Below are positions 1-64,000 of a stretch of DNA of 64,000 nucleotides, in pieces (positions within the stretch are counted from its first letter, which is position 1; each line of letters starts with the position of its first letter). The position numbers were made by a program, and so were the translations under genes. This DNA is from Corynebacterium tuberculostearicum. Lineage in GTDB: Bacteria; Actinomycetota; Actinomycetes; Mycobacteriales; Mycobacteriaceae. The notes under the pieces are model-generated. The model had not been told where the DNA came from. It saw only the letters and a list, made by a program, of their open reading frames with translations, and ran no database searches. The stretch is from positions 2,389,173 through 2,453,172 of the forward strand of contig NZ_JACBZL010000001.1 in NCBI RefSeq assembly GCF_013408445.1. The letters run 5' to 3'.

Positions 1-684
1 ACCGTGCTCATCGGGCCGGCCAAGGGTTCGCTGGTGGAGGACTGCCCGGAGGATACGCTCGTCGCCCCTTGCTTGCCGACGGCCGAGGGCAGCTCGCCCG
101 CGCGCAGCATTGCCGCCCTCCATGCGCTGTGCTGCCTGCTCTATCAGGGCCCGACCGCGGTGAAGGAGACCCTCGAGGACCTCGCTGCGGCCGTGGACCG
201 TGAGCTTGCACAGCTTTCTCCCGAGCGCGATGCCACCACCAATCCGGGCCGCCAATTGCGCGAGTTCATTGACGGCGCCCGCATCATCCATTCCTGTGTG
301 CTCGACCCGTACTCTTATTCTGAGCGTCGCGAGCACGTGCAGCTCGATGCCCTCGTGGCCCGCATGGCTGCGACCATCTGGGCCGTACACGGCCTGCCGA
401 GCGCTTATGTGGACCCAGCCGAATTGCGCCGCGCGCTCGACCGGGATTCTGATAGTTCCCCGGCTAATGATCTCTTTTATGACCCCTTCATTGATGGCGA
501 TGGCGCCGAGGGTGCTTTGGTACCCTTGAAGGTGGTTTTCTGGGGGCAGGAAGAGGCGAACCTGCCCAACTCGCTTGCAGTCCGCAGCATCGACCCGGAG
601 CCGGGCCTGGGGCACCTTGCCCGCTCACTGCAGCTTATTACGCGGAGTTTTGCCGCGACCGCCTACGAGATTTCTAAAGGATAG
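1..684 (+). CDS. SIS-domain (TobH-like) phosphosugar isomerase-family protein, 5' partial
   Basis: The frame is open to the left edge of the window, so the N-terminus and probably the sugar isomerase (SIS) core lie outside. The 226 visible residues are mostly helical and match the C-terminal part expected of the protein encoded between phosphomannomutase (manB) and manA in mycolic-acid actinobacteria (Rv3256c type). That family resembles bifunctional phosphoglucose/phosphomannose isomerases; its actual substrate is not established. It lies 6 bases upstream of manA on the same strand, so the two are probably co-transcribed for mannose/GDP-mannose supply. The family call rests partly on gene order. 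Confidence 0.7.
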   Translation, partial: TVLIGPAKGSLVEDCPEDTLVAPCLPTAEGSSPARSIAALHALCCLLYQGPTAVKETLEDLAAAVDRELAQLSPERDATTNPGRQLREFIDGARIIHSCVLDPYSYSERREHVQLDALVARMAATIWAVHGLPSAYVDPAELRRALDRDSDSSPANDLFYDPFIDGDGAEGALVPLKVVFWGQEEANLPNSLAVRSIDPEPGLGHLARSLQLITRSFAATAYEISKG

Positions 685-690
685 AAACAC

Positions 691-1920
691 ATGCAGCTGT
701 TGCACAGCGCCACCCGCAACTATTCCTGGGGCTCGCGTACCCTTATCCCGCACCTGCAGGGCCAGCCCGATGCCGATAAGCCCGTCGCAGAGCTGTGGTT
801 CGGCGCCCATCCCGGCGACCCTTCCACGGTGGATGGTCGACTGCTCAATGAGGTCATTGCAGAGGATCCGGCAGGGCAGCTAGGCAGCCGCGTATCTGCC
901 GAGTACGGCGAGCGCCTGCCCTTCCTGCTCAAGGTGCTTGCGGCCGAGGAGCCGCTGTCCTTGCAGGCGCACCCGTCAAAGGCGCAGGCAGAAGAGGGCT
1001 TTGCCCGCGAAAATGCCGCCGGCATCGAGCTCACCGCGTCTAATCGCAATTACAAGGACGATAATCACAAGCCCGAGCTCATTGTCGCGCTCACGGATTT
1101 CTATGCCATGGCCGGCTTCCGCCCCTTGGCGCGCACCCGCGAGCTTTTTGCCGCCCTTGAGTGCCCTGAGCTGGACCACTACGTTGCCATGCTTGACGAC
1201 GACCCCTCGGCAACCACCGAGTCCGCCAACCTGCGCGTCCTTTTCACCACGTGGATCACCATTCCGGCTGCCAAGCGCAAAGAGCTCATTTCCGCCATTG
1301 TTGCCGCCGGCGAGCGCCTGATAGCCGCAGACCCGGCCGATTGGAAGTCCCGCGTCATGTCCACGGTGCTGGATCTCAACCAGCGCTACCCAGGCGATAT
1401 CGGTGTGCTGGGCGCATTGCTGCTCAACCACATCGAGCTCTCGCCCGGCGAGGCCGTCTACCTAGATGCCGGTCAGCTTCACGCCTATGTCTCTGGCCTC
1501 GGCGTGGAGATCATGGCGAACTCCGATAACGTGTTGCGCGGTGGCCTGACGCCTAAGTTCGTGGACGTTCCAGAGCTGGTCAAGGTCTTGACTTACGCCG
1601 CTGCCGACGAGCCGCGTGTTCAACAACAAGATAAGTCCGCCCAAGACAATGTCCACGATGCCGCCGCATGGTCCTACCCGGTACCCATCGAGGAATTCCT
1701 GCTGGACCGCGTGGAGCTCACCGGTTCGTCTTCTGTGGATCTTGATTACGACGGCCCGACCATCGCCCTGTGTACCGCAGGTTCCGTAACCTTTACCGAT
1801 GCCGCCGGCCAGACCCTCACCGCGACCCCAGGCCAGGCAGTCTGGCTGCCAGCCTCCGAGGGCCTCGTTACCGCTACTGCGGAATCCGACACCGCGGACC
1901 TCTTCGTCGCCCGCGCCTAG
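691..1920 (+). CDS. manA: Mannose-6-phosphate isomerase, class I
   Basis: Interconverts mannose-6-phosphate and fructose-6-phosphate, feeding GDP-mannose for mannosylated glycolipids and glycoproteins of the envelope. At 409 aa it is normal class I length. The zinc ligands are visible: Gln92 and His94 in QAHPSK, Glu129 at the end of NYKDDNHKPE, and His264 in GQLHAYV. The substrate-site stretch NSDNVLRGGLTPK is intact at about 276-288. The ATG at 691 follows the upstream stop by 6 bases, with an AAAGGA ribosome site inside the end of the preceding gene. It is cytoplasmic. Two strong hairpins follow the stop. Confidence 0.96.
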   Translation: MQLLHSATRNYSWGSRTLIPHLQGQPDADKPVAELWFGAHPGDPSTVDGRLLNEVIAEDPAGQLGSRVSAEYGERLPFLLKVLAAEEPLSLQAHPSKAQAEEGFARENAAGIELTASNRNYKDDNHKPELIVALTDFYAMAGFRPLARTRELFAALECPELDHYVAMLDDDPSATTESANLRVLFTTWITIPAAKRKELISAIVAAGERLIAADPADWKSRVMSTVLDLNQRYPGDIGVLGALLLNHIELSPGEAVYLDAGQLHAYVSGLGVEIMANSDNVLRGGLTPKFVDVPELVKVLTYAAADEPRVQQQDKSAQDNVHDAAAWSYPVPIEEFLLDRVELTGSSSVDLDYDGPTIALCTAGSVTFTDAAGQTLTATPGQAVWLPASEGLVTATAESDTADLFVARA

Positions 1921-1941
1921 GTCGCGTTTATCCCACACAAG

Positions 1942-1984
1942 CACGCTTCGCTGCCGTCCTTCGGTTTCAAGCGAAGCGTGTTTT
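1942..1984. terminator. Hairpin terminator after manA
   Basis: Inverted repeat CACGCTTCGCT/AGCGAAGCGTG (11 bp) with a 17-base loop, followed by TTTT on the + strand. It lies in the convergent gap between manA and the gene on the opposite strand ending at 2161. Confidence 0.75.
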
Positions 1985-2073
1985 AGTCTTCATTACGGCC
2001 GCGTTGTGGCCTGCTCCGCACAATTCTTTGCGCACATTGCGGCTGCTTCGTAGCTTCTGCGCTCCAGCGCATG

Positions 2074-2132
2074 CAAAACAAGCACGTTTCCCCGATTTCC
2101 GCCTTCAGAATCGAGGAAACGTGCTTGTTTTG
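2074..2132. terminator. Long bidirectional hairpin terminator
   Basis: Perfect 18-bp arms (2074-2091 and 2115-2132), continued after a mismatch by a further 5 bp (CGATT/AATCG). The outer ends are A-rich and T-rich, so it can terminate in both directions. It serves the minus-strand gene ending at 2161 and backs up the manA terminator. Confidence 0.85.
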
Positions 2133-2160
2133 TTCGTTTACGTCGAGAACCGGCTCCGGA

Positions 2161-2949
2161 TTAGCGCGAAGGCGTCGCTTCGCTCGGAGCCTGCTGGGCC
2201 GTGGCCGGTGCCTGCTTGGTTGGCACCAGGTCGGTTGGCTCTTGGTTCTGATCGGCGGAAGGTCGCTCTGCAGCGGCTTGGCCGGTGAGCTGTTCTTGCT
2301 CCGCCTTCTCGGCCTCGAGTCGCTCCGTGCCGGCTGGTTCTTGGACTGGGGCGTCGGAATCCTTGCCCGAGTTATCTTGCACGGCAGGCGCCTCAGGTGA
2401 GGGCTGCGGAGCGGACGGGGCCGTGGTGGTCGGCGGGGTGGTGCCGCCCTGGTTGTTCTGCGGTGCGCCCGTAGACTGCGAGCCGTTCTGGTTGCTCGGG
2501 TAATCGGGAGTCAGACGCTGGTTGCCCTGGCCGGTACCTTGACCACCTTGGGTGATGTTATTGCCTTGCGGGGAGGTGCCCCGCGGGGAGATATTCTCCG
2601 GGCGGTATACCTTGGTGGGCTGGGTTGCTGCCTGTGGGCGCACGATCGCATTAGGGGCGAGAAACGGATCGTTGTTGTGAGGCTGCTGGTGCTTGGCATC
2701 ACCGGACGAGGAGGTGGAACTCGTAGCATGCGTGGAGTGCTGCTTTGAAGGGGAACGGTCCGTGGAAGAAGTGGTGGTCTCCTCGGCTGCGGTGTGGGTC
2801 GGGGAGACGGAGGTGGTCGCGGATTGATCCGCGGCATTGGAATAGTTGGCGCTCGGCGAGCTCATACGCCAGACGGCGACTCCGACGACGGCCGCGGCGA
2901 TCAGTCCGGCCACAATGAACACGTAGACGCGGCGCGAATCTGGCTTCAT
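2161..2949 (-). CDS. Membrane-anchored Pro/Thr/Gln-rich hypothetical protein
   Basis: 262 aa. The cytoplasmic start MKPDSRR is followed by one hydrophobic segment (about residues 8-27, VYVFIVAGLIAAAVVGVAVW) and then a long low-complexity tail rich in Ser, Thr, Pro, Gln and Asn with no evident folded domain. The topology suggests a type II membrane protein or uncleaved signal anchor exposing a disordered, possibly O-mannosylated, stalk to the cell wall. ATG at 2949 is preceded by GAAAGGA. I do not recognise the family. It stands alone, with terminators on its 3' side. Confidence 0.7.
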   Translation of the reverse strand: MKPDSRRVYVFIVAGLIAAAVVGVAVWRMSSPSANYSNAADQSATTSVSPTHTAAEETTTSSTDRSPSKQHSTHATSSTSSSGDAKHQQPHNNDPFLAPNAIVRPQAATQPTKVYRPENISPRGTSPQGNNITQGGQGTGQGNQRLTPDYPSNQNGSQSTGAPQNNQGGTTPPTTTAPSAPQPSPEAPAVQDNSGKDSDAPVQEPAGTERLEAEKAEQEQLTGQAAAERPSADQNQEPTDLVPTKQAPATAQQAPSEATPSR

Positions 2950-3196
2950 CGTGGCTGTCCTTTCTATGAGGCGGGCCGTTACAGCCCAAGGGGGAGGGCG
3001 ATACAGTGCCCCGGTAACAAGTTGGTAACGAGACTATCATGTTTGGGAAACAGTGCGACGGCATCGCAATTCTGTGATAGGTAAACAAAAAGGCAGTTCG
3101 CGGGCGTAGAAGGCCATGCAAACCTTTTCATCGTCTGCTTTCTTTCGCCAAGAAAGCGTGTATAAATGGCGCTGAAAGCACCGAAGGAGTCAAAAA

Positions 3197-3550
3197 GTGA
3201 GTACTTGGGACGAAAATATTTTCAGCACGGACCTCAACGTCGATTTCTTGGACGAGATGGCAAACCTCGATGAAGAAGGGGTAATTCGCGCCGTCGAGGA
3301 TGCCTGCGAGGTCGCGCACAGCAAGCCAAAGCTCAGTGAAGAAGAGGAGCAGAATGCTCAAGCGGCGGCCACCATTGCTGCCATTTGGGCTGGTGCGCCC
3401 TTCAGCGCGGGCGAAGTTGTCGAAGACTACCCCTATATTAGGGAACTGGTGGGCTCTGGCAGCGAGACCTTGACGGAAAATGCCCTCGAGGTGCTCGAAA
3501 ACGTCGAGGAAGAGTATGACCTCGAGCCTTTCATTGAGGCCCTGTCCTAA
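3197..3550 (+). CDS. DUF4259 family protein
   Basis: 117-aa acidic protein. The opening MSTWDENIFSTDLNVDFLDE matches the DUF4259 pattern (Trp-Gly/Asp, 'D..ADFLDEL') and the middle has the usual acidic helix with an Ala-rich stretch (AATIAAIWAG). Function of the family is unknown; it is small and probably cytoplasmic. The GTG at 3197 is preceded by GAAGGAG with a 7-base spacer. It sits alone upstream of tmk with an ~80-base gap, so it could share transcription with tmk. Confidence 0.75.
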   Translation: MSTWDENIFSTDLNVDFLDEMANLDEEGVIRAVEDACEVAHSKPKLSEEEEQNAQAAATIAAIWAGAPFSAGEVVEDYPYIRELVGSGSETLTENALEVLENVEEEYDLEPFIEALS

Positions 3551-3631
3551 GTCGTACCTGCCGCCCGCGGCAGCGGTCGCGCGACAGCGGCCCCGCGGGA
3601 GAAATAACAGAAGGGAAGATAGCCCACACCT

Positions 3632-4246
3632 ATGCTGATCAGCATTGAAGGAATCGACGGTGCCGGTAAAAATACGTTGGTCTCCGCACTCAAGGAGTCG
3701 TTGGACCGGCCCGTAGAGGTTATTGCCTTTCCGCGCTATGCAGATTCGATTCACGCGCAGCTAGCGCAGAAGGCACTCTATGGAAAGATGGGCGACCTCA
3801 CGGATTCGGCTTATGCCATGGCGACGCTATTCGCGTTGGATCGCTATGGGGTCAGGGACCAGCTGCAGCGCGCCAAGGAATCCGACACTGTGGTGCTCCT
3901 GGATCGTTACGTGGCCTCCAATGCGGCGTATTCGGCGGCGCGGCTCGAAGACGATGGGGTGATGGAGTGGGTGCACGATCTGGAATTTGGCACCCTCAGC
4001 CTGCCGCAGGCGGACCTGCAGGTGTATTTGGATACGGCGGTAGAGGTGGCGTCGGAAAGAGCGCAGGCACGAGCCCAAGCGGACGCCAGCCGGGAACGCG
4101 ACCGCTACGAGCGCGATGGCGGGTTGCAAGAACGCACCGCCGCGGCCTACCGGCGCCTAGCAAATGCGGGCTGGGGTGGACGCTGGATCGCTACCGCCGA
4201 TGCGGATACTATTATTTCAGCGATAAAAGACCTTGTAGGAGAATAA
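3632..4246 (+). CDS. tmk: Thymidylate kinase (dTMP kinase)
   Basis: Phosphorylates dTMP to dTDP, the last specific step of dTTP synthesis. P-loop GIDGAGKNT lies at residues 7-15; Asn replaces the more usual Ser/Thr just after the Lys. The DRY motif (LLDRYVASNAAY) is near residue 90 and the Arg-rich LID (ERDRYERDGG) near 155-164. 204 aa is normal. As in other mycolata it directly precedes mtrA: its stop is 3 bases before the mtrA GTG, and its last codons supply the mtrA ribosome site (AGGAG). Confidence 0.94.
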   Translation: MLISIEGIDGAGKNTLVSALKESLDRPVEVIAFPRYADSIHAQLAQKALYGKMGDLTDSAYAMATLFALDRYGVRDQLQRAKESDTVVLLDRYVASNAAYSAARLEDDGVMEWVHDLEFGTLSLPQADLQVYLDTAVEVASERAQARAQADASRERDRYERDGGLQERTAAAYRRLANAGWGGRWIATADADTIISAIKDLVGE

Positions 4247-4249
4247 AAC

Positions 4250-4942
4250 GTGGCGCCCAAGATTTTGGTTGTCGATGACGATCCGGCTATCTCAGAGATG
4301 CTGACCATTGTGCTCGAGTCCGAGGGGCTCAAGCCCATTCCGGTCATGGACGGCAATGACGCCGTGCCTGCCTTTGAGCAGCACGAGCCGGATCTCATCC
4401 TGCTGGACCTCATGCTTCCGGGCATGAACGGCGTAGATATTTGCCGTGCCATCCGCCGTGAATCCTCCGTGCCCATCGTTATGCTGACCGCCAAGACCGA
4501 TACGGTTGATGTGGTACTCGGCCTTGAATCCGGCGCGGATGATTACATCACCAAGCCATTCAAGCCCAAGGAGCTCATCGCCCGAATCCGTGCGCGCCTG
4601 CGTCGCACCGATTCTGCGGAATCTGAAATTCTGGAGGTTGCGGACCTTGTCATTGATGTGCCGGAGCATACCGTGCGCCGCACCGATGGCACCGAGCTGA
4701 ACCTGACCCCGCTGGAATTCGACCTGCTGCTGGAAATGGCACGCCGCCCCGGCCAGGTACACACGCGTGAATCGCTGTTGGAATCCGTGTGGGGCTATCG
4801 CAATGCTTCTGATACACGCTTGGTAAACGTGCACGTCCAGCGCCTACGTGCCAAGATCGAGCACGATCCGGAAGACCCGCAGATTGTGCTGACCGTGCGC
4901 GGCGTGGGGTATAAGACCGGCAAGGCCGGCGCCGGGGAGTAA
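4250..4942 (+). CDS. mtrA: Two-component response regulator MtrA
   Basis: OmpR-class regulator of 230 aa. The receiver has acidic residues 9-11 (VVDDD), phosphorylation site Asp53 in LLDLMLPG, and the conserved Lys in TKPFKPKELIARIRARLRR. The C-terminal winged helix ends in VRGVGYKTG. In corynebacteria MtrA controls cell-wall, osmotic-stress and division genes and in mycobacteria it is essential. The GTG start follows AGGAG. It is co-transcribed with tmk upstream and mtrB/lpqB downstream. Confidence 0.96.
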   Translation: MAPKILVVDDDPAISEMLTIVLESEGLKPIPVMDGNDAVPAFEQHEPDLILLDLMLPGMNGVDICRAIRRESSVPIVMLTAKTDTVDVVLGLESGADDYITKPFKPKELIARIRARLRRTDSAESEILEVADLVIDVPEHTVRRTDGTELNLTPLEFDLLLEMARRPGQVHTRESLLESVWGYRNASDTRLVNVHVQRLRAKIEHDPEDPQIVLTVRGVGYKTGKAGAGE

Positions 4943-4956
4943 GGATCATCGGCATC

Positions 4957-6801
4957 ATTGAGCGGCTAAGGCGCATTCGAGACGCCTTCATTACAACGTG
5001 GCGCACCTCTTTGCAGGCGCGCGTCATTGGCATGATCTTGGTCGCTTCCTCGGTGGTCATGATCATCTTGGCCTATGCGTTGGTGTCCGTGCTCACCCAG
5101 CGCCTGGTCAGCCAGAAAGAAGACGTGGCCCAACAGGAGCTGGAGCGCGCCCGCACGGCCGTGGAACAGCAGATCGATGCCACCAGTTCTGCTAACTCCG
5201 TCCAGGTACGTATTAACTCTGCGCGTGCTGCGTTGGGCCAGCTCTCCGCCCAGCCGGGCGATACCCAGACGGTTTATGAGCCAGTCATCGTGGTGGAAAA
5301 CCAGGATGGCTCTGTTACCACTTCGCCCGAGGATTTCCCGGTGCCGGATCAGCTGCGGGAGATGGTGGATCAAGGCCAGATTGCGCAGCAGTATGTCCCG
5401 GCGCCGCGCGAAAATGGCGAATACTACAACGCCCTGCTCGTAGGCACGCCTACCGATACCGATATTCCCCATACCCAGGTCTACCTGGCGCTGTCCATGG
5501 AATCGGAAGAATCCACCATGGCGTTGATGCGCGGCCTGCTCTCAGCGGCCGGCGTAGTGGTCGTGGTGTTGCTGGTGGGCATTGCCTGGCTGGCCACCCA
5601 GCAGGTTATTACGCCGATTCGCTCGGCCTCTCGAATTGCACAGCGCTTGGCGGCGGGGCATTTGAAGGAGCGCATGGCCGTCGATAGCGATGATGAAATG
5701 GGTCGCTTGGCCGCGTCCTTCAATAACATGGCCGATAAGCTGTCCTCCCAAATTGCGCAGCTGGAGGAGTACGGCGATTTGCAGCGGCAGTTTACTTCTG
5801 ACGTCTCCCATGAGCTGCGCACCCCATTGACCACCGTGCGCATGGCCGCGGACATGATTGAGGCTGAGAGCGATAGCCTGCCGTACGGCGCCCAGCGCGC
5901 TTCCCGCTTGATGTCGAGCGAACTCGACCGCTTCGAGGAATTGCTCGCGGACTTGCTGGAGATTTCTCGCCACGATGCCGGTGTGGCGGATTTGTCTACG
6001 GCAGCCATTGATCTGCGCTCGTGTGTGGAGGCCGCCTACGGGCAGGTGGAGCATTTGGCCCGCGAGCTTGACGTGGAGGTCCAGCTCAACCTGCCGGAGG
6101 AGCGCATCGGAGTCGAGGCCGATTCCCGCCGCCTTGAGCGCATCTTGCGCAACCTTCTGGCCAATGCCATTGACCACTCGGAGGGCAATCCAGTGGCGGT
6201 GGACGTCGCAGCCACGGACACTGCGGTGGGCGTTACCGTTACGGACCACGGCGTGGGCTTAAAACCTGGCCAGGAAGAGCTGGTATTCAACCGCTTCTGG
6301 CGTGCGGATTCCTCCCGCAAACGCCATTCTGGCGGCACCGGTTTGGGCCTGGCTATCGCCCGCGAGGATGCCGTTTTGCACGGCGGCACGCTAGATGCCA
6401 CCGGCTACGAGGGATTTGGTTCTCGCTTCCGCCTCATTATTCCACGCACCCCGAATACCGAGGTGGGCGAGGCTCCTATCGCTGTGGAGATTCCCGGCGC
6501 ACCCGTCACCAGCACTGCGGATGGTAGTGAGCTGCCGGAATCTCGACCAGAACCCGATGCTGAAGCTACAGAAGCACAGGATACTGGCGCCGCCGAGCCG
6601 GACGCTGGGCCTGCCTCTGCAACGCCGGCTATTTCATCGGGCATGAGCTCGCCGCACGTCGAGAAGAGTGACAGGGGCACTGATGGTGAGACGGAGGGCG
6701 ATGGCATCCTCTGGCCTTCGGAACGCGAACTTAACCGCGGCGCGGCCGCCCCGGACAGGCGCGCCTATAAGGCCCCGGACTTTGAGGGCAGGAGGAAATA
6801 A
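4957..6801 (+). CDS. mtrB: Sensor histidine kinase MtrB (non-standard start codon)
   Basis: Membrane kinase partner of MtrA. It has TM1 (GMILVASSVVMIILAYALVSVL), an extracellular domain, TM2 (LLSAAGVVVVVLLVGIAWLA), HAMP, the HisKA site DVSHELRTPLTTVR, and an HATPase with RNLLANAIDHS and GTGLGLAIA. A ~110-residue Pro/Glu-rich cytoplasmic tail follows. The first ATG/GTG/TTG in frame is TTG 5011, but it falls inside a stretch (WRTSLQARVIG) that resembles the mycobacterial MtrB juxtamembrane sequence and has no ribosome site. The frame is open upstream to the TAA at 4912-4914, with only ATC/ATT as possible starts. ATT 4957 or ATC 4954 lies 8-11 bases after AAGGA (4941-4945). The start given is my best estimate. 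Confidence 0.9.
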   Translation: MERLRRIRDAFITTWRTSLQARVIGMILVASSVVMIILAYALVSVLTQRLVSQKEDVAQQELERARTAVEQQIDATSSANSVQVRINSARAALGQLSAQPGDTQTVYEPVIVVENQDGSVTTSPEDFPVPDQLREMVDQGQIAQQYVPAPRENGEYYNALLVGTPTDTDIPHTQVYLALSMESEESTMALMRGLLSAAGVVVVVLLVGIAWLATQQVITPIRSASRIAQRLAAGHLKERMAVDSDDEMGRLAASFNNMADKLSSQIAQLEEYGDLQRQFTSDVSHELRTPLTTVRMAADMIEAESDSLPYGAQRASRLMSSELDRFEELLADLLEISRHDAGVADLSTAAIDLRSCVEAAYGQVEHLARELDVEVQLNLPEERIGVEADSRRLERILRNLLANAIDHSEGNPVAVDVAATDTAVGVTVTDHGVGLKPGQEELVFNRFWRADSSRKRHSGGTGLGLAIAREDAVLHGGTLDATGYEGFGSRFRLIIPRTPNTEVGEAPIAVEIPGAPVTSTADGSELPESRPEPDAEATEAQDTGAAEPDAGPASATPAISSGMSSPHVEKSDRGTDGETEGDGILWPSERELNRGAAAPDRRAYKAPDFEGRRK

Positions 6802-6803
6802 GC

Positions 6804-8537
6804 GTGTTGAGAGCGAAGTATCGCAAGACCGCAGTTGTTGGCACCGCAGCGGCCGTGCTTTTTGTCAGCGGTTGTTCCACCCTGCCGAATAACACAGGTC
6901 CGCAAGTAGTCGGTACCTACCAGCAGCAACCGGATGGCCCGGAAGAAGTCATTGCACCGCAACCCGGCGATGACCCGGACTTGACATTGCGCGATTTCTA
7001 CCAGGCTTCCGCCGTGCCGGGAAACGACCATGAGGTCGCGCGCGGCTTTCTGACGGATAACGCCCGGGAAGCCTGGGACGCCAGCGGCGATGTGATGGTG
7101 GTCGATAGCCTGGACATCGTTACCGCGCCCGCTAGTAAGCAAAGCTCGAGGGATAATGAGCGCGCCTTCACGGTGCGCGGCACCATCATCGGCCGCCTTA
7201 AATCCGGCGGTGCGTACGTGCCGGAAAATGAGGGCTACGAGGCCGTCATCTACATGAAGAAGCAAGACGATAGGTGGCGCGTCGATGGCTTGCCGGCAGG
7301 GGTAGTAATGGAGCGCAATGAAATGCGCAATCACTACACCCCACAATCGCTGTACTTCTTTAAGCAGAGCAACGATGTGCTGGTTCCAGACCGCCGCTGG
7401 CTGTACAAGGGCGGCGAACAATCGGAGTCGACGCTCCTTACGCTGTTGATGGAGGGACCTTCATCTAGCATTGCTCCCGCTACCCGCCGGGCAGCGGGGG
7501 AGAATGTCACCTTCGCCGGCTACGATCGCGAACAGGGCTACCAATTCGAGGGCCTTGCTGACCTAGACGCCCAAGATCGCACCCTCTTTGCAGCCCAGCT
7601 AGTGTGGACGCTCACGGAAGCCGGCCATACCGGCCCCTTTAAGGTCAAAGCCGATGGCGGTGACTTGGTGGAGGGCATGGATAGCCTCAGCGTGGATGAC
7701 TTCGCGGACTATAACCCGGAGGAAAGCAGCACCTCTTTGTCTAAGCTCTACGCCCTTAATGAGGGTAACCTGCTCGAGGTGGACGATGGTGTGGCTGAGC
7801 ACGTGAAATCCACGCTGGGCAGCAGCGGTGACGTGCAATCCGTAGATGTTGCCGATAGCGGTCTCGTTGCGGCAGTGCGCCGCAAATCCAATAATGACTT
7901 CTCGCTGCAGATAGGCGAGCTTGACGGCCAACTGCAGGATTCGGTGGAGGGCCCCACACTGGCACGGCCGACCTTCGAGTACAACGGGCAAGCCGCCTGG
8001 ACCGTGGTCGATGGCGATCGCATCGTGCGCGTGGTGCGCTCCAAGACCACCGGCCGCATCTCCGAATCCGAGGTGGATGCCCGCAGCATCGACGATATTG
8101 AGGGCGAAATCTCCGTCATTCGCTTGTCCCATAGCGGTGCGCGTGTGGCCATGATTATTGATGGCCACGTGTATATCGCGGCCGTTGCTCAATCCAGCAG
8201 CGGTGATAAGCGCATCGTCAACGCCCGCGAGGTAGGTCCCGAGGTATCCGGCTCGGCACTTTCGCTGGACTGGAATGCGGATGGCTCGCTCATCGTTGGC
8301 ACTTCCTCGAGCCAGTCGCCCGTATGGCGCATCGAGCAGGATGGTTCCTCGGCTTCGACCATGCCTACCGGCAATATCACCGCCCCTGTGGTGGCCGTGG
8401 CAACCTCGCCTACCAAGCTCTTTATTACTGATTCGCACGCCATGCTTGAGCTTCCTTCCACCGTCATGGACGAAACCAACTGGCGCGAGGTCTCCGGCCT
8501 GCAGGGTCGGCGTTCTTCCCCTATCGTTTCTAATTAG
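6804..8537 (+). CDS. lpqB: Lipoprotein LpqB
   Basis: 577-aa lipoprotein with signal peptide and lipobox VSGC (Cys ~24), so it is anchored on the outer face of the membrane. The middle part fits the GerMN-like/LpqB N-terminal fold and the C-terminal half is a beta-propeller-like domain. In mycobacteria LpqB binds the MtrB extracellular domain and tunes MtrA phosphorylation. GTG 6804 follows AGGAGG, two bases after the mtrB stop. It is the third gene of the conserved mtrAB-lpqB operon. Confidence 0.95.
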   Translation: MLRAKYRKTAVVGTAAAVLFVSGCSTLPNNTGPQVVGTYQQQPDGPEEVIAPQPGDDPDLTLRDFYQASAVPGNDHEVARGFLTDNAREAWDASGDVMVVDSLDIVTAPASKQSSRDNERAFTVRGTIIGRLKSGGAYVPENEGYEAVIYMKKQDDRWRVDGLPAGVVMERNEMRNHYTPQSLYFFKQSNDVLVPDRRWLYKGGEQSESTLLTLLMEGPSSSIAPATRRAAGENVTFAGYDREQGYQFEGLADLDAQDRTLFAAQLVWTLTEAGHTGPFKVKADGGDLVEGMDSLSVDDFADYNPEESSTSLSKLYALNEGNLLEVDDGVAEHVKSTLGSSGDVQSVDVADSGLVAAVRRKSNNDFSLQIGELDGQLQDSVEGPTLARPTFEYNGQAAWTVVDGDRIVRVVRSKTTGRISESEVDARSIDDIEGEISVIRLSHSGARVAMIIDGHVYIAAVAQSSSGDKRIVNAREVGPEVSGSALSLDWNADGSLIVGTSSSQSPVWRIEQDGSSASTMPTGNITAPVVAVATSPTKLFITDSHAMLELPSTVMDETNWREVSGLQGRRSSPIVSN

Positions 8538-8573
8538 CCGCCAGAGGGCCTGCGCGGCTGGGGAGAGGCGAGT

Positions 8574-9200
8574 ATGAGCTTGGGGGAGCTTATTTTTCCG
8601 CGTGCCTGCGCTGGCTGCGGCGCGCCGGGTGAGGTTTTGTGCCCACAGTGCAGAGATCACTTGCGGCAGCCGCCCTACATGGTCGCACGACCCCGGCCGC
8701 TGGGCGCGCCTGTCTATGCCCTCGGTCCCTATTCCGATATTCGCCGCCGCATCATTATTGGCATGAAGGAGCGAGGCAATCGTCCGGTTCGCGAGTATGT
8801 GGGCGCCGTCTTCGCGGCCGGGCTGGCTCATCTGAGAGCCCGCGGCGATATCCCGCGCGAGTTCACCCTCGTGCCCGCACCTACTCGGCCGCGTTCGGCG
8901 CGGGCACGCGGGGGCGATCCGGTGGCCGCTGTGTGTCATGCCGCGGCGCAGCACCAGCGCGTGGGCGTGTGCGCGGCGCTTACTATGGGCCAGTCCACCG
9001 CGGACCAGTCCGAGCTCAATGCCCAGGATAGGTGGGCAAACCTGCAGGGCCGAGTCCGCGTGCGCGCCCCAATTGCGCAGGTCCCTGCATTGCTTGCCGA
9101 CGACGTCATTACCACCGGGGCCACCCTCGCCGCGAGCATCGCCGCCCTGCAGGCCGCGGGTGTAGAAGTCTGCGGGGCATTGGTCTTTGCGGATGCCTAG
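8574..9200 (+). CDS. ComF family phosphoribosyltransferase-like protein
   Basis: 208 aa. The N-terminal zinc-ribbon-like cysteines CAGC (residues ~12-15) and CPQC (~23-26) are followed by a type I phosphoribosyltransferase fold with the PRPP-binding loop LLADDVITTGATLAAS. ComF homologs act in DNA uptake in competent bacteria, but the role in non-competent actinobacteria is not known. It follows lpqB by 36 bases on the same strand, as in other corynebacteria, so it is likely the last gene of the mtrAB-lpqB transcript. Confidence 0.87.
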   Translation: MSLGELIFPRACAGCGAPGEVLCPQCRDHLRQPPYMVARPRPLGAPVYALGPYSDIRRRIIIGMKERGNRPVREYVGAVFAAGLAHLRARGDIPREFTLVPAPTRPRSARARGGDPVAAVCHAAAQHQRVGVCAALTMGQSTADQSELNAQDRWANLQGRVRVRAPIAQVPALLADDVITTGATLAASIAALQAAGVEVCGALVFADA

Positions 9201-9270
9201 ATAGGGCCGGTACCTACCCTCGAGGTGGGGGAGCGGACTGAAAATCCTCCCTCTCAGGTCATAACCAGTG

Positions 9271-9309
9271 CTATCATGAGGAGTATCACAGAGAGATAGT
9301 TACTGTGAT
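9271..9309 (+). promoter_or_regulatory. hpf promoter and 5'-leader hairpin
   Basis: A -10-like box TATCAT (9271-9276) is followed by an inverted repeat ATCACAG (9285-9291)/CTGTGAT (9303-9309) with an 11-base loop, ahead of the hpf ribosome site GGGAGG. The repeat is an RNA-hairpin candidate in the hpf leader; its half-sites face away from each other, unlike a GlxR/CRP site. Confidence 0.45.
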
Positions 9310-9344
9310 TGATTCTAGTCCCACTACTCAAGGGAGGCATCTCA

Positions 9345-9989
9345 ATGTCCCAGCCAAACAAAGCTCAGGTAACGATTACGGGCCGCAACGTCGAGGTCCC
9401 CGAACACTTCCAGGAGCGAGTTAATGACAAGCTGGCCAAGATTGAACGCCTTGACCCCACCCTGACCTTCTTCCACGTGGAGCTACAGCACGAACCAAAC
9501 CCGCGCCGTGACTCCGAAGCGGAGCGAATTCAGATCACCGCTACCGGTAAGGGTCACATTGCCCGCGCCGAAGCCAAGGAAGATTCCTTCTACGCAGCGC
9601 TCGAAACCGCCTTGGGCAAGATGGAGCGCTCCCTGCGCAAGGTGAAGGTGCGCCGCGAAAACGTCAAGAGCGGTCACCGCGCGCAGAAGGGTACCGGCGA
9701 GATTGCCGCTGAGATGGTTGCGCAGGCCGAGGCTGAGCGCGCCAAGGAAGAGCGCTACGTTGACCCCTATGCTGAGACAGTGGAGGACGTTCGACCAGGC
9801 CAGATCGTGCGTACCAAGGAGCACCCGGCTACCCCGATGAGCGTGGATGATGCCTTGAGCGAGATGGAGCTGGTGGGCCACGACTTCTTCCTCTTTATTA
9901 ATGAGGAGAACAATAAGCCGTCCGTGGTCTATCGCCGCCACGCCTACGACTACGGCATTATCTCCCTATCGGAAGACGCTGAAGCTTAA
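9345..9989 (+). CDS. hpf: Ribosome hibernation-promoting factor, long form
   Basis: 214 aa from ATG 9345, chosen over an upstream TTG because GGGAGG lies 8 bases before it. The N-terminal domain (residues 1-~110) is the YfiA/HPF fold (VTITGRNVEVPEHFQERVNDKL). After a charged linker, the C-terminal dimerisation domain (VRTKEHPATPMSVDDALSEMELVGHDF...) marks it as long HPF, which pairs 70S particles into 100S dimers in stationary phase. It lies just upstream of secA, as Rv3241c does before secA1. A hairpin terminator follows. Confidence 0.95.
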   Translation: MSQPNKAQVTITGRNVEVPEHFQERVNDKLAKIERLDPTLTFFHVELQHEPNPRRDSEAERIQITATGKGHIARAEAKEDSFYAALETALGKMERSLRKVKVRRENVKSGHRAQKGTGEIAAEMVAQAEAERAKEERYVDPYAETVEDVRPGQIVRTKEHPATPMSVDDALSEMELVGHDFFLFINEENNKPSVVYRRHAYDYGIISLSEDAEA

Positions 9990-10015
9990 AGAAGCTTCTA
10001 CTTCTCTTAGCCAAT

Positions 10016-10043
10016 GACCCTGCTGCGTGTATGCAGCAGGGTC
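10016..10043 (+). terminator. Terminator after hpf
   Basis: GACCCTGCTGC/GCAGCAGGGTC, a perfect 11-bp stem with a 6-base loop, followed by a weak T stretch (GAATTTG). Confidence 0.7.
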
Positions 10044-10161
10044 GAATTTGTGGTTAGGGGAGGGGTGCCGGCAAGCAGGTTCCGGGGGATATACAGGCTG
10101 AACGGAGGCTGTGCGCCTGCCCTATGTGCTAGGCGGGAGATGCTTTGTGAAAGCGAGTGAG

Positions 10162-10213
10162 TACAATAGCGACGAGTTAACTTTATTGTCGCGACTAGAA
10201 GGACTAACTAACC
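10162..10213 (+). promoter_or_regulatory. secA promoter and leader
   Basis: -10 box TACAAT at 10162-10167 predicts a transcript start near 10174. The ~40-base leader contains GCGAC/GTCGC arms around an A/T-rich loop and the ribosome site AGAAGGA. Confidence 0.5.
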
Positions 10214-12799
<2,586 letters not shown>

Positions 12800-12821
12800 A
12801 CCTCCGCGTACTTCCTCCAAC

Positions 12822-12866
12822 CCCGCCCCGCCCCCGCTCGTGATAGTGGGAGCGGGGCGGGTTTCT
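12822..12866 (+). terminator. secA terminator
   Basis: GC-rich inverted repeat (CCCGCCCCGC with right arm GAGCGGGGCGGG, 12850-12861) followed by TTTCTTTT. Confidence 0.85.
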
Positions 12867-12939
12867 TTTCAGGAAAAAATGAGTAGAATATAAGAAACCT
12901 GTCCATTCTGCTTATTTCCTGTGAGGAGCTCCACTGACG

Positions 12940-13758
12940 ATGCGCCGCCGCTCTTTGCGTCTCGGTATTACGACGCTCCTGTCCGCCACCTTGCTCGGTG
13001 GCGCCACGCCGGCCGTGGCCTATGAGATGCAGCGTGATTCTGCCACCTCGTTGCGCATCATTTTGGAGTCGGGCGAAAAAATTGAGCAGGATAACGCAGC
13101 CGCGGCCATCCTGGCCATTGCTACCCAGCGCAAGGAAGCATTGGTGGCCGATGGAATTTTGTCCCAGGATAAGGCGGATGCTGCCTTCGAGTACTACTTT
13201 GGCAAGGCCCGGCTCAATACAGCGCGCACCGATGGCAATATTTATTCCACGCCGCTGGATTTCCCGTGGGAGCCAGAGGAGCGGACGGAATCCCTAGACG
13301 GCAAGCAGTACACCGAAGCGGCAGTACTGGATTACCTCGACATGCTGGGCGCCAATTATGCCCAAGCGGTGATTCGCGCCGAGCTGGGCGAGTTTACCAA
13401 GGACTTGCCGCGAACCTCTACCGGCAACGCAACGCCCTCTCGAGGTGCCCAGCTGCCGGACATCGGGGAGACAGGCTCCGCCTTCCCAGATGAGTTTCCG
13501 GCCTATGCGGCGGCGCTGCGCGATATTGTCACCATTACCAAGCAGGTCAATGCGCCCCTGGAGCAGGCCGCCGCGTCGCACCATGCTGTGGGAACCGTGT
13601 CCACGGATGCGACGGCGAACGAGCCTTCCGGTCTATCCGCCTTTGAAGGCGGCCTCCTAGCCACTGGTTTAGCGGCGCTGACCAGCGCGGCCGGATTCGG
13701 ATGGTCCGCGCTCAACTGGTCCGAAATCCTTTCTCACCTGGGTCAGTTCTTTTCCTAG
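12940..13758 (+). CDS. Secreted hypothetical protein
   Basis: 272 aa with a clear signal peptide (MRRRSLRLGITTLLSATLLG..., likely cleaved after AVA near residue 28). The mature part is helical and acidic without a recognised domain; the C-terminus has a Gly/Ala-rich hydrophobic segment (about 228-250, GGLLATGLAALTSAAGFGW) that could anchor it. The ATG is preceded by GAGGAG. A TATAAG box lies ~50 bases upstream. It is monocistronic between the secA terminator and a convergent gene; the function is unknown. Confidence 0.7.
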   Translation: MRRRSLRLGITTLLSATLLGGATPAVAYEMQRDSATSLRIILESGEKIEQDNAAAAILAIATQRKEALVADGILSQDKADAAFEYYFGKARLNTARTDGNIYSTPLDFPWEPEERTESLDGKQYTEAAVLDYLDMLGANYAQAVIRAELGEFTKDLPRTSTGNATPSRGAQLPDIGETGSAFPDEFPAYAAALRDIVTITKQVNAPLEQAAASHHAVGTVSTDATANEPSGLSAFEGGLLATGLAALTSAAGFGWSALNWSEILSHLGQFFS

Positions 13759-13780
13759 GCGCCAAGCCCAGCCCACTGGG

Positions 13781-14164
13781 CTAGAGCAAGCGGAATGACG
13801 TTAAACCGGTGGGGCTCGCCGAGCCAGTAAATGCATGCTGCTGCTGGCCTATGTAGGCGGAGCCAAAGTACTCGCCATTGGGACGCGCGTGCAGGCTGGT
13901 CAATTGCAGTTTGTCCGTGGCGTAGGGGCTTGTGCGCCGGCGGACCCACGAGCCAATGTGCAAGCGGATGGCATCCGAATAGCGCGCGGAATTGAGATGG
14001 GCTAGCGGGCGATAGCCGGCGGCTACCTCGAGCGCGAAGACTACCCAGCCTTGGATGCGGTGTTGGGCGGCGACTTCCGCGGACGTCGGCAAGCGGCCAT
14101 AGCGCACGCGGTGGGGCGCAATGAAGAGTTTGAGGTGCGAGTAGCCGGGGATGGGCTCGTACAT
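13781..14164 (-). CDS. Rv3235-like protein (DUF6459 type)
   Basis: 127 aa. The pattern (VVFALEVAAGYRPLAHLNS, RYSDAIRLHIGSWVRRR, LTSLHARPNGEYFGSAY) resembles the short actinobacterial Rv3235 family, which lies in the secA1 neighbourhood of mycobacteria. The role is unknown. ATG 14164 has AGGAG 13 bases upstream, a rather long spacing, so the start is moderately certain. It is divergent from the HAD gene and ends 22 bases from the convergent secreted-protein gene. Confidence 0.65.
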   Translation of the reverse strand: MYEPIPGYSHLKLFIAPHRVRYGRLPTSAEVAAQHRIQGWVVFALEVAAGYRPLAHLNSARYSDAIRLHIGSWVRRRTSPYATDKLQLTSLHARPNGEYFGSAYIGQQQHAFTGSASPTGLTSFRLL

Positions 14165-14340
14165 GGTGGGGAAGTAGTGCTCCTGTATAAGGGCAGGAGG
14201 CGGACGCGTGATAATTGTCTCATGCCCGCCCCAACCCCGCCATTTCTGAGGGTTTCCTGAAAGGGGTGGGCGCGAATGCGCGCGCGGTTCGCTATACTCT
14301 CGGGGAGTTAAAGAGAATCGTAACCAAAGGATTTAAGTAC

Positions 14341-14751
14341 ATGCGTGGTCTAATCGTTGACTATGTCGGCGTCCTTGACGGCACCGAAGAAGACAACCGC
14401 CGCTGGAAGGCGCTGCTGGCCGCCGCCAAGGCAAATGGCGCAGCAACCGCCATCCTGTCCAACGACCCAGGCGGACCAGGCGCGGAGCACATCCGCGAGT
14501 GGGAGTACCGCGGCAACGTCGACGCAGTCGTTCTTTCCGGAGAGGTTGGTGCGGAAAAGCCTGAGGCCGCGGCATTCCAAGCGGCCGCGGATGCCCTAGA
14601 GCTGCCGCTCAATGACTGCGTCATGATCGATGATTCCATCCTCAACGTGCGCGCCGCCGTGGAATCCGGCATGGTCGGCTTTTTGTACACCAGCTTTGAC
14701 CGCGTGTCCGTTGAAATCCAGGCAGTCTTCGATATTGAAGGTGAGTTTTAG
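14341..14751 (+). CDS. HAD-superfamily hydrolase-like protein
   Basis: 136 aa, a minimal HAD fold without a full cap domain. Motif I is VDYVGVLDG (from residue ~6), so the nucleophile Asp is present but the second Asp of DxD is Val; LSND (motif II-like), the Lys in EKPEA and the acidic pair in MIDDS are present. Loss of the D+2 acid argues against ordinary phosphatase chemistry. ATG 14341 is chosen because the fold starts there; TATACT at 14293-14298 is the probable -10. Its stop overlaps the next GTG by one base. Confidence 0.8.
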   Translation: MRGLIVDYVGVLDGTEEDNRRWKALLAAAKANGAATAILSNDPGGPGAEHIREWEYRGNVDAVVLSGEVGAEKPEAAAFQAAADALELPLNDCVMIDDSILNVRAAVESGMVGFLYTSFDRVSVEIQAVFDIEGEF

Positions 14752-15266
14752 TGGCTAAAGCCCGCGTTTATATCCCCGCGACCTACGCCATGCTGGCGGA
14801 GCTGGAGGAAACCGGCTCCCTGACCGCGCGCTCCGGCTGGGGCTTTATGGTGACCCCTGCACTGCAGGAGTTCTATACCGAGGGCGATGAAGAAGAAATC
14901 GCCTACTCAGCTTTCCTCGAGGCCTCTATGGCTTCCATGCGCCTTTTGGCCATCGGCGATGAAGAGAAGTTCCCGCACCGCCGCGTGGTCATCTCAGTAG
15001 ACCTGGATGATTCTGTCCTCACCCCGCGCTCGGATATGGGCGAGCCGGTGGTAGAGCTCAAGCCGGCGCAGATTAGCAAGGACGACCTAGCGGCCATCCA
15101 CGTGGATATTGCAGAGTCCGAGGAAACCACCGCAAAGGCCATCGAGGCTATCGATACCGCAGACCTTGGCGATGAGGACGCGGAGCTAGCCGTGGGCGAT
15201 GCCCTGGATAAGTTCATGGCCTTTTATCACCCCACCGAGCTGCCGTTCCTCGTAGAACTGCTCTAA
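14751..15266 (+). CDS. DUF6912 family protein
   Basis: 171 aa, acidic, starting MAKARVYIPATYAMLAELEE, the signature of a conserved actinobacterial family (DUF6912) of unknown function that commonly sits beside the HAD gene. No transmembrane segment; probably cytoplasmic. GTG 14751 overlaps the HAD stop (TAGTG), indicating translational coupling. Confidence 0.78.
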   Translation: MAKARVYIPATYAMLAELEETGSLTARSGWGFMVTPALQEFYTEGDEEEIAYSAFLEASMASMRLLAIGDEEKFPHRRVVISVDLDDSVLTPRSDMGEPVVELKPAQISKDDLAAIHVDIAESEETTAKAIEAIDTADLGDEDAELAVGDALDKFMAFYHPTELPFLVELL

Positions 15267-15296
15267 ATACTTAAGGAAGATACTCAAGGAGACAAC

Positions 15297-15545
15297 ATGA
15301 CTCAGCGCTTCAAGAACCTCGCTGCGGCCACCGTTACCGCAGGCGCAGCCCTCAGTGCCGCGCCGGCAGCCCTGGCAGAAACCACCCCAGCTGCGGATGC
15401 GGCTGCCGACGTCGTACCCACCACCCCGTGGCTGGCGCTGCTAGAGACCTCGTCCCAGGGCACCTGGGGCCAGATTCTCGATGTAATCTTCGGCATCGTG
15501 GATGGCATTTTGGGTGTTATGGCCGATACCGGCTTCCAATTCTAA
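15297..15545 (+). CDS. Small secreted hypothetical protein
   Basis: 82 aa. Signal peptide (MTQRFKNLAAATVTAGAALSAAPAALA, cleavage after ALA ~27), an Ala/Thr/Pro linker, then a ~35-residue amphipathic or hydrophobic C-terminal helix (TWGQILDVIFGIVDGILGVM). The mature peptide of ~55 residues is in the size range of corynebacterial outer-membrane channel peptides, but I see no specific similarity. CAAGGAG lies 6 bases before the ATG. Its stop overlaps the convergent rsgA stop by 4 bases. Confidence 0.7.
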   Translation: MTQRFKNLAAATVTAGAALSAAPAALAETTPAADAAADVVPTTPWLALLETSSQGTWGQILDVIFGIVDGILGVMADTGFQF

Positions 15546-16567
15546 TTTTCCCACTCCACGTTGGTGCGCAGGGCCTCGAGTAGGCCGCGCACCGCATCGC
15601 GCCGCCGCGCACTGGCGGTATCAGGGGGGATAAGCGCAGGGTCATCGAGGCCGCATTCTGGATCCGCAGGCGGGCCCATGTGCGTACAACCGCGGGGGCA
15701 GTCCTCGATGGCTGCGGCAAGGTCTTCAAAGACGCCTAGCACGTCATCGGCATCCACGTGTGCGAGGCCAAAGGAACGGATGCCTGGAGTATCGATAATC
15801 CAGCCGCCGGTGAATGCATCCTCGGCGGGGAGCGGGAGCGCCACCGATTGGGTGGAGGTGTGCCTGCCCTTGCCGACGCCCGATACTTCCCCCGTCTCCC
15901 TATCCGCATCCGGTACCAGTCGGTTGACCAGGGTGGATTTACCCACGCCGGAATGTCCGATGAGCGCGGTGACGTGGCCGTCGATGTGGTGGCGCACCGC
16001 CTCAAGTCCGTCCTCGACGCCGGCTTCCACCACCGTGACATCGAGATCGGCGAACTCGGCCGCGAAGGGGGCAGGATCCGTGAGATCGGTTTTGGTCAGG
16101 CACAGGATGGGGTGGATATTGCCCACAAACGCGGCAATGAGGGCGCGCTCGACAAACCCAGAGCGCGGCGGCGGATCGGCCACGGCGGTGACGATGAGCA
16201 TCTGGTCCGCATTCGCCACCACGATGCGCTCATAAGGGTCGGTGTCATCGGCCGTGCGCCGGAGGACCGAGGTGCGCTCTTCCAGCTTCACAATGCGCGC
16301 TAGGGTGTCCTTCTTGCCGGAGGTATCGCCCACCACGCCCACGCGGTCGCCCACCTCGATGGCGGTGCGTCCCAGCTCGCGGGCGCGCATGGCGGTGACC
16401 CGCGGGCCGTCGTCTAGTGCTACGCCCCAGCGCCCGCGGTCCTTGGTGATGACCATGCCGAACTTAGCATTTTTGTGCTTGGGGCGGTCCTTAGTGCGCG
16501 GCCGTGAGCCCTTGCCGGGGCGCACGCGCACGTCGGATTCATCGAAAGAGCCGAAACGCCTAGCCAT
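15542..16567 (-). CDS. rsgA: Ribosome small-subunit-dependent GTPase A
   Basis: 341 aa from ATG 16567 ([11 protein letters not shown]). It is a circularly permuted GTPase helping late 30S maturation. An N-terminal OB fold is followed by TKTDL (G4), [14 protein letters not shown] (G1), DTPG (G3), and a C-terminal zinc motif ([16 protein letters not shown]). A longer reading upstream is rejected because it lies inside aroA. It overlaps the 3' end of aroA by 8 bases, implying coupling. Confidence 0.95.
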
Positions 16568-17840
16568 TGCTCTCCTGTTGCTCGGGGTCCACCATTGTCT
16601 CCCACATGCGGTCGAAGCCGGGCAGGGTCTTCGCGGTGGTGGCAATGTCTTCTACCTCTACGCCCGGTACCCGCAGGCCGATAATCGCGCCCGCGGTGGC
16701 CATGCGGTGATCCGCGTAGCACGGCCACTCTCCGCCGTGGAGAGGGGCGGGGTCGATGTGTAGGCCGTCGGTAAGCTCGGTGACCTTGCCACCGAGGGCG
16801 TTGATATTATCCGCCAGCGCCTTCAAACGGTCGGTCTCGTGGCCGCGCAGGTGCGCTATGCCGGTAAGGGTAGAGGGAGTGTCTGCTAGGGCGCACAACG
16901 CCGCGACGGTAGGGGTGAGCTCGCCAGTATCGCCCATGTTGCGCTCGATGCCCTGCAGCGCGCCGTCTTTGGCGCCCTTGGCAGTGACAAAGCCCGGCTC
17001 TTGGGTGACCATGACGCCCATATCCACCAAAATATGGCGAATGGCGTCGCCCGGCTGGGTGGTATTGGCAGGCCAGCGTTTGATGGTCACGCGGCCGCCG
17101 GTGACGGCAGCGGCGGCAAGGAAGGGCGTGGCATTGGATAGATCCGGCTCGATGGTCCACTCTCGGCCTGCGATCGGACCGGGGTGCACGGTCCAGGTAT
17201 TCTCGCCGGAATCCACGCGTACGCCGGCTTGGCGTAGCATGCCTACGGTCATCTCCACGTGCGGCATGGAGGGCAGGGGAGCGCCTTTGTGGGTGACGGT
17301 AATGCCTCTTTTAAAGCGCGCACCGGCCAGCAGGAGTCCGGAGACGAACTGCGAGGATCCAGAGGCGTCGATAGTGACCTCGCCGCCTTCCGGCACTCTG
17401 TGCGAGCGCACGCTAAAAGGCAGGCTATCGCCGTCCACCTCGACGCCGAGCTGGCGCAGTGCATCCAGGGTGGTGGACATGGGGCGGGCGTAGGCCTGCT
17501 CGTCGCCGTCGACAAGCACGGCGCCATCCGCTAGGGCCGCAACCGGCGGGATAAAGCGCATGACCGTGCCGGCCAGGCCGCAGTCCACCGTGGCACCCTT
17601 AAGCGGGCCTGGGGTGACGTGGATATCCTCGCCCTCGTGCTCGAAGCGCACGCCCATAGATTCTAGGGCCTTTTCCATCAGCTGCGAATCGCGTGAGACG
17701 AGCGGCGCGCGCAGGGTAGAAGGGCCATCGGCCAACGCCGCCAGAATGAAAGCGCGGTTGGTAATAGACTTCGAGCCCGGCACGTGCTGGGCCCACGTAA
17801 TGGGGCCTGCCGCTTGCGGGGCGGACCAAGGTTGAGACAT
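16560..17840 (-). CDS. aroA: 3-phosphoshikimate 1-carboxyvinyltransferase (EPSP synthase)
   Basis: Sixth step of the shikimate pathway. 426 aa with [15 protein letters not shown] (residues ~19-33, binding phosphate), LAGTVMRF (the LxGxxxR site), and the C-terminal DHRMA. ATG 17840 is preferred because TATTAT on the minus strand ends 7 bases before it, which predicts a leaderless mRNA; ATG 17849 would lie within that -10 box. It is followed by rsgA and divergent from the SRAP gene. Confidence 0.95.
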
Positions 17841-17860
17841 ATCGTCCATAATAGAGGGCA
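17840..17860. promoter_or_regulatory. Bidirectional promoter with overlapping -10 boxes
   Basis: Plus strand CATAAT (17847-17852) sits 7 bases before the SRAP ATG at 17860. Minus strand TATTAT (17853-17848) sits 7 bases before the aroA ATG at 17840. The two -10 boxes share five base pairs, and both transcripts would start at or next to the initiation codon. Confidence 0.65.
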
Positions 17861-18507
17861 TGTGCGGAAGATTCGTTCTTTTTACCGAGTCCCTTCTCGA
17901 TGAAGTGGGCGCGCTGCCCGGAATTACTGAGGTCCATGCCCCACAAGGCACCCCAGGCCCGCGCTACAATATTGCGCCCACCCAGCCGGTGGCGATGGTG
18001 CGCGTGCGCGAAAGTCTCGCCCAAGTCGACCCTGCGCGGTGGGCACTGCTGCCGCACTGGAAGAAGGACTTGGACGGCCCGCCGCTGTTTAACGCCCGGG
18101 CGGAAACGGTGGCCACCAAACCCTCCTTCCGGCATGCCTTTAAAGGGCAGCGCTGCCTTATCCCCATGAACGGCTACTACGAATGGCACCAGGAAGCAGG
18201 CGGCAAGCAGCCCTATTTCGTCCGCGCGGAAGAGGGCCTGTTGTGGGCGGCAGGCCTGTGGGACACCGGCCTAGACCGCCTGTCTGCCACGATTGTCACC
18301 ACTGCAGCTACGGAAGAAATGGAGTGGCTGCACCACCGCCTGCCACGCTTCTTGGCGGCCGAAGAAATGCGTACCTGGCTGGAGGGTAGCCCCGAAGAAG
18401 CCGCTGAGCTGCTCTTGCCGACGCCCCTGCGTGGCTTCCACACCCACCCCGCCGACAAGGCTGTGGGCAGCGTATCCAACGATTATCCGGAGCTACTCGG
18501 CGAGTAG
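17860..18507 (+). CDS. SOS-response-associated peptidase (SRAP; HMCES/YedK type)
   Basis: 215 aa. The catalytic Cys2 follows the initiator Met in MCGRFV and forms a thiazolidine crosslink to abasic sites in single-stranded [11 protein letters not shown], the NARAET box, the MNGYYEW motif with its Glu, and HHRLP with the active-site His are all visible. It protects abasic sites at stalled forks. The ATG is apparently leaderless. Its end overlaps the convergent ybaK gene by 15 bases. Confidence 0.95.
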
Positions 18508-18996
18508 ATCGGCAAAGCTGGCAGAGCACAGCTTTGCAAGATCTTCCGCATTGAGCTCGATATCCAGCCCGCGGCGCCCGCCGGAAATAAAGACGGTATC
18601 GAAAAGCACGGCGGTTTCCTCAATGACCGTGGGCAGCGCGTTCTTCTGGCCCAGCGGGGAAATGCCGCCGGGAATATATCCGGATGACTTGGACGCGTCG
18701 TGCGGATCCGCCATGGCGGCCTTAGAAACGCCGTGGGCGGCCGCGGCTTTCTTGAGGCTCAGGTGGTGGGTGGTAGGGATTACGCACACCGCCAACTTCC
18801 GCTTGGGTCCTTTGCCTGCCGTTAAATCGATGACCAGGGTTTTGAGTACGCGTTCCGGCTCTACCTCGAGGGCCGCCGCGGCGTGATCGCCGAAGTGCTC
18901 CTTGCCCGCCTCAAAGGTGTACACATGGTGGTCTACGCCGGCGTCTTCCACGACTTTGAGCGCTGGGGTGGCTGCATGCGGGGACTTTTTAGACAT
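18493..18996 (-). CDS. ybaK: Cys-tRNA(Pro)/Cys-tRNA(Cys) deacylase YbaK/EbsC family
   Basis: 167 aa, a YbaK editing domain. It hydrolyses mischarged Cys-tRNA(Pro). It shows KTLVIDL near 50, [16 protein letters not shown], and the [13 protein letters not shown] motif typical of YbaK. Cytoplasmic. ATG at 18996; divergent from sigH with a 37-base gap, so their promoters must be closely spaced. Confidence 0.92.
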
Positions 18997-19003
18997 GACT
19001 GGG

Positions 19004-19034
19004 ATTCTAACGTTACGCGTTAGGATAGAAATTG
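19004..19034 (+). promoter_or_regulatory. sigH promoter with inverted repeat
   Basis: A TAGGAT -10 box (19021-19026) lies 7 bases before the GTG at 19034, so the sigH mRNA is probably leaderless from this promoter. TAACG-TTACG-CGTTA just upstream forms a 5-bp-arm inverted repeat around the -35 spacing. No obvious SigH autoregulatory consensus was seen. Confidence 0.5.
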
Positions 19035-19636
19035 TGTCTAAAGAAACAATCAGCGAAAAGGAGCTGCAGCGCCGCTTCGAAGCGGAAGCGCTGCCCCTGC
19101 TAGACCAGCTCTACGGCGGTGCCCTGCGCATGACGCGCAACCCGCAAGATGCTGAGGACCTCGTGCAGGAGACCTACCTCAAGGCCTATAAGTCCTTTCG
19201 TTCCTTCAAGCAAGGTACAAACCTTAAGGCTTGGCTGTATCGCATCATGACCAATAACTACATCAACTCCTACCGCAAGGCGAAGCGCCGGCCCACGGAG
19301 TCCTCGGCCGATGACCTGAGCGATTTTCAGCTCTATACCACTGCGGGACACGATTCCACTGGCCTGGAATCCGCCGAGGTAGCTGCGCTTAAGGACATGC
19401 CAAACGCCACCATTTCAGAGGCCATGAATGACCTGCCCGATGACTACCGGATGGTGGTGTACTACGCGGATGTAGAGGGCTTGGCGTATAAAGAAATTGC
19501 AGAAATCATGGATACTCCGCTGGGCACGGTGATGTCCCGGTTGCACCGGGGAAGAAAATTGCTCCGGAAAGCGTTGAAAGACGTGGCACGAGAACAAGGC
19601 ATTGGATTAGAACACCCAGACATGGAGGAGAAGTAA
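19034..19636 (+). CDS. sigH: ECF sigma factor SigH (SigR group)
   Basis: 200 aa. Region 2 contains the core-binding [14 protein letters not shown] and the -10 recognition helix with [17 protein letters not shown]; region 4 carries the helix-turn-helix [23 protein letters not shown]. It directs thioredoxin, mycothiol and chaperone genes under disulfide and heat stress. The GTG at 19034 ([11 protein letters not shown]) is preferred over any longer reading, which would run into ybaK. Its stop overlaps the rsrA ATG by one base (TAATG). Confidence 0.95.
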
Positions 19637-19908
19637 TGGACCGCGCAACGGAACACAACTGTGGTGCGTGTAGCTCCCCAGAGGTACAGGCCCTCCTGTG
19701 CGAGCTTCTCGATGAATCGACCACCTATGCCCGCGCACTCGCTATCCGCGAGCACATCGCCCAGTGCGATTTCTGTCAGCAGCGCCTCGAGAGCGAGGAG
19801 ATTATCCGCTCCCTGGTGCGCAACTGCTGTAACCGCCAGGCCAAGGCGCCGCAGGCACTGCGCCGCCGCATTTCTGTAGAGATCACCCGCATCGACACGG
19901 CGTGGTAG
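19636..19908 (+). CDS. rsrA: Mycothiol-system zinc anti-sigma factor (RsrA/RshA)
   Basis: 90 aa. It binds SigH and releases it when its thiols oxidise. The ZAS motif HxxxCxxC is exact: His40, Cys44, Cys47 (HIAQCDFC), with His7, Cys9 and Cys12 upstream available for zinc or disulfide formation. It is coupled to sigH by a one-base overlap. The corynebacterial name is RshA. Confidence 0.95.
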   Translation: MDRATEHNCGACSSPEVQALLCELLDESTTYARALAIREHIAQCDFCQQRLESEEIIRSLVRNCCNRQAKAPQALRRRISVEITRIDTAW

Positions 19909-19968
19909 GCACTGTTGCTCACCCGCTGTGGTGGGGTCTGGTCTCATGATCTTCCAACTTTTTGCTTG

Positions 19969-20053
19969 AGTCCATACTGATCGGGCTGAATTGAGGGCGG
20001 AAGGGCCGAATTGAGACCCCAATGCGTTCAATTCGGCCCGATCACATTGGACT
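19969..20053. repeat. Nested inverted repeat, copy 1 of 2
   Basis: 85-bp element with imperfect terminal inverted repeats (AGTCCATACTGATCGGGC against AGTCCAATGTGATCGGGC read from the other end). Inside, a left outer arm (GATCGGGCTGAATTGA), a second left arm (GGGCCGAATTGA) and a single right arm (TCAATTCGGCCCGATC) allow two mutually exclusive hairpins. A second copy lies at 56084-56166. It falls between rsrA and a strong terminator. Confidence 0.8.
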
Positions 20054-20115
20054 TAAGGCACGGAGAGGTCAAGCGGGGAGTTAGGAGACGACATCGATTT
20101 GCGTCTGACATAGCA

Positions 20116-20159
20116 AAAGCCCGGTTCTACGGTCGAGGTGACCGAGAGAACCGGGCTTT
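20116..20159. terminator. Bidirectional terminator between rsrA and bL37
   Basis: AAAGCCCGGTTCT/AGAACCGGGCTTT, 13-bp perfect arms, with an inner GGTC/GACC stem. A and T tracts on the outer sides suit both strands. Confidence 0.85.
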
Positions 20160-20174
20160 GAGTAATGCTGTGCG

Positions 20175-20249
20175 TTATGCGCCAGGACGCTTGCCGTGAT
20201 TAGCGGACTTCTTGCGGCGATCCTTGCGCTTGCGACCACGCTTGCTCAT
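20175..20249 (-). CDS. 50S ribosomal protein bL37
   Basis: A 24-residue, extremely basic peptide (starts MSKRGRKRKDRRKK, ends ANHGKRPGA). AAGGAG lies 6 bases before the ATG at 20249. It matches the actinobacterial ribosomal protein bL37 described from the M. smegmatis 70S structure and sits at the usual place between sigH-rsrA and whiB1. It is short enough to be missed by most gene finders. Confidence 0.88.
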   Translation of the reverse strand: MSKRGRKRKDRRKKSANHGKRPGA

Positions 20250-20332
20250 TGCGCACTCCTTCGTTGAGGGTATCTGAACTTTATTCAACTGTAGCGGCTA
20301 AGGGCGCCGAAACGAAAATTGGGGGCCGGTTC

Positions 20333-20593
20333 TTAAGCGGAAACGCGGGCGCGGCCACGGCCGCGGTTACGGCGACGCTTGAGGGCGCGGCGCTCCTCTT
20401 CAGACAGGCCGCCCCAGACACCGGCGTCCAGGCCGGATTCCAGCGCCCACTTCAGGCAGGAAGAGGCAACAGGGCAGCGGTTGCAGACCAGCTTGGCCTT
20501 AGCGATTTGGGTAAGTGCAGGACCAGAATTGCCTACTGGGAAGAACAGCTCGGGGTCTTCGTCGCGGCAAACAGCTTCGTGGCGCCAATCCAT
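20333..20593 (-). CDS. whiB1: WhiB1-type iron-sulfur transcription factor (WhcE)
   Basis: 86 aa. The 4Fe-4S ligands are Cys9, Cys37, Cys40 and Cys46 (CNRCPVASSC); GVWGG is at ~58-62 and a basic DNA-binding tail (RRALKRRRNRGRGR) follows. Nearly all of the first 45 residues match mycobacterial WhiB1, which is nitric-oxide sensitive and binds the primary sigma factor. The corynebacterial ortholog WhcE lies beside sigH and acts in heat/oxidative stress. A long leader region lies upstream. Confidence 0.95.
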   Translation of the reverse strand: MDWRHEAVCRDEDPELFFPVGNSGPALTQIAKAKLVCNRCPVASSCLKWALESGLDAGVWGGLSEEERRALKRRRNRGRGRARVSA

Positions 20594-21091
20594 GATTGAT
20601 ATCTCCTAACAAAAATTCGACAGCAGTAAGCACCAGCACTTTTCATGCAAATGAAAAGCAACCAATGCCAAGGGTGGGTGGTTGTGTGAACTGGTCTGCG
20701 TGCAGTGGGGCCCGGTCTCGAGGTCGGGCCAGCGTCGCCGCCGCCAATGGTTCACATTGTGGTTACTTGAAGTTTCCTTCAAGTTAAGAAGAGGTTTACA
20801 TCCTCTTTCTTTTTGCTACCCCAGAATCATGACATGTTTACTCAGGCTCCGCTAGGGGTAGAGGCGAAATTGTGGTCAACCTCACGTGAATGAAACTAGT
20901 GTGGGGGTCATTTAGCGCGACGTATGAGTTGAAAGAAGCCTGTGAGAAACGCGCTGAACTGGCGTATTGTCCAAAAATCATTGAGTGCGGTGACTGAGGA
21001 AGCGTCAAATCTACCCGGCTAACCCCTGCCCCCGCGAAACCTGAGTGGCGCACAAGGAAATGGCGTTGACCGGTGAGTAGACTGTGGGTTT
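20594..21091. other. Intergenic region between whiB1 and a membrane-protein gene
   Basis: About 500 bases without a convincing gene. It contains a hairpin ACTTGAAG/CTTCAAGT (20764-20783 region) followed at once by AAGAGG/CCTCTT and a T-rich run (to ~20817), which looks like a + strand terminator with no known gene feeding it. A CRP/GlxR-like site lies at 20871-20886. TAGACT (21078-21083) is a likely -10 for the gene at 21092. The whiB1 promoter must also be here. Confidence 0.5.
20871..20886. promoter_or_regulatory. Candidate GlxR (CRP-family) binding site
   Basis: TGTGG-N6-TCACG is a perfect dyad agreeing at 8 of 10 positions with the GlxR/CRP consensus TGTGA-N6-TCACA. In M. tuberculosis the whiB1 promoter is known to be bound by CRP, which makes the context plausible. 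Confidence 0.4.
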
Positions 21092-21580
21092 GTGTCTAAG
21101 CAGAAGAAAAAGCAGGTAAACAAAAAGCAAAGAGCGGCCTCGGCGCAGCCGGCGCGTGAGGTGAAGACCCAGCAGGGCGCGCCACAGCCGGTCCTCGTGG
21201 CCGCTGCGCTCGCCGTGGTTCAGTCCATCGCCGTCATCTGCTTCGGTATCTTCCTGATCGTGCGCGAGGTGACCGGCGCAGAAAATGGTTCCATAGTGTC
21301 GGACTCGGGCTCCGGAAGCTTTGTGGGGCTAGGCACCGCACTATTTATCTTTATTGTCTTTGGTTTTGTCATCGTCGGTGCTTGGGCCATGGTCAAGGGT
21401 AAGCGCTGGGGTAGGGGAGCCATTATCCTAGTCGAGCTCATCTTGGCAGCGAGCTCCTTCCAGATGTTTAGCGGTGGAGCGCCGCTACTTGGCGCAGTCA
21501 CTTTGGTAAGCGCCGCAGTAGTCATCTTCCTACTGATGTTCGTCCGTGCTTCTACGGAATGGGCGGCAGCAAACTTCTAA
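21092..21580 (+). CDS. Four-TM membrane protein, unknown function
   Basis: 162 aa. A basic cytoplasmic N-terminus (MSKQKKKQVNKKQR) is followed by four hydrophobic segments at roughly 32-56, 75-99, 107-122 and 126-150. The arrangement is common among small actinobacterial membrane proteins; I recognise no catalytic motif. TAGACT lies 8 bases before the GTG at 21092, so the mRNA may be leaderless. A strong bidirectional terminator follows. Confidence 0.72.
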   Translation: MSKQKKKQVNKKQRAASAQPAREVKTQQGAPQPVLVAAALAVVQSIAVICFGIFLIVREVTGAENGSIVSDSGSGSFVGLGTALFIFIVFGFVIVGAWAMVKGKRWGRGAIILVELILAASSFQMFSGGAPLLGAVTLVSAAVVIFLLMFVRASTEWAAANF

Positions 21581-21599
21581 AATTAGCTGCCACGCACAC

Positions 21600-21640
21600 A
21601 AGGGCCGCGCCCCGGGAAAACCGGAAGGCGCGGCCCTTTG
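21600..21640. terminator. Bidirectional terminator
   Basis: AAGGGCCGCGCC/GGCGCGGCCCTT with an inner CCGG stem; outer CACGCA/TGCGTG extends it past a bulge. It lies between convergent genes. Confidence 0.85.
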
Positions 21641-21656
21641 CGTGTTGCAGGGGGGA

Positions 21657-22895
21657 TTAATCGGCGCTTAGGCCCACGACCTGATCGCTGCGGCTTTCCA
21701 CGATGGTATCGCCCGCCAAGGTGAGGTAGACGGGGCCGTCGTAGCTGCCGCGATCAACCGGGATGGTCCGCAGCGTCTTGCCGGTAGACCAATCCATGAC
21801 AGCAATGCCCGCTTGGGTAGGTACCAACATATGCTCATCGACGGCGATAGGGGTGCCGATGGCATCATCTACCACGTGATCCACTGCGAGGTCGCTCGGT
21901 TTAAAGAGGTAGAGGCGGGAACCATCGAACCAGGTCATATGGTGCGGCAGATCCGCGGTTGCTGGGGCGAACGGGGTGGTGGCCGCGTCTATGTCTGGAG
22001 AAGGCTCCGCCGAAGTAGAGTCCAGCTTTTCGCCCTTATTGCCATAGGACTCGATTGTGGGATGCGGGCCTGGGCGGTAGATAGCGGCGGCCTTTTGTCC
22101 CACAGCGATAAGGCGGGCGTCGTCGGTGGCTATGTCCACATCGGCGGCGATATCGGGCTCACGGGAATCATCAGGGGTGGTGTCCTGGAAGCGCAGCCAG
22201 GTGGTGCCCGGCTTATCGGGGCAGGACTCGGTCAGTGCCAAATTCTCGGTACGGGTAAGGGCGGAGCTAATCGAGCAGTCCTCGTGCGGTTGCTTGTCCG
22301 GCTCCTGCTTTGCCTCCACATCACCGTATTCCACGGTGCGCACCAAATCGGAGCGCCACAAATCGATGCGGTCAGTGGAGACCGTTCCTACCCGGTCATT
22401 AGAGGAAACGGGTACTACCTCTTCCGAGTTGACGGCGCTGCGGGTGCTGTCATACTCACCGGTCGCAGCCTCAATTGCCACGGTATCCCCGCAGCCCACG
22501 CCGGTTTTATACGACGCCACGATTTTGCCCCACGCAGTAGACAGCGAGCACAGATCCGCGTCCGTGCGCTCATAAGTCCAAGCCTCGGAGCCGTCCGGGT
22601 TGGTGGCGGTGAGCGTGTGATCGGCGTGCGTGATGGTCAGGCCGTGCGCCGAAACCGCCCGGTATTGGCCGGGTACTGGTTCGTTGGGGAGGCTGAAGGA
22701 CTCGTGGAGGGCCTCGGGGACGTCGGCAAGCGCGGGTGCATCCTTATCCCCAGGAACGGCCGCTTGGCTGAGATGCGCTTGATTAATATTGGCGGTAATA
22801 GCTGCCCCACCGACCGCGATGGCGCAAACCACGGCAATAATGCCGGTAGCCTTCCAATCGGCGGGGGTCGAGCGCAAAATGGGAGCTTTAGTCAT
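21657..22895 (-). CDS. Rv3212-like secreted or anchored protein
   Basis: 412 aa. One N-terminal transmembrane segment (about 18-36, GIIAVVCAIAVGGAAITANI), then an extracellular domain that reads like beta-propeller/PQQ repeats (DGSEAWTYERTD, ...MDWSTGKTLRTIPVDRG). The two-Cys spacing DLCSLST...GVGCGD could form a disulfide. Its position directly downstream of the RhlE-type helicase (4-base overlap) mirrors Rv3211-Rv3212 in M. tuberculosis. The function is unknown. Confidence 0.78.
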   Translation of the reverse strand: MTKAPILRSTPADWKATGIIAVVCAIAVGGAAITANINQAHLSQAAVPGDKDAPALADVPEALHESFSLPNEPVPGQYRAVSAHGLTITHADHTLTATNPDGSEAWTYERTDADLCSLSTAWGKIVASYKTGVGCGDTVAIEAATGEYDSTRSAVNSEEVVPVSSNDRVGTVSTDRIDLWRSDLVRTVEYGDVEAKQEPDKQPHEDCSISSALTRTENLALTESCPDKPGTTWLRFQDTTPDDSREPDIAADVDIATDDARLIAVGQKAAAIYRPGPHPTIESYGNKGEKLDSTSAEPSPDIDAATTPFAPATADLPHHMTWFDGSRLYLFKPSDLAVDHVVDDAIGTPIAVDEHMLVPTQAGIAVMDWSTGKTLRTIPVDRGSYDGPVYLTLAGDTIVESRSDQVVGLSAD

Positions 22896-24217
22896 CGGCG
22901 GCCTCCTCGCCGGCGCCGGGAGCTGCCGCGGCGTGCGGTGGTACGGGTGGGGGATTTCTCGCGGACAGGCACCTGGCCCACGACCTTGGTCTCAGGGCCG
23001 ACAGTTTCCTCTACCTCCGCGGGGATGTCTAGGGCCTGGGCCAGCTCCGGGGACGTGGAGAACCACTGCGGCGGATTCGGCTCACCCAAATCCAGCTCAT
23101 CATTAATAACCTGCCATTTGCCCAGCTCATCATAGCCCACCATGGTGATAGCGGTGCCCGTATGGCCGGCGCGACCCGTGCGGCCAATGCGATGGACAAA
23201 GGTCATCGGATCATCCGGGACCTGATAGTTGATGACGTGGGTGACATCATCAACGTCGATGCCGCGGGCGGCAATATCGGTGGCGACCAAGATATCCACC
23301 TGGCCGGTGCGGAAGGCATGGAGCGACTTCTCGCGCGACTTTTGCCCCAGATCGCCGTGGACCGCGCCCACGTGGAAGCCGCGCCGGGCAAGATCATCGG
23401 CCAACTGAGCGGCCGCGCGCTTGGTGCGAGCGAAGATGATGGTGCGCCCGCGGCCGGAGCCCTGCAGGGCGTGGGCGACGACGGCAACCTTATCCATGCG
23501 GTGGGCCTGGAAGGTGACCTTGCGAGTGGAGGAATGGGTGAAATCCTGTTCGCCGGATTCGGCGCGGATATGGATGGGTTTTTCCATAAACCGGCGGGCG
23601 AGCGTCAAAATTGCGCCCGGCATCGTGGCGGAAAAGAGCATGGTTTGGTGGGCATTGCCATCGAGTGCCTTGAGGATAGCCTCCACCGAGGGTAAAAAGC
23701 CCAAGTCCAGCATCTCGTCGGCCTCATCGAGCACCAAGATAGCCACGCGATCTAGTTGCAGATTGCCGCGCTCGTGGAGATCGATCAATCGGCCAGGCGT
23801 GCCAATGATGACATCGACGCCCTTGTTGAGCTTTTTGATCTGTTCCTCATAGGGACGGCCGCCGTAAATGGAGGCAAGGCGCACGGGCAGGTGGGCGGCA
23901 GCCACCTGCAGGTCCTCGGTGACCTGCTGGGCAAGCTCGCGGGTGGGGACCACCACGAGGGCGCGCGGGGTGCCATCGAGCTCGTCGATATCGGCGTCAT
24001 CAAAGACGCGGTCCAAAAGCGGCACGCCAAAACCATAGGTCTTGCCCATGCCAGTGCGCGCTTGGCCAATCAAGTCCTGGCCAGATAGCGCGATGGGCAG
24101 GGTTAATTCCTGGATTGCAAAAGTACGCGTGATGCCACGGGAGGCGAGACCATCGCAGATTTCGGCCGCAACGCCGAGTTCCGCGAAGCTCGGTGGCTGG
24201 GATTTTATGTCAGACAC
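22892..24217 (-). CDS. rhlE: DEAD-box RNA helicase (RhlE type)
   Basis: 441 aa. Q motif (FAELGVAAEI...FAIQE), Walker A ARTGMGKT, DEAD in LVLDEADEMLDLGF, SAT (LFSATMPG), and motif VI HRIGRTGRAGHTG. The basic C-terminal tail (RRGSSRRRRGGRR) suits RNA binding. GTG 24217 is preferred: TACTAT on the minus strand lies 6 bases upstream, predicting a leaderless mRNA. It overlaps the next gene by 4 bases. Confidence 0.93.
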   Translation of the reverse strand: MSDIKSQPPSFAELGVAAEICDGLASRGITRTFAIQELTLPIALSGQDLIGQARTGMGKTYGFGVPLLDRVFDDADIDELDGTPRALVVVPTRELAQQVTEDLQVAAAHLPVRLASIYGGRPYEEQIKKLNKGVDVIIGTPGRLIDLHERGNLQLDRVAILVLDEADEMLDLGFLPSVEAILKALDGNAHQTMLFSATMPGAILTLARRFMEKPIHIRAESGEQDFTHSSTRKVTFQAHRMDKVAVVAHALQGSGRGRTIIFARTKRAAAQLADDLARRGFHVGAVHGDLGQKSREKSLHAFRTGQVDILVATDIAARGIDVDDVTHVINYQVPDDPMTFVHRIGRTGRAGHTGTAITMVGYDELGKWQVINDELDLGEPNPPQWFSTSPELAQALDIPAEVEETVGPETKVVGQVPVREKSPTRTTARRGSSRRRRGGRR

Positions 24218-24252
24218 ACCTTGATAGTAGCCGGGATGGTTATAGTGGGGCC
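24217..24252. promoter_or_regulatory. Divergent promoters of rhlE and the DUF3107 gene
   Basis: Minus strand TACTAT (24229-24224) directs leaderless rhlE. Plus strand TATAGT (24241-24246) predicts a start near 24253 and a ~36-base leader with GAGGAGG for the DUF3107 gene. Confidence 0.55.
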
Positions 24253-24288
24253 ATTGACAATAAAACTCTAGTTAGAGGAGGAATCTTC

Positions 24289-24513
24289 ATGGATATCAAG
24301 TTTGGCTTCGCGGATACCGCTCGCGAGCTGGTCATTAGCGCTGCAGGTGACCAAGCCGAGCTGACGCAGAAGATCAACAGTGCCCTGGCGGATAACTCCA
24401 CCCTGGAATTGGAAGATGACAAGGGCCGCAAGTACCTCGTGCGCACTGACCGCGTGGTCTACGTCGAGGTCGGCATTGCAAAGAAGCACGCCGTGGGATT
24501 CGCCGGCGCCTAA
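24289..24513 (+). CDS. DUF3107 family protein
   Basis: 74 aa (MDIKFGFADTARELVISA...). It matches the short conserved actinobacterial DUF3107 family (TB9.4/Rv3208A type) whose role is unknown. Acidic and cytoplasmic. GAGGAGG lies 7 bases before ATG 24289; a longer reading upstream overlaps rhlE and is rejected. Confidence 0.85.
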   Translation: MDIKFGFADTARELVISAAGDQAELTQKINSALADNSTLELEDDKGRKYLVRTDRVVYVEVGIAKKHAVGFAGA

Positions 24514-24574
24514 GGCGAGCGCATAGGGCTGCTGATTCAGCTTTTTTAAATACAAACGGGTAACCTAAGGCCCC

Positions 24575-25513
24575 ATGGAAAAAAGGGAGAATCGCCACGC
24601 TCACCGGAGCCAGGGCCATGCGCCGGACCACCCCAATGCGGTGGTCCGGTTTGCGCGTCAATATGGCTGGTGGCGCGTGGTGGCTATCCCCCTCATGATC
24701 GCGCTGACCATTTGGTTCATCGTCGATATCGCCACCGCCTCTTCCTCTGAAGAAAAGGAGGAAGCCACTAGCGAGGCTGCCCCAACGAGTACGGAGAAGA
24801 TGGGCCCTGATCCTGCCGATGCTGCAGCGGTCAAGCGGGAAATCAGCGAGATGCCGCCCGGTGGCTCCTATACCAAGCAGGGCAAGGGCACCTTCCACGA
24901 GGTAGGCGAGCCTGGCGCCGTTGCGGGTAAGGGCGGCGAGCAAAAGGTGCGCTATTCCATCGAGGTAGAAGATGGCCTTAACACCGCACCGTATGGAGGC
25001 GATGAGTCTTTTGCCGCCATGGTGGAGGCCACCTTGTCTGACCCGCGTGGCTGGACCGCGCAGAAGGACTTTGAGTTCGAGCACGTGGCCGCTGATGCGG
25101 AACCGGATACCCGCATCCAGCTGACTTCGCTCGGCACCGCAGCAGAGCGCTGTGGCGAGAAGATTGAAACGGAAACCTCCTGCCACACCACCATTACGGG
25201 CGAGTCCACCACCATTATCAACGAGGCCCGCTGGGTGCGCGGCGCCACGCCTTTTGAAGGCGATATGGGCAATTATCGCCAGTACGTCATCAACCATGAG
25301 TTGGGTCATGCCATTGGCTATGCGGCCCACCAGCCGTGTGGCGGCCAAGGCAAGCTAGCGCCGGTCATGATGCAGCAGACCTTGGACCTTAACAACAAAG
25401 AATTGCACGATCGCAAGCCCAGCGAGGTCTATCCTGATGAGGACGTGACCTGCTCACCAAACCCGTGGCCTTATCCGAATCCGAATAATAAGGATCCCCA
25501 CCAACCCGAATAG
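24575..25513 (+). CDS. DUF3152 membrane-anchored metallopeptidase-like protein
   Basis: 312 aa. A basic N-terminus and one transmembrane helix (~38-52, VVAIPLMIALTIWFIVDIA) precede an extracellular DUF3152 domain. NHELGHAIGYAAH (near 244-256) is an HExxH-xx-G-xx-H-like zinc signature, so a zinc peptidase is likely. Paired cysteines (ERCGEKIETETSC, QPCGG) suit an exported protein. It is an Rv3207c-type gene in conserved order. Confidence 0.83.
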   Translation: MEKRENRHAHRSQGHAPDHPNAVVRFARQYGWWRVVAIPLMIALTIWFIVDIATASSSEEKEEATSEAAPTSTEKMGPDPADAAAVKREISEMPPGGSYTKQGKGTFHEVGEPGAVAGKGGEQKVRYSIEVEDGLNTAPYGGDESFAAMVEATLSDPRGWTAQKDFEFEHVAADAEPDTRIQLTSLGTAAERCGEKIETETSCHTTITGESTTIINEARWVRGATPFEGDMGNYRQYVINHELGHAIGYAAHQPCGGQGKLAPVMMQQTLDLNNKELHDRKPSEVYPDEDVTCSPNPWPYPNPNNKDPHQPE

Positions 25514-25522
25514 GAGTTAAGG

Positions 25523-26308
25523 ATGCCGCTTCCCCCAGAGCATGTGTTAAGCGCCTTCCACGCGGAAACCGGTGCCACTGGTACCCGCCGCGCGCAGGGC
25601 GATCAATTGGGCCCAGTGTGGGATAACGGCATTAAGGTGGGCGACGTGGTCTATTCCCAGGCTGGTCCGTTTGCCGCCTGGTCCGCTAAGGTGCGCGAGC
25701 GCCTCAGCGTGCAGGGGGCCCGCGTTTCCCGGCCGGTACTGTCTAGCGATGGTCGGCACACGGCCGCAGGGTGGAAGGCTACCCAGTTTATTCCGGGCCA
25801 AGTACGCGGGCGAATTGATGAAACCGCACAGATGGCGTTGCGCCTCGACACGGCTATAGCCGAGGTGCCCCTTCCCAACGGGCAGCGCAGCGATGTCTTT
25901 GCACGCGCCGAGCGCGCCGCCTGGGAGGAAACAGGCGAGGCTTATCGGCCAGATCTGCTTGCCGACGTCCCCCTTATCCCCGCCCACACCGCACTTCTCA
26001 CCACCACGGTTTACCACGGCTCCAACCCGCCGGGCATTGTGGACATTGTGCCGAGCGAATCCCCGCGCCCAGCCGGCTGGACGGCCGCTTTGGTTATTGT
26101 GGATGGGCTCATTGGCCAAGCGGTCGATGATGGGATCTGTCAGCGCTTTAGTCATGTACCCGGTATGCCGGAATTGCTGTTGCGCGCGGTGTCGTATCGC
26201 CGTTATGTCAATGACCTGCACTCCGCGTCGCGTTCAAACACGCGTTCGCATATTGAACGGGTGGAGCAGCATCTGGTGTCGCGGGCATCTGCCATACTGG
26301 AGCGGTGA
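25523..26308 (+). CDS. TIGR02569 family protein
   Basis: 261 aa. The start PPEHVLSAF and the features GPVWDNGIKVGDVVYS and RYVNDLHS fit the actinobacterial TIGR02569 family of unknown function, distantly kinase-like in its N-terminal half. GGAG lies before the ATG, 9 bases after the DUF3152 stop. It overlaps the adnA start by 4 bases (GTGA), so these genes form one operon. Confidence 0.8.
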   Translation: MPLPPEHVLSAFHAETGATGTRRAQGDQLGPVWDNGIKVGDVVYSQAGPFAAWSAKVRERLSVQGARVSRPVLSSDGRHTAAGWKATQFIPGQVRGRIDETAQMALRLDTAIAEVPLPNGQRSDVFARAERAAWEETGEAYRPDLLADVPLIPAHTALLTTTVYHGSNPPGIVDIVPSESPRPAGWTAALVIVDGLIGQAVDDGICQRFSHVPGMPELLLRAVSYRRYVNDLHSASRSNTRSHIERVEQHLVSRASAILER

Positions 26309-29300
26309 GTTACGACCCCCATTCCACCGCGCGTGCGGGAGTGATCCTTCCACCGTCCCCGCAGGTGCGCCTCGTTCCCCGTACCCAATCCGCCACGACC
26401 CGCAGTTGGCCTGTTGACCTGCCCGAATCCGGTACCTGGAAGGTAACCGGTGCCGCCGGCACCGGTGTGTCCAGCTTCCTTATCGATACCGTCATTCATG
26501 CCTTGGATAAAGCCCGGCAGACCGGCGCGGATCCCTCCGGCATCCTGGTTATCGCTCCCTCGAAGGAATCCGGCGCCCGGCTGCGCCGCGAGCTTTCTGA
26601 GCGGCTCGAGGATTACGCCGCACAGACCTCCATGGTGCGTTCCGTACACTCCCTAGCATTCGCGTTGCTGCGCACAGCGGCCGAGGAGGAGCTGCGACTT
26701 ATTACCGGTGCGGAGCAAGACGCCGTCATCCGCGAGCTGCTCACTGGCCAAGCAGAAGACGGGCATGGCTCGTGGCCCGCGGAGATGCGGCCCGCGCTGG
26801 AATATGTGGGCTTCGCCCGGCAGCTGCGCGATTTCCTTTTGCGCTCCATTGAACGCGGCCTGGGCCCGGGCGATCTAGAGCGCCTCGGTGCCGAGCACGG
26901 CCGCCCCATGTGGTCCGCGGCGGGTGAATTCCTGCGCGAGTACGAACGCGTGCAGCTCCTTTCCCGCGCCCATTCCTATTCCGCTGCGGAATTGGTTACC
27001 GCGGTTCTTCAGCGCCCCCAGCTACTGCGCGAGCACCCCTTCCACACCATCATTGTCGATGATGCGCAATTGCTCGACCCCACCGCAGGCAAGCTCATTC
27101 GCGAAATGAGCCCGCAGGCGGATCTCGTGGTGGTAGGCGGCGATGCCGATCAATCCGTCTTTGCCTTCCGCGGTGCTAGCTCGCGTTTCCTGCGGGATTT
27201 CCCAGCTGACCACGACATCGAGCTCACCGAGCCCCACCGCACACCCGCTCCGGCGTGCATCTCCATTGTGGATTCGGACGGCAGTCTGCGTGACGTCGTA
27301 GCCAATACCGTGCGGCGCCGTCACTTAGAAGACGGCGTGCCTTGGCGGGATATCGCCGTCATCGTTCGTTCAACCGGTGATATCGGGCAGATGCGCCGCA
27401 CCCTTTTGGCCGCCGGCGTGCCCGTGCACATTAGCCCTACCGACGTCGTCTTGGCCGAACAGCGTTTGGTTTCCGCCGTGCTGCTCGCCCTGCGTGCCTT
27501 GGAGGACGACCTATCAAACTCGGAGTTGGAAGAGTTGCTCACCGGCCCCGTGGGTGGCGCCGATCCCGTCACCCTGCGCCGCCTTATCCGTGGTCTGCGC
27601 CGCTGGGATTCCACCACCCGGGGCATCGATAGCCTGCGCGGTCTTCTCTATGGCGAGCTCCCAGATTTTAATGGGCAACTCACTGAGCGGGAATACTCCA
27701 TCCTAGAGCGTGTACGCACGGTTCTAAGCGCCGGCCGGGACGCACTCGCCTCCGGGGACTCTGTGGAGGAGGTCCTCTGGGCTGTGTGGAGCGCAACTGA
27801 GCTCGATAACCGCCTGCAGGCTTCGGCGCTGCGCGGTGGCGCGACCGGCTCGCAGGCCGACCGCGACTTGGATGCAATGATGGCGCTTTTTGACGCCGCA
27901 GGCGACTACGTCGAGCGCCGCCCTGATTCCTCGCTGCGCGCCTTCCTGACGCATATCACCGAACAAGAACTTCCCACCGGTGTGCGTGACCGCCGCACCG
28001 CTATTCCGCAGGCAGTAGAGATCCTGACTGCACACGGCGCCGTGGGCCGCGAATGGGATACCGTCATTGTGGCCGGCGCACAGGAGGGAAGCTGGCCTTC
28101 GCTAGGGGAGACTGGCTCCATCTTTGATCAAGAAGATCTCATCGATCTCCTCGACCACGATATTGATCCCGATACCCCCGTCAGCCACGTTGCCTCTCGT
28201 TTGGCAGAGGAGCGTCGACTCTTCCATGTCGCTACCACGCGCCACCGACAGCGCCTGCTCATTGCAGCTGTGGAAAACCCGGAAGGTGATACGGTCTCTG
28301 AGCCTTCGCGCTTCATTAGCGAATTCGCTGGCCGTGGTGTGGACGTGCCTGGCCAGGCTGCGCGACGGCAAGCAAAGCGGGCGCTACGCCGCACGCAACT
28401 CCCGCGCGAACTGGGCCTCGATGTGCCTGAACCCGCACCCGTGTCATTGCGCGATGGGCTCGAGGTGGATCCCCTCGATGTGGCGGTGCTGTCGGTGCCG
28501 GCCTTTGTCGCACAATTGCGCCGCGTAGTTACCAATCCGGAATCCGGTGAGGTTGAGCGCAAACAAGCAGCGCGCCAGCTCGCTCGGCTAGCGGCAGCCG
28601 ATATCCCTGGCGCCCACCCGGAGCAGTGGTGGTCTGCGCGCTCCGTTGCAGCTGAAATGCCGCTGCATACTAGCGGCAGTTTGTCACCCTCCCGGGTGGA
28701 AGCATTACTCAACTGCCCGCTCAAGGCCGTGCTAGGAAATGTGGCCGAGGACCCAAGCACCGAGGAGCACCTGCTCCGCGGTACTTTGGCGCACGCCTTC
28801 TTTGAAGCCATTGGCCGCGGAATGGATGCGGAAAAAGCCAAGCTATTGGTGATGGAGGCTTTCGAGCGCATTCAGGACGTACCGCAGTGGCAATTGCGTT
28901 TCAAGCTCGATGAGTTTTCCACCCTGTTGGACCGCGCCCGGGAATGGGCGCGCCAATCCGAGGTCAATCAAGAGCTTGCCGGTGTGGAAATTCCCGTAGG
29001 CGTACGCGTCAGCGAGGAGGTGCGCATCGGCGGCTATATGGACCGTCTGCTTCGCGATGGAGAGGGAAATTACTTGGTGGTCGACCTCAAGACGGGTAGA
29101 AGCAAGCCGGCTAAGAAAGAGGGCGAGGACCATGTGCAGCTGATGACCTATCAGCTCGCGCTTGCCCACGGCGCATTTGACGGTCACCAGGTTCACGACG
29201 GCGAAGGCATGCCGCGCCAGGGCGGTGTGCTGGTGTATCCGGGTGCGACCACCAAAAAGATTGGTGAGATTTGGCAAAGCGATAAATCGCCGGAAGCCCT

Positions 29301-29448
29301 GGAAGAATTCGCCGCACTTCTGCCCCCGCTGGTGGAGGAGATGCGCGGCCCGCGCATCACTGCGCGCACCAATAAAGACTGCGATAAGTGCCCAATTCGC
29401 TCCATCTGCCCCGTGCAGGAAGAAGGAAGGATGACCACCGATGCCTAA
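26305..29448 (+). CDS. adnA: AdnA-type helicase-nuclease subunit, degenerate Walker A
   Basis: 1047 aa; partner of AdnB in the actinobacterial double-strand-break resection machine. The N-terminal motor is UvrD-like, but Walker A reads GAAGTGVSSF with Val where Lys is required, and motif II reads VDDAQLLD. This motor is therefore probably inactive. The C-terminal nuclease keeps the RecB-type residues (GGYMDRLL, then VVDLKTGRSK), and Cys in LLNCPLKAVL with CDKCPIRSIC suggests an AddB-like iron-sulfur staple. GTG 26305 overlaps the upstream stop; adnB overlaps by 8 bases. Confidence 0.9.
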   Translation: MSYDPHSTARAGVILPPSPQVRLVPRTQSATTRSWPVDLPESGTWKVTGAAGTGVSSFLIDTVIHALDKARQTGADPSGILVIAPSKESGARLRRELSERLEDYAAQTSMVRSVHSLAFALLRTAAEEELRLITGAEQDAVIRELLTGQAEDGHGSWPAEMRPALEYVGFARQLRDFLLRSIERGLGPGDLERLGAEHGRPMWSAAGEFLREYERVQLLSRAHSYSAAELVTAVLQRPQLLREHPFHTIIVDDAQLLDPTAGKLIREMSPQADLVVVGGDADQSVFAFRGASSRFLRDFPADHDIELTEPHRTPAPACISIVDSDGSLRDVVANTVRRRHLEDGVPWRDIAVIVRSTGDIGQMRRTLLAAGVPVHISPTDVVLAEQRLVSAVLLALRALEDDLSNSELEELLTGPVGGADPVTLRRLIRGLRRWDSTTRGIDSLRGLLYGELPDFNGQLTEREYSILERVRTVLSAGRDALASGDSVEEVLWAVWSATELDNRLQASALRGGATGSQADRDLDAMMALFDAAGDYVERRPDSSLRAFLTHITEQELPTGVRDRRTAIPQAVEILTAHGAVGREWDTVIVAGAQEGSWPSLGETGSIFDQEDLIDLLDHDIDPDTPVSHVASRLAEERRLFHVATTRHRQRLLIAAVENPEGDTVSEPSRFISEFAGRGVDVPGQAARRQAKRALRRTQLPRELGLDVPEPAPVSLRDGLEVDPLDVAVLSVPAFVAQLRRVVTNPESGEVERKQAARQLARLAAADIPGAHPEQWWSARSVAAEMPLHTSGSLSPSRVEALLNCPLKAVLGNVAEDPSTEEHLLRGTLAHAFFEAIGRGMDAEKAKLLVMEAFERIQDVPQWQLRFKLDEFSTLLDRAREWARQSEVNQELAGVEIPVGVRVSEEVRIGGYMDRLLRDGEGNYLVVDLKTGRSKPAKKEGEDHVQLMTYQLALAHGAFDGHQVHDGEGMPRQGGVLVYPGATTKKIGEIWQSDKSPEALEEFAALLPPLVEEMRGPRITARTNKDCDKCPIRSICPVQEEGRMTTDA

Positions 29449-32400
29449 GAGCAATTATTCCCCACAGCAGATCGCTGCAGCCTTGGGCAAGGACTTTCCG
29501 CCTACCGAGGAACAAGCCCATGTGATCGAAGGCCCCTTTAGCCCCAAACTCGTGGTTGCCGGCGCTGGTGCCGGAAAGACAGAAACCATGGCCTCGCGCG
29601 TGGTGTATCTGGTGGCCAATGGCTATGTGCGCCCGGAGCAGGTTCTCGGCCTGACTTTCACCCGTAAGGCCGCGCAACAGCTGGAGCAGCGCATCCGGCG
29701 GCAGCTGATTAAATTGCGCGATTCCAGCCTCATCCCACCAGGCGGCGAGGTGGCAGAAGCGTTAGAAAACATTGCGCCGAAGGTAGCTACCTATGACTCC
29801 TATGCGGGAGAACTCGTTCGCGAATACGGGCTGTTGGTTCCAGTGGAGCCTACGGCTCGCATCATCACCGAGACCGAGCGCTATTCCTTGGCCTACGATG
29901 TGGTGCGCAATTACACCGGCCAGCTGGAAGACGATCGCGCCCTAGCCACGATTACCGAGACCCTGCTGAAATTCAGCCAAGATATCGATAATGGGCTCAA
30001 GGACACGAGTCACATCGCCGAGCATGCCCGCGATTTTCGGGCGGACATCGATAACCTCGATAAATCCCAAAAGAATGGTCCTGAATACTCGCAAAAGTTG
30101 CTGGAATATATTCAGACACAGGAGCGCCGCGTGCAGTACGTGCCGCTGCTGGAGGCCCTGAAAAAGGAACAATCCGAGCGACAAGTCATCACCTTTGGCG
30201 AGCAAATGGCTGTCGCTGCCCGCGTAGCGCGCGACCATCCTGTGGTGGGCAAGCAACAATCCCAGCGCTATAAGGTCGTCATGCTAGACGAGTACCAAGA
30301 CACCTCCTATGCCCAGCGCGTGCTTCTACGAAGCCTGTTCGGAGGGGAGCAAAAGGAACTTTCTGTGACGGCCGTGGGTGATCCAATGCAGGCCATCTAC
30401 GGGTGGCGTGGTGCGACCTCTGAAAACCTCACTGCCTTTGTGGAGGACTTCCCGGTCGCGCCGGGCACACCCGCTCCGAAGGACCAGTTGACCACCTCTT
30501 GGCGCAACCCCTCTGGTGCGCTGGACTTGGCTAACTTAGTGGCGGAGGGCGTATTCGAAGGCGTTGAACGTCCCGTGGACGAGCTTTCTGCCGCCCCGCA
30601 TAAGGGCGAAGGTGACATCCAGTTGGCGTACTTCGACAGCGAGGTTCGCGAGCGTGAATTCGTTGCCGAGTACCTGAAAGAGCAGTGGGAAAAGCGCGAG
30701 GGAGATACCTTCAGCGCGGCGGTTTTGGTGCGTAAAAATAGGCACTCCGCCCCCATCGCTGCGGCCCTAGACAAAGCGGGCGTACCCAATGAAATCATTG
30801 GTCTCGGTGGCCTGCTGTGGCAGCCAGAAATCCAGGACCTCGTAGCTATTGCCACCATGCTCGTGCGCCCAGAAGACTTGCCTGCGGCAGTGCGGGTGCT
30901 GGCAGGGCCCATCTGTGGTTTGGGAATTAGCGATATTCAAGCGCTTGCTTCCCGCCAACGAAACTTGGCCGGCGCGAGGGAGGAGCGCTTGCGCTGGGAG
31001 CCGGGGATGGACCCAGAAGACTACCTGCGTGCGCAGCTGGAAGATGTCACCGCTGAGGAGCCGGATCAGCGCGTCGGCCTTGCCGACGCCCTGGCCGATC
31101 TAGGTGAGAGAGACCGCTATACCCCGCAAGGCCTCGCCCGAATGGAAGAGGTTTCTGCCAAACTGCGACACCTGCGCACCTATTCTCTGTCCAAACCGCT
31201 GGTGGATATCTTCGCCGATATTGAAGCATTGTTTAATATCCGCACCGAAGTCCTTGCGCGTGGAAGCGCAGGGGGTGCGACACATCTGGATAAATTTGCC
31301 GATATGGTCGCGGGCTTCCACGGTGATTCTTTGTATGCGCTTTTGGATTACTTTGCGTTAGCGCTCGAAAAGGAAGATGGCCTAGACCTCGGCGAGGTTC
31401 CCGCCGCCACTGACCGCGTGCAGATTATGACCGCGCACAAGGCCAAGGGCTTGGAATGGGAACATGTCTGCGTGGTGCATGCGGATTCGTCTAGCTATAG
31501 TGCGAAAGCAGAGACCTTCCTGACCAGGATCGATAAGGTCCCGGGAGACGATGACTATATTGAGGTCCCGGAGGATGCCCAAAAGCGCTCGCATTTCCAG
31601 AACGCCTGCGAGGAGTTTAAGAACGCAGATAGCGCCATCAAGGCGGAAGAATCGGCGCGCCTTTTTTATGTGGCGCTGACGCGTACCGAATCCACCCTGA
31701 CCATTACCGGTTCGGGCACCAATAACCTCAATGGAAAGAACAAGAAGGCTCCCTATGAATATCTAGAGCGCCTGAAAGAGCAATTCCCGCAGTACGTGGT
31801 GGAGTGGTCCGTGCCCGATGAGCCTTCCGAGGATGATTTTGGGGAGAGCGCACAATTCCCAGCACTTGAGGCCAGCCCAGAGGCGGTCGCCGGTGCGGAC
31901 CTAGTCCTTGCAGCAATGGAGGAACTCCCAGATTTGAGCCGGGGTGAAACCTTTGAGTTATGGGAGCAGGAAGCTGGCGCGCTCATTGAGGAGTACAAGG
32001 CCCTGCAACAGCCGGTGGTAGATGTAGAGCTACCCAGCGAGCTGACCGCCTCTGACATGGTTGCGCTGCGGGCAGACCCGCTCCAGTTTGCCCGCAGGCA
32101 ACGCCGCCCCGTGCCGTTTAAGCCGAATTCCTATGCCAAGCGCGGAACCGCCTTCCACGCGTGGTTGGAGGACCGCTTCGGCAGCCCAGCGCTATTGGGC
32201 GAGGAAGAACTTCCGGGAATCGATGAACCGGAGGACTTTGATTTGGAAGAGCTCAAGCAGGCCTTCCTGAACTCCGAGTGGGCCGAACGTCAACCGGAGC
32301 ACGTGGAGGCGCCCTTTGAAATTACTATTGGTGAGTCCGTGGTGCGCGGGCGCATGGATGCGGTATTCCGCTTGGAGGATGGCACCTGGATGGTGGTGGA

Positions 32401-32620
32401 CTGGAAGACTGGCCGCCCACCCCAGGGAGAAGCCATGGATGCTGCCAAGATACAGCTAGCGGTGTATGCAGAGGCCTGGCGCCGCATCCACGGCGGGGAA
32501 AAGATTCGTGCCGCATTTTATTATGTGCACGATGGATATACCTTCGAGCCTGCCCGCCTGCCGCGTGGGGAAGAGCTGAAGAAACTCCTTGAATCGTCAG
32601 TTGAGCACCACAAGGGCTAA
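29441..32620 (+). CDS. adnB: AdnB-type helicase-nuclease subunit
   Basis: 1059 aa. The motor is intact: Walker A VVAGAGAGKTETMASR (near residue 38), motif Ia LTFTRKAAQQLEQR, motif II VVMLDEYQDTSYAQR, motif III GDPMQAIYGWRGA, motif V TAHKAKGLEWEHV, motif VI LFYVALTRTE. The C-terminal nuclease has RGTAFHAWLE, RGRMDAVFR and MVVDWKTGRPP; no iron-sulfur cysteines. It supplies the ATP-driven translocation of the AdnAB complex. The start overlaps adnA. Confidence 0.94.
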   Translation: MPKSNYSPQQIAAALGKDFPPTEEQAHVIEGPFSPKLVVAGAGAGKTETMASRVVYLVANGYVRPEQVLGLTFTRKAAQQLEQRIRRQLIKLRDSSLIPPGGEVAEALENIAPKVATYDSYAGELVREYGLLVPVEPTARIITETERYSLAYDVVRNYTGQLEDDRALATITETLLKFSQDIDNGLKDTSHIAEHARDFRADIDNLDKSQKNGPEYSQKLLEYIQTQERRVQYVPLLEALKKEQSERQVITFGEQMAVAARVARDHPVVGKQQSQRYKVVMLDEYQDTSYAQRVLLRSLFGGEQKELSVTAVGDPMQAIYGWRGATSENLTAFVEDFPVAPGTPAPKDQLTTSWRNPSGALDLANLVAEGVFEGVERPVDELSAAPHKGEGDIQLAYFDSEVREREFVAEYLKEQWEKREGDTFSAAVLVRKNRHSAPIAAALDKAGVPNEIIGLGGLLWQPEIQDLVAIATMLVRPEDLPAAVRVLAGPICGLGISDIQALASRQRNLAGAREERLRWEPGMDPEDYLRAQLEDVTAEEPDQRVGLADALADLGERDRYTPQGLARMEEVSAKLRHLRTYSLSKPLVDIFADIEALFNIRTEVLARGSAGGATHLDKFADMVAGFHGDSLYALLDYFALALEKEDGLDLGEVPAATDRVQIMTAHKAKGLEWEHVCVVHADSSSYSAKAETFLTRIDKVPGDDDYIEVPEDAQKRSHFQNACEEFKNADSAIKAEESARLFYVALTRTESTLTITGSGTNNLNGKNKKAPYEYLERLKEQFPQYVVEWSVPDEPSEDDFGESAQFPALEASPEAVAGADLVLAAMEELPDLSRGETFELWEQEAGALIEEYKALQQPVVDVELPSELTASDMVALRADPLQFARRQRRPVPFKPNSYAKRGTAFHAWLEDRFGSPALLGEEELPGIDEPEDFDLEELKQAFLNSEWAERQPEHVEAPFEITIGESVVRGRMDAVFRLEDGTWMVVDWKTGRPPQGEAMDAAKIQLAVYAEAWRRIHGGEKIRAAFYYVHDGYTFEPARLPRGEELKKLLESSVEHHKG

Positions 32621-32692
32621 GGTATGTGGGCGGTTGCGTAAGCGCGCAATCTCTTGAGCAATCATTCGAGACCAGAAAAGAAGGCTGGGCTA

Positions 32693-33811
32693 GTGGCCAA
32701 AAAACGTGCGCAGGCAATGAAGTCACGCTTTAGAAGTCGCTTCTTGCCGCAGGTTGAGCTGTCCTCGCAGCCGGACCACGCGCTCATTGATGTCATTACG
32801 GTGCCGAGGGATGAAAATTCCAGCCCGTGGCGTCAGCTGGGCAAGCGTGTGCTGTGGGCTTTTGGCATCGTTGTCTTCGTGACCATCGTGGTCTATGTGG
32901 ACGGCGGTGGGTATAGCGAGGACATGTCGTTATTGGACTCCGCCTACTATGCGGCGGTGTCCCTGACCACCGTGGGTTACGGCGATATCGTGCCCGTGTC
33001 CCCACAGGCCAGGCTCATTAACTTAGTGCTTATTACCCCTGCCCGCCTGATCTTCCTTGTTTTATTGGTTGGCGCGACCTTGTCCGTGTTGACGGATAAG
33101 GCCCGCCGCACTTTCCAAATCCAGAACTGGAGAAAGCAATTGCGTAACCACACCGTCGTTATCGGTTATGGCACCAAGGGCGCCGGAGCCGTGGCCGCGC
33201 TGCTGGCCGATGATGTTCCGTCCTCCCAGATCGTGGTCATCGATACCAACCGTGCGTCCCTCGCTCACGCAGAGCACCACGGATTGGTCACCATCTTTGG
33301 TTCCGGCACCAAGCAGGACGTGCTAAAGATCGCTGGGGTAGAGAACGCCAGCTCCATTGTCGTTACCCCATCCACGGACGATACCGCGGTGCTGTGTTGC
33401 CTGTCCGTGCGAGAGCTTGCGCCCAAGGCCAAGATCGTGGCGTCGGTGCGTGAGTCCGAGAACCGTCACCTCTTGCTCCAGTCCGGTGCGGATTCCGTGG
33501 TCACCTCTGCGGAGACGGCCGGTCGACTGCTGGGCCTAGCCACCGTGACCCCGACGGTGGTGGAAATGATGGAAGACCTGCTCTCACCCAACGAGGGTTT
33601 CTCCGTAGCCGAGCGCGCTGTGCGCGAATTCGAGGTGGGCTCCAACCCACGCCACCTGGCAGATATCGTGCTGGCTGTCCTACGCAATAACGAGCTGCAC
33701 CGCGTGGATACTGCGGATGCCTCCGCGCTGAAGCCGGGCGACCGTCTGCTCTACATCAAGCATGAGATGGAGCAACCCATTGAGGTCATGGACGATGATG
33801 ACGAGGATTAA
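32693..33811 (+). CDS. Potassium channel with RCK/TrkA-N domain
   Basis: 372 aa from GTG 32693 (AGAAGG 8 bases upstream); a TTG at 32654 would add 13 residues but has no ribosome site. TM1 (LLWAFGIVVFVTIVVYVDG-like), the pore loop with selectivity filter TTVGYGD, TM2 (VLITPARLIFLVLLVGATLSVL), then an RCK domain with Rossmann GYGTKGAG and a C-terminal TrkA-C-like part ending in an acidic DDDDED. It is a one-pore tetrameric K+ channel, equivalent to Rv3200c. Confidence 0.9.
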   Translation: MAKKRAQAMKSRFRSRFLPQVELSSQPDHALIDVITVPRDENSSPWRQLGKRVLWAFGIVVFVTIVVYVDGGGYSEDMSLLDSAYYAAVSLTTVGYGDIVPVSPQARLINLVLITPARLIFLVLLVGATLSVLTDKARRTFQIQNWRKQLRNHTVVIGYGTKGAGAVAALLADDVPSSQIVVIDTNRASLAHAEHHGLVTIFGSGTKQDVLKIAGVENASSIVVTPSTDDTAVLCCLSVRELAPKAKIVASVRESENRHLLLQSGADSVVTSAETAGRLLGLATVTPTVVEMMEDLLSPNEGFSVAERAVREFEVGSNPRHLADIVLAVLRNNELHRVDTADASALKPGDRLLYIKHEMEQPIEVMDDDDED

Positions 33812-34543
33812 ATGTTCCTCCCAGTAACCCCTCATGGCCAGGTTCCGGTTACGGCAGCGGGGGAGCCGGTGCTGGTGGAGAAGGTTCCCGGGGGCGTCGG
33901 CAAGCACGCAGTAGTGGACCTAGGTACCCTGCAGGCGTGCGCGTATCCGGAGGACGGTGCTAGCGAGCTGGGCCGGCTAGAAAGCGCAACGTTCTTTGCG
34001 GACCAGCCGGTGATTTTGCAAGCCATTGCGCTGATCCGCAATCGGCGCGAGCAGCGCTTTGATCCGCGAACTGGCCACAAGCTGGATTACCCAGCACCGG
34101 GAATCGTTGGGCGCGATCCCTTGGACGAGCGCCGGATGGTTTTCCCACGCCTAGATCCTGCCGTCATCGGGCTCATTCGCCTCAGCGGCACCGACCGGAT
34201 TTTGCTGGCGCGCAATCGCCGCCGCACTAGCTTCTTTTCTCTGATCGCCGGCTACGTTGAGCCGGGCGAGACCGCAGAGGCTGCTTTTGCACGCGAGGCC
34301 CTAGAAGAAACCGGGCGCAGGGTGGATGATATTCGCTATTGGGGCTCGCAGGCGTGGCCGCCGAGTGGTTCTCTTATGCTGGGCTTTTGTGCGCACACGG
34401 CTGATGTCCACCCCACCTGCCATACTGATGGGGAATTGGAAGAAATCCGGTGGGTGGAGCGCGCCGAGCTGCCTGAGCTTAAGCTTCCTCGTCCGGGTTC
34501 AATTGCACACACGATGATTATGGAGTGGTATCACGGTGACTAA
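33812..34543 (+). CDS. nudC: NAD+/NADH pyrophosphatase (NudC-type Nudix hydrolase)
   Basis: 243 aa. Nudix box GYVEPGETAEAAFAREALEE followed by TGRRV, and the NudC signature downstream (SQAWPPSGSLM, variant of SQPWPFPxS). The four zinc cysteines found in E. coli NudC are absent from the central segment (RFDPRTGHKLDYPAPG), as in some actinobacterial forms. It cleaves NAD(H) and can remove NAD caps from RNA. Starts directly after the K+ channel stop; the uvrD2 GTG overlaps its end. Confidence 0.9.
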   Translation: MFLPVTPHGQVPVTAAGEPVLVEKVPGGVGKHAVVDLGTLQACAYPEDGASELGRLESATFFADQPVILQAIALIRNRREQRFDPRTGHKLDYPAPGIVGRDPLDERRMVFPRLDPAVIGLIRLSGTDRILLARNRRRTSFFSLIAGYVEPGETAEAAFAREALEETGRRVDDIRYWGSQAWPPSGSLMLGFCAHTADVHPTCHTDGELEEIRWVERAELPELKLPRPGSIAHTMIMEWYHGD

Positions 34544-36593
34544 GCCGGATTTGTCCCTGCTGGATGAAGATCAGCTGCGCGCGGCCACGGCGCCGCGCGG
34601 GCCCGTGTGCATCTTGGCCGGCGCGGGTACGGGCAAGACCCGCACTATTACCTATCGCATTGCCAACTTGGTGGACCAGGGTTTTGTGAGCCCGCAGCGT
34701 GTGCTTGCGGTGACCTTCACGGCGCGAGCGGCCGGAGAAATGCGCGATCGCCTGCGCACCATGGGCGTGGCCGGCGTGCAGGCGCAGACCTTCCACGCGG
34801 CGGCGCGCCGCCAGTTGAAGTATTTCTGGCCGCAGGTAGCAGGCGATCTTCCGTGGCAGCTGTTGGATAATAAATTCCCGCTGGTTGCCCGCGCGGTGCG
34901 CTCGGTGGGGCTGGATAATTCCAAGGACATGATTCGTGACGTCCTAGCGGAGATCGAGTGGGCTAAGTCCGCGCTGGTCAGCGCCGAGGATTATGAGTCC
35001 GTGATCGCCAATACGGACCGCAGTGCGCCGGCCGATCCGGCCAAGGTGGCAGAGGCCTTCCGCCGCTACGAGCAGTCCAAGGCCACGCCGGAGATGATGC
35101 ATCTGGATTTTGATGACCTGCTCATGCACATTGCAGGTGCCATCGAGAATGTGCCGGCGATTGCGGAGACCTTCCGCGAGCAGTACCGGACCTTCGTCGT
35201 CGATGAGTACCAGGACGTTACCCCGCTGCAGCAGCGGGTGCTCAACGCTTGGTTGGGCGAGCGCGATGACCTTACTGTGGTGGGCGATGCTAACCAGACC
35301 ATTTATTCCTTCAACGGTGCCTCCCCGGACTACCTGCTTAATTTCTCCCGCACGTATCCGGATGGCACCGTGGTCAAGCTGCAGCGCGACTACCGCTCCA
35401 CGCCGCAGGTAACGGACCTGGCCAACCGGGTCATTGGCAAGGCCACCGGCCGCGCGGCGGGCACGCGCTTGGAGCTGCAGGGCATGCGCGAGCCCGGCCC
35501 AGAGCCCACCTTCAAGGCCTATGAGTCCGAAGAAATTGAGGCCCAAGAGGTGGCTGGCCAGGTCCTTACTCTGCTGGATCAGGGTGTGCCGGCCTCCGAG
35601 ATTGCCATCCTTTACCGCATCAATGCCCAGTCGGAGCAGTTTGAGCAGGCGCTTGCCGACGCCGGAGTGGTCTACCAAGTCCGCGGCGGCGAGGGCTTTT
35701 TCCGCCGCCCGGAAATCCTGGAGGCGATCCGCGTGCTCATCGCCGCGACCCGCCGCGAGGACCTGCCGGATGACCCGGTGGCGATTGCCCGCGCCGCGTT
35801 TGTCGAGCTGGGTTTGAGTTCCACCGAGCCGCAGGGCGCCCAGGCCCGGGAGCGCTGGCAGTCCCTCAACGCACTGGTTGGGCTCATTGAAAAGATTGTG
35901 GAATCCACTCCTGGCATCGATCTCAACGGGGTGCTGGGGGAGTTGCGCCGGCGCTCTACCGATAAGCAGGCCCCAGCTATGGAAGGCGTGACGCTGGCTA
36001 CCGTGCACGCCGCCAAGGGCTTGGAATGGGATGCGGTATTCCTCGTGGGGCTAACGGAAAAGCTTATGCCCATCAACCATGCCATCAAGGCTGGCGACGA
36101 ACAGGTAGAAGAGGAGCGCCGCCTGTTCTATGTGGGCATCACCCGCGCTCGTGAGCACCTCGCGCTGTCGTGGGCGCTGGCGAAGACTACCGGCTCGCGG
36201 GCTTCGCGCGAGCGCACCCGCTTCCTCGATGGCATCGTCCCGGCGGCCGAAGATGCCGCCGGCGGTGGGTCTCGCTCGCGCCGCCCGAAGCGGTGCCGCG
36301 TGTGCTCTGGCCCGCTGGGAACACCGGCGGAAAAGGTCATAGGCCGCCATGAAGATTGCGAGGGCGGCGGCGATGAAGAGGTCTTTGCCGCCTTGCGCTC
36401 GTGGCGCTCCCAGGTAGCGCGTGAGGAAAAGGTGCCGGCGTATGTCATCTTTTCCGATGCCACCCTGCAGGCGATTTCGGAGGAATTGCCCTCCGATGAG
36501 GCAGAGATGCTCTCCATTTCCGGCGTGGGGCCTAGCAAGCTGGAGCGCTACGGTGCCCAGGTACTAGAGGTTATTCGTTCGGTTCGTAGCTAG
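34536..36593 (+). CDS. uvrD2: ATP-dependent DNA helicase UvrD2 with HRDC domain
   Basis: 685 aa superfamily 1 helicase. Walker A LAGAGTGKTRTITYR, motif II FVVDEYQDVTPLQQR, motif III GDANQTIYSFNGA, motif V VHAAKGLEWDAVF, motif VI RLFYVGITRARE. A zinc-knuckle linker (CRVC ... RHEDC) leads to the HRDC domain at the C-terminus. Actinobacterial UvrD2 is essential in M. tuberculosis. The zinc motif here is CxxC-HxxC where the mycobacterial one is described as tetracysteine. It overlaps nudC and, at its 3' end, the convergent gene. Confidence 0.93.
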   Translation: MTKPDLSLLDEDQLRAATAPRGPVCILAGAGTGKTRTITYRIANLVDQGFVSPQRVLAVTFTARAAGEMRDRLRTMGVAGVQAQTFHAAARRQLKYFWPQVAGDLPWQLLDNKFPLVARAVRSVGLDNSKDMIRDVLAEIEWAKSALVSAEDYESVIANTDRSAPADPAKVAEAFRRYEQSKATPEMMHLDFDDLLMHIAGAIENVPAIAETFREQYRTFVVDEYQDVTPLQQRVLNAWLGERDDLTVVGDANQTIYSFNGASPDYLLNFSRTYPDGTVVKLQRDYRSTPQVTDLANRVIGKATGRAAGTRLELQGMREPGPEPTFKAYESEEIEAQEVAGQVLTLLDQGVPASEIAILYRINAQSEQFEQALADAGVVYQVRGGEGFFRRPEILEAIRVLIAATRREDLPDDPVAIARAAFVELGLSSTEPQGAQARERWQSLNALVGLIEKIVESTPGIDLNGVLGELRRRSTDKQAPAMEGVTLATVHAAKGLEWDAVFLVGLTEKLMPINHAIKAGDEQVEEERRLFYVGITRAREHLALSWALAKTTGSRASRERTRFLDGIVPAAEDAAGGGSRSRRPKRCRVCSGPLGTPAEKVIGRHEDCEGGGDEEVFAALRSWRSQVAREEKVPAYVIFSDATLQAISEELPSDEAEMLSISGVGPSKLERYGAQVLEVIRSVRS

Positions 36594-37458
36594 CCAGGTT
36601 GGTCTTGCCACCGAAGCACACCGGGCAGCGTGGATGCGCTATGACGGTGCGCTGCTGGTGGTGTCCGTAGATATCTACCTCCCATTGCTGTCCGGGACGC
36701 GGCTTGGCGGTTGGCGCGCCTGGCGGCAGCGGCCGCCCCATCAGTCGTCTTATAGTCACCTGCGTGTGCGCCGAGACTGCATCGAGCACCACGGCTTCTG
36801 GAGTGCGGCGCACGCGGGTGAGCTGGGTGCTGATGATATTCCACAGTGGGTCCATATCCACGCGCGCCAAGTGCGCACACAATGGGCACGGTCCTTGGCC
36901 CCGCAGCCGTACAGGCCCGATGACGCCACGATTGTCCAGCAAAGATACCGGAATCCACGTAGTGTCTGTGCCCGCGAGTGCATTCGCACAATCCAGTGGG
37001 CAGTGCAGCTGGTCCACAGCGAGTACTGGATACATGCCGTCGAGGTCGTGGATATAGGAAAAGACATTGTCCTCCTCCAGCGGGATGCGGACCTGGAAGC
37101 CATCCGCCTCAAGACGCGCGCGGAGCTTCTCCGCCAAGGTGGATTCTCCCATGAGGACAATGGTGCCTGCCTTGGCATCGGCCTCGTTATGTGGCCAGAG
37201 GATGCCGTAGTCCAGCGCGTCTTCAATGAGGCTCAGCGCCGCCGCCTTCTCAAGCCCTGCAGCACGCAGCCGTTCAGATAAGTCCTCCGGGGACACTGGT
37301 TCGCGAGCGGTGTTGAAAGCTGTCGCGACGGCGAGCGCGCTTCCTGTTTCCGCAACCCCAACGCGGGTGGCATCCATGCCAAATTGGATCACCGTTTCCT
37401 CGCGGCAGAACACTGCGCTGCCTGGCGCCAAGACCACTTGGGTGGCAGAAATCCCCAC
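36571..37458 (-). CDS. Orphan TOMM cyclodehydratase-like (E1/ThiF-related) protein
   Basis: 295 aa. The C-terminal half carries zinc cysteine pairs CPLC (GPCPLCAHL) and CPVC (HPRCPVCFGG), typical of the leader-peptide-binding/E1-like partner of thiazole/oxazole-modified microcin (TOMM) synthases. The N-terminal half is winged-helix-like (PEDLSERLRAAGL). No YcaO protein, precursor peptide or exporter is adjacent. It is the Rv3196-type gene of this conserved block. The GTG start follows AGGGG; its 3' end overlaps uvrD2 by 23 bases. Function unknown. Confidence 0.72.
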   Translation of the reverse strand: MGISATQVVLAPGSAVFCREETVIQFGMDATRVGVAETGSALAVATAFNTAREPVSPEDLSERLRAAGLEKAAALSLIEDALDYGILWPHNEADAKAGTIVLMGESTLAEKLRARLEADGFQVRIPLEEDNVFSYIHDLDGMYPVLAVDQLHCPLDCANALAGTDTTWIPVSLLDNRGVIGPVRLRGQGPCPLCAHLARVDMDPLWNIISTQLTRVRRTPEAVVLDAVSAHTQVTIRRLMGRPLPPGAPTAKPRPGQQWEVDIYGHHQQRTVIAHPRCPVCFGGKTNLASYEPNE

Positions 37459-37498
37459 GCTTTAACCCCTTCCCCCGAAGTATGTGGTCTCCATTGCA

Positions 37499-37519
37499 CC
37501 ACAGGTACAATCACCTGTC
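37499..37519 (+). promoter_or_regulatory. Promoter with palindrome over the -10 box
   Basis: TACAAT (37506-37511), 8 bases before the ATG at 37520, predicts a leaderless transcript. ACAGGT-N6-ACCTGT (37501-37518) is a perfect 6-bp-arm inverted repeat centred on this -10 box, the position expected of a repressor operator. Confidence 0.5.
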
Positions 37520-38041
37520 ATGTCGAGGACGCAGCCCACCGCACCGCAGCCCCCAGAGGTCAAAGTCATTCGCTCTGCCAAGCGGAAGAAAACCGTGCAG
37601 GCGCGCATGGTATCCGGGGTGCTCGAGGTACGCATTCCCGCGTGGATGTCCGCGCGCGACGAGCGCGAAGCTGTCGCGGATATGTTGGCGCGGGTGGAGA
37701 AGAAACAGGGCAGTGGCCGCCGCACGGACGCCCAGCTCGAAGAACATGCGCGGCGGCTCAACGCGGCGTATTTAGATGGCCGTGCAACCATCGGCTCTAT
37801 TCGGTGGGTGAACAATCAAAATACGCGGTGGGGTAGCTGTACTACCTCCACCGCGGATATTCGGCTCAGTGAGCGGCTGCAACACGTGCCGGACTATGTG
37901 CTGGATTCAGTGATTATTCACGAGCTCACCCACACTTTTATTCCGCGTCACGGGCGGGATTTTTGGCAGTGGGCGGACAGGGCGCCCCACGCTGAGCGGG
38001 CGAAGGGCTATCTTGAGGCCTATCAGCGCTGGGGCTGTTAG
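37520..38041 (+). CDS. YgjP-type (DUF45) M48-like metallopeptidase
   Basis: 173 aa from ATG 37520. NNQNTRWGSC and IIHELTHTFIPRHGRDFW carry the HExxH zinc motif of the YgjP/WLM group; the SSR of family members is here WGSCTTSTADIRLS. Substrates are unknown. Predicted cytosolic. It shares an overlapping stop (4 bases) with the convergent gene. Confidence 0.87.
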   Translation: MSRTQPTAPQPPEVKVIRSAKRKKTVQARMVSGVLEVRIPAWMSARDEREAVADMLARVEKKQGSGRRTDAQLEEHARRLNAAYLDGRATIGSIRWVNNQNTRWGSCTTSTADIRLSERLQHVPDYVLDSVIIHELTHTFIPRHGRDFWQWADRAPHAERAKGYLEAYQRWGC

Positions 38042-39459
38042 TTTTCGCCGTCCTCGGTGCCCTTGTCCTTCTTCTCGTCTTTGCCTTCCGGCTTCTCGGA
38101 CTCCGTGGACTCGTCGCCCTGCGCTGCAGAAGAATCCTCGCCGTTCTTCAGCATTTCCTCCAGCTTGGCAAACTCTTCTTCAAAGCCTTCATCCGGGCCT
38201 TCGTCCAGCAGGGAGTCGATAAAGGCGGCCGGGTTATCGAGGTGCTCTGCAGTGGGCAGGAAGTCTGGGTGATCCCAGGCCTTATCGCGCTTTTCCGCGC
38301 CTACGGCCACGGTGGCGCGGCGCCATAGCTCTGCGGCCTCAGAGACCTTCGGGGCATTAAGTTCGATGCCGACCACCTTGCTGAAGGCGTTCTCGGCGGA
38401 ACCGCCGGTGCTGCGGCGGTGTGCCCATGCCTGGGTGAGCTTCGAAGTCGACGGGATGCGCTCGCCCAAGGCTTCGGTAACCACGTGCTCGGACCAGCCT
38501 TCCACCAAGGCCAATAGGGTCTCGAGACGAGATGCGGCCGCAGTGTTCTTGGACGTAATGCGCGGGGAGAGATCCATGCCCTGCAACTTGCTCATCGCAT
38601 CCTGGATTGCCTGTGGATCGCCGGACTCGAGGTTGAGTTCGCGGGTGACTTCCTCCAAGTGGGAAGTATCAATGACCAGGCCAATGGCATATTCCTCCAC
38701 GGAGGAGACGATGCGCTCTACCAGCCACGGCACGTGCTTAAACAGCCGCTGGCGGGCCGCCTCGCGTGCGGCAATATAAACCAGCACCTCCTGGCCAGGA
38801 ACATTAAGCTCGCGGGCGACCTTCTGGATGGTCTGTGGCAACAGTGCCACCGTATTAGCTGGGGCGATGGGCAGGCCGAAATCGGAACCGGTCAGCGCCT
38901 GGGAGGCCAAATCGCCCAAGGCGTGGCCGAGCTGCATGCCAAAATTCATGCCAGACATCTGGTTCATCATCTTGGTCATGGGGCCCATCATCTCGCGCGC
39001 CTCTTCCGGCATGGAATCCAGCTGAGCATCATTCATGTACTCTGCCACTGGGGTGACCATGCGCTGCCACGCTGGCATGGTCTCCTCCAACCACTGCTTG
39101 GAATCCCAAGCCTTGGCCGTGCCGGAGGCGGTGGGCAAATAGGTGGCGTCATCAAGCCAGAGCTCCGCCAAGCGGACGGATTCCTCTACAGCCTTGGAAT
39201 CGTCCGCGCTTACCGCCTTGGACTGCGAGATTTGTTGCAGGGCGATGCGCTTAGCCATGTCGTAATTGACCGGGCCGGAGTTTTCCGGCGAGTTCATGGA
39301 AGAGCCCATGCCGGATAGCATCTGACCGAACTGGTTCAGCATGTCACCGAGGCCGCCACCATTAGCGCCGCCGAATGCGCCGAACGGGTTCTGGTCACGA
39401 CGTCCGTCATTATCGTCGTCATCGTTATTGGGGAAAGAAAAACCGAATCCGTTGCTCAT
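38038..39459 (-). CDS. Zinc-dependent metalloprotease-type protein (TIGR03624, Rv3195 type)
   Basis: 473 aa. Disordered N-terminus rich in Asn/Asp/Gly (FGFSFPNNDDDDNDG), a helical core with AREAARQRLFKHVPWL and VEGWSEHVVTEALGERIPS, typical of the actinobacterial zincin-like TIGR03624 family, and an acidic C-terminal tail (Glu/Asp/Lys). Where I recall a His in family members (EAAH), this protein has Arg, so activity may be lost; that needs an alignment. Divergent from the PDZ protease gene, as Rv3195/Rv3194c. Confidence 0.78.
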   Translation of the reverse strand: MSNGFGFSFPNNDDDDNDGRRDQNPFGAFGGANGGGLGDMLNQFGQMLSGMGSSMNSPENSGPVNYDMAKRIALQQISQSKAVSADDSKAVEESVRLAELWLDDATYLPTASGTAKAWDSKQWLEETMPAWQRMVTPVAEYMNDAQLDSMPEEAREMMGPMTKMMNQMSGMNFGMQLGHALGDLASQALTGSDFGLPIAPANTVALLPQTIQKVARELNVPGQEVLVYIAAREAARQRLFKHVPWLVERIVSSVEEYAIGLVIDTSHLEEVTRELNLESGDPQAIQDAMSKLQGMDLSPRITSKNTAAASRLETLLALVEGWSEHVVTEALGERIPSTSKLTQAWAHRRSTGGSAENAFSKVVGIELNAPKVSEAAELWRRATVAVGAEKRDKAWDHPDFLPTAEHLDNPAAFIDSLLDEGPDEGFEEEFAKLEEMLKNGEDSSAAQGDESTESEKPEGKDEKKDKGTEDGEN

Positions 39460-39552
39460 GCGTCCTAATCTACCGGCACCATCCGGCTACTTTCCATGAT
39501 CCCCGCTACGCTGACAGCGAACACTACGGCAAAGGTTGTAGGGTATTGATCC

Positions 39553-40617
39553 GTGAATTCTCCTGCTAGCCGTCGCGTCCGCACCATCGCCTGGGGCGCC
39601 ATCCCCGTTGTCCTCACTGGTGCGTTGGTATCGCTTGACCACATCCCCGGCACCGATGTGTCTTTGACCGTCCCTTATGCCGCTGAGGGCCCAGGTCCCA
39701 CGGTGGACACGTTGGGTGAGGTCGACGGCACTCAGGTCGTTGATGTTCAGGCGCCGAAAACCTATGACACGGATGGTCATCTCAACATGACCACGGTCTC
39801 CGTGCGCACCAATATGACCCTGGCCCAGGCACTGGGCCGCTGGATGATGACCGATGACACCATCGTGCCCATCGATACCGTCATTCCGCAGAACATGAGC
39901 GATAAAGAGGTAGAAGAGTCCAATAAGCAGGCCTTTACCCAGTCCGAGTCTGCTGCGACCGTGGCGGCCATGGACTATTTGCACCTGCCGGTAAAGATCA
40001 CCATCGCGGAAGTACTCGATAAGGGTGCGGCAAAGGGAAAGCTGAAAAAAGACGATGTCATTACCGCAGTAGACGGTAAGGAGGTCTCGGAGCCAGGCGA
40101 GGTCCAAGACATCATCAAGGAAAAGAGCCCCGGCGATAGGGTCACGCTGACCGTGAAACGTGGTGGCAAAAAGCAAGAAGAAGAGATCGAGCTCGGGGAG
40201 AATCCCCAACAGAAGGGGCAAGCGATGCTGGGCATCGCCATGCTCTCGGTCCCGCAAGACGATATTAAGGTCAAATACAACCTGCAGGATATTGGCGGAC
40301 CCTCCGCCGGCATGATGTTTACTCTGGCGGTCATCGATAAGCTCAACGAGGAAGACCTTACCGGCGGCAAATTCGTGGCCGGAACCGGCACAATTCAGGA
40401 AGACGGCGAGGTAGGCCCGATTGGCGGCATCCAACATAAAATCGCCGCGGCGCACGAGGCCGGCGCGGAACTCTTCCTTGCGCCGAAGGATAATTGCTCC
40501 GAGGCCGCCGCGAGCGACCACGGCGATATGCCCATCGCGGAAGTTTCCACCTTGGATGAGGCAGTGTCCACAATGAAAGACTTCGCGGACGGCAAGGATA
40601 TTAAAACCTGCCAGTAG
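39553..40617 (+). CDS. PDZ-domain serine protease of Lon/S16 type (YlbL family)
   Basis: 354 aa. N-terminal membrane anchor (~11-27), PDZ domain with loop DKGAAKGKLKKDDVITAVDG, then a Lon-like S16 domain with catalytic Ser in GGPSAGMMF and the Lys in GGIQHKIAAAHEAGA. Active site faces the cell exterior. Candidate for quality control of envelope proteins. TAGGGT lies 8 bases before the GTG at 39553, so it may be leaderless. Rv3194c equivalent. Confidence 0.9.
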   Translation: MNSPASRRVRTIAWGAIPVVLTGALVSLDHIPGTDVSLTVPYAAEGPGPTVDTLGEVDGTQVVDVQAPKTYDTDGHLNMTTVSVRTNMTLAQALGRWMMTDDTIVPIDTVIPQNMSDKEVEESNKQAFTQSESAATVAAMDYLHLPVKITIAEVLDKGAAKGKLKKDDVITAVDGKEVSEPGEVQDIIKEKSPGDRVTLTVKRGGKKQEEEIELGENPQQKGQAMLGIAMLSVPQDDIKVKYNLQDIGGPSAGMMFTLAVIDKLNEEDLTGGKFVAGTGTIQEDGEVGPIGGIQHKIAAAHEAGAELFLAPKDNCSEAAASDHGDMPIAEVSTLDEAVSTMKDFADGKDIKTCQ

Positions 40618-40622
40618 CCGGC

Positions 40623-41294
40623 CTACTTAGCTAGGCCCAGCTCCTTGATCTTCTCTTCCGGATCTTCCTGGTCAGAGGAGATCATCTGCTGCATGACCAT
40701 GCCTTCTTTATTGTCCACGACGGTGATGACCGCGGTGGTTCCCAAGGTGGACCAGCCCACGACGCGATCGCCGCTGTCCTCAATGACCTGCGAGCTGCGC
40801 AGCTCGGTAAGCACCTGCGTGGTTTGCTTTGCCTTGGAGTGCGAGCGGAAGAACTGGAACTGGCCTACCTTCGGCCCAGAGCAGTTATAGGAATCGTCCC
40901 CGCCCGTGGAATCGCAGCGGTCAAAGAGAGCGAAAAGCTCCTTGGGCGCTACCGGAGCAAAGATGTCATAGGCCTTGGCCACAGACTTTTCCAACTTTTC
41001 GGTTCCGGGCTCCTTGCTTGCCGACGCCCCCTCCGACGCCTCCGAACTTTCCGCCGCGCTCGATTCAGCGCTGGACTCAGCGGTAGAAGGAGAGCTGGAG
41101 GCGGTGCTGGTTTCCCCAGTGGTATCTGCCTCAGGGCTGGTGGACTCGGCGCCGGCGGTGGTGGTTTCCACGGGGGCGTCGGCAGGCGCGGCATCGTCCG
41201 AGGAACAAGCGGCAGTGCTCACGCCTACACCCAGCAGAAGCGCTGCTGCGGTGGCGCGGGTGGCGGTCAGGCGAGTGAGGGTAGTGCGTCGCAC
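40623..41294 (-). CDS. Hypothetical lipoprotein
   Basis: 223 aa. Signal peptide with lipobox TAAC (Cys ~30) followed by SSDDAAPADA, a long Ser/Thr/Glu/Ala-rich linker to ~105, then a compact domain with Cys pair (RCDSTGGDDSYNCSG) and DNKEGMVMQQMI. It is probably anchored on the outer membrane leaflet with a disulfide. I do not recognise the fold. GTG 41294 is preceded by AAGGAG, spaced a little widely. Its stop lies 6 bases from that of the convergent PDZ gene. Confidence 0.75.
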   Translation of the reverse strand: MRRTTLTRLTATRATAAALLLGVGVSTAACSSDDAAPADAPVETTTAGAESTSPEADTTGETSTASSSPSTAESSAESSAAESSEASEGASASKEPGTEKLEKSVAKAYDIFAPVAPKELFALFDRCDSTGGDDSYNCSGPKVGQFQFFRSHSKAKQTTQVLTELRSSQVIEDSGDRVVGWSTLGTTAVITVVDNKEGMVMQQMISSDQEDPEEKIKELGLAK

Positions 41295-41340
41295 GGTAGG
41301 AAAATGCTCCTTAGTCGCAGGCGAGAATTGTCACTTCAGT

Positions 41341-41877
41341 CTAATCTAGCTCATCCGGGTCTTGGCTCAGTCCATAGCGCAGGGCCGCAATGACCCCCGG
41401 GGCTACCTGTGGGCCACCGCGCAACTGGATGTCATCCTCTGCGAACGGTCCGGCCGCTTCTAGCTCCTCCTCGGTGGGGCGCAGCTGCAGCAAGGTGGTT
41501 TCGATGCCTTCTTCTCGCAGCGCTCCGGAATAAAGGCGCGCCGGGCGAGGGGAGGGGTCCTCGCTGGAGGTATCGCGGAACTTAATTTCTTGGGCCAAAA
41601 TGACGCCGGCAACCTCCCGCGGCCAGGCCAAACGGGAGACATAATCCGCCAGCTGCTCAGAACCGGGCTCAATGTTTTCAGGCACATTATCTTGCACGAT
41701 GAGGGTAAGCGGCGCGGCGTCCTCTTCATCGAGCGCGGCCAGCTGATCGGCTACCAAGTGGGTGGGAACCAGCGCGAAGATCGTGGGCCGAGCGTCCCAG
41801 CCTTCGGCGTGGACGAATTCCACGGCTTCGGTCATCGCGCGGTTTAAAGCTGGCTGTGATAATTCGGGGGAACTCAT
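41341..41877 (-). CDS. PPA1309 family protein
   Basis: 178 aa from ATG 41877 (MSSPELSQPALNRAMTEAVE), with an upstream ATG giving two more residues. Features such as WDARPTIFALVPTHLV, AWPREVAGVILAQEI, and QLRGGPQVAPGVIAALRYGL match the actinobacterial PPA1309 family. Function unknown; usually found beside the UPF0182 gene, as here (divergent). Confidence 0.85.
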   Translation of the reverse strand: MSSPELSQPALNRAMTEAVEFVHAEGWDARPTIFALVPTHLVADQLAALDEEDAAPLTLIVQDNVPENIEPGSEQLADYVSRLAWPREVAGVILAQEIKFRDTSSEDPSPRPARLYSGALREEGIETTLLQLRPTEEELEAAGPFAEDDIQLRGGPQVAPGVIAALRYGLSQDPDELD

Positions 41878-41967
41878 GAACATCCTTATTCGTTATCTGT
41901 GTATTGCTTCCTTAAGCTGGAAGAAGTCTACAGGTTTTAAATTCGCACTATTTGATTGGAGCTGGCG

Positions 41968-44958
41968 TTGTCCTTAGGGTCATCCACACCAGCCGCCCCG
42001 TTGAAGCGGCCCCCGCGGGTCGCGACAATCATTGCGGCCATCATTGCCGTCCTCTTGTTCTTCGGCCCCATGCTCGTGGGCATGTACACGGATTGGAGGT
42101 GGTTTGGTGCGATTGACTACCGGAACGTCTTCACCACCGCGATTATTGCGCGGATAGTCCTCTTTATCATCTTTGGTCTTATTGCCGCTGCAGTGGTGTG
42201 GGCCGCTGGCTACTTTGCTTGGCGCGGGCGCCCGGATTCGCTCGACCTTGGGGACCTGAACTCGCCGGTGTATCAGTACCGCAAGTCCATTGAGAAGTCC
42301 ATGAGCGTCTTCTTCAAGGTCATCCCCGCCATCGTGGGCGTCATCGCGGGTTTCATCGGTCAGTCCAATTGGCGTACGGTGCTGCTCTTCCTCAACGGCC
42401 AGGAATTCGGCGAACAAGACGCCCAATTCCACCATGACCTAGGTTTTTATGCCTTTACCTTGCCAGTTCTGAAGTTGGTGGTTAGCACCCTATCCATCTT
42501 GTTGATCCTGGCCTTCCTCATTGCGCTTTTCGGCCACTACGTGCTGGGCGGCATCCGCATTGGCAATAAGGCCGCCGGTGTGCGCGGCTCCATCTCCCGC
42601 CCCGCCCGCCTGCAGCTGGCGATTACCGCCGGCCTGTGGATGGTAGCCCAGGTCATTGGCTACTGGTTGGAGCGCTATGAGCTGCTTAATACCCAGCACG
42701 ACCTCTTTACCGGTGGTTCCTATACCGACATTCACGCCTACCTGCCGGCGAAGATCATCTTGATGATTATTGGCGTCTTTGTGGCCGTGGCCCTGTTTAT
42801 GGCCGTTGTCATCAAGGATCTGCGCATCCCCGGCCTGGCAGTGGTGCTGATGCTGCTGTCCTCGCTGGTCATTGGCCAGGCATGGCCGCTGCTGATGGAA
42901 CGCTTCTCCGTACAGCCCAACCGCCAGGCTAAGGAAGAAGAATCCATCACCCGCAATATCGAGGCAACCCGCTATGCCTATGGGCTAACAGATGACCACG
43001 TCACCTATGAAGATAACTGGGGTGGGGATGAAGTCTCCGATGACAAGGTCGCCTCTGATAACGCCACCATCAATAACCTCCGCCTGCTGGATCCGGAGAT
43101 TCTTTCTCCTACCTTCACCCAGATGCAGCAGCTAAAGAACTTCTACGGCTTCCCAGAGACGCTATCGATGGACCGCTACGAGATCGATGGCAAGAAGCGC
43201 GACTTCGTCGTTGCCGCACGCGAGCTAGACCCGAACGAGCTGCGGGAAAATCAGTCGGACTGGATTAACCGCCACACCGTCTACACCCACGGCAATGGCT
43301 TCGTGGCAGCGCAGGCCAATAAGGTTGATGAGGTGGCCCGCGATGCCGGTTCTGCCCGCGGTGGTTTCCCCATCTTTACCGTGTCTGACCTACAGACCCA
43401 GGCCGGCGAGGCCGAAGGCGAAGGCGAGACGCAGGACGCTGAGAAGTCCCTTGGCATCAAGGTAGACCAGCCGCGCATCTACTACGGCCCGGTCATTGCT
43501 GGCGCGGCCGATGGCATGGATTATGCGATTACCGGCAAGACCGGCGAGAACCCGGTCGAGTATGACACCGATAGCTCCACCTACACCTATGACGGCAAGG
43601 GCGGCGTTGGCATCGGCAATATCTTTGACCGAACCATGTACGCCGCCAAGTACCGCGAGCTGAATTTCTTGCTTTCGGATCGCGTCGGCAGCGAGTCGAA
43701 GCTGCTGTATGACCGCGACCCGCGCGAGCGCGTGGAAAAGGTTGCTCCGTGGCTGACCACCGATTCTGCTACCTACCCGGCCGTGGTTGATGGCCGTCTG
43801 AAGTGGATTGTGGATGGCTATACCACCTTGGAATCCCTGCCTTACTCCCAGCGTGCCTCGCTTTCCGACGCCACCCAGGACACCCTCAATCCCGATGGCA
43901 CCACCCAGCGCTTGGTCAATGACAAGGTCGGCTATATCCGCAACTCGGTCAAGGCCACGGTCGATGCCTATGACGGCACTGTGGACCTCTACGAGTTCGA
44001 CAAGAATGACCCGGTGCTCAAGGCCTGGCAGGGCGTCTTCCCGGACGTCGTAAAGCCTGAGGCGGAGATCTCCGACGAGCTACGCGAGCACTTCCGCTAC
44101 CCGGAGGATATGTTCAAGGTGCAGCGTGACCTGCTGGCGCGCTACCACGTGGATGACCCGAATGTCTTCTTCAATAATGATGCCTTCTGGTCCGTGCCGA
44201 ACGACCCCACCGCGGAGGAATCCCGCCAGCTCAATCAGCCGCCGTACTACGTAATGGCCGCTGACCCGGAAACCGGCAAGCCGACCTTCCAGCTGACCAC
44301 GTCTTACCGTGGCCTCAACCGCGAGTTCCTGTCTGCACACATGGCCGTATCCTCCGAACCGGAAAACTACGGCGATATCACCGTGCGCGTGCTGCCCACC
44401 AATACACAGACCCAGGGCCCGAAGCAGGCACAGGATGCGATGATGTCCTCTGACCAGGTTGCCCGCGACCGCACCCTGTGGGAGGGCACCAATGATCTGC
44501 ACAACGGCAACCTGCTAGCCCTGCCAGTAGGTGGCGGAGAAATCCTGTATCTCGAGCCGATCTACTCCCAGCGCAAGGACCAGGCTTCTGCCTTCCCGAA
44601 GCTGCTGCGCGTGCTCGTGTCCTATAAGGGCCGCGTGGGCTATGCCCCGACCATCGGCGATGCCCTTGAGCAGGTGGGAATCGATGCCAAGTCCGCCCAG
44701 AACATCGAGGAAGTAGACGGCGAATCTGAGGACAAGGACGGCGCCAAGGATAAGGAGGACAAGGACGAGTCCAAGGACGATAAGCCTTCGGCTCCAGCTT
44801 CCGCTCCGTCTTCTTCTGATCAGGCTGGCGCAATCGATGACATCAATAAGGCTTTGAAGGGCCTTGAGGATGCACGCGATGGTTCCTTCGAGGAATACGG
44901 ACGCGCCCTGGACGAACTCGATAAGGCAGTTGAGTCTTATCAGAAGACGGAAAAGTAG
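41968..44958 (+). CDS. UPF0182 family membrane protein
   Basis: About 996 aa. Seven or so transmembrane helices occupy the first ~320 residues (first VATIIAAIIAVLLFFGPMLVG), followed by a large extracellular region with conserved DWINRHTVYTHGNGFV and PRIYYGP, and an acidic Lys/Glu/Asp linker before a C-terminal helix. The TTG at 41968 has GGAG upstream; TTG 41956 would add four residues. Function unknown; equivalent of Rv3193c. Terminator at 44986. Confidence 0.9.
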   Translation: MSLGSSTPAAPLKRPPRVATIIAAIIAVLLFFGPMLVGMYTDWRWFGAIDYRNVFTTAIIARIVLFIIFGLIAAAVVWAAGYFAWRGRPDSLDLGDLNSPVYQYRKSIEKSMSVFFKVIPAIVGVIAGFIGQSNWRTVLLFLNGQEFGEQDAQFHHDLGFYAFTLPVLKLVVSTLSILLILAFLIALFGHYVLGGIRIGNKAAGVRGSISRPARLQLAITAGLWMVAQVIGYWLERYELLNTQHDLFTGGSYTDIHAYLPAKIILMIIGVFVAVALFMAVVIKDLRIPGLAVVLMLLSSLVIGQAWPLLMERFSVQPNRQAKEEESITRNIEATRYAYGLTDDHVTYEDNWGGDEVSDDKVASDNATINNLRLLDPEILSPTFTQMQQLKNFYGFPETLSMDRYEIDGKKRDFVVAARELDPNELRENQSDWINRHTVYTHGNGFVAAQANKVDEVARDAGSARGGFPIFTVSDLQTQAGEAEGEGETQDAEKSLGIKVDQPRIYYGPVIAGAADGMDYAITGKTGENPVEYDTDSSTYTYDGKGGVGIGNIFDRTMYAAKYRELNFLLSDRVGSESKLLYDRDPRERVEKVAPWLTTDSATYPAVVDGRLKWIVDGYTTLESLPYSQRASLSDATQDTLNPDGTTQRLVNDKVGYIRNSVKATVDAYDGTVDLYEFDKNDPVLKAWQGVFPDVVKPEAEISDELREHFRYPEDMFKVQRDLLARYHVDDPNVFFNNDAFWSVPNDPTAEESRQLNQPPYYVMAADPETGKPTFQLTTSYRGLNREFLSAHMAVSSEPENYGDITVRVLPTNTQTQGPKQAQDAMMSSDQVARDRTLWEGTNDLHNGNLLALPVGGGEILYLEPIYSQRKDQASAFPKLLRVLVSYKGRVGYAPTIGDALEQVGIDAKSAQNIEEVDGESEDKDGAKDKEDKDESKDDKPSAPASAPSSSDQAGAIDDINKALKGLEDARDGSFEEYGRALDELDKAVESYQKTEK

Positions 44959-44985
44959 TTCTTTCACTCTTTAAAAGCGGTGATT

Positions 44986-45024
44986 AAGGCACCTGCCCAG
45001 CGGATTTGGGTAGGTGCCTTTCCC
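44986..45024 (+). terminator. Terminator after the UPF0182 gene
   Basis: AAGGCACCT/AGGTGCCTT, with inner CCCA/TGGG separated by one mismatch. A short T run follows. Confidence 0.8.
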
Positions 45025-45112
45025 TATGTATAGTTACATGAGTCGCCAGGACAGAGCGAATACACTTTGTGTTAACGTGCTGTTCAAGCGCAGATGATGG
45101 AAGTCATCTCGA

Positions 45113-45189
45113 CGCGGGGTGGAGCAGCTCGGTAGCTCGCTGGGCTCATAACCCAGAGGTCGTAGGTTCGAATCCTGCCCCCGCTACCA
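45113..45189 (+). tRNA. Initiator tRNA-fMet (CAT)
   Basis: 77-nt cloverleaf including encoded CCA. The anticodon loop CTCATAA is flanked by three G:C pairs (GGG/CCC), and the first acceptor position is an unpaired C1/U72; both are hallmarks of initiator tRNA. Its 3' half from 45152 doubles as the left attachment site of the genomic island. A TACACT -10 box lies at 45061-45066. Confidence 0.97.
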
Positions 45190-45195
45190 ACTTCC

Positions 45196-45229
45196 AAGCC
45201 CCTACCAGGAGAAACACTGGTAGGGGCTT
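45196..45229 (+). terminator. tRNA-fMet terminator
   Basis: AAGCCCCTACCAG/CTGGTAGGGGCTT, a perfect 13-bp stem with an 8-base loop, beginning 7 bases after the tRNA CCA. Confidence 0.85.
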
Positions 45230-45522
45230 TAGTTATTTCTCTTAAGGCGCACGTCCTGGGACTCAAATCGGGACTTTAGCGATGGCATTTTGTCACTTAA
45301 GCCGGTTTGGAAGTGATGGGGTTAAGTGACAATTTTCGATTTTGTGACCTTGGATGACTGTGTCGTTTTGAGGAGTCGTCTGCACGGATTTCAGAAGTCC
45401 TCTGTACTATCGCCATCCACTCCGGAGAGGCCGCGGGCGTTCGTCCACTTCATCTGGAACGCGATTCGACAGAGCGCATTCAATACGATGGTCTTTTTCT
45501 CCCTGCGAAGGATGGGGGCAGT
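45230..45522. other. Left island flank without a gene
   Basis: About 290 bases with no credible gene. The only structure is a pair of 11-bp arms TTGTCACTTAA (45290-45300) and TTAAGTGACAA (45322-45332), which may be a protein-binding site or the remains of a lost mobile element. Confidence 0.5.
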
Positions 45523-45927
45523 TTAGGGTGCCAGGGTGTTGACCAGATCGAGGAATTCCTCAGCGTAGGCAATTTGCTTGCGTAGCTTTTCGTAGCGGGT
45601 GCGCGTCTCCTCACGAATGTCGGCAAGGGTGGCCTTGGCATTACTCCGTGCCTGCTGTGCGGTATCACTGTCCTGCCCGCCATCTGAACTATGAAGAATC
45701 TCCGCAGCTTCCAGGAATTCCCGCATCTGATCCAGAGTAAACCCCAGCGGTTTCATCCGTCGCACCAGCAAAACACGACGTACATCAGCCTCACTATAAA
45801 GCCTGAACCCACCAGGGCTACGCCCCGATGGGGTAATCAGGCCGACGTTGTCATAATAACGCAAGGTGGGAATCGACAACCCCGTCTGGTCAACGACCTC
45901 GCCGATCTTGAAATTACTGTTTTGCAT
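45523..45927 (-). CDS. MerR family transcriptional regulator
   Basis: 134 aa. N-terminal winged helix (FKIGEVVDQTGLSIPTLRYY, DNVGLI, GGFRLYSEADVRRVLLVRRM) and a coiled-coil C-terminus (KATLADIREETRTRYEKLRKQIA). There are no cysteines in the effector part, so it is not a mercury or SoxR-type metal sensor. Divergent from the SulP gene with 169 bases between, it likely controls that gene and itself from a dyad at 46022-46040. Confidence 0.88.
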   Translation of the reverse strand: MQNSNFKIGEVVDQTGLSIPTLRYYDNVGLITPSGRSPGGFRLYSEADVRRVLLVRRMKPLGFTLDQMREFLEAAEILHSSDGGQDSDTAQQARSNAKATLADIREETRTRYEKLRKQIAYAEEFLDLVNTLAP

Positions 45928-46021
45928 TGCCTGTTCTCCTTCACGGTGATGTTGCCCACGGGTTCCTGTGCCTGGGTTGGCGGTTGAGTAAAACTCCCGC
46001 TACCATGACCACCATCACCAA

Positions 46022-46040
46022 ACCTAAAGTTACTAGAGGG
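46022..46040 (+). promoter_or_regulatory. Candidate MerR operator
   Basis: Imperfect dyad ACCTAAAGT-T-ACTAGAGGG (6 of 9 positions matched), of the SoxR/MerR operator shape, upstream of the SulP gene and within the divergent MerR-SulP gap. Confidence 0.45.
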
Positions 46041-46096
46041 TTGGATTCCTTTCGGGCGTTCGCCCAGTTACCTATCCCCTCAAAGATTGGACATCT

Positions 46097-47656
46097 ATGA
46101 CTGAAACTAGCACGGCGGCCCCCCGCCCCCTCCTGAGTCCAGACGGCGCTGATGCCCCTACCGGGATCATCGCATCCTTCCGTTACGCATTTTCTTCCCT
46201 CGCCCGTATCCGTATAGAGATTCTGGCCGGACTGGCGGTATCCCTGGCGCTGATCCCTGAGGCCATTGCCTTTTCCATCCTTGCCGGTGTTGACCCAGCC
46301 ATGGGTCTGTTTTCCTCGGTAGTCATGGCCATTGCGATCGCCTTTACCGGTGGCCGCCCGGCAATGATCACCGGCGCCACCGGGGCTATTGCCCTAGTCA
46401 TTGCTCCTGTGGCGCGTGGTTACGGGATGGATTATTTCATCGCCACCGTCCTGTTGGGCGGTGTCCTACAAATCGTGCTCGGCGCCCTCGGTGTGGCGAA
46501 ACTTCAGCGTTTTATCCCCCGATCGGTGATGCTGGGTTTCGTCAATGCACTGGGCATTATGATTTTCACCGCCCAACTCGAACACCTCATTGATGTGCCT
46601 TGGATAGTCTACCCACTCGTCGGCTTGGGTGTGGTGATCATGATTTTCTTCCCCAAGCTCACCAGTGTGATCCCCGCCCCGCTGGTCACGATTATCGTGC
46701 TCACCGGTTTGGTCATTGCCGCCGGTTTGACTGTCCCGACGGTCTCGGACATGGGCAAGATGCCGGAGACCTTACCGTCCCTGTTTATTCCGAACGTGCC
46801 GTGGACGTTGGAGACCCTGCAGATCATCGCGCCTTATGCCCTGGCCATGGCCGTGGTCGGTCTCATGGAATCGTTGATGACCGCCAAGCTCGTCGATGAC
46901 ATCACCGACACTCATTCCGATAAAACTCGTGAATCCTGGGGACAGGGGGTGGCTAATATTGCCTCCGGTTTCTTCGGCGGCATGGGTGGCTGCGCGATGA
47001 TCGGTCAAACCATGATCAACGTCCGCGAATCCGGGGCACGTACCCGCCTATCCACCCTGTTAGCCGGTGTGTTCCTGCTGGTCCTGGTCCTGGCACTGGG
47101 CGACATCGTTGGCATGATCCCGATGGCTGCGCTGGTGGCAATCATGATCATGGTCTCGGTCGGCACCATCGACTGGCACTCGGTGCATCCACGCACCCTT
47201 AAACTCATGCCGGTCTCTGAGACCATTGTTATGGCCGTGACGATTATTGCCACCCTAGCCACCAGCAACCTGGCCATTGGTGTGGTGTTGGGTGTGGTCA
47301 CCGCGATGATCATGTTCGCCCGTCGGATGGCACATATCGCTTCCATTGAAAAGGTCTCCGAGATCGACGGCGACGGCGATGGCGAGATTGATACTCGTAC
47401 CTACCGGGTGCATGGCCAGTTGTTTTGGGCATCAAGCAATGACCTGGTTTATCGCTTTGATTACACCGATTCTGCCCGTCATATCACTATTGATCTCACT
47501 GAGGCGGAGATCTGGGATGCCTCCACGGTCGCGACCTTTGACGCGATTACGCAGAAGTTCCAGGACAGAGGCAAAACCGTGTCCATTATCGGGCTCGACG
47601 GTCCCAGTCAGGACCGGCTGAACCGCCTGTCTGGCCGGCTTGGCACCGGCCACTAA
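46097..47656 (+). CDS. SulP family inorganic anion transporter with STAS domain
   Basis: 519 aa. Eleven to twelve membrane spans from ~residue 40 to 420 (LAGLAVSLALIPEAIAFSIL, ITGATGAIALVI, GGMGGCAMIGQT) followed by a C-terminal STAS domain (DSARHITIDLTEAEIWDAS). Typical substrates are sulfate, bicarbonate or other anions; this one is not predictable. It is the main cargo of the island with the MerR regulator. ATG 46097 lacks a strong ribosome site. Confidence 0.92.
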   Translation: MTETSTAAPRPLLSPDGADAPTGIIASFRYAFSSLARIRIEILAGLAVSLALIPEAIAFSILAGVDPAMGLFSSVVMAIAIAFTGGRPAMITGATGAIALVIAPVARGYGMDYFIATVLLGGVLQIVLGALGVAKLQRFIPRSVMLGFVNALGIMIFTAQLEHLIDVPWIVYPLVGLGVVIMIFFPKLTSVIPAPLVTIIVLTGLVIAAGLTVPTVSDMGKMPETLPSLFIPNVPWTLETLQIIAPYALAMAVVGLMESLMTAKLVDDITDTHSDKTRESWGQGVANIASGFFGGMGGCAMIGQTMINVRESGARTRLSTLLAGVFLLVLVLALGDIVGMIPMAALVAIMIMVSVGTIDWHSVHPRTLKLMPVSETIVMAVTIIATLATSNLAIGVVLGVVTAMIMFARRMAHIASIEKVSEIDGDGDGEIDTRTYRVHGQLFWASSNDLVYRFDYTDSARHITIDLTEAEIWDASTVATFDAITQKFQDRGKTVSIIGLDGPSQDRLNRLSGRLGTGH

Positions 47657-47682
47657 CATCCCCCGACTCGAGCACATCGACT

Positions 47683-47711
47683 TGGCGCCCCAACTTATAA
47701 CCGGGGCGCCA
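47683..47711 (+). terminator. Terminator after the SulP gene
   Basis: TGGCGCCCC/GGGGCGCCA, 9-bp perfect arms, then AGTTTATT. Confidence 0.75.
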
Positions 47712-47718
47712 GTTTATT

Positions 47719-47783
47719 GGTGCTGTTGCAAAGTTGGGGCATAGGAAGAGCATAAAAGAAGCGTAGCGGTTAACCGCTACGCT
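47719..47783. mobile_element. IS6-family terminal remnant plus perfect palindrome
   Basis: GGTGCTGTTGCAAAGTT (47719-47735) is close to the terminal repeat of IS6/IS26-type elements (GGNNCTGTTGCAAA). No transposase of that family follows, so it is a solo end. A 24-bp perfect palindrome occupies 47760-47783 (centre GGTT/AACC). Its role is unclear. Confidence 0.55.
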
Positions 47784-47924
47784 GTGTTGTGGGGCTTTTG
47801 ACTTTTTACGGTGCACGTGTTTTAGTTAGTGGTTCGTTTCTTTCCTCGGGTGATTGCGACGGTATTCCTCGACCAAGTGAGCAATACCCGGCGCAGCCTG
47901 GGAGCGTGATGCTCCTATGTTGTG

Positions 47925-49154
47925 TCAAGCTGATTTGAGAAGTTCTTCATAAGCCAACCTCAACTCCGGCAAAGGGCGCTTGCCGGTTTCGATATCACTG
48001 ATTCTCGCCGGGGCACACCCGAGTTTTTCAGCAACCTGGGCTTGCGATAACTGCCTCTCGATCCGTCGAGCTTTGAGTTCATCAACCTCTACCTGGCCCG
48101 TTGGAAGAACGGCCTGACCCAAGCACAACACCCGGTAGACCTCCCTGACAATGGCGCGTTTCAGACACCGTAAGATCTCCTTTTTCGACAATCCTTCCTT
48201 GGTGCGTTTGGCTACGTAGTCCCTGGTGCGTTGGTCATGATGCATCCGCACCAACGCGATCCGATGCAACGCAGAATTCGCCCGACGATCACCACCCCGG
48301 TTGAGACGGTGCCGATGAGTCCGTCCAGAACTAGCCGGAATCGGTGCGGCCCCGCACAGATGAGCTAATGCTGCCTCGGAGTGAATCCGGCCTGGATTAT
48401 CCCCCACACTGACAATCAGATCAGCAGCCACCACGGAACCACACCCAAATATCGAGGTCACATGCGGATTGATCATCTCAACCAGGATACTGATGTGTTT
48501 TTCCAGCTGCGTACCCTGTTTCTGTAAATCACGATAGGTGGTGGCTAATGTCTTCAACGCGAGGAGCACCCCATTTCTGGGGTCGGCCAGGTCAGCTGAT
48601 GGTCGGCACCGGGACAAGGCCTCCACCATGACCAATGTGGACATCGCACTATAGCGGCGTCGAATCTCATCGGGTGCTGTGACCAGCAACGATTTGATCG
48701 TTGTCATCAGTTTCGCTGCTGTCATCACGAGCTGACGGCGGGTGATCTGCAACCCACGGAGGGATTCCACTGGCCCGGAAGTGTCTTTCGGGATGCTTAA
48801 GGCTTCCCCGGTGAGCACCTGGCGGGCGGCAGCGACAGCATCAACGGGGTCTGATTTGCCGTCCCGGCGTCGAACGGCCCGGGTAGGGCGTAAGACTTCT
48901 ACGACTGAGTATTTCTGGGTGCGAAGGTGGCGTGTCAGGCCTGCTCCATAGGAGCTGGTTCCTTCCACACCGACGGTGGTGACACCGTAGGTTGCCATGA
49001 ACTCTGAAATCGCCACGTAGCCAGGGTTGGTGGCGGGGAAGGTGTCGGTGGCGATGTGCCGGCCGGTGTCCGAAATAACGGCAACAGTGTGGGTATCGGT
49101 GTGGGTGTCGATTCCGGCAACGGGGCCGGTGGGGCAGTCGAAAGTGGTAGACAT
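47925..49154 (-). CDS. IS110-family transposase with C-terminal XRE-like HTH
   Basis: 409 aa. The RuvC-like DEDD domain shows Asp in GIDTHTDTH, Glu in VGVEGTSSYG and D-x-x-D in KSDPVDAVAAAR; the C-terminal Tnp20 domain carries the catalytic Ser in PIPASSGRTHRH. The last ~55 residues (from ~355) add a Cro/XRE-like HTH (RRIERQLSQAQVAEKLGCAP, ARISDIETGKR) that is not part of the usual IS110 core. The gene is intact, so the element may be active. Confidence 0.9.
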   Translation of the reverse strand: MSTTFDCPTGPVAGIDTHTDTHTVAVISDTGRHIATDTFPATNPGYVAISEFMATYGVTTVGVEGTSSYGAGLTRHLRTQKYSVVEVLRPTRAVRRRDGKSDPVDAVAAARQVLTGEALSIPKDTSGPVESLRGLQITRRQLVMTAAKLMTTIKSLLVTAPDEIRRRYSAMSTLVMVEALSRCRPSADLADPRNGVLLALKTLATTYRDLQKQGTQLEKHISILVEMINPHVTSIFGCGSVVAADLIVSVGDNPGRIHSEAALAHLCGAAPIPASSGRTHRHRLNRGGDRRANSALHRIALVRMHHDQRTRDYVAKRTKEGLSKKEILRCLKRAIVREVYRVLCLGQAVLPTGQVEVDELKARRIERQLSQAQVAEKLGCAPARISDIETGKRPLPELRLAYEELLKSA

Positions 49155-49160
49155 TGGGGA

Positions 49161-49226
49161 TCAGGTCCTGTCTGTGAGCAAACGTGCGGGTGACCCGCGA
49201 TCCGGGGTTTCCGGGCAGACAAGACG
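49161..49226 (-). ncRNA. Candidate bridge RNA of the IS110 element
   Basis: The non-coding stretch just upstream of the transposase can fold: an outer stem TGTCTG/CAGACA (49169-49174 and 49216-49221) encloses GCGGG-TGA-CCCGC and CCGG-loop-CCGG hairpins. IS110 elements encode a bridge RNA here that pairs with donor and target DNA. The full RNA probably reaches to ~49280. The transcript was not demonstrated. Confidence 0.4.
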
Positions 49227-49289
49227 CTGATGGGACGACTACACTAGACACCTGCCGGGGTGGTCACGGTGGAGACGTCACGCTCCTAT

Positions 49290-49463
49290 AAGGTCATGGG
49301 CGGATTCACCAGATTGCGGTACAGGGTCGGAACTAACATGGAAGACAGATCACGCTGAAGGCACATGAGGAGATCATGGCCAGTCAAGAAGTGGGTCATT
49401 CCACGTGGTTCCGATCCTGTATTCCCATTATCAGCGTCAAGTTGTTTGTGTGTGGGGCTGGGT
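49290..49463. other. Spacer between the IS110 and IS256 remnants
   Basis: About 170 bases with no gene or clear signal; probably the downstream end of the IS256-type element and debris of earlier insertions. Confidence 0.4.
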
Positions 49464-49925
49464 TTATAGGTATTTGTCGAAGCGGTCGGGGTAGGCCACG
49501 GCCATTTGGTTGATGGCATGTTTCCACCCGTTGGTTTTCGCCCCTTCAATGTAGCCGTTGCACTCAGTTGCCCGTTTCGCCTTCTTCACACGCTGGGCGG
49601 CGTGCTTGTCCTCGATGTTGCAGATCATCAACCATAGGGTCTTCAGCGCCGCGGTGTCGTTCGGGAATTGGCTGCGGTTACGGGTGGCTTTGCGCAGTTC
49701 AGCATTCAGCGATTCGATGGAGTTCGTGGTGTAGAGCACCCTGCGGGCTGCCGGCGGGAACTGCAGAAACGGCACGAACCGATCCCACGCACCACGCCAC
49801 ACCTTGACCGATTGCGGATACTTCCGTCTCAGCTCGGACGCCTCGAACGCGTTCAGGGCGGCACGCGCGGTGTCCTCGTTCGGCGCGGTGTAGACCTCCC
49901 GCAAAGCGCTGGATACGGGTTTGCG
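49464..49925 (-). pseudogene. IS256-family (Mutator) transposase, C-terminal fragment
   Basis: About 154 residues of a ~400-residue transposase. VLYTTNSIESLNAELRKATR (catalytic Glu region) and RFVPFLQFPPAARR are characteristic of the IS256 family; the N-terminal DDE residues are missing. The frame stays open upstream to ~49925 (KPVSSALREVY) and then breaks at the junction with the integrase scrap. It is inactive. Confidence 0.8.
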
Positions 49926-49979
49926 GTCCTGGTAAGACCCCCACCTGTTCGCCGTCCGGATCCACTCGTTTTAGCACCG

Positions 49980-50261
49980 GGGGATGCTCACTCGCACTGG
50001 CGGTCAGATAATGCCGTCAAGGCGTGCGTGGCGCTCTACCAAGATCTCGGTGCCCAGCTGGGTGATGAAACCATTTCTTCCATGAGGTCTCACGCCTGTC
50101 GCACAGTGCTCAACAACTGCGCGATCGCTCGCGGAGTTCCCGCCGAGATCCGAAGCGCTTTCTTTGGGCACACTGAGGCGATGAACGCTCGAAACTACAC
50201 GGACCTCACCGACGTTTCGGCCATGCAGTCAGTGCTCACGGGTGGTGCACTAGAGGGATGA
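49980..50261 (+). pseudogene. Tyrosine integrase, C-terminal fragment
   Basis: About 93 residues. SHACRTVLNN carries the H-x-x-R box, and AFFGHTEAMNARNYTD carries the GH and catalytic Tyr motifs of phage-type tyrosine recombinases. The N-terminal two thirds are missing, cut by the IS256 remnant at ~49925-49980. It points toward the right attachment site 90 bases away, the normal position of an island integrase. Inactive. Confidence 0.78.
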
Positions 50262-50350
50262 TTCTGAATGATTCCAAATGATAGAAAACAAGCTTAAACA
50301 GCATGGCCAGAATTGAATAACACCAGTTAGGCTCGAATCTAATCCGATAG

Positions 50351-50388
50351 CCCAGAGGTCGTAGGTTCGAGTCCTGCCTCCGCTACCA
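50351..50388 (+). repeat. attR: duplicated 3' half of tRNA-fMet
   Basis: 38 bases matching tRNA-fMet positions 40-77 with two changes (A to G in the T loop, C to T in the acceptor stem). It cannot make a tRNA as the 5' half is absent. A hairpin terminator (CCCTCATCGG/CCGGTGAGGG, 50398-50421) follows, parallel to the one after the intact tRNA. Confidence 0.88.
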
Positions 50389-50397
50389 ACTTCCAGG

Positions 50398-50427
50398 CCC
50401 TCATCGGTTCGCCGGTGAGGGTCATTT
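50398..50427 (+). terminator. Hairpin terminator beyond attR
   Basis: CCCTCATCGG/CCGGTGAGGG with one G:U pair, a TTCG loop, then ATTTTAG; probably the original tRNA-fMet terminator before island entry. Confidence 0.7.
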
Positions 50428-50586
50428 TAGTTTTCTGATCTCCATCAGCAGGCGCATTTGTGTAATACACGTTTCGTTTCCGCCGCAGGGAATAGGATGC
50501 CCCCGACAAAGTTTTTCGTGCATGCTTCCGAACTTTCTGGAACCCTAGAGGAGAGAAGATAAATCTATTTAAAGGAGTACGCAGCA

Positions 50587-51321
50587 ATGGCGAATAACCT
50601 AGGCCACGAAGTTGATTTGGACCGCAACGAATATAAGTACCTAGCGTCTGAAGACAACGCGTCTTCGTCGGCTAAGGCTAACGAGTCCGCGCATTCCGGC
50701 GCAGGCGCTGCCGCTGCAGGCGCCGGCGTTGCAGCAGCAGGCGCCGCGGGCGCAGCCGGCCTATCCACACCAGTAGGCAAGCAGGCTGCGGATAATGCAG
50801 AATCCACCGCCAGCAAGTACGAGCCGCAGAATCACGTCGTCGCTGGCGCCGACGAAGAACATGTAGGCACTGCCCCCGAGCAGCCGGACCTGCAGGAGAA
50901 GCTGGATGAGGATAACTCGGACTATGCGCCAAGCCAGCACATCGTAGGTGGCGCGAAGGAAGAGCACATTGGTTCTGCCCCGCAGCAGCCGGACCTGCAG
51001 GAGAAGCTGGACGAAGATAACTCGGACTACGCACCGAGCCAGCACATCGTAGGCGAAGCAAACGAAGAGCGTGTTGCTACTGCGCCGAACCAGGACAACG
51101 TCAATGGGCAGCAGTCCTCTGAGCGCCTGGATCAGCTAAAGGGCAAGGCATCCGAGGCTGGTAGCGCCGTAGGCGATGCGTTCCAGCGTGCTAAGGGCTT
51201 CGTGGAGGACAAGGCACACGAGTACCAAGAGGAGTCCACGAAGAAGGGTGGCTTCTTTGACCGCGTCAAGGGCGCTGTGCGCGATGCTCGCGAGTCCATC
51301 GAGGACAAGCGCAAGAACTAA
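50587..51321 (+). CDS. Acidic repeat protein with 35-residue tandem repeat
   Basis: 244 aa. N-terminal polar part, an Ala/Gly-only segment (~40-60), then tandem repeats of 35 residues built on QPDLQEKLDEDNSDYAPSQH (105-bp DNA period; two near-perfect copies from ~50881 to 51060 and a partial one before). The C-terminus is amphipathic helix (GKASEAGSAVGDAFQRAKGF) like CsbD/LEA stress proteins. AGGAG precedes the ATG. Function unknown; possibly a stress or surface protein. Confidence 0.7.
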   Translation: MANNLGHEVDLDRNEYKYLASEDNASSSAKANESAHSGAGAAAAGAGVAAAGAAGAAGLSTPVGKQAADNAESTASKYEPQNHVVAGADEEHVGTAPEQPDLQEKLDEDNSDYAPSQHIVGGAKEEHIGSAPQQPDLQEKLDEDNSDYAPSQHIVGEANEERVATAPNQDNVNGQQSSERLDQLKGKASEAGSAVGDAFQRAKGFVEDKAHEYQEESTKKGGFFDRVKGAVRDARESIEDKRKN

Positions 51322-51335
51322 CCAGCGCTGATATT

Positions 51336-51370
51336 AAGCCGCTTTCCCAGGGTTCGGGGAGGCGGCTTTT
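51336..51370 (+). terminator. Terminator after the repeat protein
   Basis: AAGCCGCtttCCC against GGGGAGGCGGCTTTT; similar in loop and stem to the terminator at 53087. Confidence 0.75.
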
Positions 51371-51388
51371 GTCGTATGCGCAATCCTG

Positions 51389-51832
51389 CTAATCGTCTAA
51401 GGCGCGAAGGTAGAGTCGGCTAATCAGCAGGCGCCTTGGCACGTCCACAAGGGGGCGCAGGAAGGGGAGGAAGGGCTCGGAGGCGGCGTCGATAAGAAGC
51501 AGTGTGCGGCCATCGCGCAGGCGCTCAAGGGTGAAGGTTTCTTCGCCGCGCTCGAGGTGTCCGGGAAGGGTGCCGTAGGTGAACCCGCAGCGGCCGTCCT
51601 CGTGGAATACATCGACCACGCGGCAGCGAAAGTCCCACGGACCGAGGCCCATGGTGACCTCCGCGCCGAGCTCCACCACCTCATGGGTGGGGCGCACGCG
51701 GAAAAGGCCGCTGCGTTGGATTGACCAGCGGAAAAGCCGGTGTGCGGCGGTATCAAAATCAGCGTCGATGACTCGTGACATGTGCAGCTGCGGAAAGCCA
51801 GAAGTATCGGAATAAGACAGCGGTGTGACCAT
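51389..51832 (-). CDS. DUF1990 family protein
   Basis: 147 aa from ATG 51832 (MVTPLSYSDTSGFPQLHMSR). The SRPBCC-like features (TPLSYSDTS, GTLPGHLERGEETFTLERL, WDFRCRVVDV) mark the DUF1990 family of unknown function. TATCAT lies 7 bases upstream, predicting a leaderless mRNA; the longer reading upstream is rejected. Its 3' end is ~20 bases from the convergent terminator. Confidence 0.85.
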   Translation of the reverse strand: MVTPLSYSDTSGFPQLHMSRVIDADFDTAAHRLFRWSIQRSGLFRVRPTHEVVELGAEVTMGLGPWDFRCRVVDVFHEDGRCGFTYGTLPGHLERGEETFTLERLRDGRTLLLIDAASEPFLPFLRPLVDVPRRLLISRLYLRALDD

Positions 51833-51981
51833 GCGTCCGATGATAGGGGAGGGGTGATCACCCCCGAATTCTGGAAGAAATATAACGGCTTGGACACAGT
51901 CACAGGAGTTTGCTGTTTCCACAATTTTTTCGTGCCAGTATCGAGCTTGCACGATGTTGACAACTGAAAGTAGGTACTTTG

Positions 51982-53070
51982 ATGCTTCGCATTCCGCACC
52001 TTAAGAAAGTCCTGGTGGGCTCGGCTTTCGCTGGTGCGTTTTTCCTGGGCTCCCCGGCTGCAGGCGCTCAGGAATTGCCCCAACCGGATTTCGATTCCGC
52101 AGGGATTATTGACCAGGTCCGAGATGGCCTGGCTGGGGTAGGCATCCACACCCCGCAGGTGGATAAGAACGTCACCGACGCCGTAGATTCCTCTGTGCGC
52201 AACGCGCAGCAAGCCGTGCAGCATACGGCCCAGCAGGCGCAGTACGCGGAGCCGATGACCAACCCGAATCCCATCGGCCTAGCGGAGCAGGCCACCCAGC
52301 CGGAGTTTAAACCTAAGGGCACCAATCCGAATTACAAGTGGAAAAATGATGGATTTTCTAAGGTGGCTGCCGGTAAGCCACAGGCTGACTATGTGCTGCA
52401 CCGCGTGCCGGGTTCTTTCTTTGATGCCCCACGCATTCCAGAAGAATCTGTTGCGGCCATGAATGAGGGCGAGTCGCTTTATGGCCCCGGCACCCCGGTT
52501 TATGTCGATGAGAAGATGATGTGCACCCTGACTGTGGCGGGCAACGATAATGCTGGCCGCAAGGTTGGGCTTACCGCTGCGCACTGCGGCAACGTGGGGG
52601 ATTCGGTCACCTCCGCCGATTCGGAGCAGATTGGCCCAACCGGCACCGTGGTGTCCAAGAATGAAGACTTGGATTACGCCGTCATCGAGTTCGGCTCTAA
52701 GGCCAAGGTATCCCGCTCCTATAATGGTGTGACCGTCAACGAGTTGGGCGGTGGCGTTAAGCCGGGGCAGCAGGTGTGCAAGCAGGGTGTTGCCACCGGG
52801 AAGACCTGCGGCATGACCTATCAGCAGGAAAAGAAAATTCAGGTTAACCAGGTATGCGCCATGATGGGCGATTCCGGTGCACCGTTGTTGGTCAACGGCC
52901 GACTCATTGGTTCGATTACCGGCGGTTTCCTGCCGGTGAATTTCCCGTGCCGCACCCCGCTGCAGGGTCCGGTGCATAACCCAACCGCCGCAAACACCAT
53001 GGATGCAGTCTTGGCGGATATGAACCGCCGCGGTGGCGTAGGTGCTGGTTTTACATTGCCTGAGGACTAG
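51982..53070 (+). CDS. Secreted trypsin-like serine protease (S1)
   Basis: 362 aa. Signal peptide (~1-28, ending SPAAGAQ) and a pro-region to ~150; the peptidase has the His in GLTAAHCGN, an Asp in NEDLDYAVIEF and the Ser in MMGDSGAPLLVNG. Paired cysteines (MCTL...HCG, KQGVATGKTCG) form the disulfides. It is a mature exported protease of chymotrypsin type as found in many skin corynebacteria. ATG 51982 preferred over TTG three bases before it. Confidence 0.92.
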   Translation: MLRIPHLKKVLVGSAFAGAFFLGSPAAGAQELPQPDFDSAGIIDQVRDGLAGVGIHTPQVDKNVTDAVDSSVRNAQQAVQHTAQQAQYAEPMTNPNPIGLAEQATQPEFKPKGTNPNYKWKNDGFSKVAAGKPQADYVLHRVPGSFFDAPRIPEESVAAMNEGESLYGPGTPVYVDEKMMCTLTVAGNDNAGRKVGLTAAHCGNVGDSVTSADSEQIGPTGTVVSKNEDLDYAVIEFGSKAKVSRSYNGVTVNELGGGVKPGQQVCKQGVATGKTCGMTYQQEKKIQVNQVCAMMGDSGAPLLVNGRLIGSITGGFLPVNFPCRTPLQGPVHNPTAANTMDAVLADMNRRGGVGAGFTLPED

Positions 53071-53086
53071 CCTCGCCAATCCTTTT

Positions 53087-53120
53087 GCCCGCTTTCCCAG
53101 CCTTGGGGAGCGGGCTTTGT
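53087..53120 (+). terminator. Protease gene terminator
   Basis: GCCCGCT/AGCGGGC followed by TTTG; same family as the hairpin at 51336. Confidence 0.75.
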
Positions 53121-53234
53121 GCATCTTTGGCTGGTGCTAATAACCACAGCCAGTGGGGTATAGCGTGAATTACTTGCGAGCCCTATCCAGAAGCCAGCCA
53201 GAGAGCCGCGTGATAGTGCAGCCGTCCTTATTGT

Positions 53235-53284
53235 CACGCACCCGCCGCTAACCCGGATGCGAAACGCTGGGCGGCAGGTGCGTG
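53235..53284. terminator. Hairpin downstream of hisN
   Basis: CACGCACCCGCCGC/GCGGCAGGTGCGTG (13 of 14 paired) with a 22-base loop; likely terminator for the minus-strand hisN operon, which ends at 53308. Confidence 0.6.
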
Positions 53285-53307
53285 TTACTTCAGCTGCGGA
53301 GAAATCC

Positions 53308-54090
53308 CTAGCGCTGCAGTGCGGCTAGGGCGTGCTTGTGGAGCAGGCCGTTGGAGGCGACGCCGGATCCGCCGTGTGGGCCGGGGTTTCCGTCCAGATC
53401 CGTGAACGTACCGCCGGCCTCGGTCACGATGAGGGAGGGCGCGGCGAGGTCCCACAAGGACACCTCGGGTTCGGCGGCGATGTCTACCGCGCCTTCGGCC
53501 ACGAGGCAGTAGGACCAGAAATCACCATAGCCGCGCAGGCGCCAAGTCTTGTCCGTGAGCGCGAGGAACTGATCGCGCAGGCCGCGTTCGGCCCATCCGG
53601 TCAGCGAGCTCATGGCCAGCGAAGAATCGGCGAGCTTTTCCACGTGGGATACGCCCAAGCGCTTCGGCTCGCCGCCGAAAACGCGGAAGGCACCAGCGCC
53701 CTTGGCTGCATACCACCGGCGGCGCAGGGCGGGTGCGGAAACCACCGAAACTACCGGCTCGCCATCTTCCAACAGGGAGATGAGCGTGGCCCATACGGGG
53801 ACGCCACGCACGAAGTTCTTGGTGCCGTCGATGGGATCGATGACCCACTGGCGGCCCTTATAGCAGGCCTCGCCGCCGTATTCCTCACCCAACACTTCAT
53901 CGCGCGGGCGGGAGCGCTTAAGGGATTCGCGGATTTGCTTCTCACAGGTGAGGTCCGCATCCGATACGGGAGACATATCTGGCTTTTCCTTGACGGAAAG
54001 GTCCGAGGCCTCGAAACGATGCATGGTCACTACATCGGCATGGCCGGCCAGCTCGAGCGCGAGGCCCAAGTCTTCTTTAAACTTACCCAC
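53308..54090 (-). CDS. hisN: Histidinol-phosphatase, IMPase family
   Basis: 260 aa. Dephosphorylates histidinol phosphate in histidine synthesis. GEEYG (Glu metal ligand), [12 protein letters not shown] (motif 1), and the distal [15 protein letters not shown] (motif 2) define the Mg-dependent phosphatase. It lies beside a second IMPase-family gene and prfB as in C. glutamicum (HisN locus). The start overlaps the upstream gene by 8 bases; ATG 54090. Confidence 0.9.
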
Positions 54091-54910
54091 GGAGCCAATC
54101 CTCCATCTGATCCACTACCTGTTTATTGCCGGCCAGGCACCATTCGACGCCGCCGGCTTCTACCTTGCGGGCAGCACCGCCGGCTGCCTCCACGAGGGCT
54201 TTGCCGGGGAACCAATCCCAATCCGCCACCGAATGCTGCATCCATGCGCCCCATGTGCCATCGGCCACGGAGGACAGGTCAACAGAACCGGCACCGAGCA
54301 TACGGACTGTAGCAAAGTTTTCCGCCACGCGCTGCCATGCCCCGCGGATATCCGCATCCACCAGCGAGGTTGGGTGCAGATACGTGGATAGTGAAATCTG
54401 CTCGGCCGGCTTCTCCTCTAGGCGAGCCACCTCTTTCCCGTCGAGGGAAGTGGGGTAGTCCCGGCCGCCGAACCAGGTATAGCCCATGGCGGGGCGGTGG
54501 ACGGCGCCGAGGGTGATCCCGGTGGCGTCGGTAAGCGCGAGGGCAGAGCACCAATAATCGGAGCCGGAAGAGAAGTTGTAGGTGCCATCGACCGGGTCAA
54601 TGACCCAGGTACGGCCGGACTGGGACTCGCGGGCCGCACCCTCTTCGCCGAGGATGCCGTCTTCCGGGCGCACTGCCTCGAGCACGCCCGCAACGAAGCG
54701 CTCGGCCGCCCTGTCTGCATCCGTAACCACGTCCGAGATAGAAGTCTTTTGCTCTACGTCGACGCCCATCTCGCGCAAGCGCCAGGCCAGGCGGCCGGCG
54801 TTATAGACAAGGGCCTGCGCTAGGTGCGCATCCCCGTCATCCGCGTGCGCGACAATGAAGGTCTTGATGACCGCGTCGATCATCTCCTGCAAGCTCGGCT
54901 TTTGATCCAT
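54083..54910 (-). CDS. Inositol monophosphatase family protein
   Basis: 275 aa from ATG 54910 ([10 protein letters not shown]). Mg ligand motifs GEEGAA and [12 protein letters not shown] are intact, while the second motif reads [16 protein letters not shown]. It probably dephosphorylates inositol phosphate or another sugar phosphate. The alternative start at 54925 adds five residues. Co-transcribed with hisN through an 8-base overlap; divergent from prfB. Confidence 0.88.
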
Positions 54911-54979
54911 GCCCACCATTGTCACCCTAAACGCGGCCGATGGCTAATTATGCCGGCCGGGTGGGTAGGATTGGGGCCT

Positions 54980-56083
54980 ATGCGTCCCGAAGTAACAGCA
55001 CGGCTCAAGCAATTGGAAACCACCCTGACCACCATCGAGAAGGTCATGGACCCGGAGGCTTTGGCTGCCCGCATTCGGGAACTAGAGGCCCAAGCCGGCG
55101 ACCCGTCCCTGTGGGATGACCCCGCCCATGCGCAAAAGGTAACGTCCGAGCTTTCCGCAGCGCAGGCTAAGGTTCGCAAGCTGGAATCGCTGCGCGGGCG
55201 GCTGGAGGACATGCCCGTGATGTACGAACTCGCGGAAGAAGAGGGGGATACCTCCCTGGCGGATGATGAGCTCGATTCCCTGGAGTCTGCCATCGAATCG
55301 TTGGAGGTCACCACCATGCTTTCTGGTGAGTATGACCCGCGCGAGGCGGTTATCAATATCCGCTCCGGCGCCGGCGGTGTGGACGCGGCCGACTGGGCCG
55401 AGATGCTCATGCGCATGTACACGCGCTGGGCGGAAAAGCATGGCCACAAGGTCGACGTCTATGACATCTCTTATGCGGAGGAGGCCGGAATCAAGTCCGC
55501 GACCTTTGTCGTCCACGGTGAATACATGTACGGCCAGCTGTCCGTGGAGCAGGGTGCGCACCGCCTGGTGCGCATTTCGCCCTTCGATAACCAAGGCCGG
55601 CGCCAGACCTCCTTCGCCGAGGTCGAAGTTTTGCCGGTGGTGGAGCAGACCGACCACATCGATATCCCGGATAATGACGTGCGCGTCGATGTCTATCGGT
55701 CTTCTGGTCCGGGCGGCCAGTCCGTCAATACCACCGACTCGGCGGTGCGCTTGACTCACATTCCCACCGGCATTGTAGTGACCTGCCAGAACGAAAAGTC
55801 GCAGATTCAAAATAAGGCCTCGGCCATGCGCGTGCTGCAGGCGAAGCTGCTGGAGCGCAAGCGGCAGGAGGAACAAGCTGAGCTCGATGCGTTGGGCGCC
55901 GGTGGCAACGCCTCTTGGGGCAATCAGATGCGTTCCTATGTGCTGCACCCGTACCAGATGGTCAAAGACTTGCGCACCAATTTTGAGGTGGGCGATCCCT
56001 CCAAGGTGCTCGATGGCGATATCGATGGCTTCCTTGAATCCGGTATCCGCTGGCGCATGCAGCAACAAGAAGACCAAGCTTAG
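54980..56083 (+). CDS. prfB: Peptide chain release factor 2
   Basis: 367 aa. Terminates at UGA and UAA. The codon-recognition SPF motif ([11 protein letters not shown]) and the catalytic GGQ ([11 protein letters not shown]) are intact. No in-frame UGA programmed-frameshift site occurs near codon 26, so the E. coli autoregulation is absent. TAGGAT lies 8 bases before ATG 54980, predicting a leaderless mRNA; the longer frame upstream is rejected. The nested repeat copy 2 follows the stop. Confidence 0.95.
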
Positions 56084-56166
56084 GTCCATACTGATCGGGC
56101 TGAATTGAACGCGAAAAGGCCGAACTGAGGGGAGAAAATCCTCAGTTCGGCCTGATCTCTATGGAC
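56084..56166. repeat. Nested inverted repeat, copy 2 of 2
   Basis: 83-bp relative of the element at 19969-20053: both begin GTCCATACTGATCGGGCTGAATTGA-like and end TGGACTTAA. The inner stem here is AGGCCGAACTGAGG/CCTCAGTTCGGCCT; the T-A pair of copy 1 is a C-G pair here, and pairing is kept. It lies between prfB and the convergent AbgT gene and may act as their terminator. Confidence 0.8.
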
Positions 56167-57808
56167 TTAACCCGCGTAGTCCATCGGTGCGCCCGGTCCC
56201 AGCGGGATGCCGATGAGATACCAAATGACAAAGAAGACGAACCAACCCACGATCATGCACAGAGAGTAAGGCAGGGCGAGCGACATCAAGGTACCCACAC
56301 CCGCGTGCTTGTAGTAGCGCTGCAAGAAGGTCAACGCCAGCGCGAAGTAGGGCGACATTGGGGTGATGATATTGGTTGGGGAGTCACCAATACGGAAGAG
56401 CATCTGGGAGACTTCGGGGGAGACGCCCACATACATCATCATCGGTACGATGACCGGGGCCATCAGCGCCCACTGGGCGGAACCGGAGGTGATGAAGAGG
56501 TTAAGCAGTGCGACCATGGCCACCAGTGCCGCAAACATGACTAGCGGTGGCAAGGACCAGTGTTGGAGCAGTTCGGAACCCTTGATGGCGGTCCATACGC
56601 CGAGGTTGGACCATTCGAACCAGGCGAGGAACTGTGCCACCGCGAAGAAGAGGACCAGCATGGGGACAAGGGTCTCGATGCCCTTGGCCATAAACTCCGG
56701 TACATCAGCAAAAGACTTCACGGTGCCTGCCGCCAAGCCGTAGACGATGCCGCACACCAAGAAAGCCAGGGCAATCGGCACCGCGATGGCGCTAATGAGC
56801 GGCGACTCCATGAAGCTATCCCCTTGGCTTGCCAGCGGGGAGCCAGGGATAAATAGGAGTGCAAAGAAGGCGGCAAGGAAGAGCAAGAGTGCGATGCCGG
56901 AAGCAATCAAACCGCGCTGCTCGTTGGGCTTGATGCGCATCGCTTCTTCATCGTCGGTGAAGTCGTACTCTTCATCCTCCTCTGCATTCGCGCCGGCCCC
57001 ACCGGCGGCCTTGGAAAAAGACACCTCTTCATAGTTGATGTGATCGTGGTCCACCAGCTCGCGAGCCTTTTTGACCATGAGGAATTCCGTGACCGCGGTA
57101 ATGATGAGCGAGAGCACGATGGCGGATGGGATGACAAAGAAGATATTGGCCAGCGGGCTGACCTCATATTCGGGGTCCACAAACTGTGCAGCCGGGGTAG
57201 AAATACCCGCCAGCAGGAGGTCGGTGATATTGAGAATCAGCGAGGCATTAAAGCCGGCTGACGATGCCGCAAAGGCCACCATCGCGCCCACGATGGGGGA
57301 GCGGCCCACGGCGTGGAAGGCCATTGCACCCAGCGGAATTAAGATGACGTAGATGGCGTCGGAGGCTACGGAGCCGGTCACGCCGGCCAGCGCCACAACG
57401 AAGGTCAGCATTTTGGCGCTGACCTTAGTCACCATCGCGCGCACCAACGCGGAAAGCAGGCCAGACTGCTCCGCCACGGCCACGCCGAGCATCACGGCAA
57501 GGATGACGCCGAGCGGCGGGAAGCTGGTGAAGTTCTCCACTGCATCAGTAACCATGCGCGAGATATTCTCGGTGGTCAGCAGGGATTCTACTTCGATGGT
57601 TTCGCCGGTCTTGGGGTCCTCTGCGGTCATGCCAATGAGGTGTCCTAGCCAAGAAGTCACAGCGACGATGGCTGCGAGGATAACGAAGAGCCAGAAGGGA
57701 TCCGGCAGTTTATTGCCAATCTTTTCTACAGTGCCCAGGAAGCCGCTTTGAGGTTACCCTCGTTTAGTGGACACCCTATTTGTGCGGATCTTGTGTCCGT
57801 AGGAGAGG

Positions 57809-58126
57809 ATGTTCATTGTGAGTCAACAGCGCAAGAAGTACACGCCGGAGTACCGGCGTGAAGCCGCGAACCTTGTAATCGAGTCAGAGCGCCCGATCGC
57901 TCATGTGGCTAAGGAGATTGGCGTCTCCGCCGGGCTTTTAGGCCGGTGGGTCAAACTCGAGCGTGAACGCCGAGGGGCCTCGGATGGGATGAGTGAGGCT
58001 GATCTTCGTGCTGAGAATGCTCGTCTGCGCCGTGAGTTGGCGGAAGCCAAGATGGATAATGAGTTCTTGTCAAAAGCGACAGCCTTCTTCGCCGCGAAGC
58101 AACGCGAGCAGAAAAGTTCGAATTGA
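57809..58126 (+). CDS. IS3-family transposase OrfA
   Basis: 105 aa. N-terminal HTH (KKYTPEYRREAANLVIES, VAKEIGVSAGLLGRWVK) and a leucine-zipper-like C-terminus (DLRAENARLRRELAEAKMDNEF). It overlaps the OrfB frame; an A-AAA-G run near 58110 is a candidate -1 slippage site for making the fused OrfAB transposase. Confidence 0.92.
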   Translation: MFIVSQQRKKYTPEYRREAANLVIESERPIAHVAKEIGVSAGLLGRWVKLERERRGASDGMSEADLRAENARLRRELAEAKMDNEFLSKATAFFAAKQREQKSSN

Positions 58127-59025
58127 TGCAGCAGGAGAAGGCAAACTACAGCATCAAACGCATGGCACGGCTATTAAAAGTGTCTCGGTCTGGATACTAC
58201 AAATGGGCTGATACGCAGCAGAAGCGACTATCTGGCGAAAATGATCGTGCTGCATTTTACGATGGCGTTGACCGAAAGATTCATCAGATTTGGAAAGACT
58301 CCGATGAGGTTTATGGTGCTCCGCGGATCACCGCAGAACTTACCGAGCGCTACCAGATCACCCTGAATCGCAAGACTGTGGCTAAGCGGATGCGCATGAT
58401 GGGCATTGAAGGGATTTCACCGCGTGCCTTTGTCCCGGTGACAACGATTCAATCCAAGCGTAAGTCAGCTCTTCCTGACCTGGTCAAGCGCATGTTTGAT
58501 ACTGGTGAGCTCAACCGAGTGTGGATGTCGGATATTACCTACCTACGCACCAGCGAGGGATGGTTGTACTTGTGTGCGGTCCGCGACGGCCATTCCCGCA
58601 GGGTGCTGGGATGGGCAATGGATAGCGTTCAAGATACATGCCTGGTCGAACGGGCCCTGCGGATGGCACATACACTGCGCGGTGACGTTCCTAATGGGCT
58701 GGTGTTCCACGCTGACCGCGGAACGCAATTTACCAGCGAGAAGCTCTGGGAAGTCTGCCATAACCTGGGCATTGCTCAGTCTGTGGGGCGTACTGGTGTG
58801 TGCTTTGATAACGCGATGGCTGAGTCGTTCTGGTCGACGCTTAAAACCGAGTTCTACGACCGTAAGCGTTGGCCTACCCGCGATGCTGCGCGCAAGGCCG
58901 TTGCCTACTGGATGGAAGTCGTTTACAACCGTCGGCGCCGGCACTCTGCACTAGGGATGGTCAGCCCCGTCGACTTCGAAAACCACATTGGTCTAACCAC
59001 CAGTAGAAAAGAAATAGCTGCCTAA
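58126..59025 (+). CDS. IS3-family transposase OrfB
   Basis: 299 aa catalytic part. HTH_21 (NYSIKRMARLLKVSRSGYYKW), then the DDE integrase core: Asp in VWMSDITYL, Asp in FHADRGTQFTS, Glu in NAMAESFWSTLKTE. It is in the -1 frame relative to OrfA, as expected for the family. All catalytic residues are present, so the element may be active. Confidence 0.93.
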   Translation: MQQEKANYSIKRMARLLKVSRSGYYKWADTQQKRLSGENDRAAFYDGVDRKIHQIWKDSDEVYGAPRITAELTERYQITLNRKTVAKRMRMMGIEGISPRAFVPVTTIQSKRKSALPDLVKRMFDTGELNRVWMSDITYLRTSEGWLYLCAVRDGHSRRVLGWAMDSVQDTCLVERALRMAHTLRGDVPNGLVFHADRGTQFTSEKLWEVCHNLGIAQSVGRTGVCFDNAMAESFWSTLKTEFYDRKRWPTRDAARKAVAYWMEVVYNRRRRHSALGMVSPVDFENHIGLTTSRKEIAA

Positions 59026-59113
59026 GCACTAGGTAGCCCCACTACGTGTCCACGATTTGCGGGCAACCCCAGCTTGCAGAACGTGGCTTTTCTTTAGTTT
59101 CGGTTTCGGCCAT

Positions 59114-59222
59114 TGTATCGGCACTTTCTGTCGATTGGGTCGGAACAAATTAGTGTCTTAGACCACATTACTTAAATATAGTTCACAGCGCGGTGTCAAC
59201 TTTAGTTGCTACAGTGATTCGC
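59114..59222. promoter_or_regulatory. Divergent promoter region of AbgT and ftsE
   Basis: TACAGT (59210-59215) lies 7 bases before the ftsE GTG at 59223, predicting a leaderless ftsE mRNA. On the other strand TTGACA with TATATT upstream of the AbgT ATG may be its promoter, with short spacing. Confidence 0.5.
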
Positions 59223-59912
59223 GTGATTAGATTCGACAACGTGACTAAGGCCTACTCCGCCGCGTCTCGCCCAGCGCTCGACGGGGTGTCCTTCGAGATT
59301 GCGGATGGTGAATTCGCCTTCCTCATTGGTCCGTCCGGCTCCGGTAAGTCCACCTTCCTGGAGTTAATGGTGCGCTATAGCAACGTGACCAAGGGCGATA
59401 TTTATTTCGATGATTTCCACGTCAACGAGCTTTCGGGCAAGCAGATTAACGCGCTGCGCCAGTCCATTGGTTATGTATTCCAGGACTTTCGCCTGCTTCC
59501 CAAGCTGACGGTATATCAAAATGTGGCCTTTGCGCTGGAGGTTATTGGCAAGAGCAAGTACCGGATCTCTACCTCGGTCCCGCAGGTTTTGGACCTGGTG
59601 GGCCTCGAGGATCGCCGCGATGCGTATCCGCACGAGCTTTCCGGTGGCGAGCAGCAGCGCGTGGCTATTGCGCGCGCGGTGGTCAATCGGCCGAAGCTCC
59701 TGCTTGCCGACGAACCCACGGGCAACCTCGATCCCTCCACCGCCGACGAGATCATGGACCTGCTGCTGGGCATCAACCGCCGTGGCACCACCGTGGTCAT
59801 GTCCACCCACAATGCCCGCGCCGTCAATAGGGCACGCAAACGCGTACTGGAGCTGCGCAATGGAGTCCTCGTGCGCGACGAGCACGAGGCGATGTATGAG
59901 GGGGAAGCATGA
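59223..59912 (+). CDS. ftsE: Cell division ATP-binding protein FtsE
   Basis: 229 aa ABC ATPase. Walker [11 protein letters not shown]-loop [10 protein letters not shown], signature LSGGEQQRV, Walker [16 protein letters not shown]. With FtsX it activates peptidoglycan hydrolases at the septum. GTG 59223 ([12 protein letters not shown]) is chosen from family alignment and the adjacent -10 box. It overlaps ftsX by 4 bases. Confidence 0.95.
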
Positions 59913-60811
59913 AGCTAGGGTTTATTTTCCGCGAGGCTACCAAGGGTCTTGGCCGCAACCTGACCATGACCATCGCCATGATCATCACCACCGCCATTGC
60001 GGTAGGCCTCGTTGTTGCCGGCATCATGGTGACCAACCTGACCAAGGACACCAAGGAGATTTACCTCGACCGCGTCGAGGTCATGGTCCAGCTCAATGAG
60101 GACATTTCCGCCGGTGACCCAGACTGCTTAACCCCGTCTTGCGCGGATCTCAAGAAGCAGCTCGACGCGGATGATTCCGTCGAGTCCGTGGAATACCGCA
60201 ACCGTGCGGAATCCTATGAGCGGTTCAAGGAGCTTTTCCAAGACACCGACCCCGTCATGGTGGAACAAACCTCGCCCGACGCACTGCCGGCAGCGTTCCA
60301 CGTGCGCCTGAAGGATCCAGAAGACGCTTCTGCGATCGATGCGATTAGGGATAATCCGGCGGTAGAGGACGTCGTCGACCAGCAGCAGGAAGTGCGCGAT
60401 GCCGCAAGCAACCTGGATGCTATTCGCAATGCCACCTTTGTGCTGGCTATCGTGATGTCCGTGGCGGCCATCTTCTTGGTGGCCAATATGGTGCAGATCG
60501 CCGCGTTCCACCGCACCCGCGAAACGGAAATCATGCGCATGGTGGGCGCAAGCCGGTGGATGACGCAGGCGCCGTTTGTGGTGGAGGCCGTACTGGCCTC
60601 GCTCATCGGCGTGGTGTTGGGTGGTGCCGGTATCTTCCTAGGAAAATCCCAAGTGGTGGACCCATCCCTGCAAGGCCTGTATGAATCCCAGCTGCTCGCC
60701 CCCATGAAGTCCGGAGACCTCTGGATTGCCCTGCCTCTCGTGGCCTTGCTGACGCTGGTGGTTACCGCCGCCACGGCGCATATCACCCTGCGGTCCTATG
60801 TGCGCAAATAG
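59909..60811 (+). CDS. ftsX: Cell division protein FtsX
   Basis: 300 aa. One N-terminal TM (~21-43, [20 protein letters not shown]), a large extracellular domain, and three C-terminal TMs ([20 protein letters not shown], then two more to ~295). Partner of FtsE. ATG 59909 overlaps the ftsE stop. Conserved prfB-ftsE-ftsX-smpB order, here interrupted only between prfB and ftsE. Confidence 0.95.
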
Positions 60812-60855
60812 CCCGTTTGCCGGGCCGGCTAAAAGGGCACTACACTGCCATAATT

Positions 60856-61359
60856 ATGGCTAAGAAGGGCAAGAAGAATAAGAAGGCGGCCTCCGGCGAG
60901 GCAACACTCGCTACCAACCGCCGGGCCCGGCATGACTACAAGATCCTCGAGGAATACGAGTGCGGCATCGTCCTGCTCGGTACCGAGATCAAGTCCTTGC
61001 GGGAGGGAAAAATCTCGCTCAATGATGCCTTCGCCACCATCGACGATGGCGAGGTGTACCTGCGCAACCTGCACATTCCGGAATATTCCATGGGCTCGTG
61101 GACGAACCACAGCCCGCGGCGCACCCGCAAGCTTTTGCTGCACCGCCGCGAGATCGACAAGCTTTACGGGCAGGTGCGCAACGGCAATAAGACCTTGGTC
61201 CCGCTCAAGGTCTACCTCAAGAATGGCTACGCGAAGCTTTCGCTCGCGCTGGCCCAAGGTAAACAGGACTACGACAAGCGAGAGGATATTAAGCGTCGCG
61301 ACCAAGACCGCGAAATTTCCCGCGAGCTCGGCCGCCGCGTGAAGGGCATCAATGTTTAA
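60856..61359 (+). CDS. smpB: SsrA-binding protein SmpB
   Basis: 167 aa. Binds tmRNA and delivers it to stalled ribosomes. TNRRARHDYKILEEYECGI and the core GTEIKSLREGKISL; the C-terminal tail is basic (DKREDIKRRDQDREISRELG). ATG 60856 (MAKKGKKNKK) is preferred to the longer reading. TACACT at 60841 lies close by. ssrA is 400 bases downstream. Confidence 0.95.
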   Translation: MAKKGKKNKKAASGEATLATNRRARHDYKILEEYECGIVLLGTEIKSLREGKISLNDAFATIDDGEVYLRNLHIPEYSMGSWTNHSPRRTRKLLLHRREIDKLYGQVRNGNKTLVPLKVYLKNGYAKLSLALAQGKQDYDKREDIKRRDQDREISRELGRRVKGINV

Positions 61360-61708
61360 GACGGCGAAGGTTCACGACGTAGTAAAGGGCGAGGACACCA
61401 TCCATGGCACTGGGGTGCTGGTGGATCGGATGTGGCCCCGGGGCGTCGCCAAGAGCGACCTGGCCTACGACGAGTGGTTCAAAGACGTCGCGCCGAGCCC
61501 CGAGCTGCGCAAGTGGTGGAACCACGACGAGGATCGCTTCGACGAGTTTGCCCGCCGCTACAAGGCCGAGCTCGATGACAATGACTCCGACGAGCTCGCC
61601 CAGCTGCGTGCGCTTGCCGACGCCACCCTCCTCTTCGCCGCCGCCAACCGCACGGTCAACCATGCGGTAATCCTCAAGGAGTGGTTAGAGGAGCACTTGA
61701 GGAAATAA
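61352..61708 (+). CDS. DUF488 family protein
   Basis: 118 aa. The VLVDRMWPRGVAKSDLAYDEW motif and SPELRKWWNHD mark DUF488, a small family of unknown function. Start ATG 61352 overlaps the smpB stop by 8 bases, so it is translationally coupled to smpB. Confidence 0.85.
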   Translation: MFKTAKVHDVVKGEDTIHGTGVLVDRMWPRGVAKSDLAYDEWFKDVAPSPELRKWWNHDEDRFDEFARRYKAELDDNDSDELAQLRALADATLLFAAANRTVNHAVILKEWLEEHLRK

Positions 61709-61770
61709 AAGCGGGTGGGGTAGTGTTGAACGAACCGTAGGGAAGACGCACTATCCCGTCCCTACAGCAT

Positions 61771-62150
61771 GGGGTTGATTTGGTTTCGACTTCGTGCACT
61801 GCGCCAGGGGAAGCGTGCCGGTGCAGGCTAACGACCACCGTATAAGCGTCGTAGCAACCAATAAACGCAGAGAAGAACTCTCAGCGTGACTACGCCCTCG
61901 CTGCCTAATTACAGCGACGCGTGTCTGTCAGCCTAGGTTTCGTTCCTGACCTAGAACCTGGCATCGACTAAGGAACTAGCCGGCTGGCCGGGTCATCAGG
62001 ACCAGTCGGGACTTTTACTGGTGACTGGGCCCATCATCCGGACGAGTTCGCCCGATCCGGAGGGCCGAGCAGAGATTCTGTGCGGACTGCGCACGGAGAA
62101 GCCCTGGCAAGGTGACGAAGGACCCGGGTTCAATTCCCGGCAGCTCCACC
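61771..62150 (+). ncRNA. ssrA: tmRNA (SsrA)
   Basis: 380 nt. 5' GGGGTTG pairs with 3' CAGCTCC around the tRNA-like domain (TTCAATTCCCGG T-arm). The tag reading frame starts at GCA 61867 and ends at TAA 61906-61908, encoding AEKNSQRDYALAA. The 3' end is ACC, then G, so the terminal A of CCA is probably added enzymatically. SmpB is encoded just upstream. Confidence 0.96.
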
Positions 62151-62153
62151 GTT

Positions 62154-62182
62154 AGGCCCCCGAGAAATCGGGGGCCTTTTTC
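62154..62182 (+). terminator. ssrA terminator
   Basis: AGGCCCCCGA-GAAA-TCGGGGGCCT, a perfect stem, followed by TTTTT. Confidence 0.93.
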
Positions 62183-62461
62183 CATGCAATGGCTTTTAGA
62201 TCTGCGAACCCTCTCCTGCAGCACTGAGAGGAGGCAATCTCGCAGTGGAGTTGGGGGCCTTTTATATAGCTTAAGTTGCCCACCGAATCCTGCCTTCGGG
62301 ACGCGGAGTAGTCGTCATGTAGTGCGGAAAAGCCCCGAAAAATCCGACCTGTGCTGGGGATTTGTCATTGGTGGAGGGGTTGGACTACATTAATCCTAGT
62401 CGCCGCGAGGTAGCCGGGAGGTTACTTTTGAGCGAATTTGGTGCGGACTTGGTTCGATGAT
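62183..62461. other. Spacer between ssrA and the rRNA promoter
   Basis: About 280 bases with no credible gene. I see nothing beyond weak GC-rich pairings. Confidence 0.5.
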
Positions 62462-62490
62462 TTGACAGGGTTCATTGAGTTGAGTAAGTT
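62462..62490 (+). promoter_or_regulatory. rRNA operon promoter
   Basis: Consensus -35 TTGACA (62462-62467), 17-base spacer, -10 TAAGTT (62485-62490), 430 bases upstream of the 16S gene. Confidence 0.65.
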
Positions 62491-62550
62491 TGTACGAGCC
62501 GCCAACGAGAGGTTAACGGTAGGTTAATTTTTTGTGGTGTGTGGATGATG

Positions 62551-62570
62551 TTTGAGAACTCAATAGTGTG
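62551..62570 (+). promoter_or_regulatory. rRNA boxA antitermination element
   Basis: TTTGAGAACTCAATAGTGTG, matching the conserved actinobacterial antitermination element found ahead of 16S rRNA (M. tuberculosis TTGAGAACTCAATAGTGTGTT). The T/G-rich leader from here to 62920 has no gene and will contain the RNase III processing stem. Confidence 0.85.
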
Positions 62571-62920
62571 CCAATGTACTTTTTATTTTTTGTGTGCATG
62601 GTTGTGTGTTGATTGGTTTGTCTGCCAATGAGCCTTTAGGTGGTTTGTTGGTTGGTGTGTGCCGGTTGGGTATGTGAAACGCGTACCTATTTGAATGCTG
62701 TTTGGTGTTTCGGCTGCATTGAGATGGATTGGTTGGCATGTGATTGTGTTCAACTTTTTTGGTTTCCTTATTTTTGACCCCGTCGGGTTGAGGGGACTGT
62801 ATTTTTTCTTTGTAGTAATTTTTTGGACGCCAGCACAGGCTTTTGTGGTTTGTGGTGGTTTGTTCTTTTGTTGGGTTTCGGGCTTTTCACGGCCTGTTTC
62901 GGATGTTGTTCTGAAATTTT

Positions 62921-64000
<1,080 letters not shown>

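Follow-up and report, generated by a model that had tools for sequence, protein, structure and literature searches.

The closest described counterparts of the gene start treated here are those of infC and sigR. In the accessible part of PMC5472188, infC is described as starting at ATT in E. coli and at ATC in Streptomyces, with repression by IF3. The sigR gene of Streptomyces has a GTC start that is repressed by IF3 as well, and a change of this codon upset the system; the start was established by Edman sequencing, stop-codon scanning, Western blots and IF3 variants (PMC5472188). GTC is conserved in sigR of Streptomyces, and the same part of the paper reports no evidence for its use in sigR of other genera. 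For infC of Corynebacterium, 30 loci were fetched and 28 were readable; in all 28 a near-cognate codon stands behind AGGAG at one fixed place (ATC 26, ATT 2), and 17 of them have no in-frame upstream canonical codon (ATG, GTG or TTG) at all. In the genome analysed here the presumed infC start is likewise an ATC preceded by AGGAG. In this genome, and in many others of the genus, mtrB, the gene of a sensor histidine kinase, carries the marks of a gene with a non-canonical start: no usable ATG, GTG or TTG for its conserved region, and a Shine-Dalgarno site at a working distance.

The analysis started from 64,000 nucleotides of Corynebacterium tuberculostearicum (contig NZ_JACBZL010000001.1, positions 2,389,173 to 2,453,172); this whole stretch is called the window, and positions are counted from its first letter. 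The source is a skin bacterium of the tuberculostearicum group, and the named locus closest to it, L037 (C. tuberculostearicum), shows 99% identity over MtrB. The operon context of MtrB is present, with mtrA directly 5' and lpqB directly 3' of the kinase gene, both identified by NCBIfam profiles:

4250..4942, + strand: mtrA, response regulator MtrA; GTG start, TAA stop at 4940-4942; NCBIfam NF040689 (MtrAB_MtrA), 372 bits, cut-off 300.
4954..6801, + strand: mtrB, sensor histidine kinase MtrB, from the proposed start; NCBIfam NF040691 (MtrAB_MtrB), 601 bits, cut-off 450.
6804..8537, + strand: lpqB, accessory lipoprotein of the MtrAB system, also used as a control gene; NCBIfam NF010141, 627 bits, cut-off 602.

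The open frame of mtrB extends from 4915 to a stop codon whose last base is 6801. From the stop at 4912 to TTG 5011 it holds not a single ATG, GTG or TTG, exactly as the preliminary description of this DNA had stated; TTG 5011 is the first canonical codon of the frame and ATG 5032 the second. That description had also listed ATC 4945, 4948 and 4954 and ATT 4957 as near-cognate codons in the frame, all of which are present, while two further ATT codons, at 4975 and 4990, were missing from the list. Its ribosome site AAGGA at 4941-4945 exists, but a stronger site, GGGGAG at 4934-4939, had been overlooked. Shine-Dalgarno sites were scored by predicted pairing to the 3' end of the 16S rRNA, with spacings of 4-12 scanned in the window. 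The sites and codons concerned are the following:

4934..4939, + strand: GGGGAG, Shine-Dalgarno site within the 3' end of mtrA; -7.4 kcal/mol at an aligned spacing of 7 to ATC 4948.
4941..4945, + strand: AAGGA, second Shine-Dalgarno-like site, overlapping the mtrA stop; -5.7 kcal/mol at an aligned spacing of 6 to ATC 4954 and, again -5.7 kcal/mol, of 9 to ATT 4957.
4948..4950, + strand: ATC, candidate start codon with the best-placed Shine-Dalgarno site; ATC in 12/12 closest species.
4954..4956, + strand: ATC, candidate start codon preferred on alignment, at 15 codons 5' of W 4999; among the 12 closest species, ten have ATC and two ATT.
4957..4959, + strand: ATT, less likely candidate start codon, with Shine-Dalgarno pairing; sister clades have CTG, CTA or TTT at the aligned place.
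4954..4998, + strand: leader, the putative start and 14 codons before the conserved W, basic; from comparison with related species.
5011..5013, + strand: TTG, first canonical in-frame codon, inside WRTSLQ, probably not the start; weak Shine-Dalgarno pairing (-2.6 kcal/mol) at a long spacing of 12.
5032..5034, + strand: ATG, start of the database cluster that holds the MtrB of the window (P0001, 589 aa), by our reading close to the border of the first membrane segment; no Shine-Dalgarno pairing.

Comparison with related species indicates that mtrB very probably starts at a near-cognate codon just past the mtrA stop, ATC 4954 or ATC 4948 and less likely ATT 4957, held by a Shine-Dalgarno site that overlaps this stop. 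The RNA of 4900-5010 showed no folding signal (z -1.05).

The comparison of mtrB starts across related species, which the preliminary description had proposed, covered the genus. Among 242 Corynebacterium genomes searched, 240 had an mtrB match; 208 loci were fetched and 205 parsed, with L233, L242 and L251 dropped as the W motif was not located by the script, and 34 genomes stand outside the count. In 74/205 species the frame runs from its last stop 5' of the conserved W of WRTSLQ to this W without a canonical codon. A second set, of named genomes and in part the same species, gave 32 of 75 loci without such a codon (77 loci less L107 and L113, W motif not located). The same search 5' of an early conserved anchor in three control genes at the named loci found the canonical codon missing from mtrA in 1/74, from tmk in 0/71 and from lpqB in 0/76 cases, in total 1/221; the sole case, L039, is an artefact, where other sequence replaces the mtrA start at a contig end. 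The difference between 74/205 for mtrB and 1/221 for the controls corresponds to a Fisher p of about 3e-26, a value that ignores relatedness among the species. A sequencing or assembly error that removed a normal start codon, which the earlier description had named as the circumstance that would undo its proposal, has a practically negligible probability and was set aside because other assemblies agree: the canonical start is equally missing in 12/12 closest species and across the genus.

All 74 start-less species, those with no canonical codon before the W, fall among the 160 species with a short leader, in which the W lies at most 100 nt from the mtrA stop; in the other 45 this distance is 105-777 nt. 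The trait is not uniform, since 86 of the 160 short-leader species have a canonical codon somewhere before the W, 28 of the 160 with a pairing of -4 kcal/mol or better. On a tree of joined MtrA and MtrB pieces (quick FastTree), at least 29 changes are required for the presence or absence of a canonical codon, and 12 for a near-cognate versus a canonical best-placed codon in the short-leader species. The trait is thus widespread and labile rather than the outcome of one event. Weak mtrB codons persist in Corynebacterium, though one change would often give ATG.

A rival reading is that translation begins at TTG 5011, giving a protein MQARVIGM..., and that the upstream stretch is an untranslated spacer open by chance. 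This codon is canonical and would keep the first membrane segment whole, and database records such as P0016 and P0019 (592 aa) begin there. The chance that some 17 codons lack three given codons is about 0.4 by our estimate and not rare alone. What stands out is the resemblance of this stretch to conserved coding sequence, together with a repeated absence of canonical codons: 74/205 species as against 1/221 controls. In the 14 codons before the W, 137 changes were counted in 24 disjoint pairs among the 74 species, of which 35, 24 and 78 fell on codon positions 1, 2 and 3, a third-position excess with p about 1e-8. The far half of the leader by itself (-42 to -22) gave 18/13/32 (p about 0.003); just 5' of the aligned start the numbers were 4/6/3 in 7 pairs, without bias and too few to weigh much. 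In the clade of the window (12 species), four codons vary past ATC 4954, all with synonymous changes; two vary within the 12 nt 5' of it, and neither is synonymous. Compared with the region past the W the leader is less tightly constrained, since in four of the seven clades examined its varied codons are mostly non-synonymous (7/9, 8/12, 7/9 and 13/17; in the other three clades 0/4, 1/5 and 1/2). Its net charge is positive in 66/74 species; the preliminary description had noted basic residues before 5011.

Further points argue against TTG 5011, besides its weak pairing and long spacing. The codon at this place varies across the 205 species (TTG 48, CTG 73, CTC 30, ATC 29, CTT 10 and others). 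The curated NCBI model of MtrB begins 5' of it: positions 1-505 of the 507 of NF040691 align to residues 16-511, counted from the proposed start as residue 1, and profile position 1 is residue 16, W 4999 of WRTSLQ. Because the model begins at this W, a start at TTG 5011 would cut it, with loss of WRTS. In 7/74 species one has to go 18-20 residues past the W to meet the first canonical codon, which would be inside the first membrane helix if the helix positions given for C. glutamicum in the accessible part of PMC3353115, and the start that they imply, carry over. A start at TTG 5011 is therefore regarded as improbable, and a near-cognate start upstream of it as the preferred reading.

Which of the upstream codons is used is a separate question. 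The best-placed codon was chosen by Shine-Dalgarno pairing with seven codons allowed and a spacing of 5-11, a limit that we set. In the 160 short-leader species it was CTG in 51, ATT in 43, ATC in 36, ATA in 12, TTG in 9, GTG in 8 and ATG in 1. In the 74 start-less species, two of them without a credible codon, ATT, ATC, CTG or ATA follows a Shine-Dalgarno site located at the mtrA stop or past it, and the pairing before the near-cognate codon has a median of -7.75. For the control genes, ATG was the best-placed codon in 55/76 cases for lpqB, 34/71 for tmk and 28/74 for mtrA; near-cognate codons came out best-placed there too, in 19/74 cases for mtrA, 36/71 for tmk and 5/76 for lpqB. A canonical codon with a pairing of -4 kcal/mol or better is present in 28/160 mtrB loci versus 52/74 for mtrA, 33/71 for tmk and 71/76 for lpqB. 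Single codon assignments are unsure, because a choice by Shine-Dalgarno pairing alone also picks near-cognates in the controls and because the spacing limit is ours. Since Shine-Dalgarno strength by itself is noisy in the controls, the claim of a near-cognate start rests on the missing canonical codons and the codon-position bias. The near absence of ATG is a clearer point than the codon chosen by Shine-Dalgarno pairing.

An aligned position 15 codons before the W is occupied by ATT (40), CTG (23), ATC (22) or ATA (2) in 87/159 short-leader species; among the rest are TTG 7, GTG 3, CTT 10 and CTC 7, and ATG occurs in none. The positions -33, -24 and -12 are also rich in ATT, ATC, ATA and CTG. 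ATT and ATC at the aligned position are in part plain isoleucine, because the position is hydrophobic and these other positions are rich in the same codons. Two of the 74 species, G041 and G069, have no ATT, ATC, ATA or CTG 11-24 codons before the W and, by eye, only GTT. In the window the alignment points to ATC 4954 and the Shine-Dalgarno placement to ATC 4948, and on these grounds both were placed before ATT 4957. In our judgement ATC 4954 has the strongest claim, at a little under an even chance, ATC 4948 is nearly as probable and ATT 4957 is unlikely. The AUC or AUU initiation 5' of TTG 5011 put forward in the preliminary description is thus supported by comparison, with the two ATC codons more likely than ATT 4957. 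ATT 4975, where the records P0002 and P0004 begin with M (their protein sequences alone were compared), was rejected as a start; it has weak Shine-Dalgarno pairing, and the codons at -24 are mixed genus-wide.

The variety of codons bears on the mechanism of initiation. The identity of the codon might hardly matter, if ribosomes that terminate and are kept in place by the Shine-Dalgarno site start again on any NUN codon in the P site, without selection for weak starts; the near-cognate start would be the same and only the mechanism would differ. CTG, ATT, ATC, ATA, TTG and GTG all occur at the start spot, G041 and G069 may add GTT, and the chosen codon lies close to the mtrA stop (median 6 nt, range 3-45, in 74 species), which suits such indifference. 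Against it stands the near absence of ATG, 1/160 as best-placed codon and 0/159 at the aligned position, which a free choice would not predict, although a constraint to isoleucine or leucine could produce it. We give indifference to the codon a modest chance and regard it as doubtful.

A start codon would not be needed if readthrough or a frameshift at the mtrA stop produced some MtrA-MtrB fusion. In 44/74 species mtrB indeed lies in the frame of mtrA (offset 0). However, offsets 1 and 2 were found in 9/74 and 21/74 species, the window itself having offset 2, and the offset differs between close relatives, as in L007 (offset 2) and L016 (offset 0); inspection by eye showed no fixed slip site. 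Since the offset varies among all three values even between close relatives, a fusion is very improbable, and initiation at a near-cognate codon past the stop is retained.

Other genera of the family have the same gene order and an mtrB start at the mtrA stop. They differ from Corynebacterium in that the start in 20/22 loci is a GTG overlapping the TGA stop of mtrA (GTGA) and in that a canonical start is never missing (0/22), the 22 loci being the best matches outside Corynebacterium among 113 such genomes and not a random draw. In 195/205 Corynebacterium species the mtrA stop is TAA or TAG, and therefore the GTGA overlap is lost. Because none of the other-genus loci lacks a canonical codon and nearly all have GTG at the TGA, the start-less state was probably derived within Corynebacterium.

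Genome G065, which we take to be C. glutamicum ATCC 13032, has an ATT behind AAGGGG, 19 codons 5' of a CTG that lies inside WRTSLQ. For C. glutamicum MtrB, the accessible part of a review gives a protein of 503 aa with the phosphorylated histidine at 266 (PMC3353115). Mapped onto G065, this length and this position put the start on that CTG, and the published length thus already appears to entail a non-canonical start for C. glutamicum MtrB. A literature search for Corynebacterium mtrB and for near-cognate or non-canonical starts, covering titles and the openings of abstracts, found no report on the mtrB start codon, and the passages of PMC8334368 that deal with MtrB contain nothing about its start. 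Database starts of MtrB are inconsistent: cluster P0001 begins at ATG 5032 and others at TTG 5011 or at the place of ATT 4975 in the window, and among the matches listed the W motif lies near the start in 24/120 proteins.

Compared with infC, mtrB would share a near-cognate AUN codon behind a Shine-Dalgarno site. Unlike mtrB, which drifts among ATT, ATC, ATA and CTG, infC keeps its codon; mtrB also lies 3' of its partner's stop, and its product is not the factor that would repress it. The likeness to sigR, as far as the accessible text of PMC5472188 describes it, lies in a regulator gene of a two-gene regulatory operon with a (for mtrB, putative) non-canonical start, a dose that matters relative to the partner and a start mis-annotated in databases. 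The differences are that the sigR start is known from experiment whereas that of mtrB comes from comparison alone, and that the weak gene is the first of the pair in the sigR operon and the second in mtrA-mtrB.

By analogy to these systems, ribosomes finishing mtrA, or entering at the Shine-Dalgarno site, would place fMet-tRNA on a mismatched codon, and IF3 may reject most such initiation complexes, as for infC. MtrB would be made in small amounts relative to MtrA, its level would rise if IF3 activity fell, and its translation would be coupled to that of mtrA. It is plausible that weak initiation keeps the kinase low against MtrA in the way known for infC. A further proposal is tentative and has, in our view, somewhat less than an even chance: across much of the genus the dose of MtrB may be set by an enforced weak start, where selection holds the AUU/AUC/AUA/CUG class and excludes AUG while the exact codon drifts. 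The envelope-stress system would thereby be wired to initiation fidelity, that is the IF3 level, and to mtrA translation via the Shine-Dalgarno site at its stop.

In the Actinobacteria, MtrAB is a conserved regulator of the envelope. If the near-cognate start is correct for much of the genus, many MtrB proteins in databases miss a portion of the cytoplasmic end that precedes the first membrane segment, and a construct based on such a record may be truncated. The case suggests a route to more such genes, namely a genus-wide search for conserved coding leaders that lack canonical codons. A two-component kinase would join the short list, with infC and sigR, of genes whose non-canonical start is part of their regulation, and a kinase-to-regulator ratio set at the start codon would become testable in C. 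glutamicum.

The junction of mtrA and mtrB differs between most of the genus and most loci sampled from other genera. Among the best matches from other genera of the family, 20 of 22 loci overlapped mtrA stop and mtrB start in a GTGA. No such overlap was present in those corynebacteria whose mtrA ended with TAA or TAG, 195 of the 205 species parsed. The window belongs to this group:

4940-4942: mtrA stop without GTGA overlap, likewise in relatives

The distance from the mtrA stop to the W motif (WRTSLQ near the MtrB N terminus) reached 189-777 nt in some species, e.g., L264-L269 and L274; such species have either a long spacer or a long extension of the N terminus. Genomes G147, G095 and G020 showed open frames 1104-1119 aa in length, interrupted by a single TAA within the MtrB match, perhaps mtrB continuing into the following gene. 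In L039, the sole mtrA control locus lacking a canonical codon, the initial bases of the contig (L039:1-75) differ from the mtrA start of relatives, probably reflecting an assembly end.

Locus L366 belongs to genome G065, which we take to be probably C. glutamicum ATCC 13032. For C. glutamicum MtrB, a review gives 503 aa and His 266 (PMC3353115); mapped on L366, the start implied by these values is a CTG codon within WRTSLQ. Inspected by eye, GTT seemed the best-placed codon behind the Shine-Dalgarno site in the leaders of L133 (G069), L154 (G041), L227, L223, L209 and L216, a possible GUU start of mtrB.

The IF3 gene infC was compared in the own genome and in L337-L365, with 28 of 30 fetched loci readable:

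G000:C1, about 449800 (L336): infC of the own genome, presumed start behind AGGAG

An in-frame upstream canonical codon was absent in 17 of the 28 loci read, and behind AGGAG the presumed infC start was ATC (26 loci) or ATT (2 loci) throughout.
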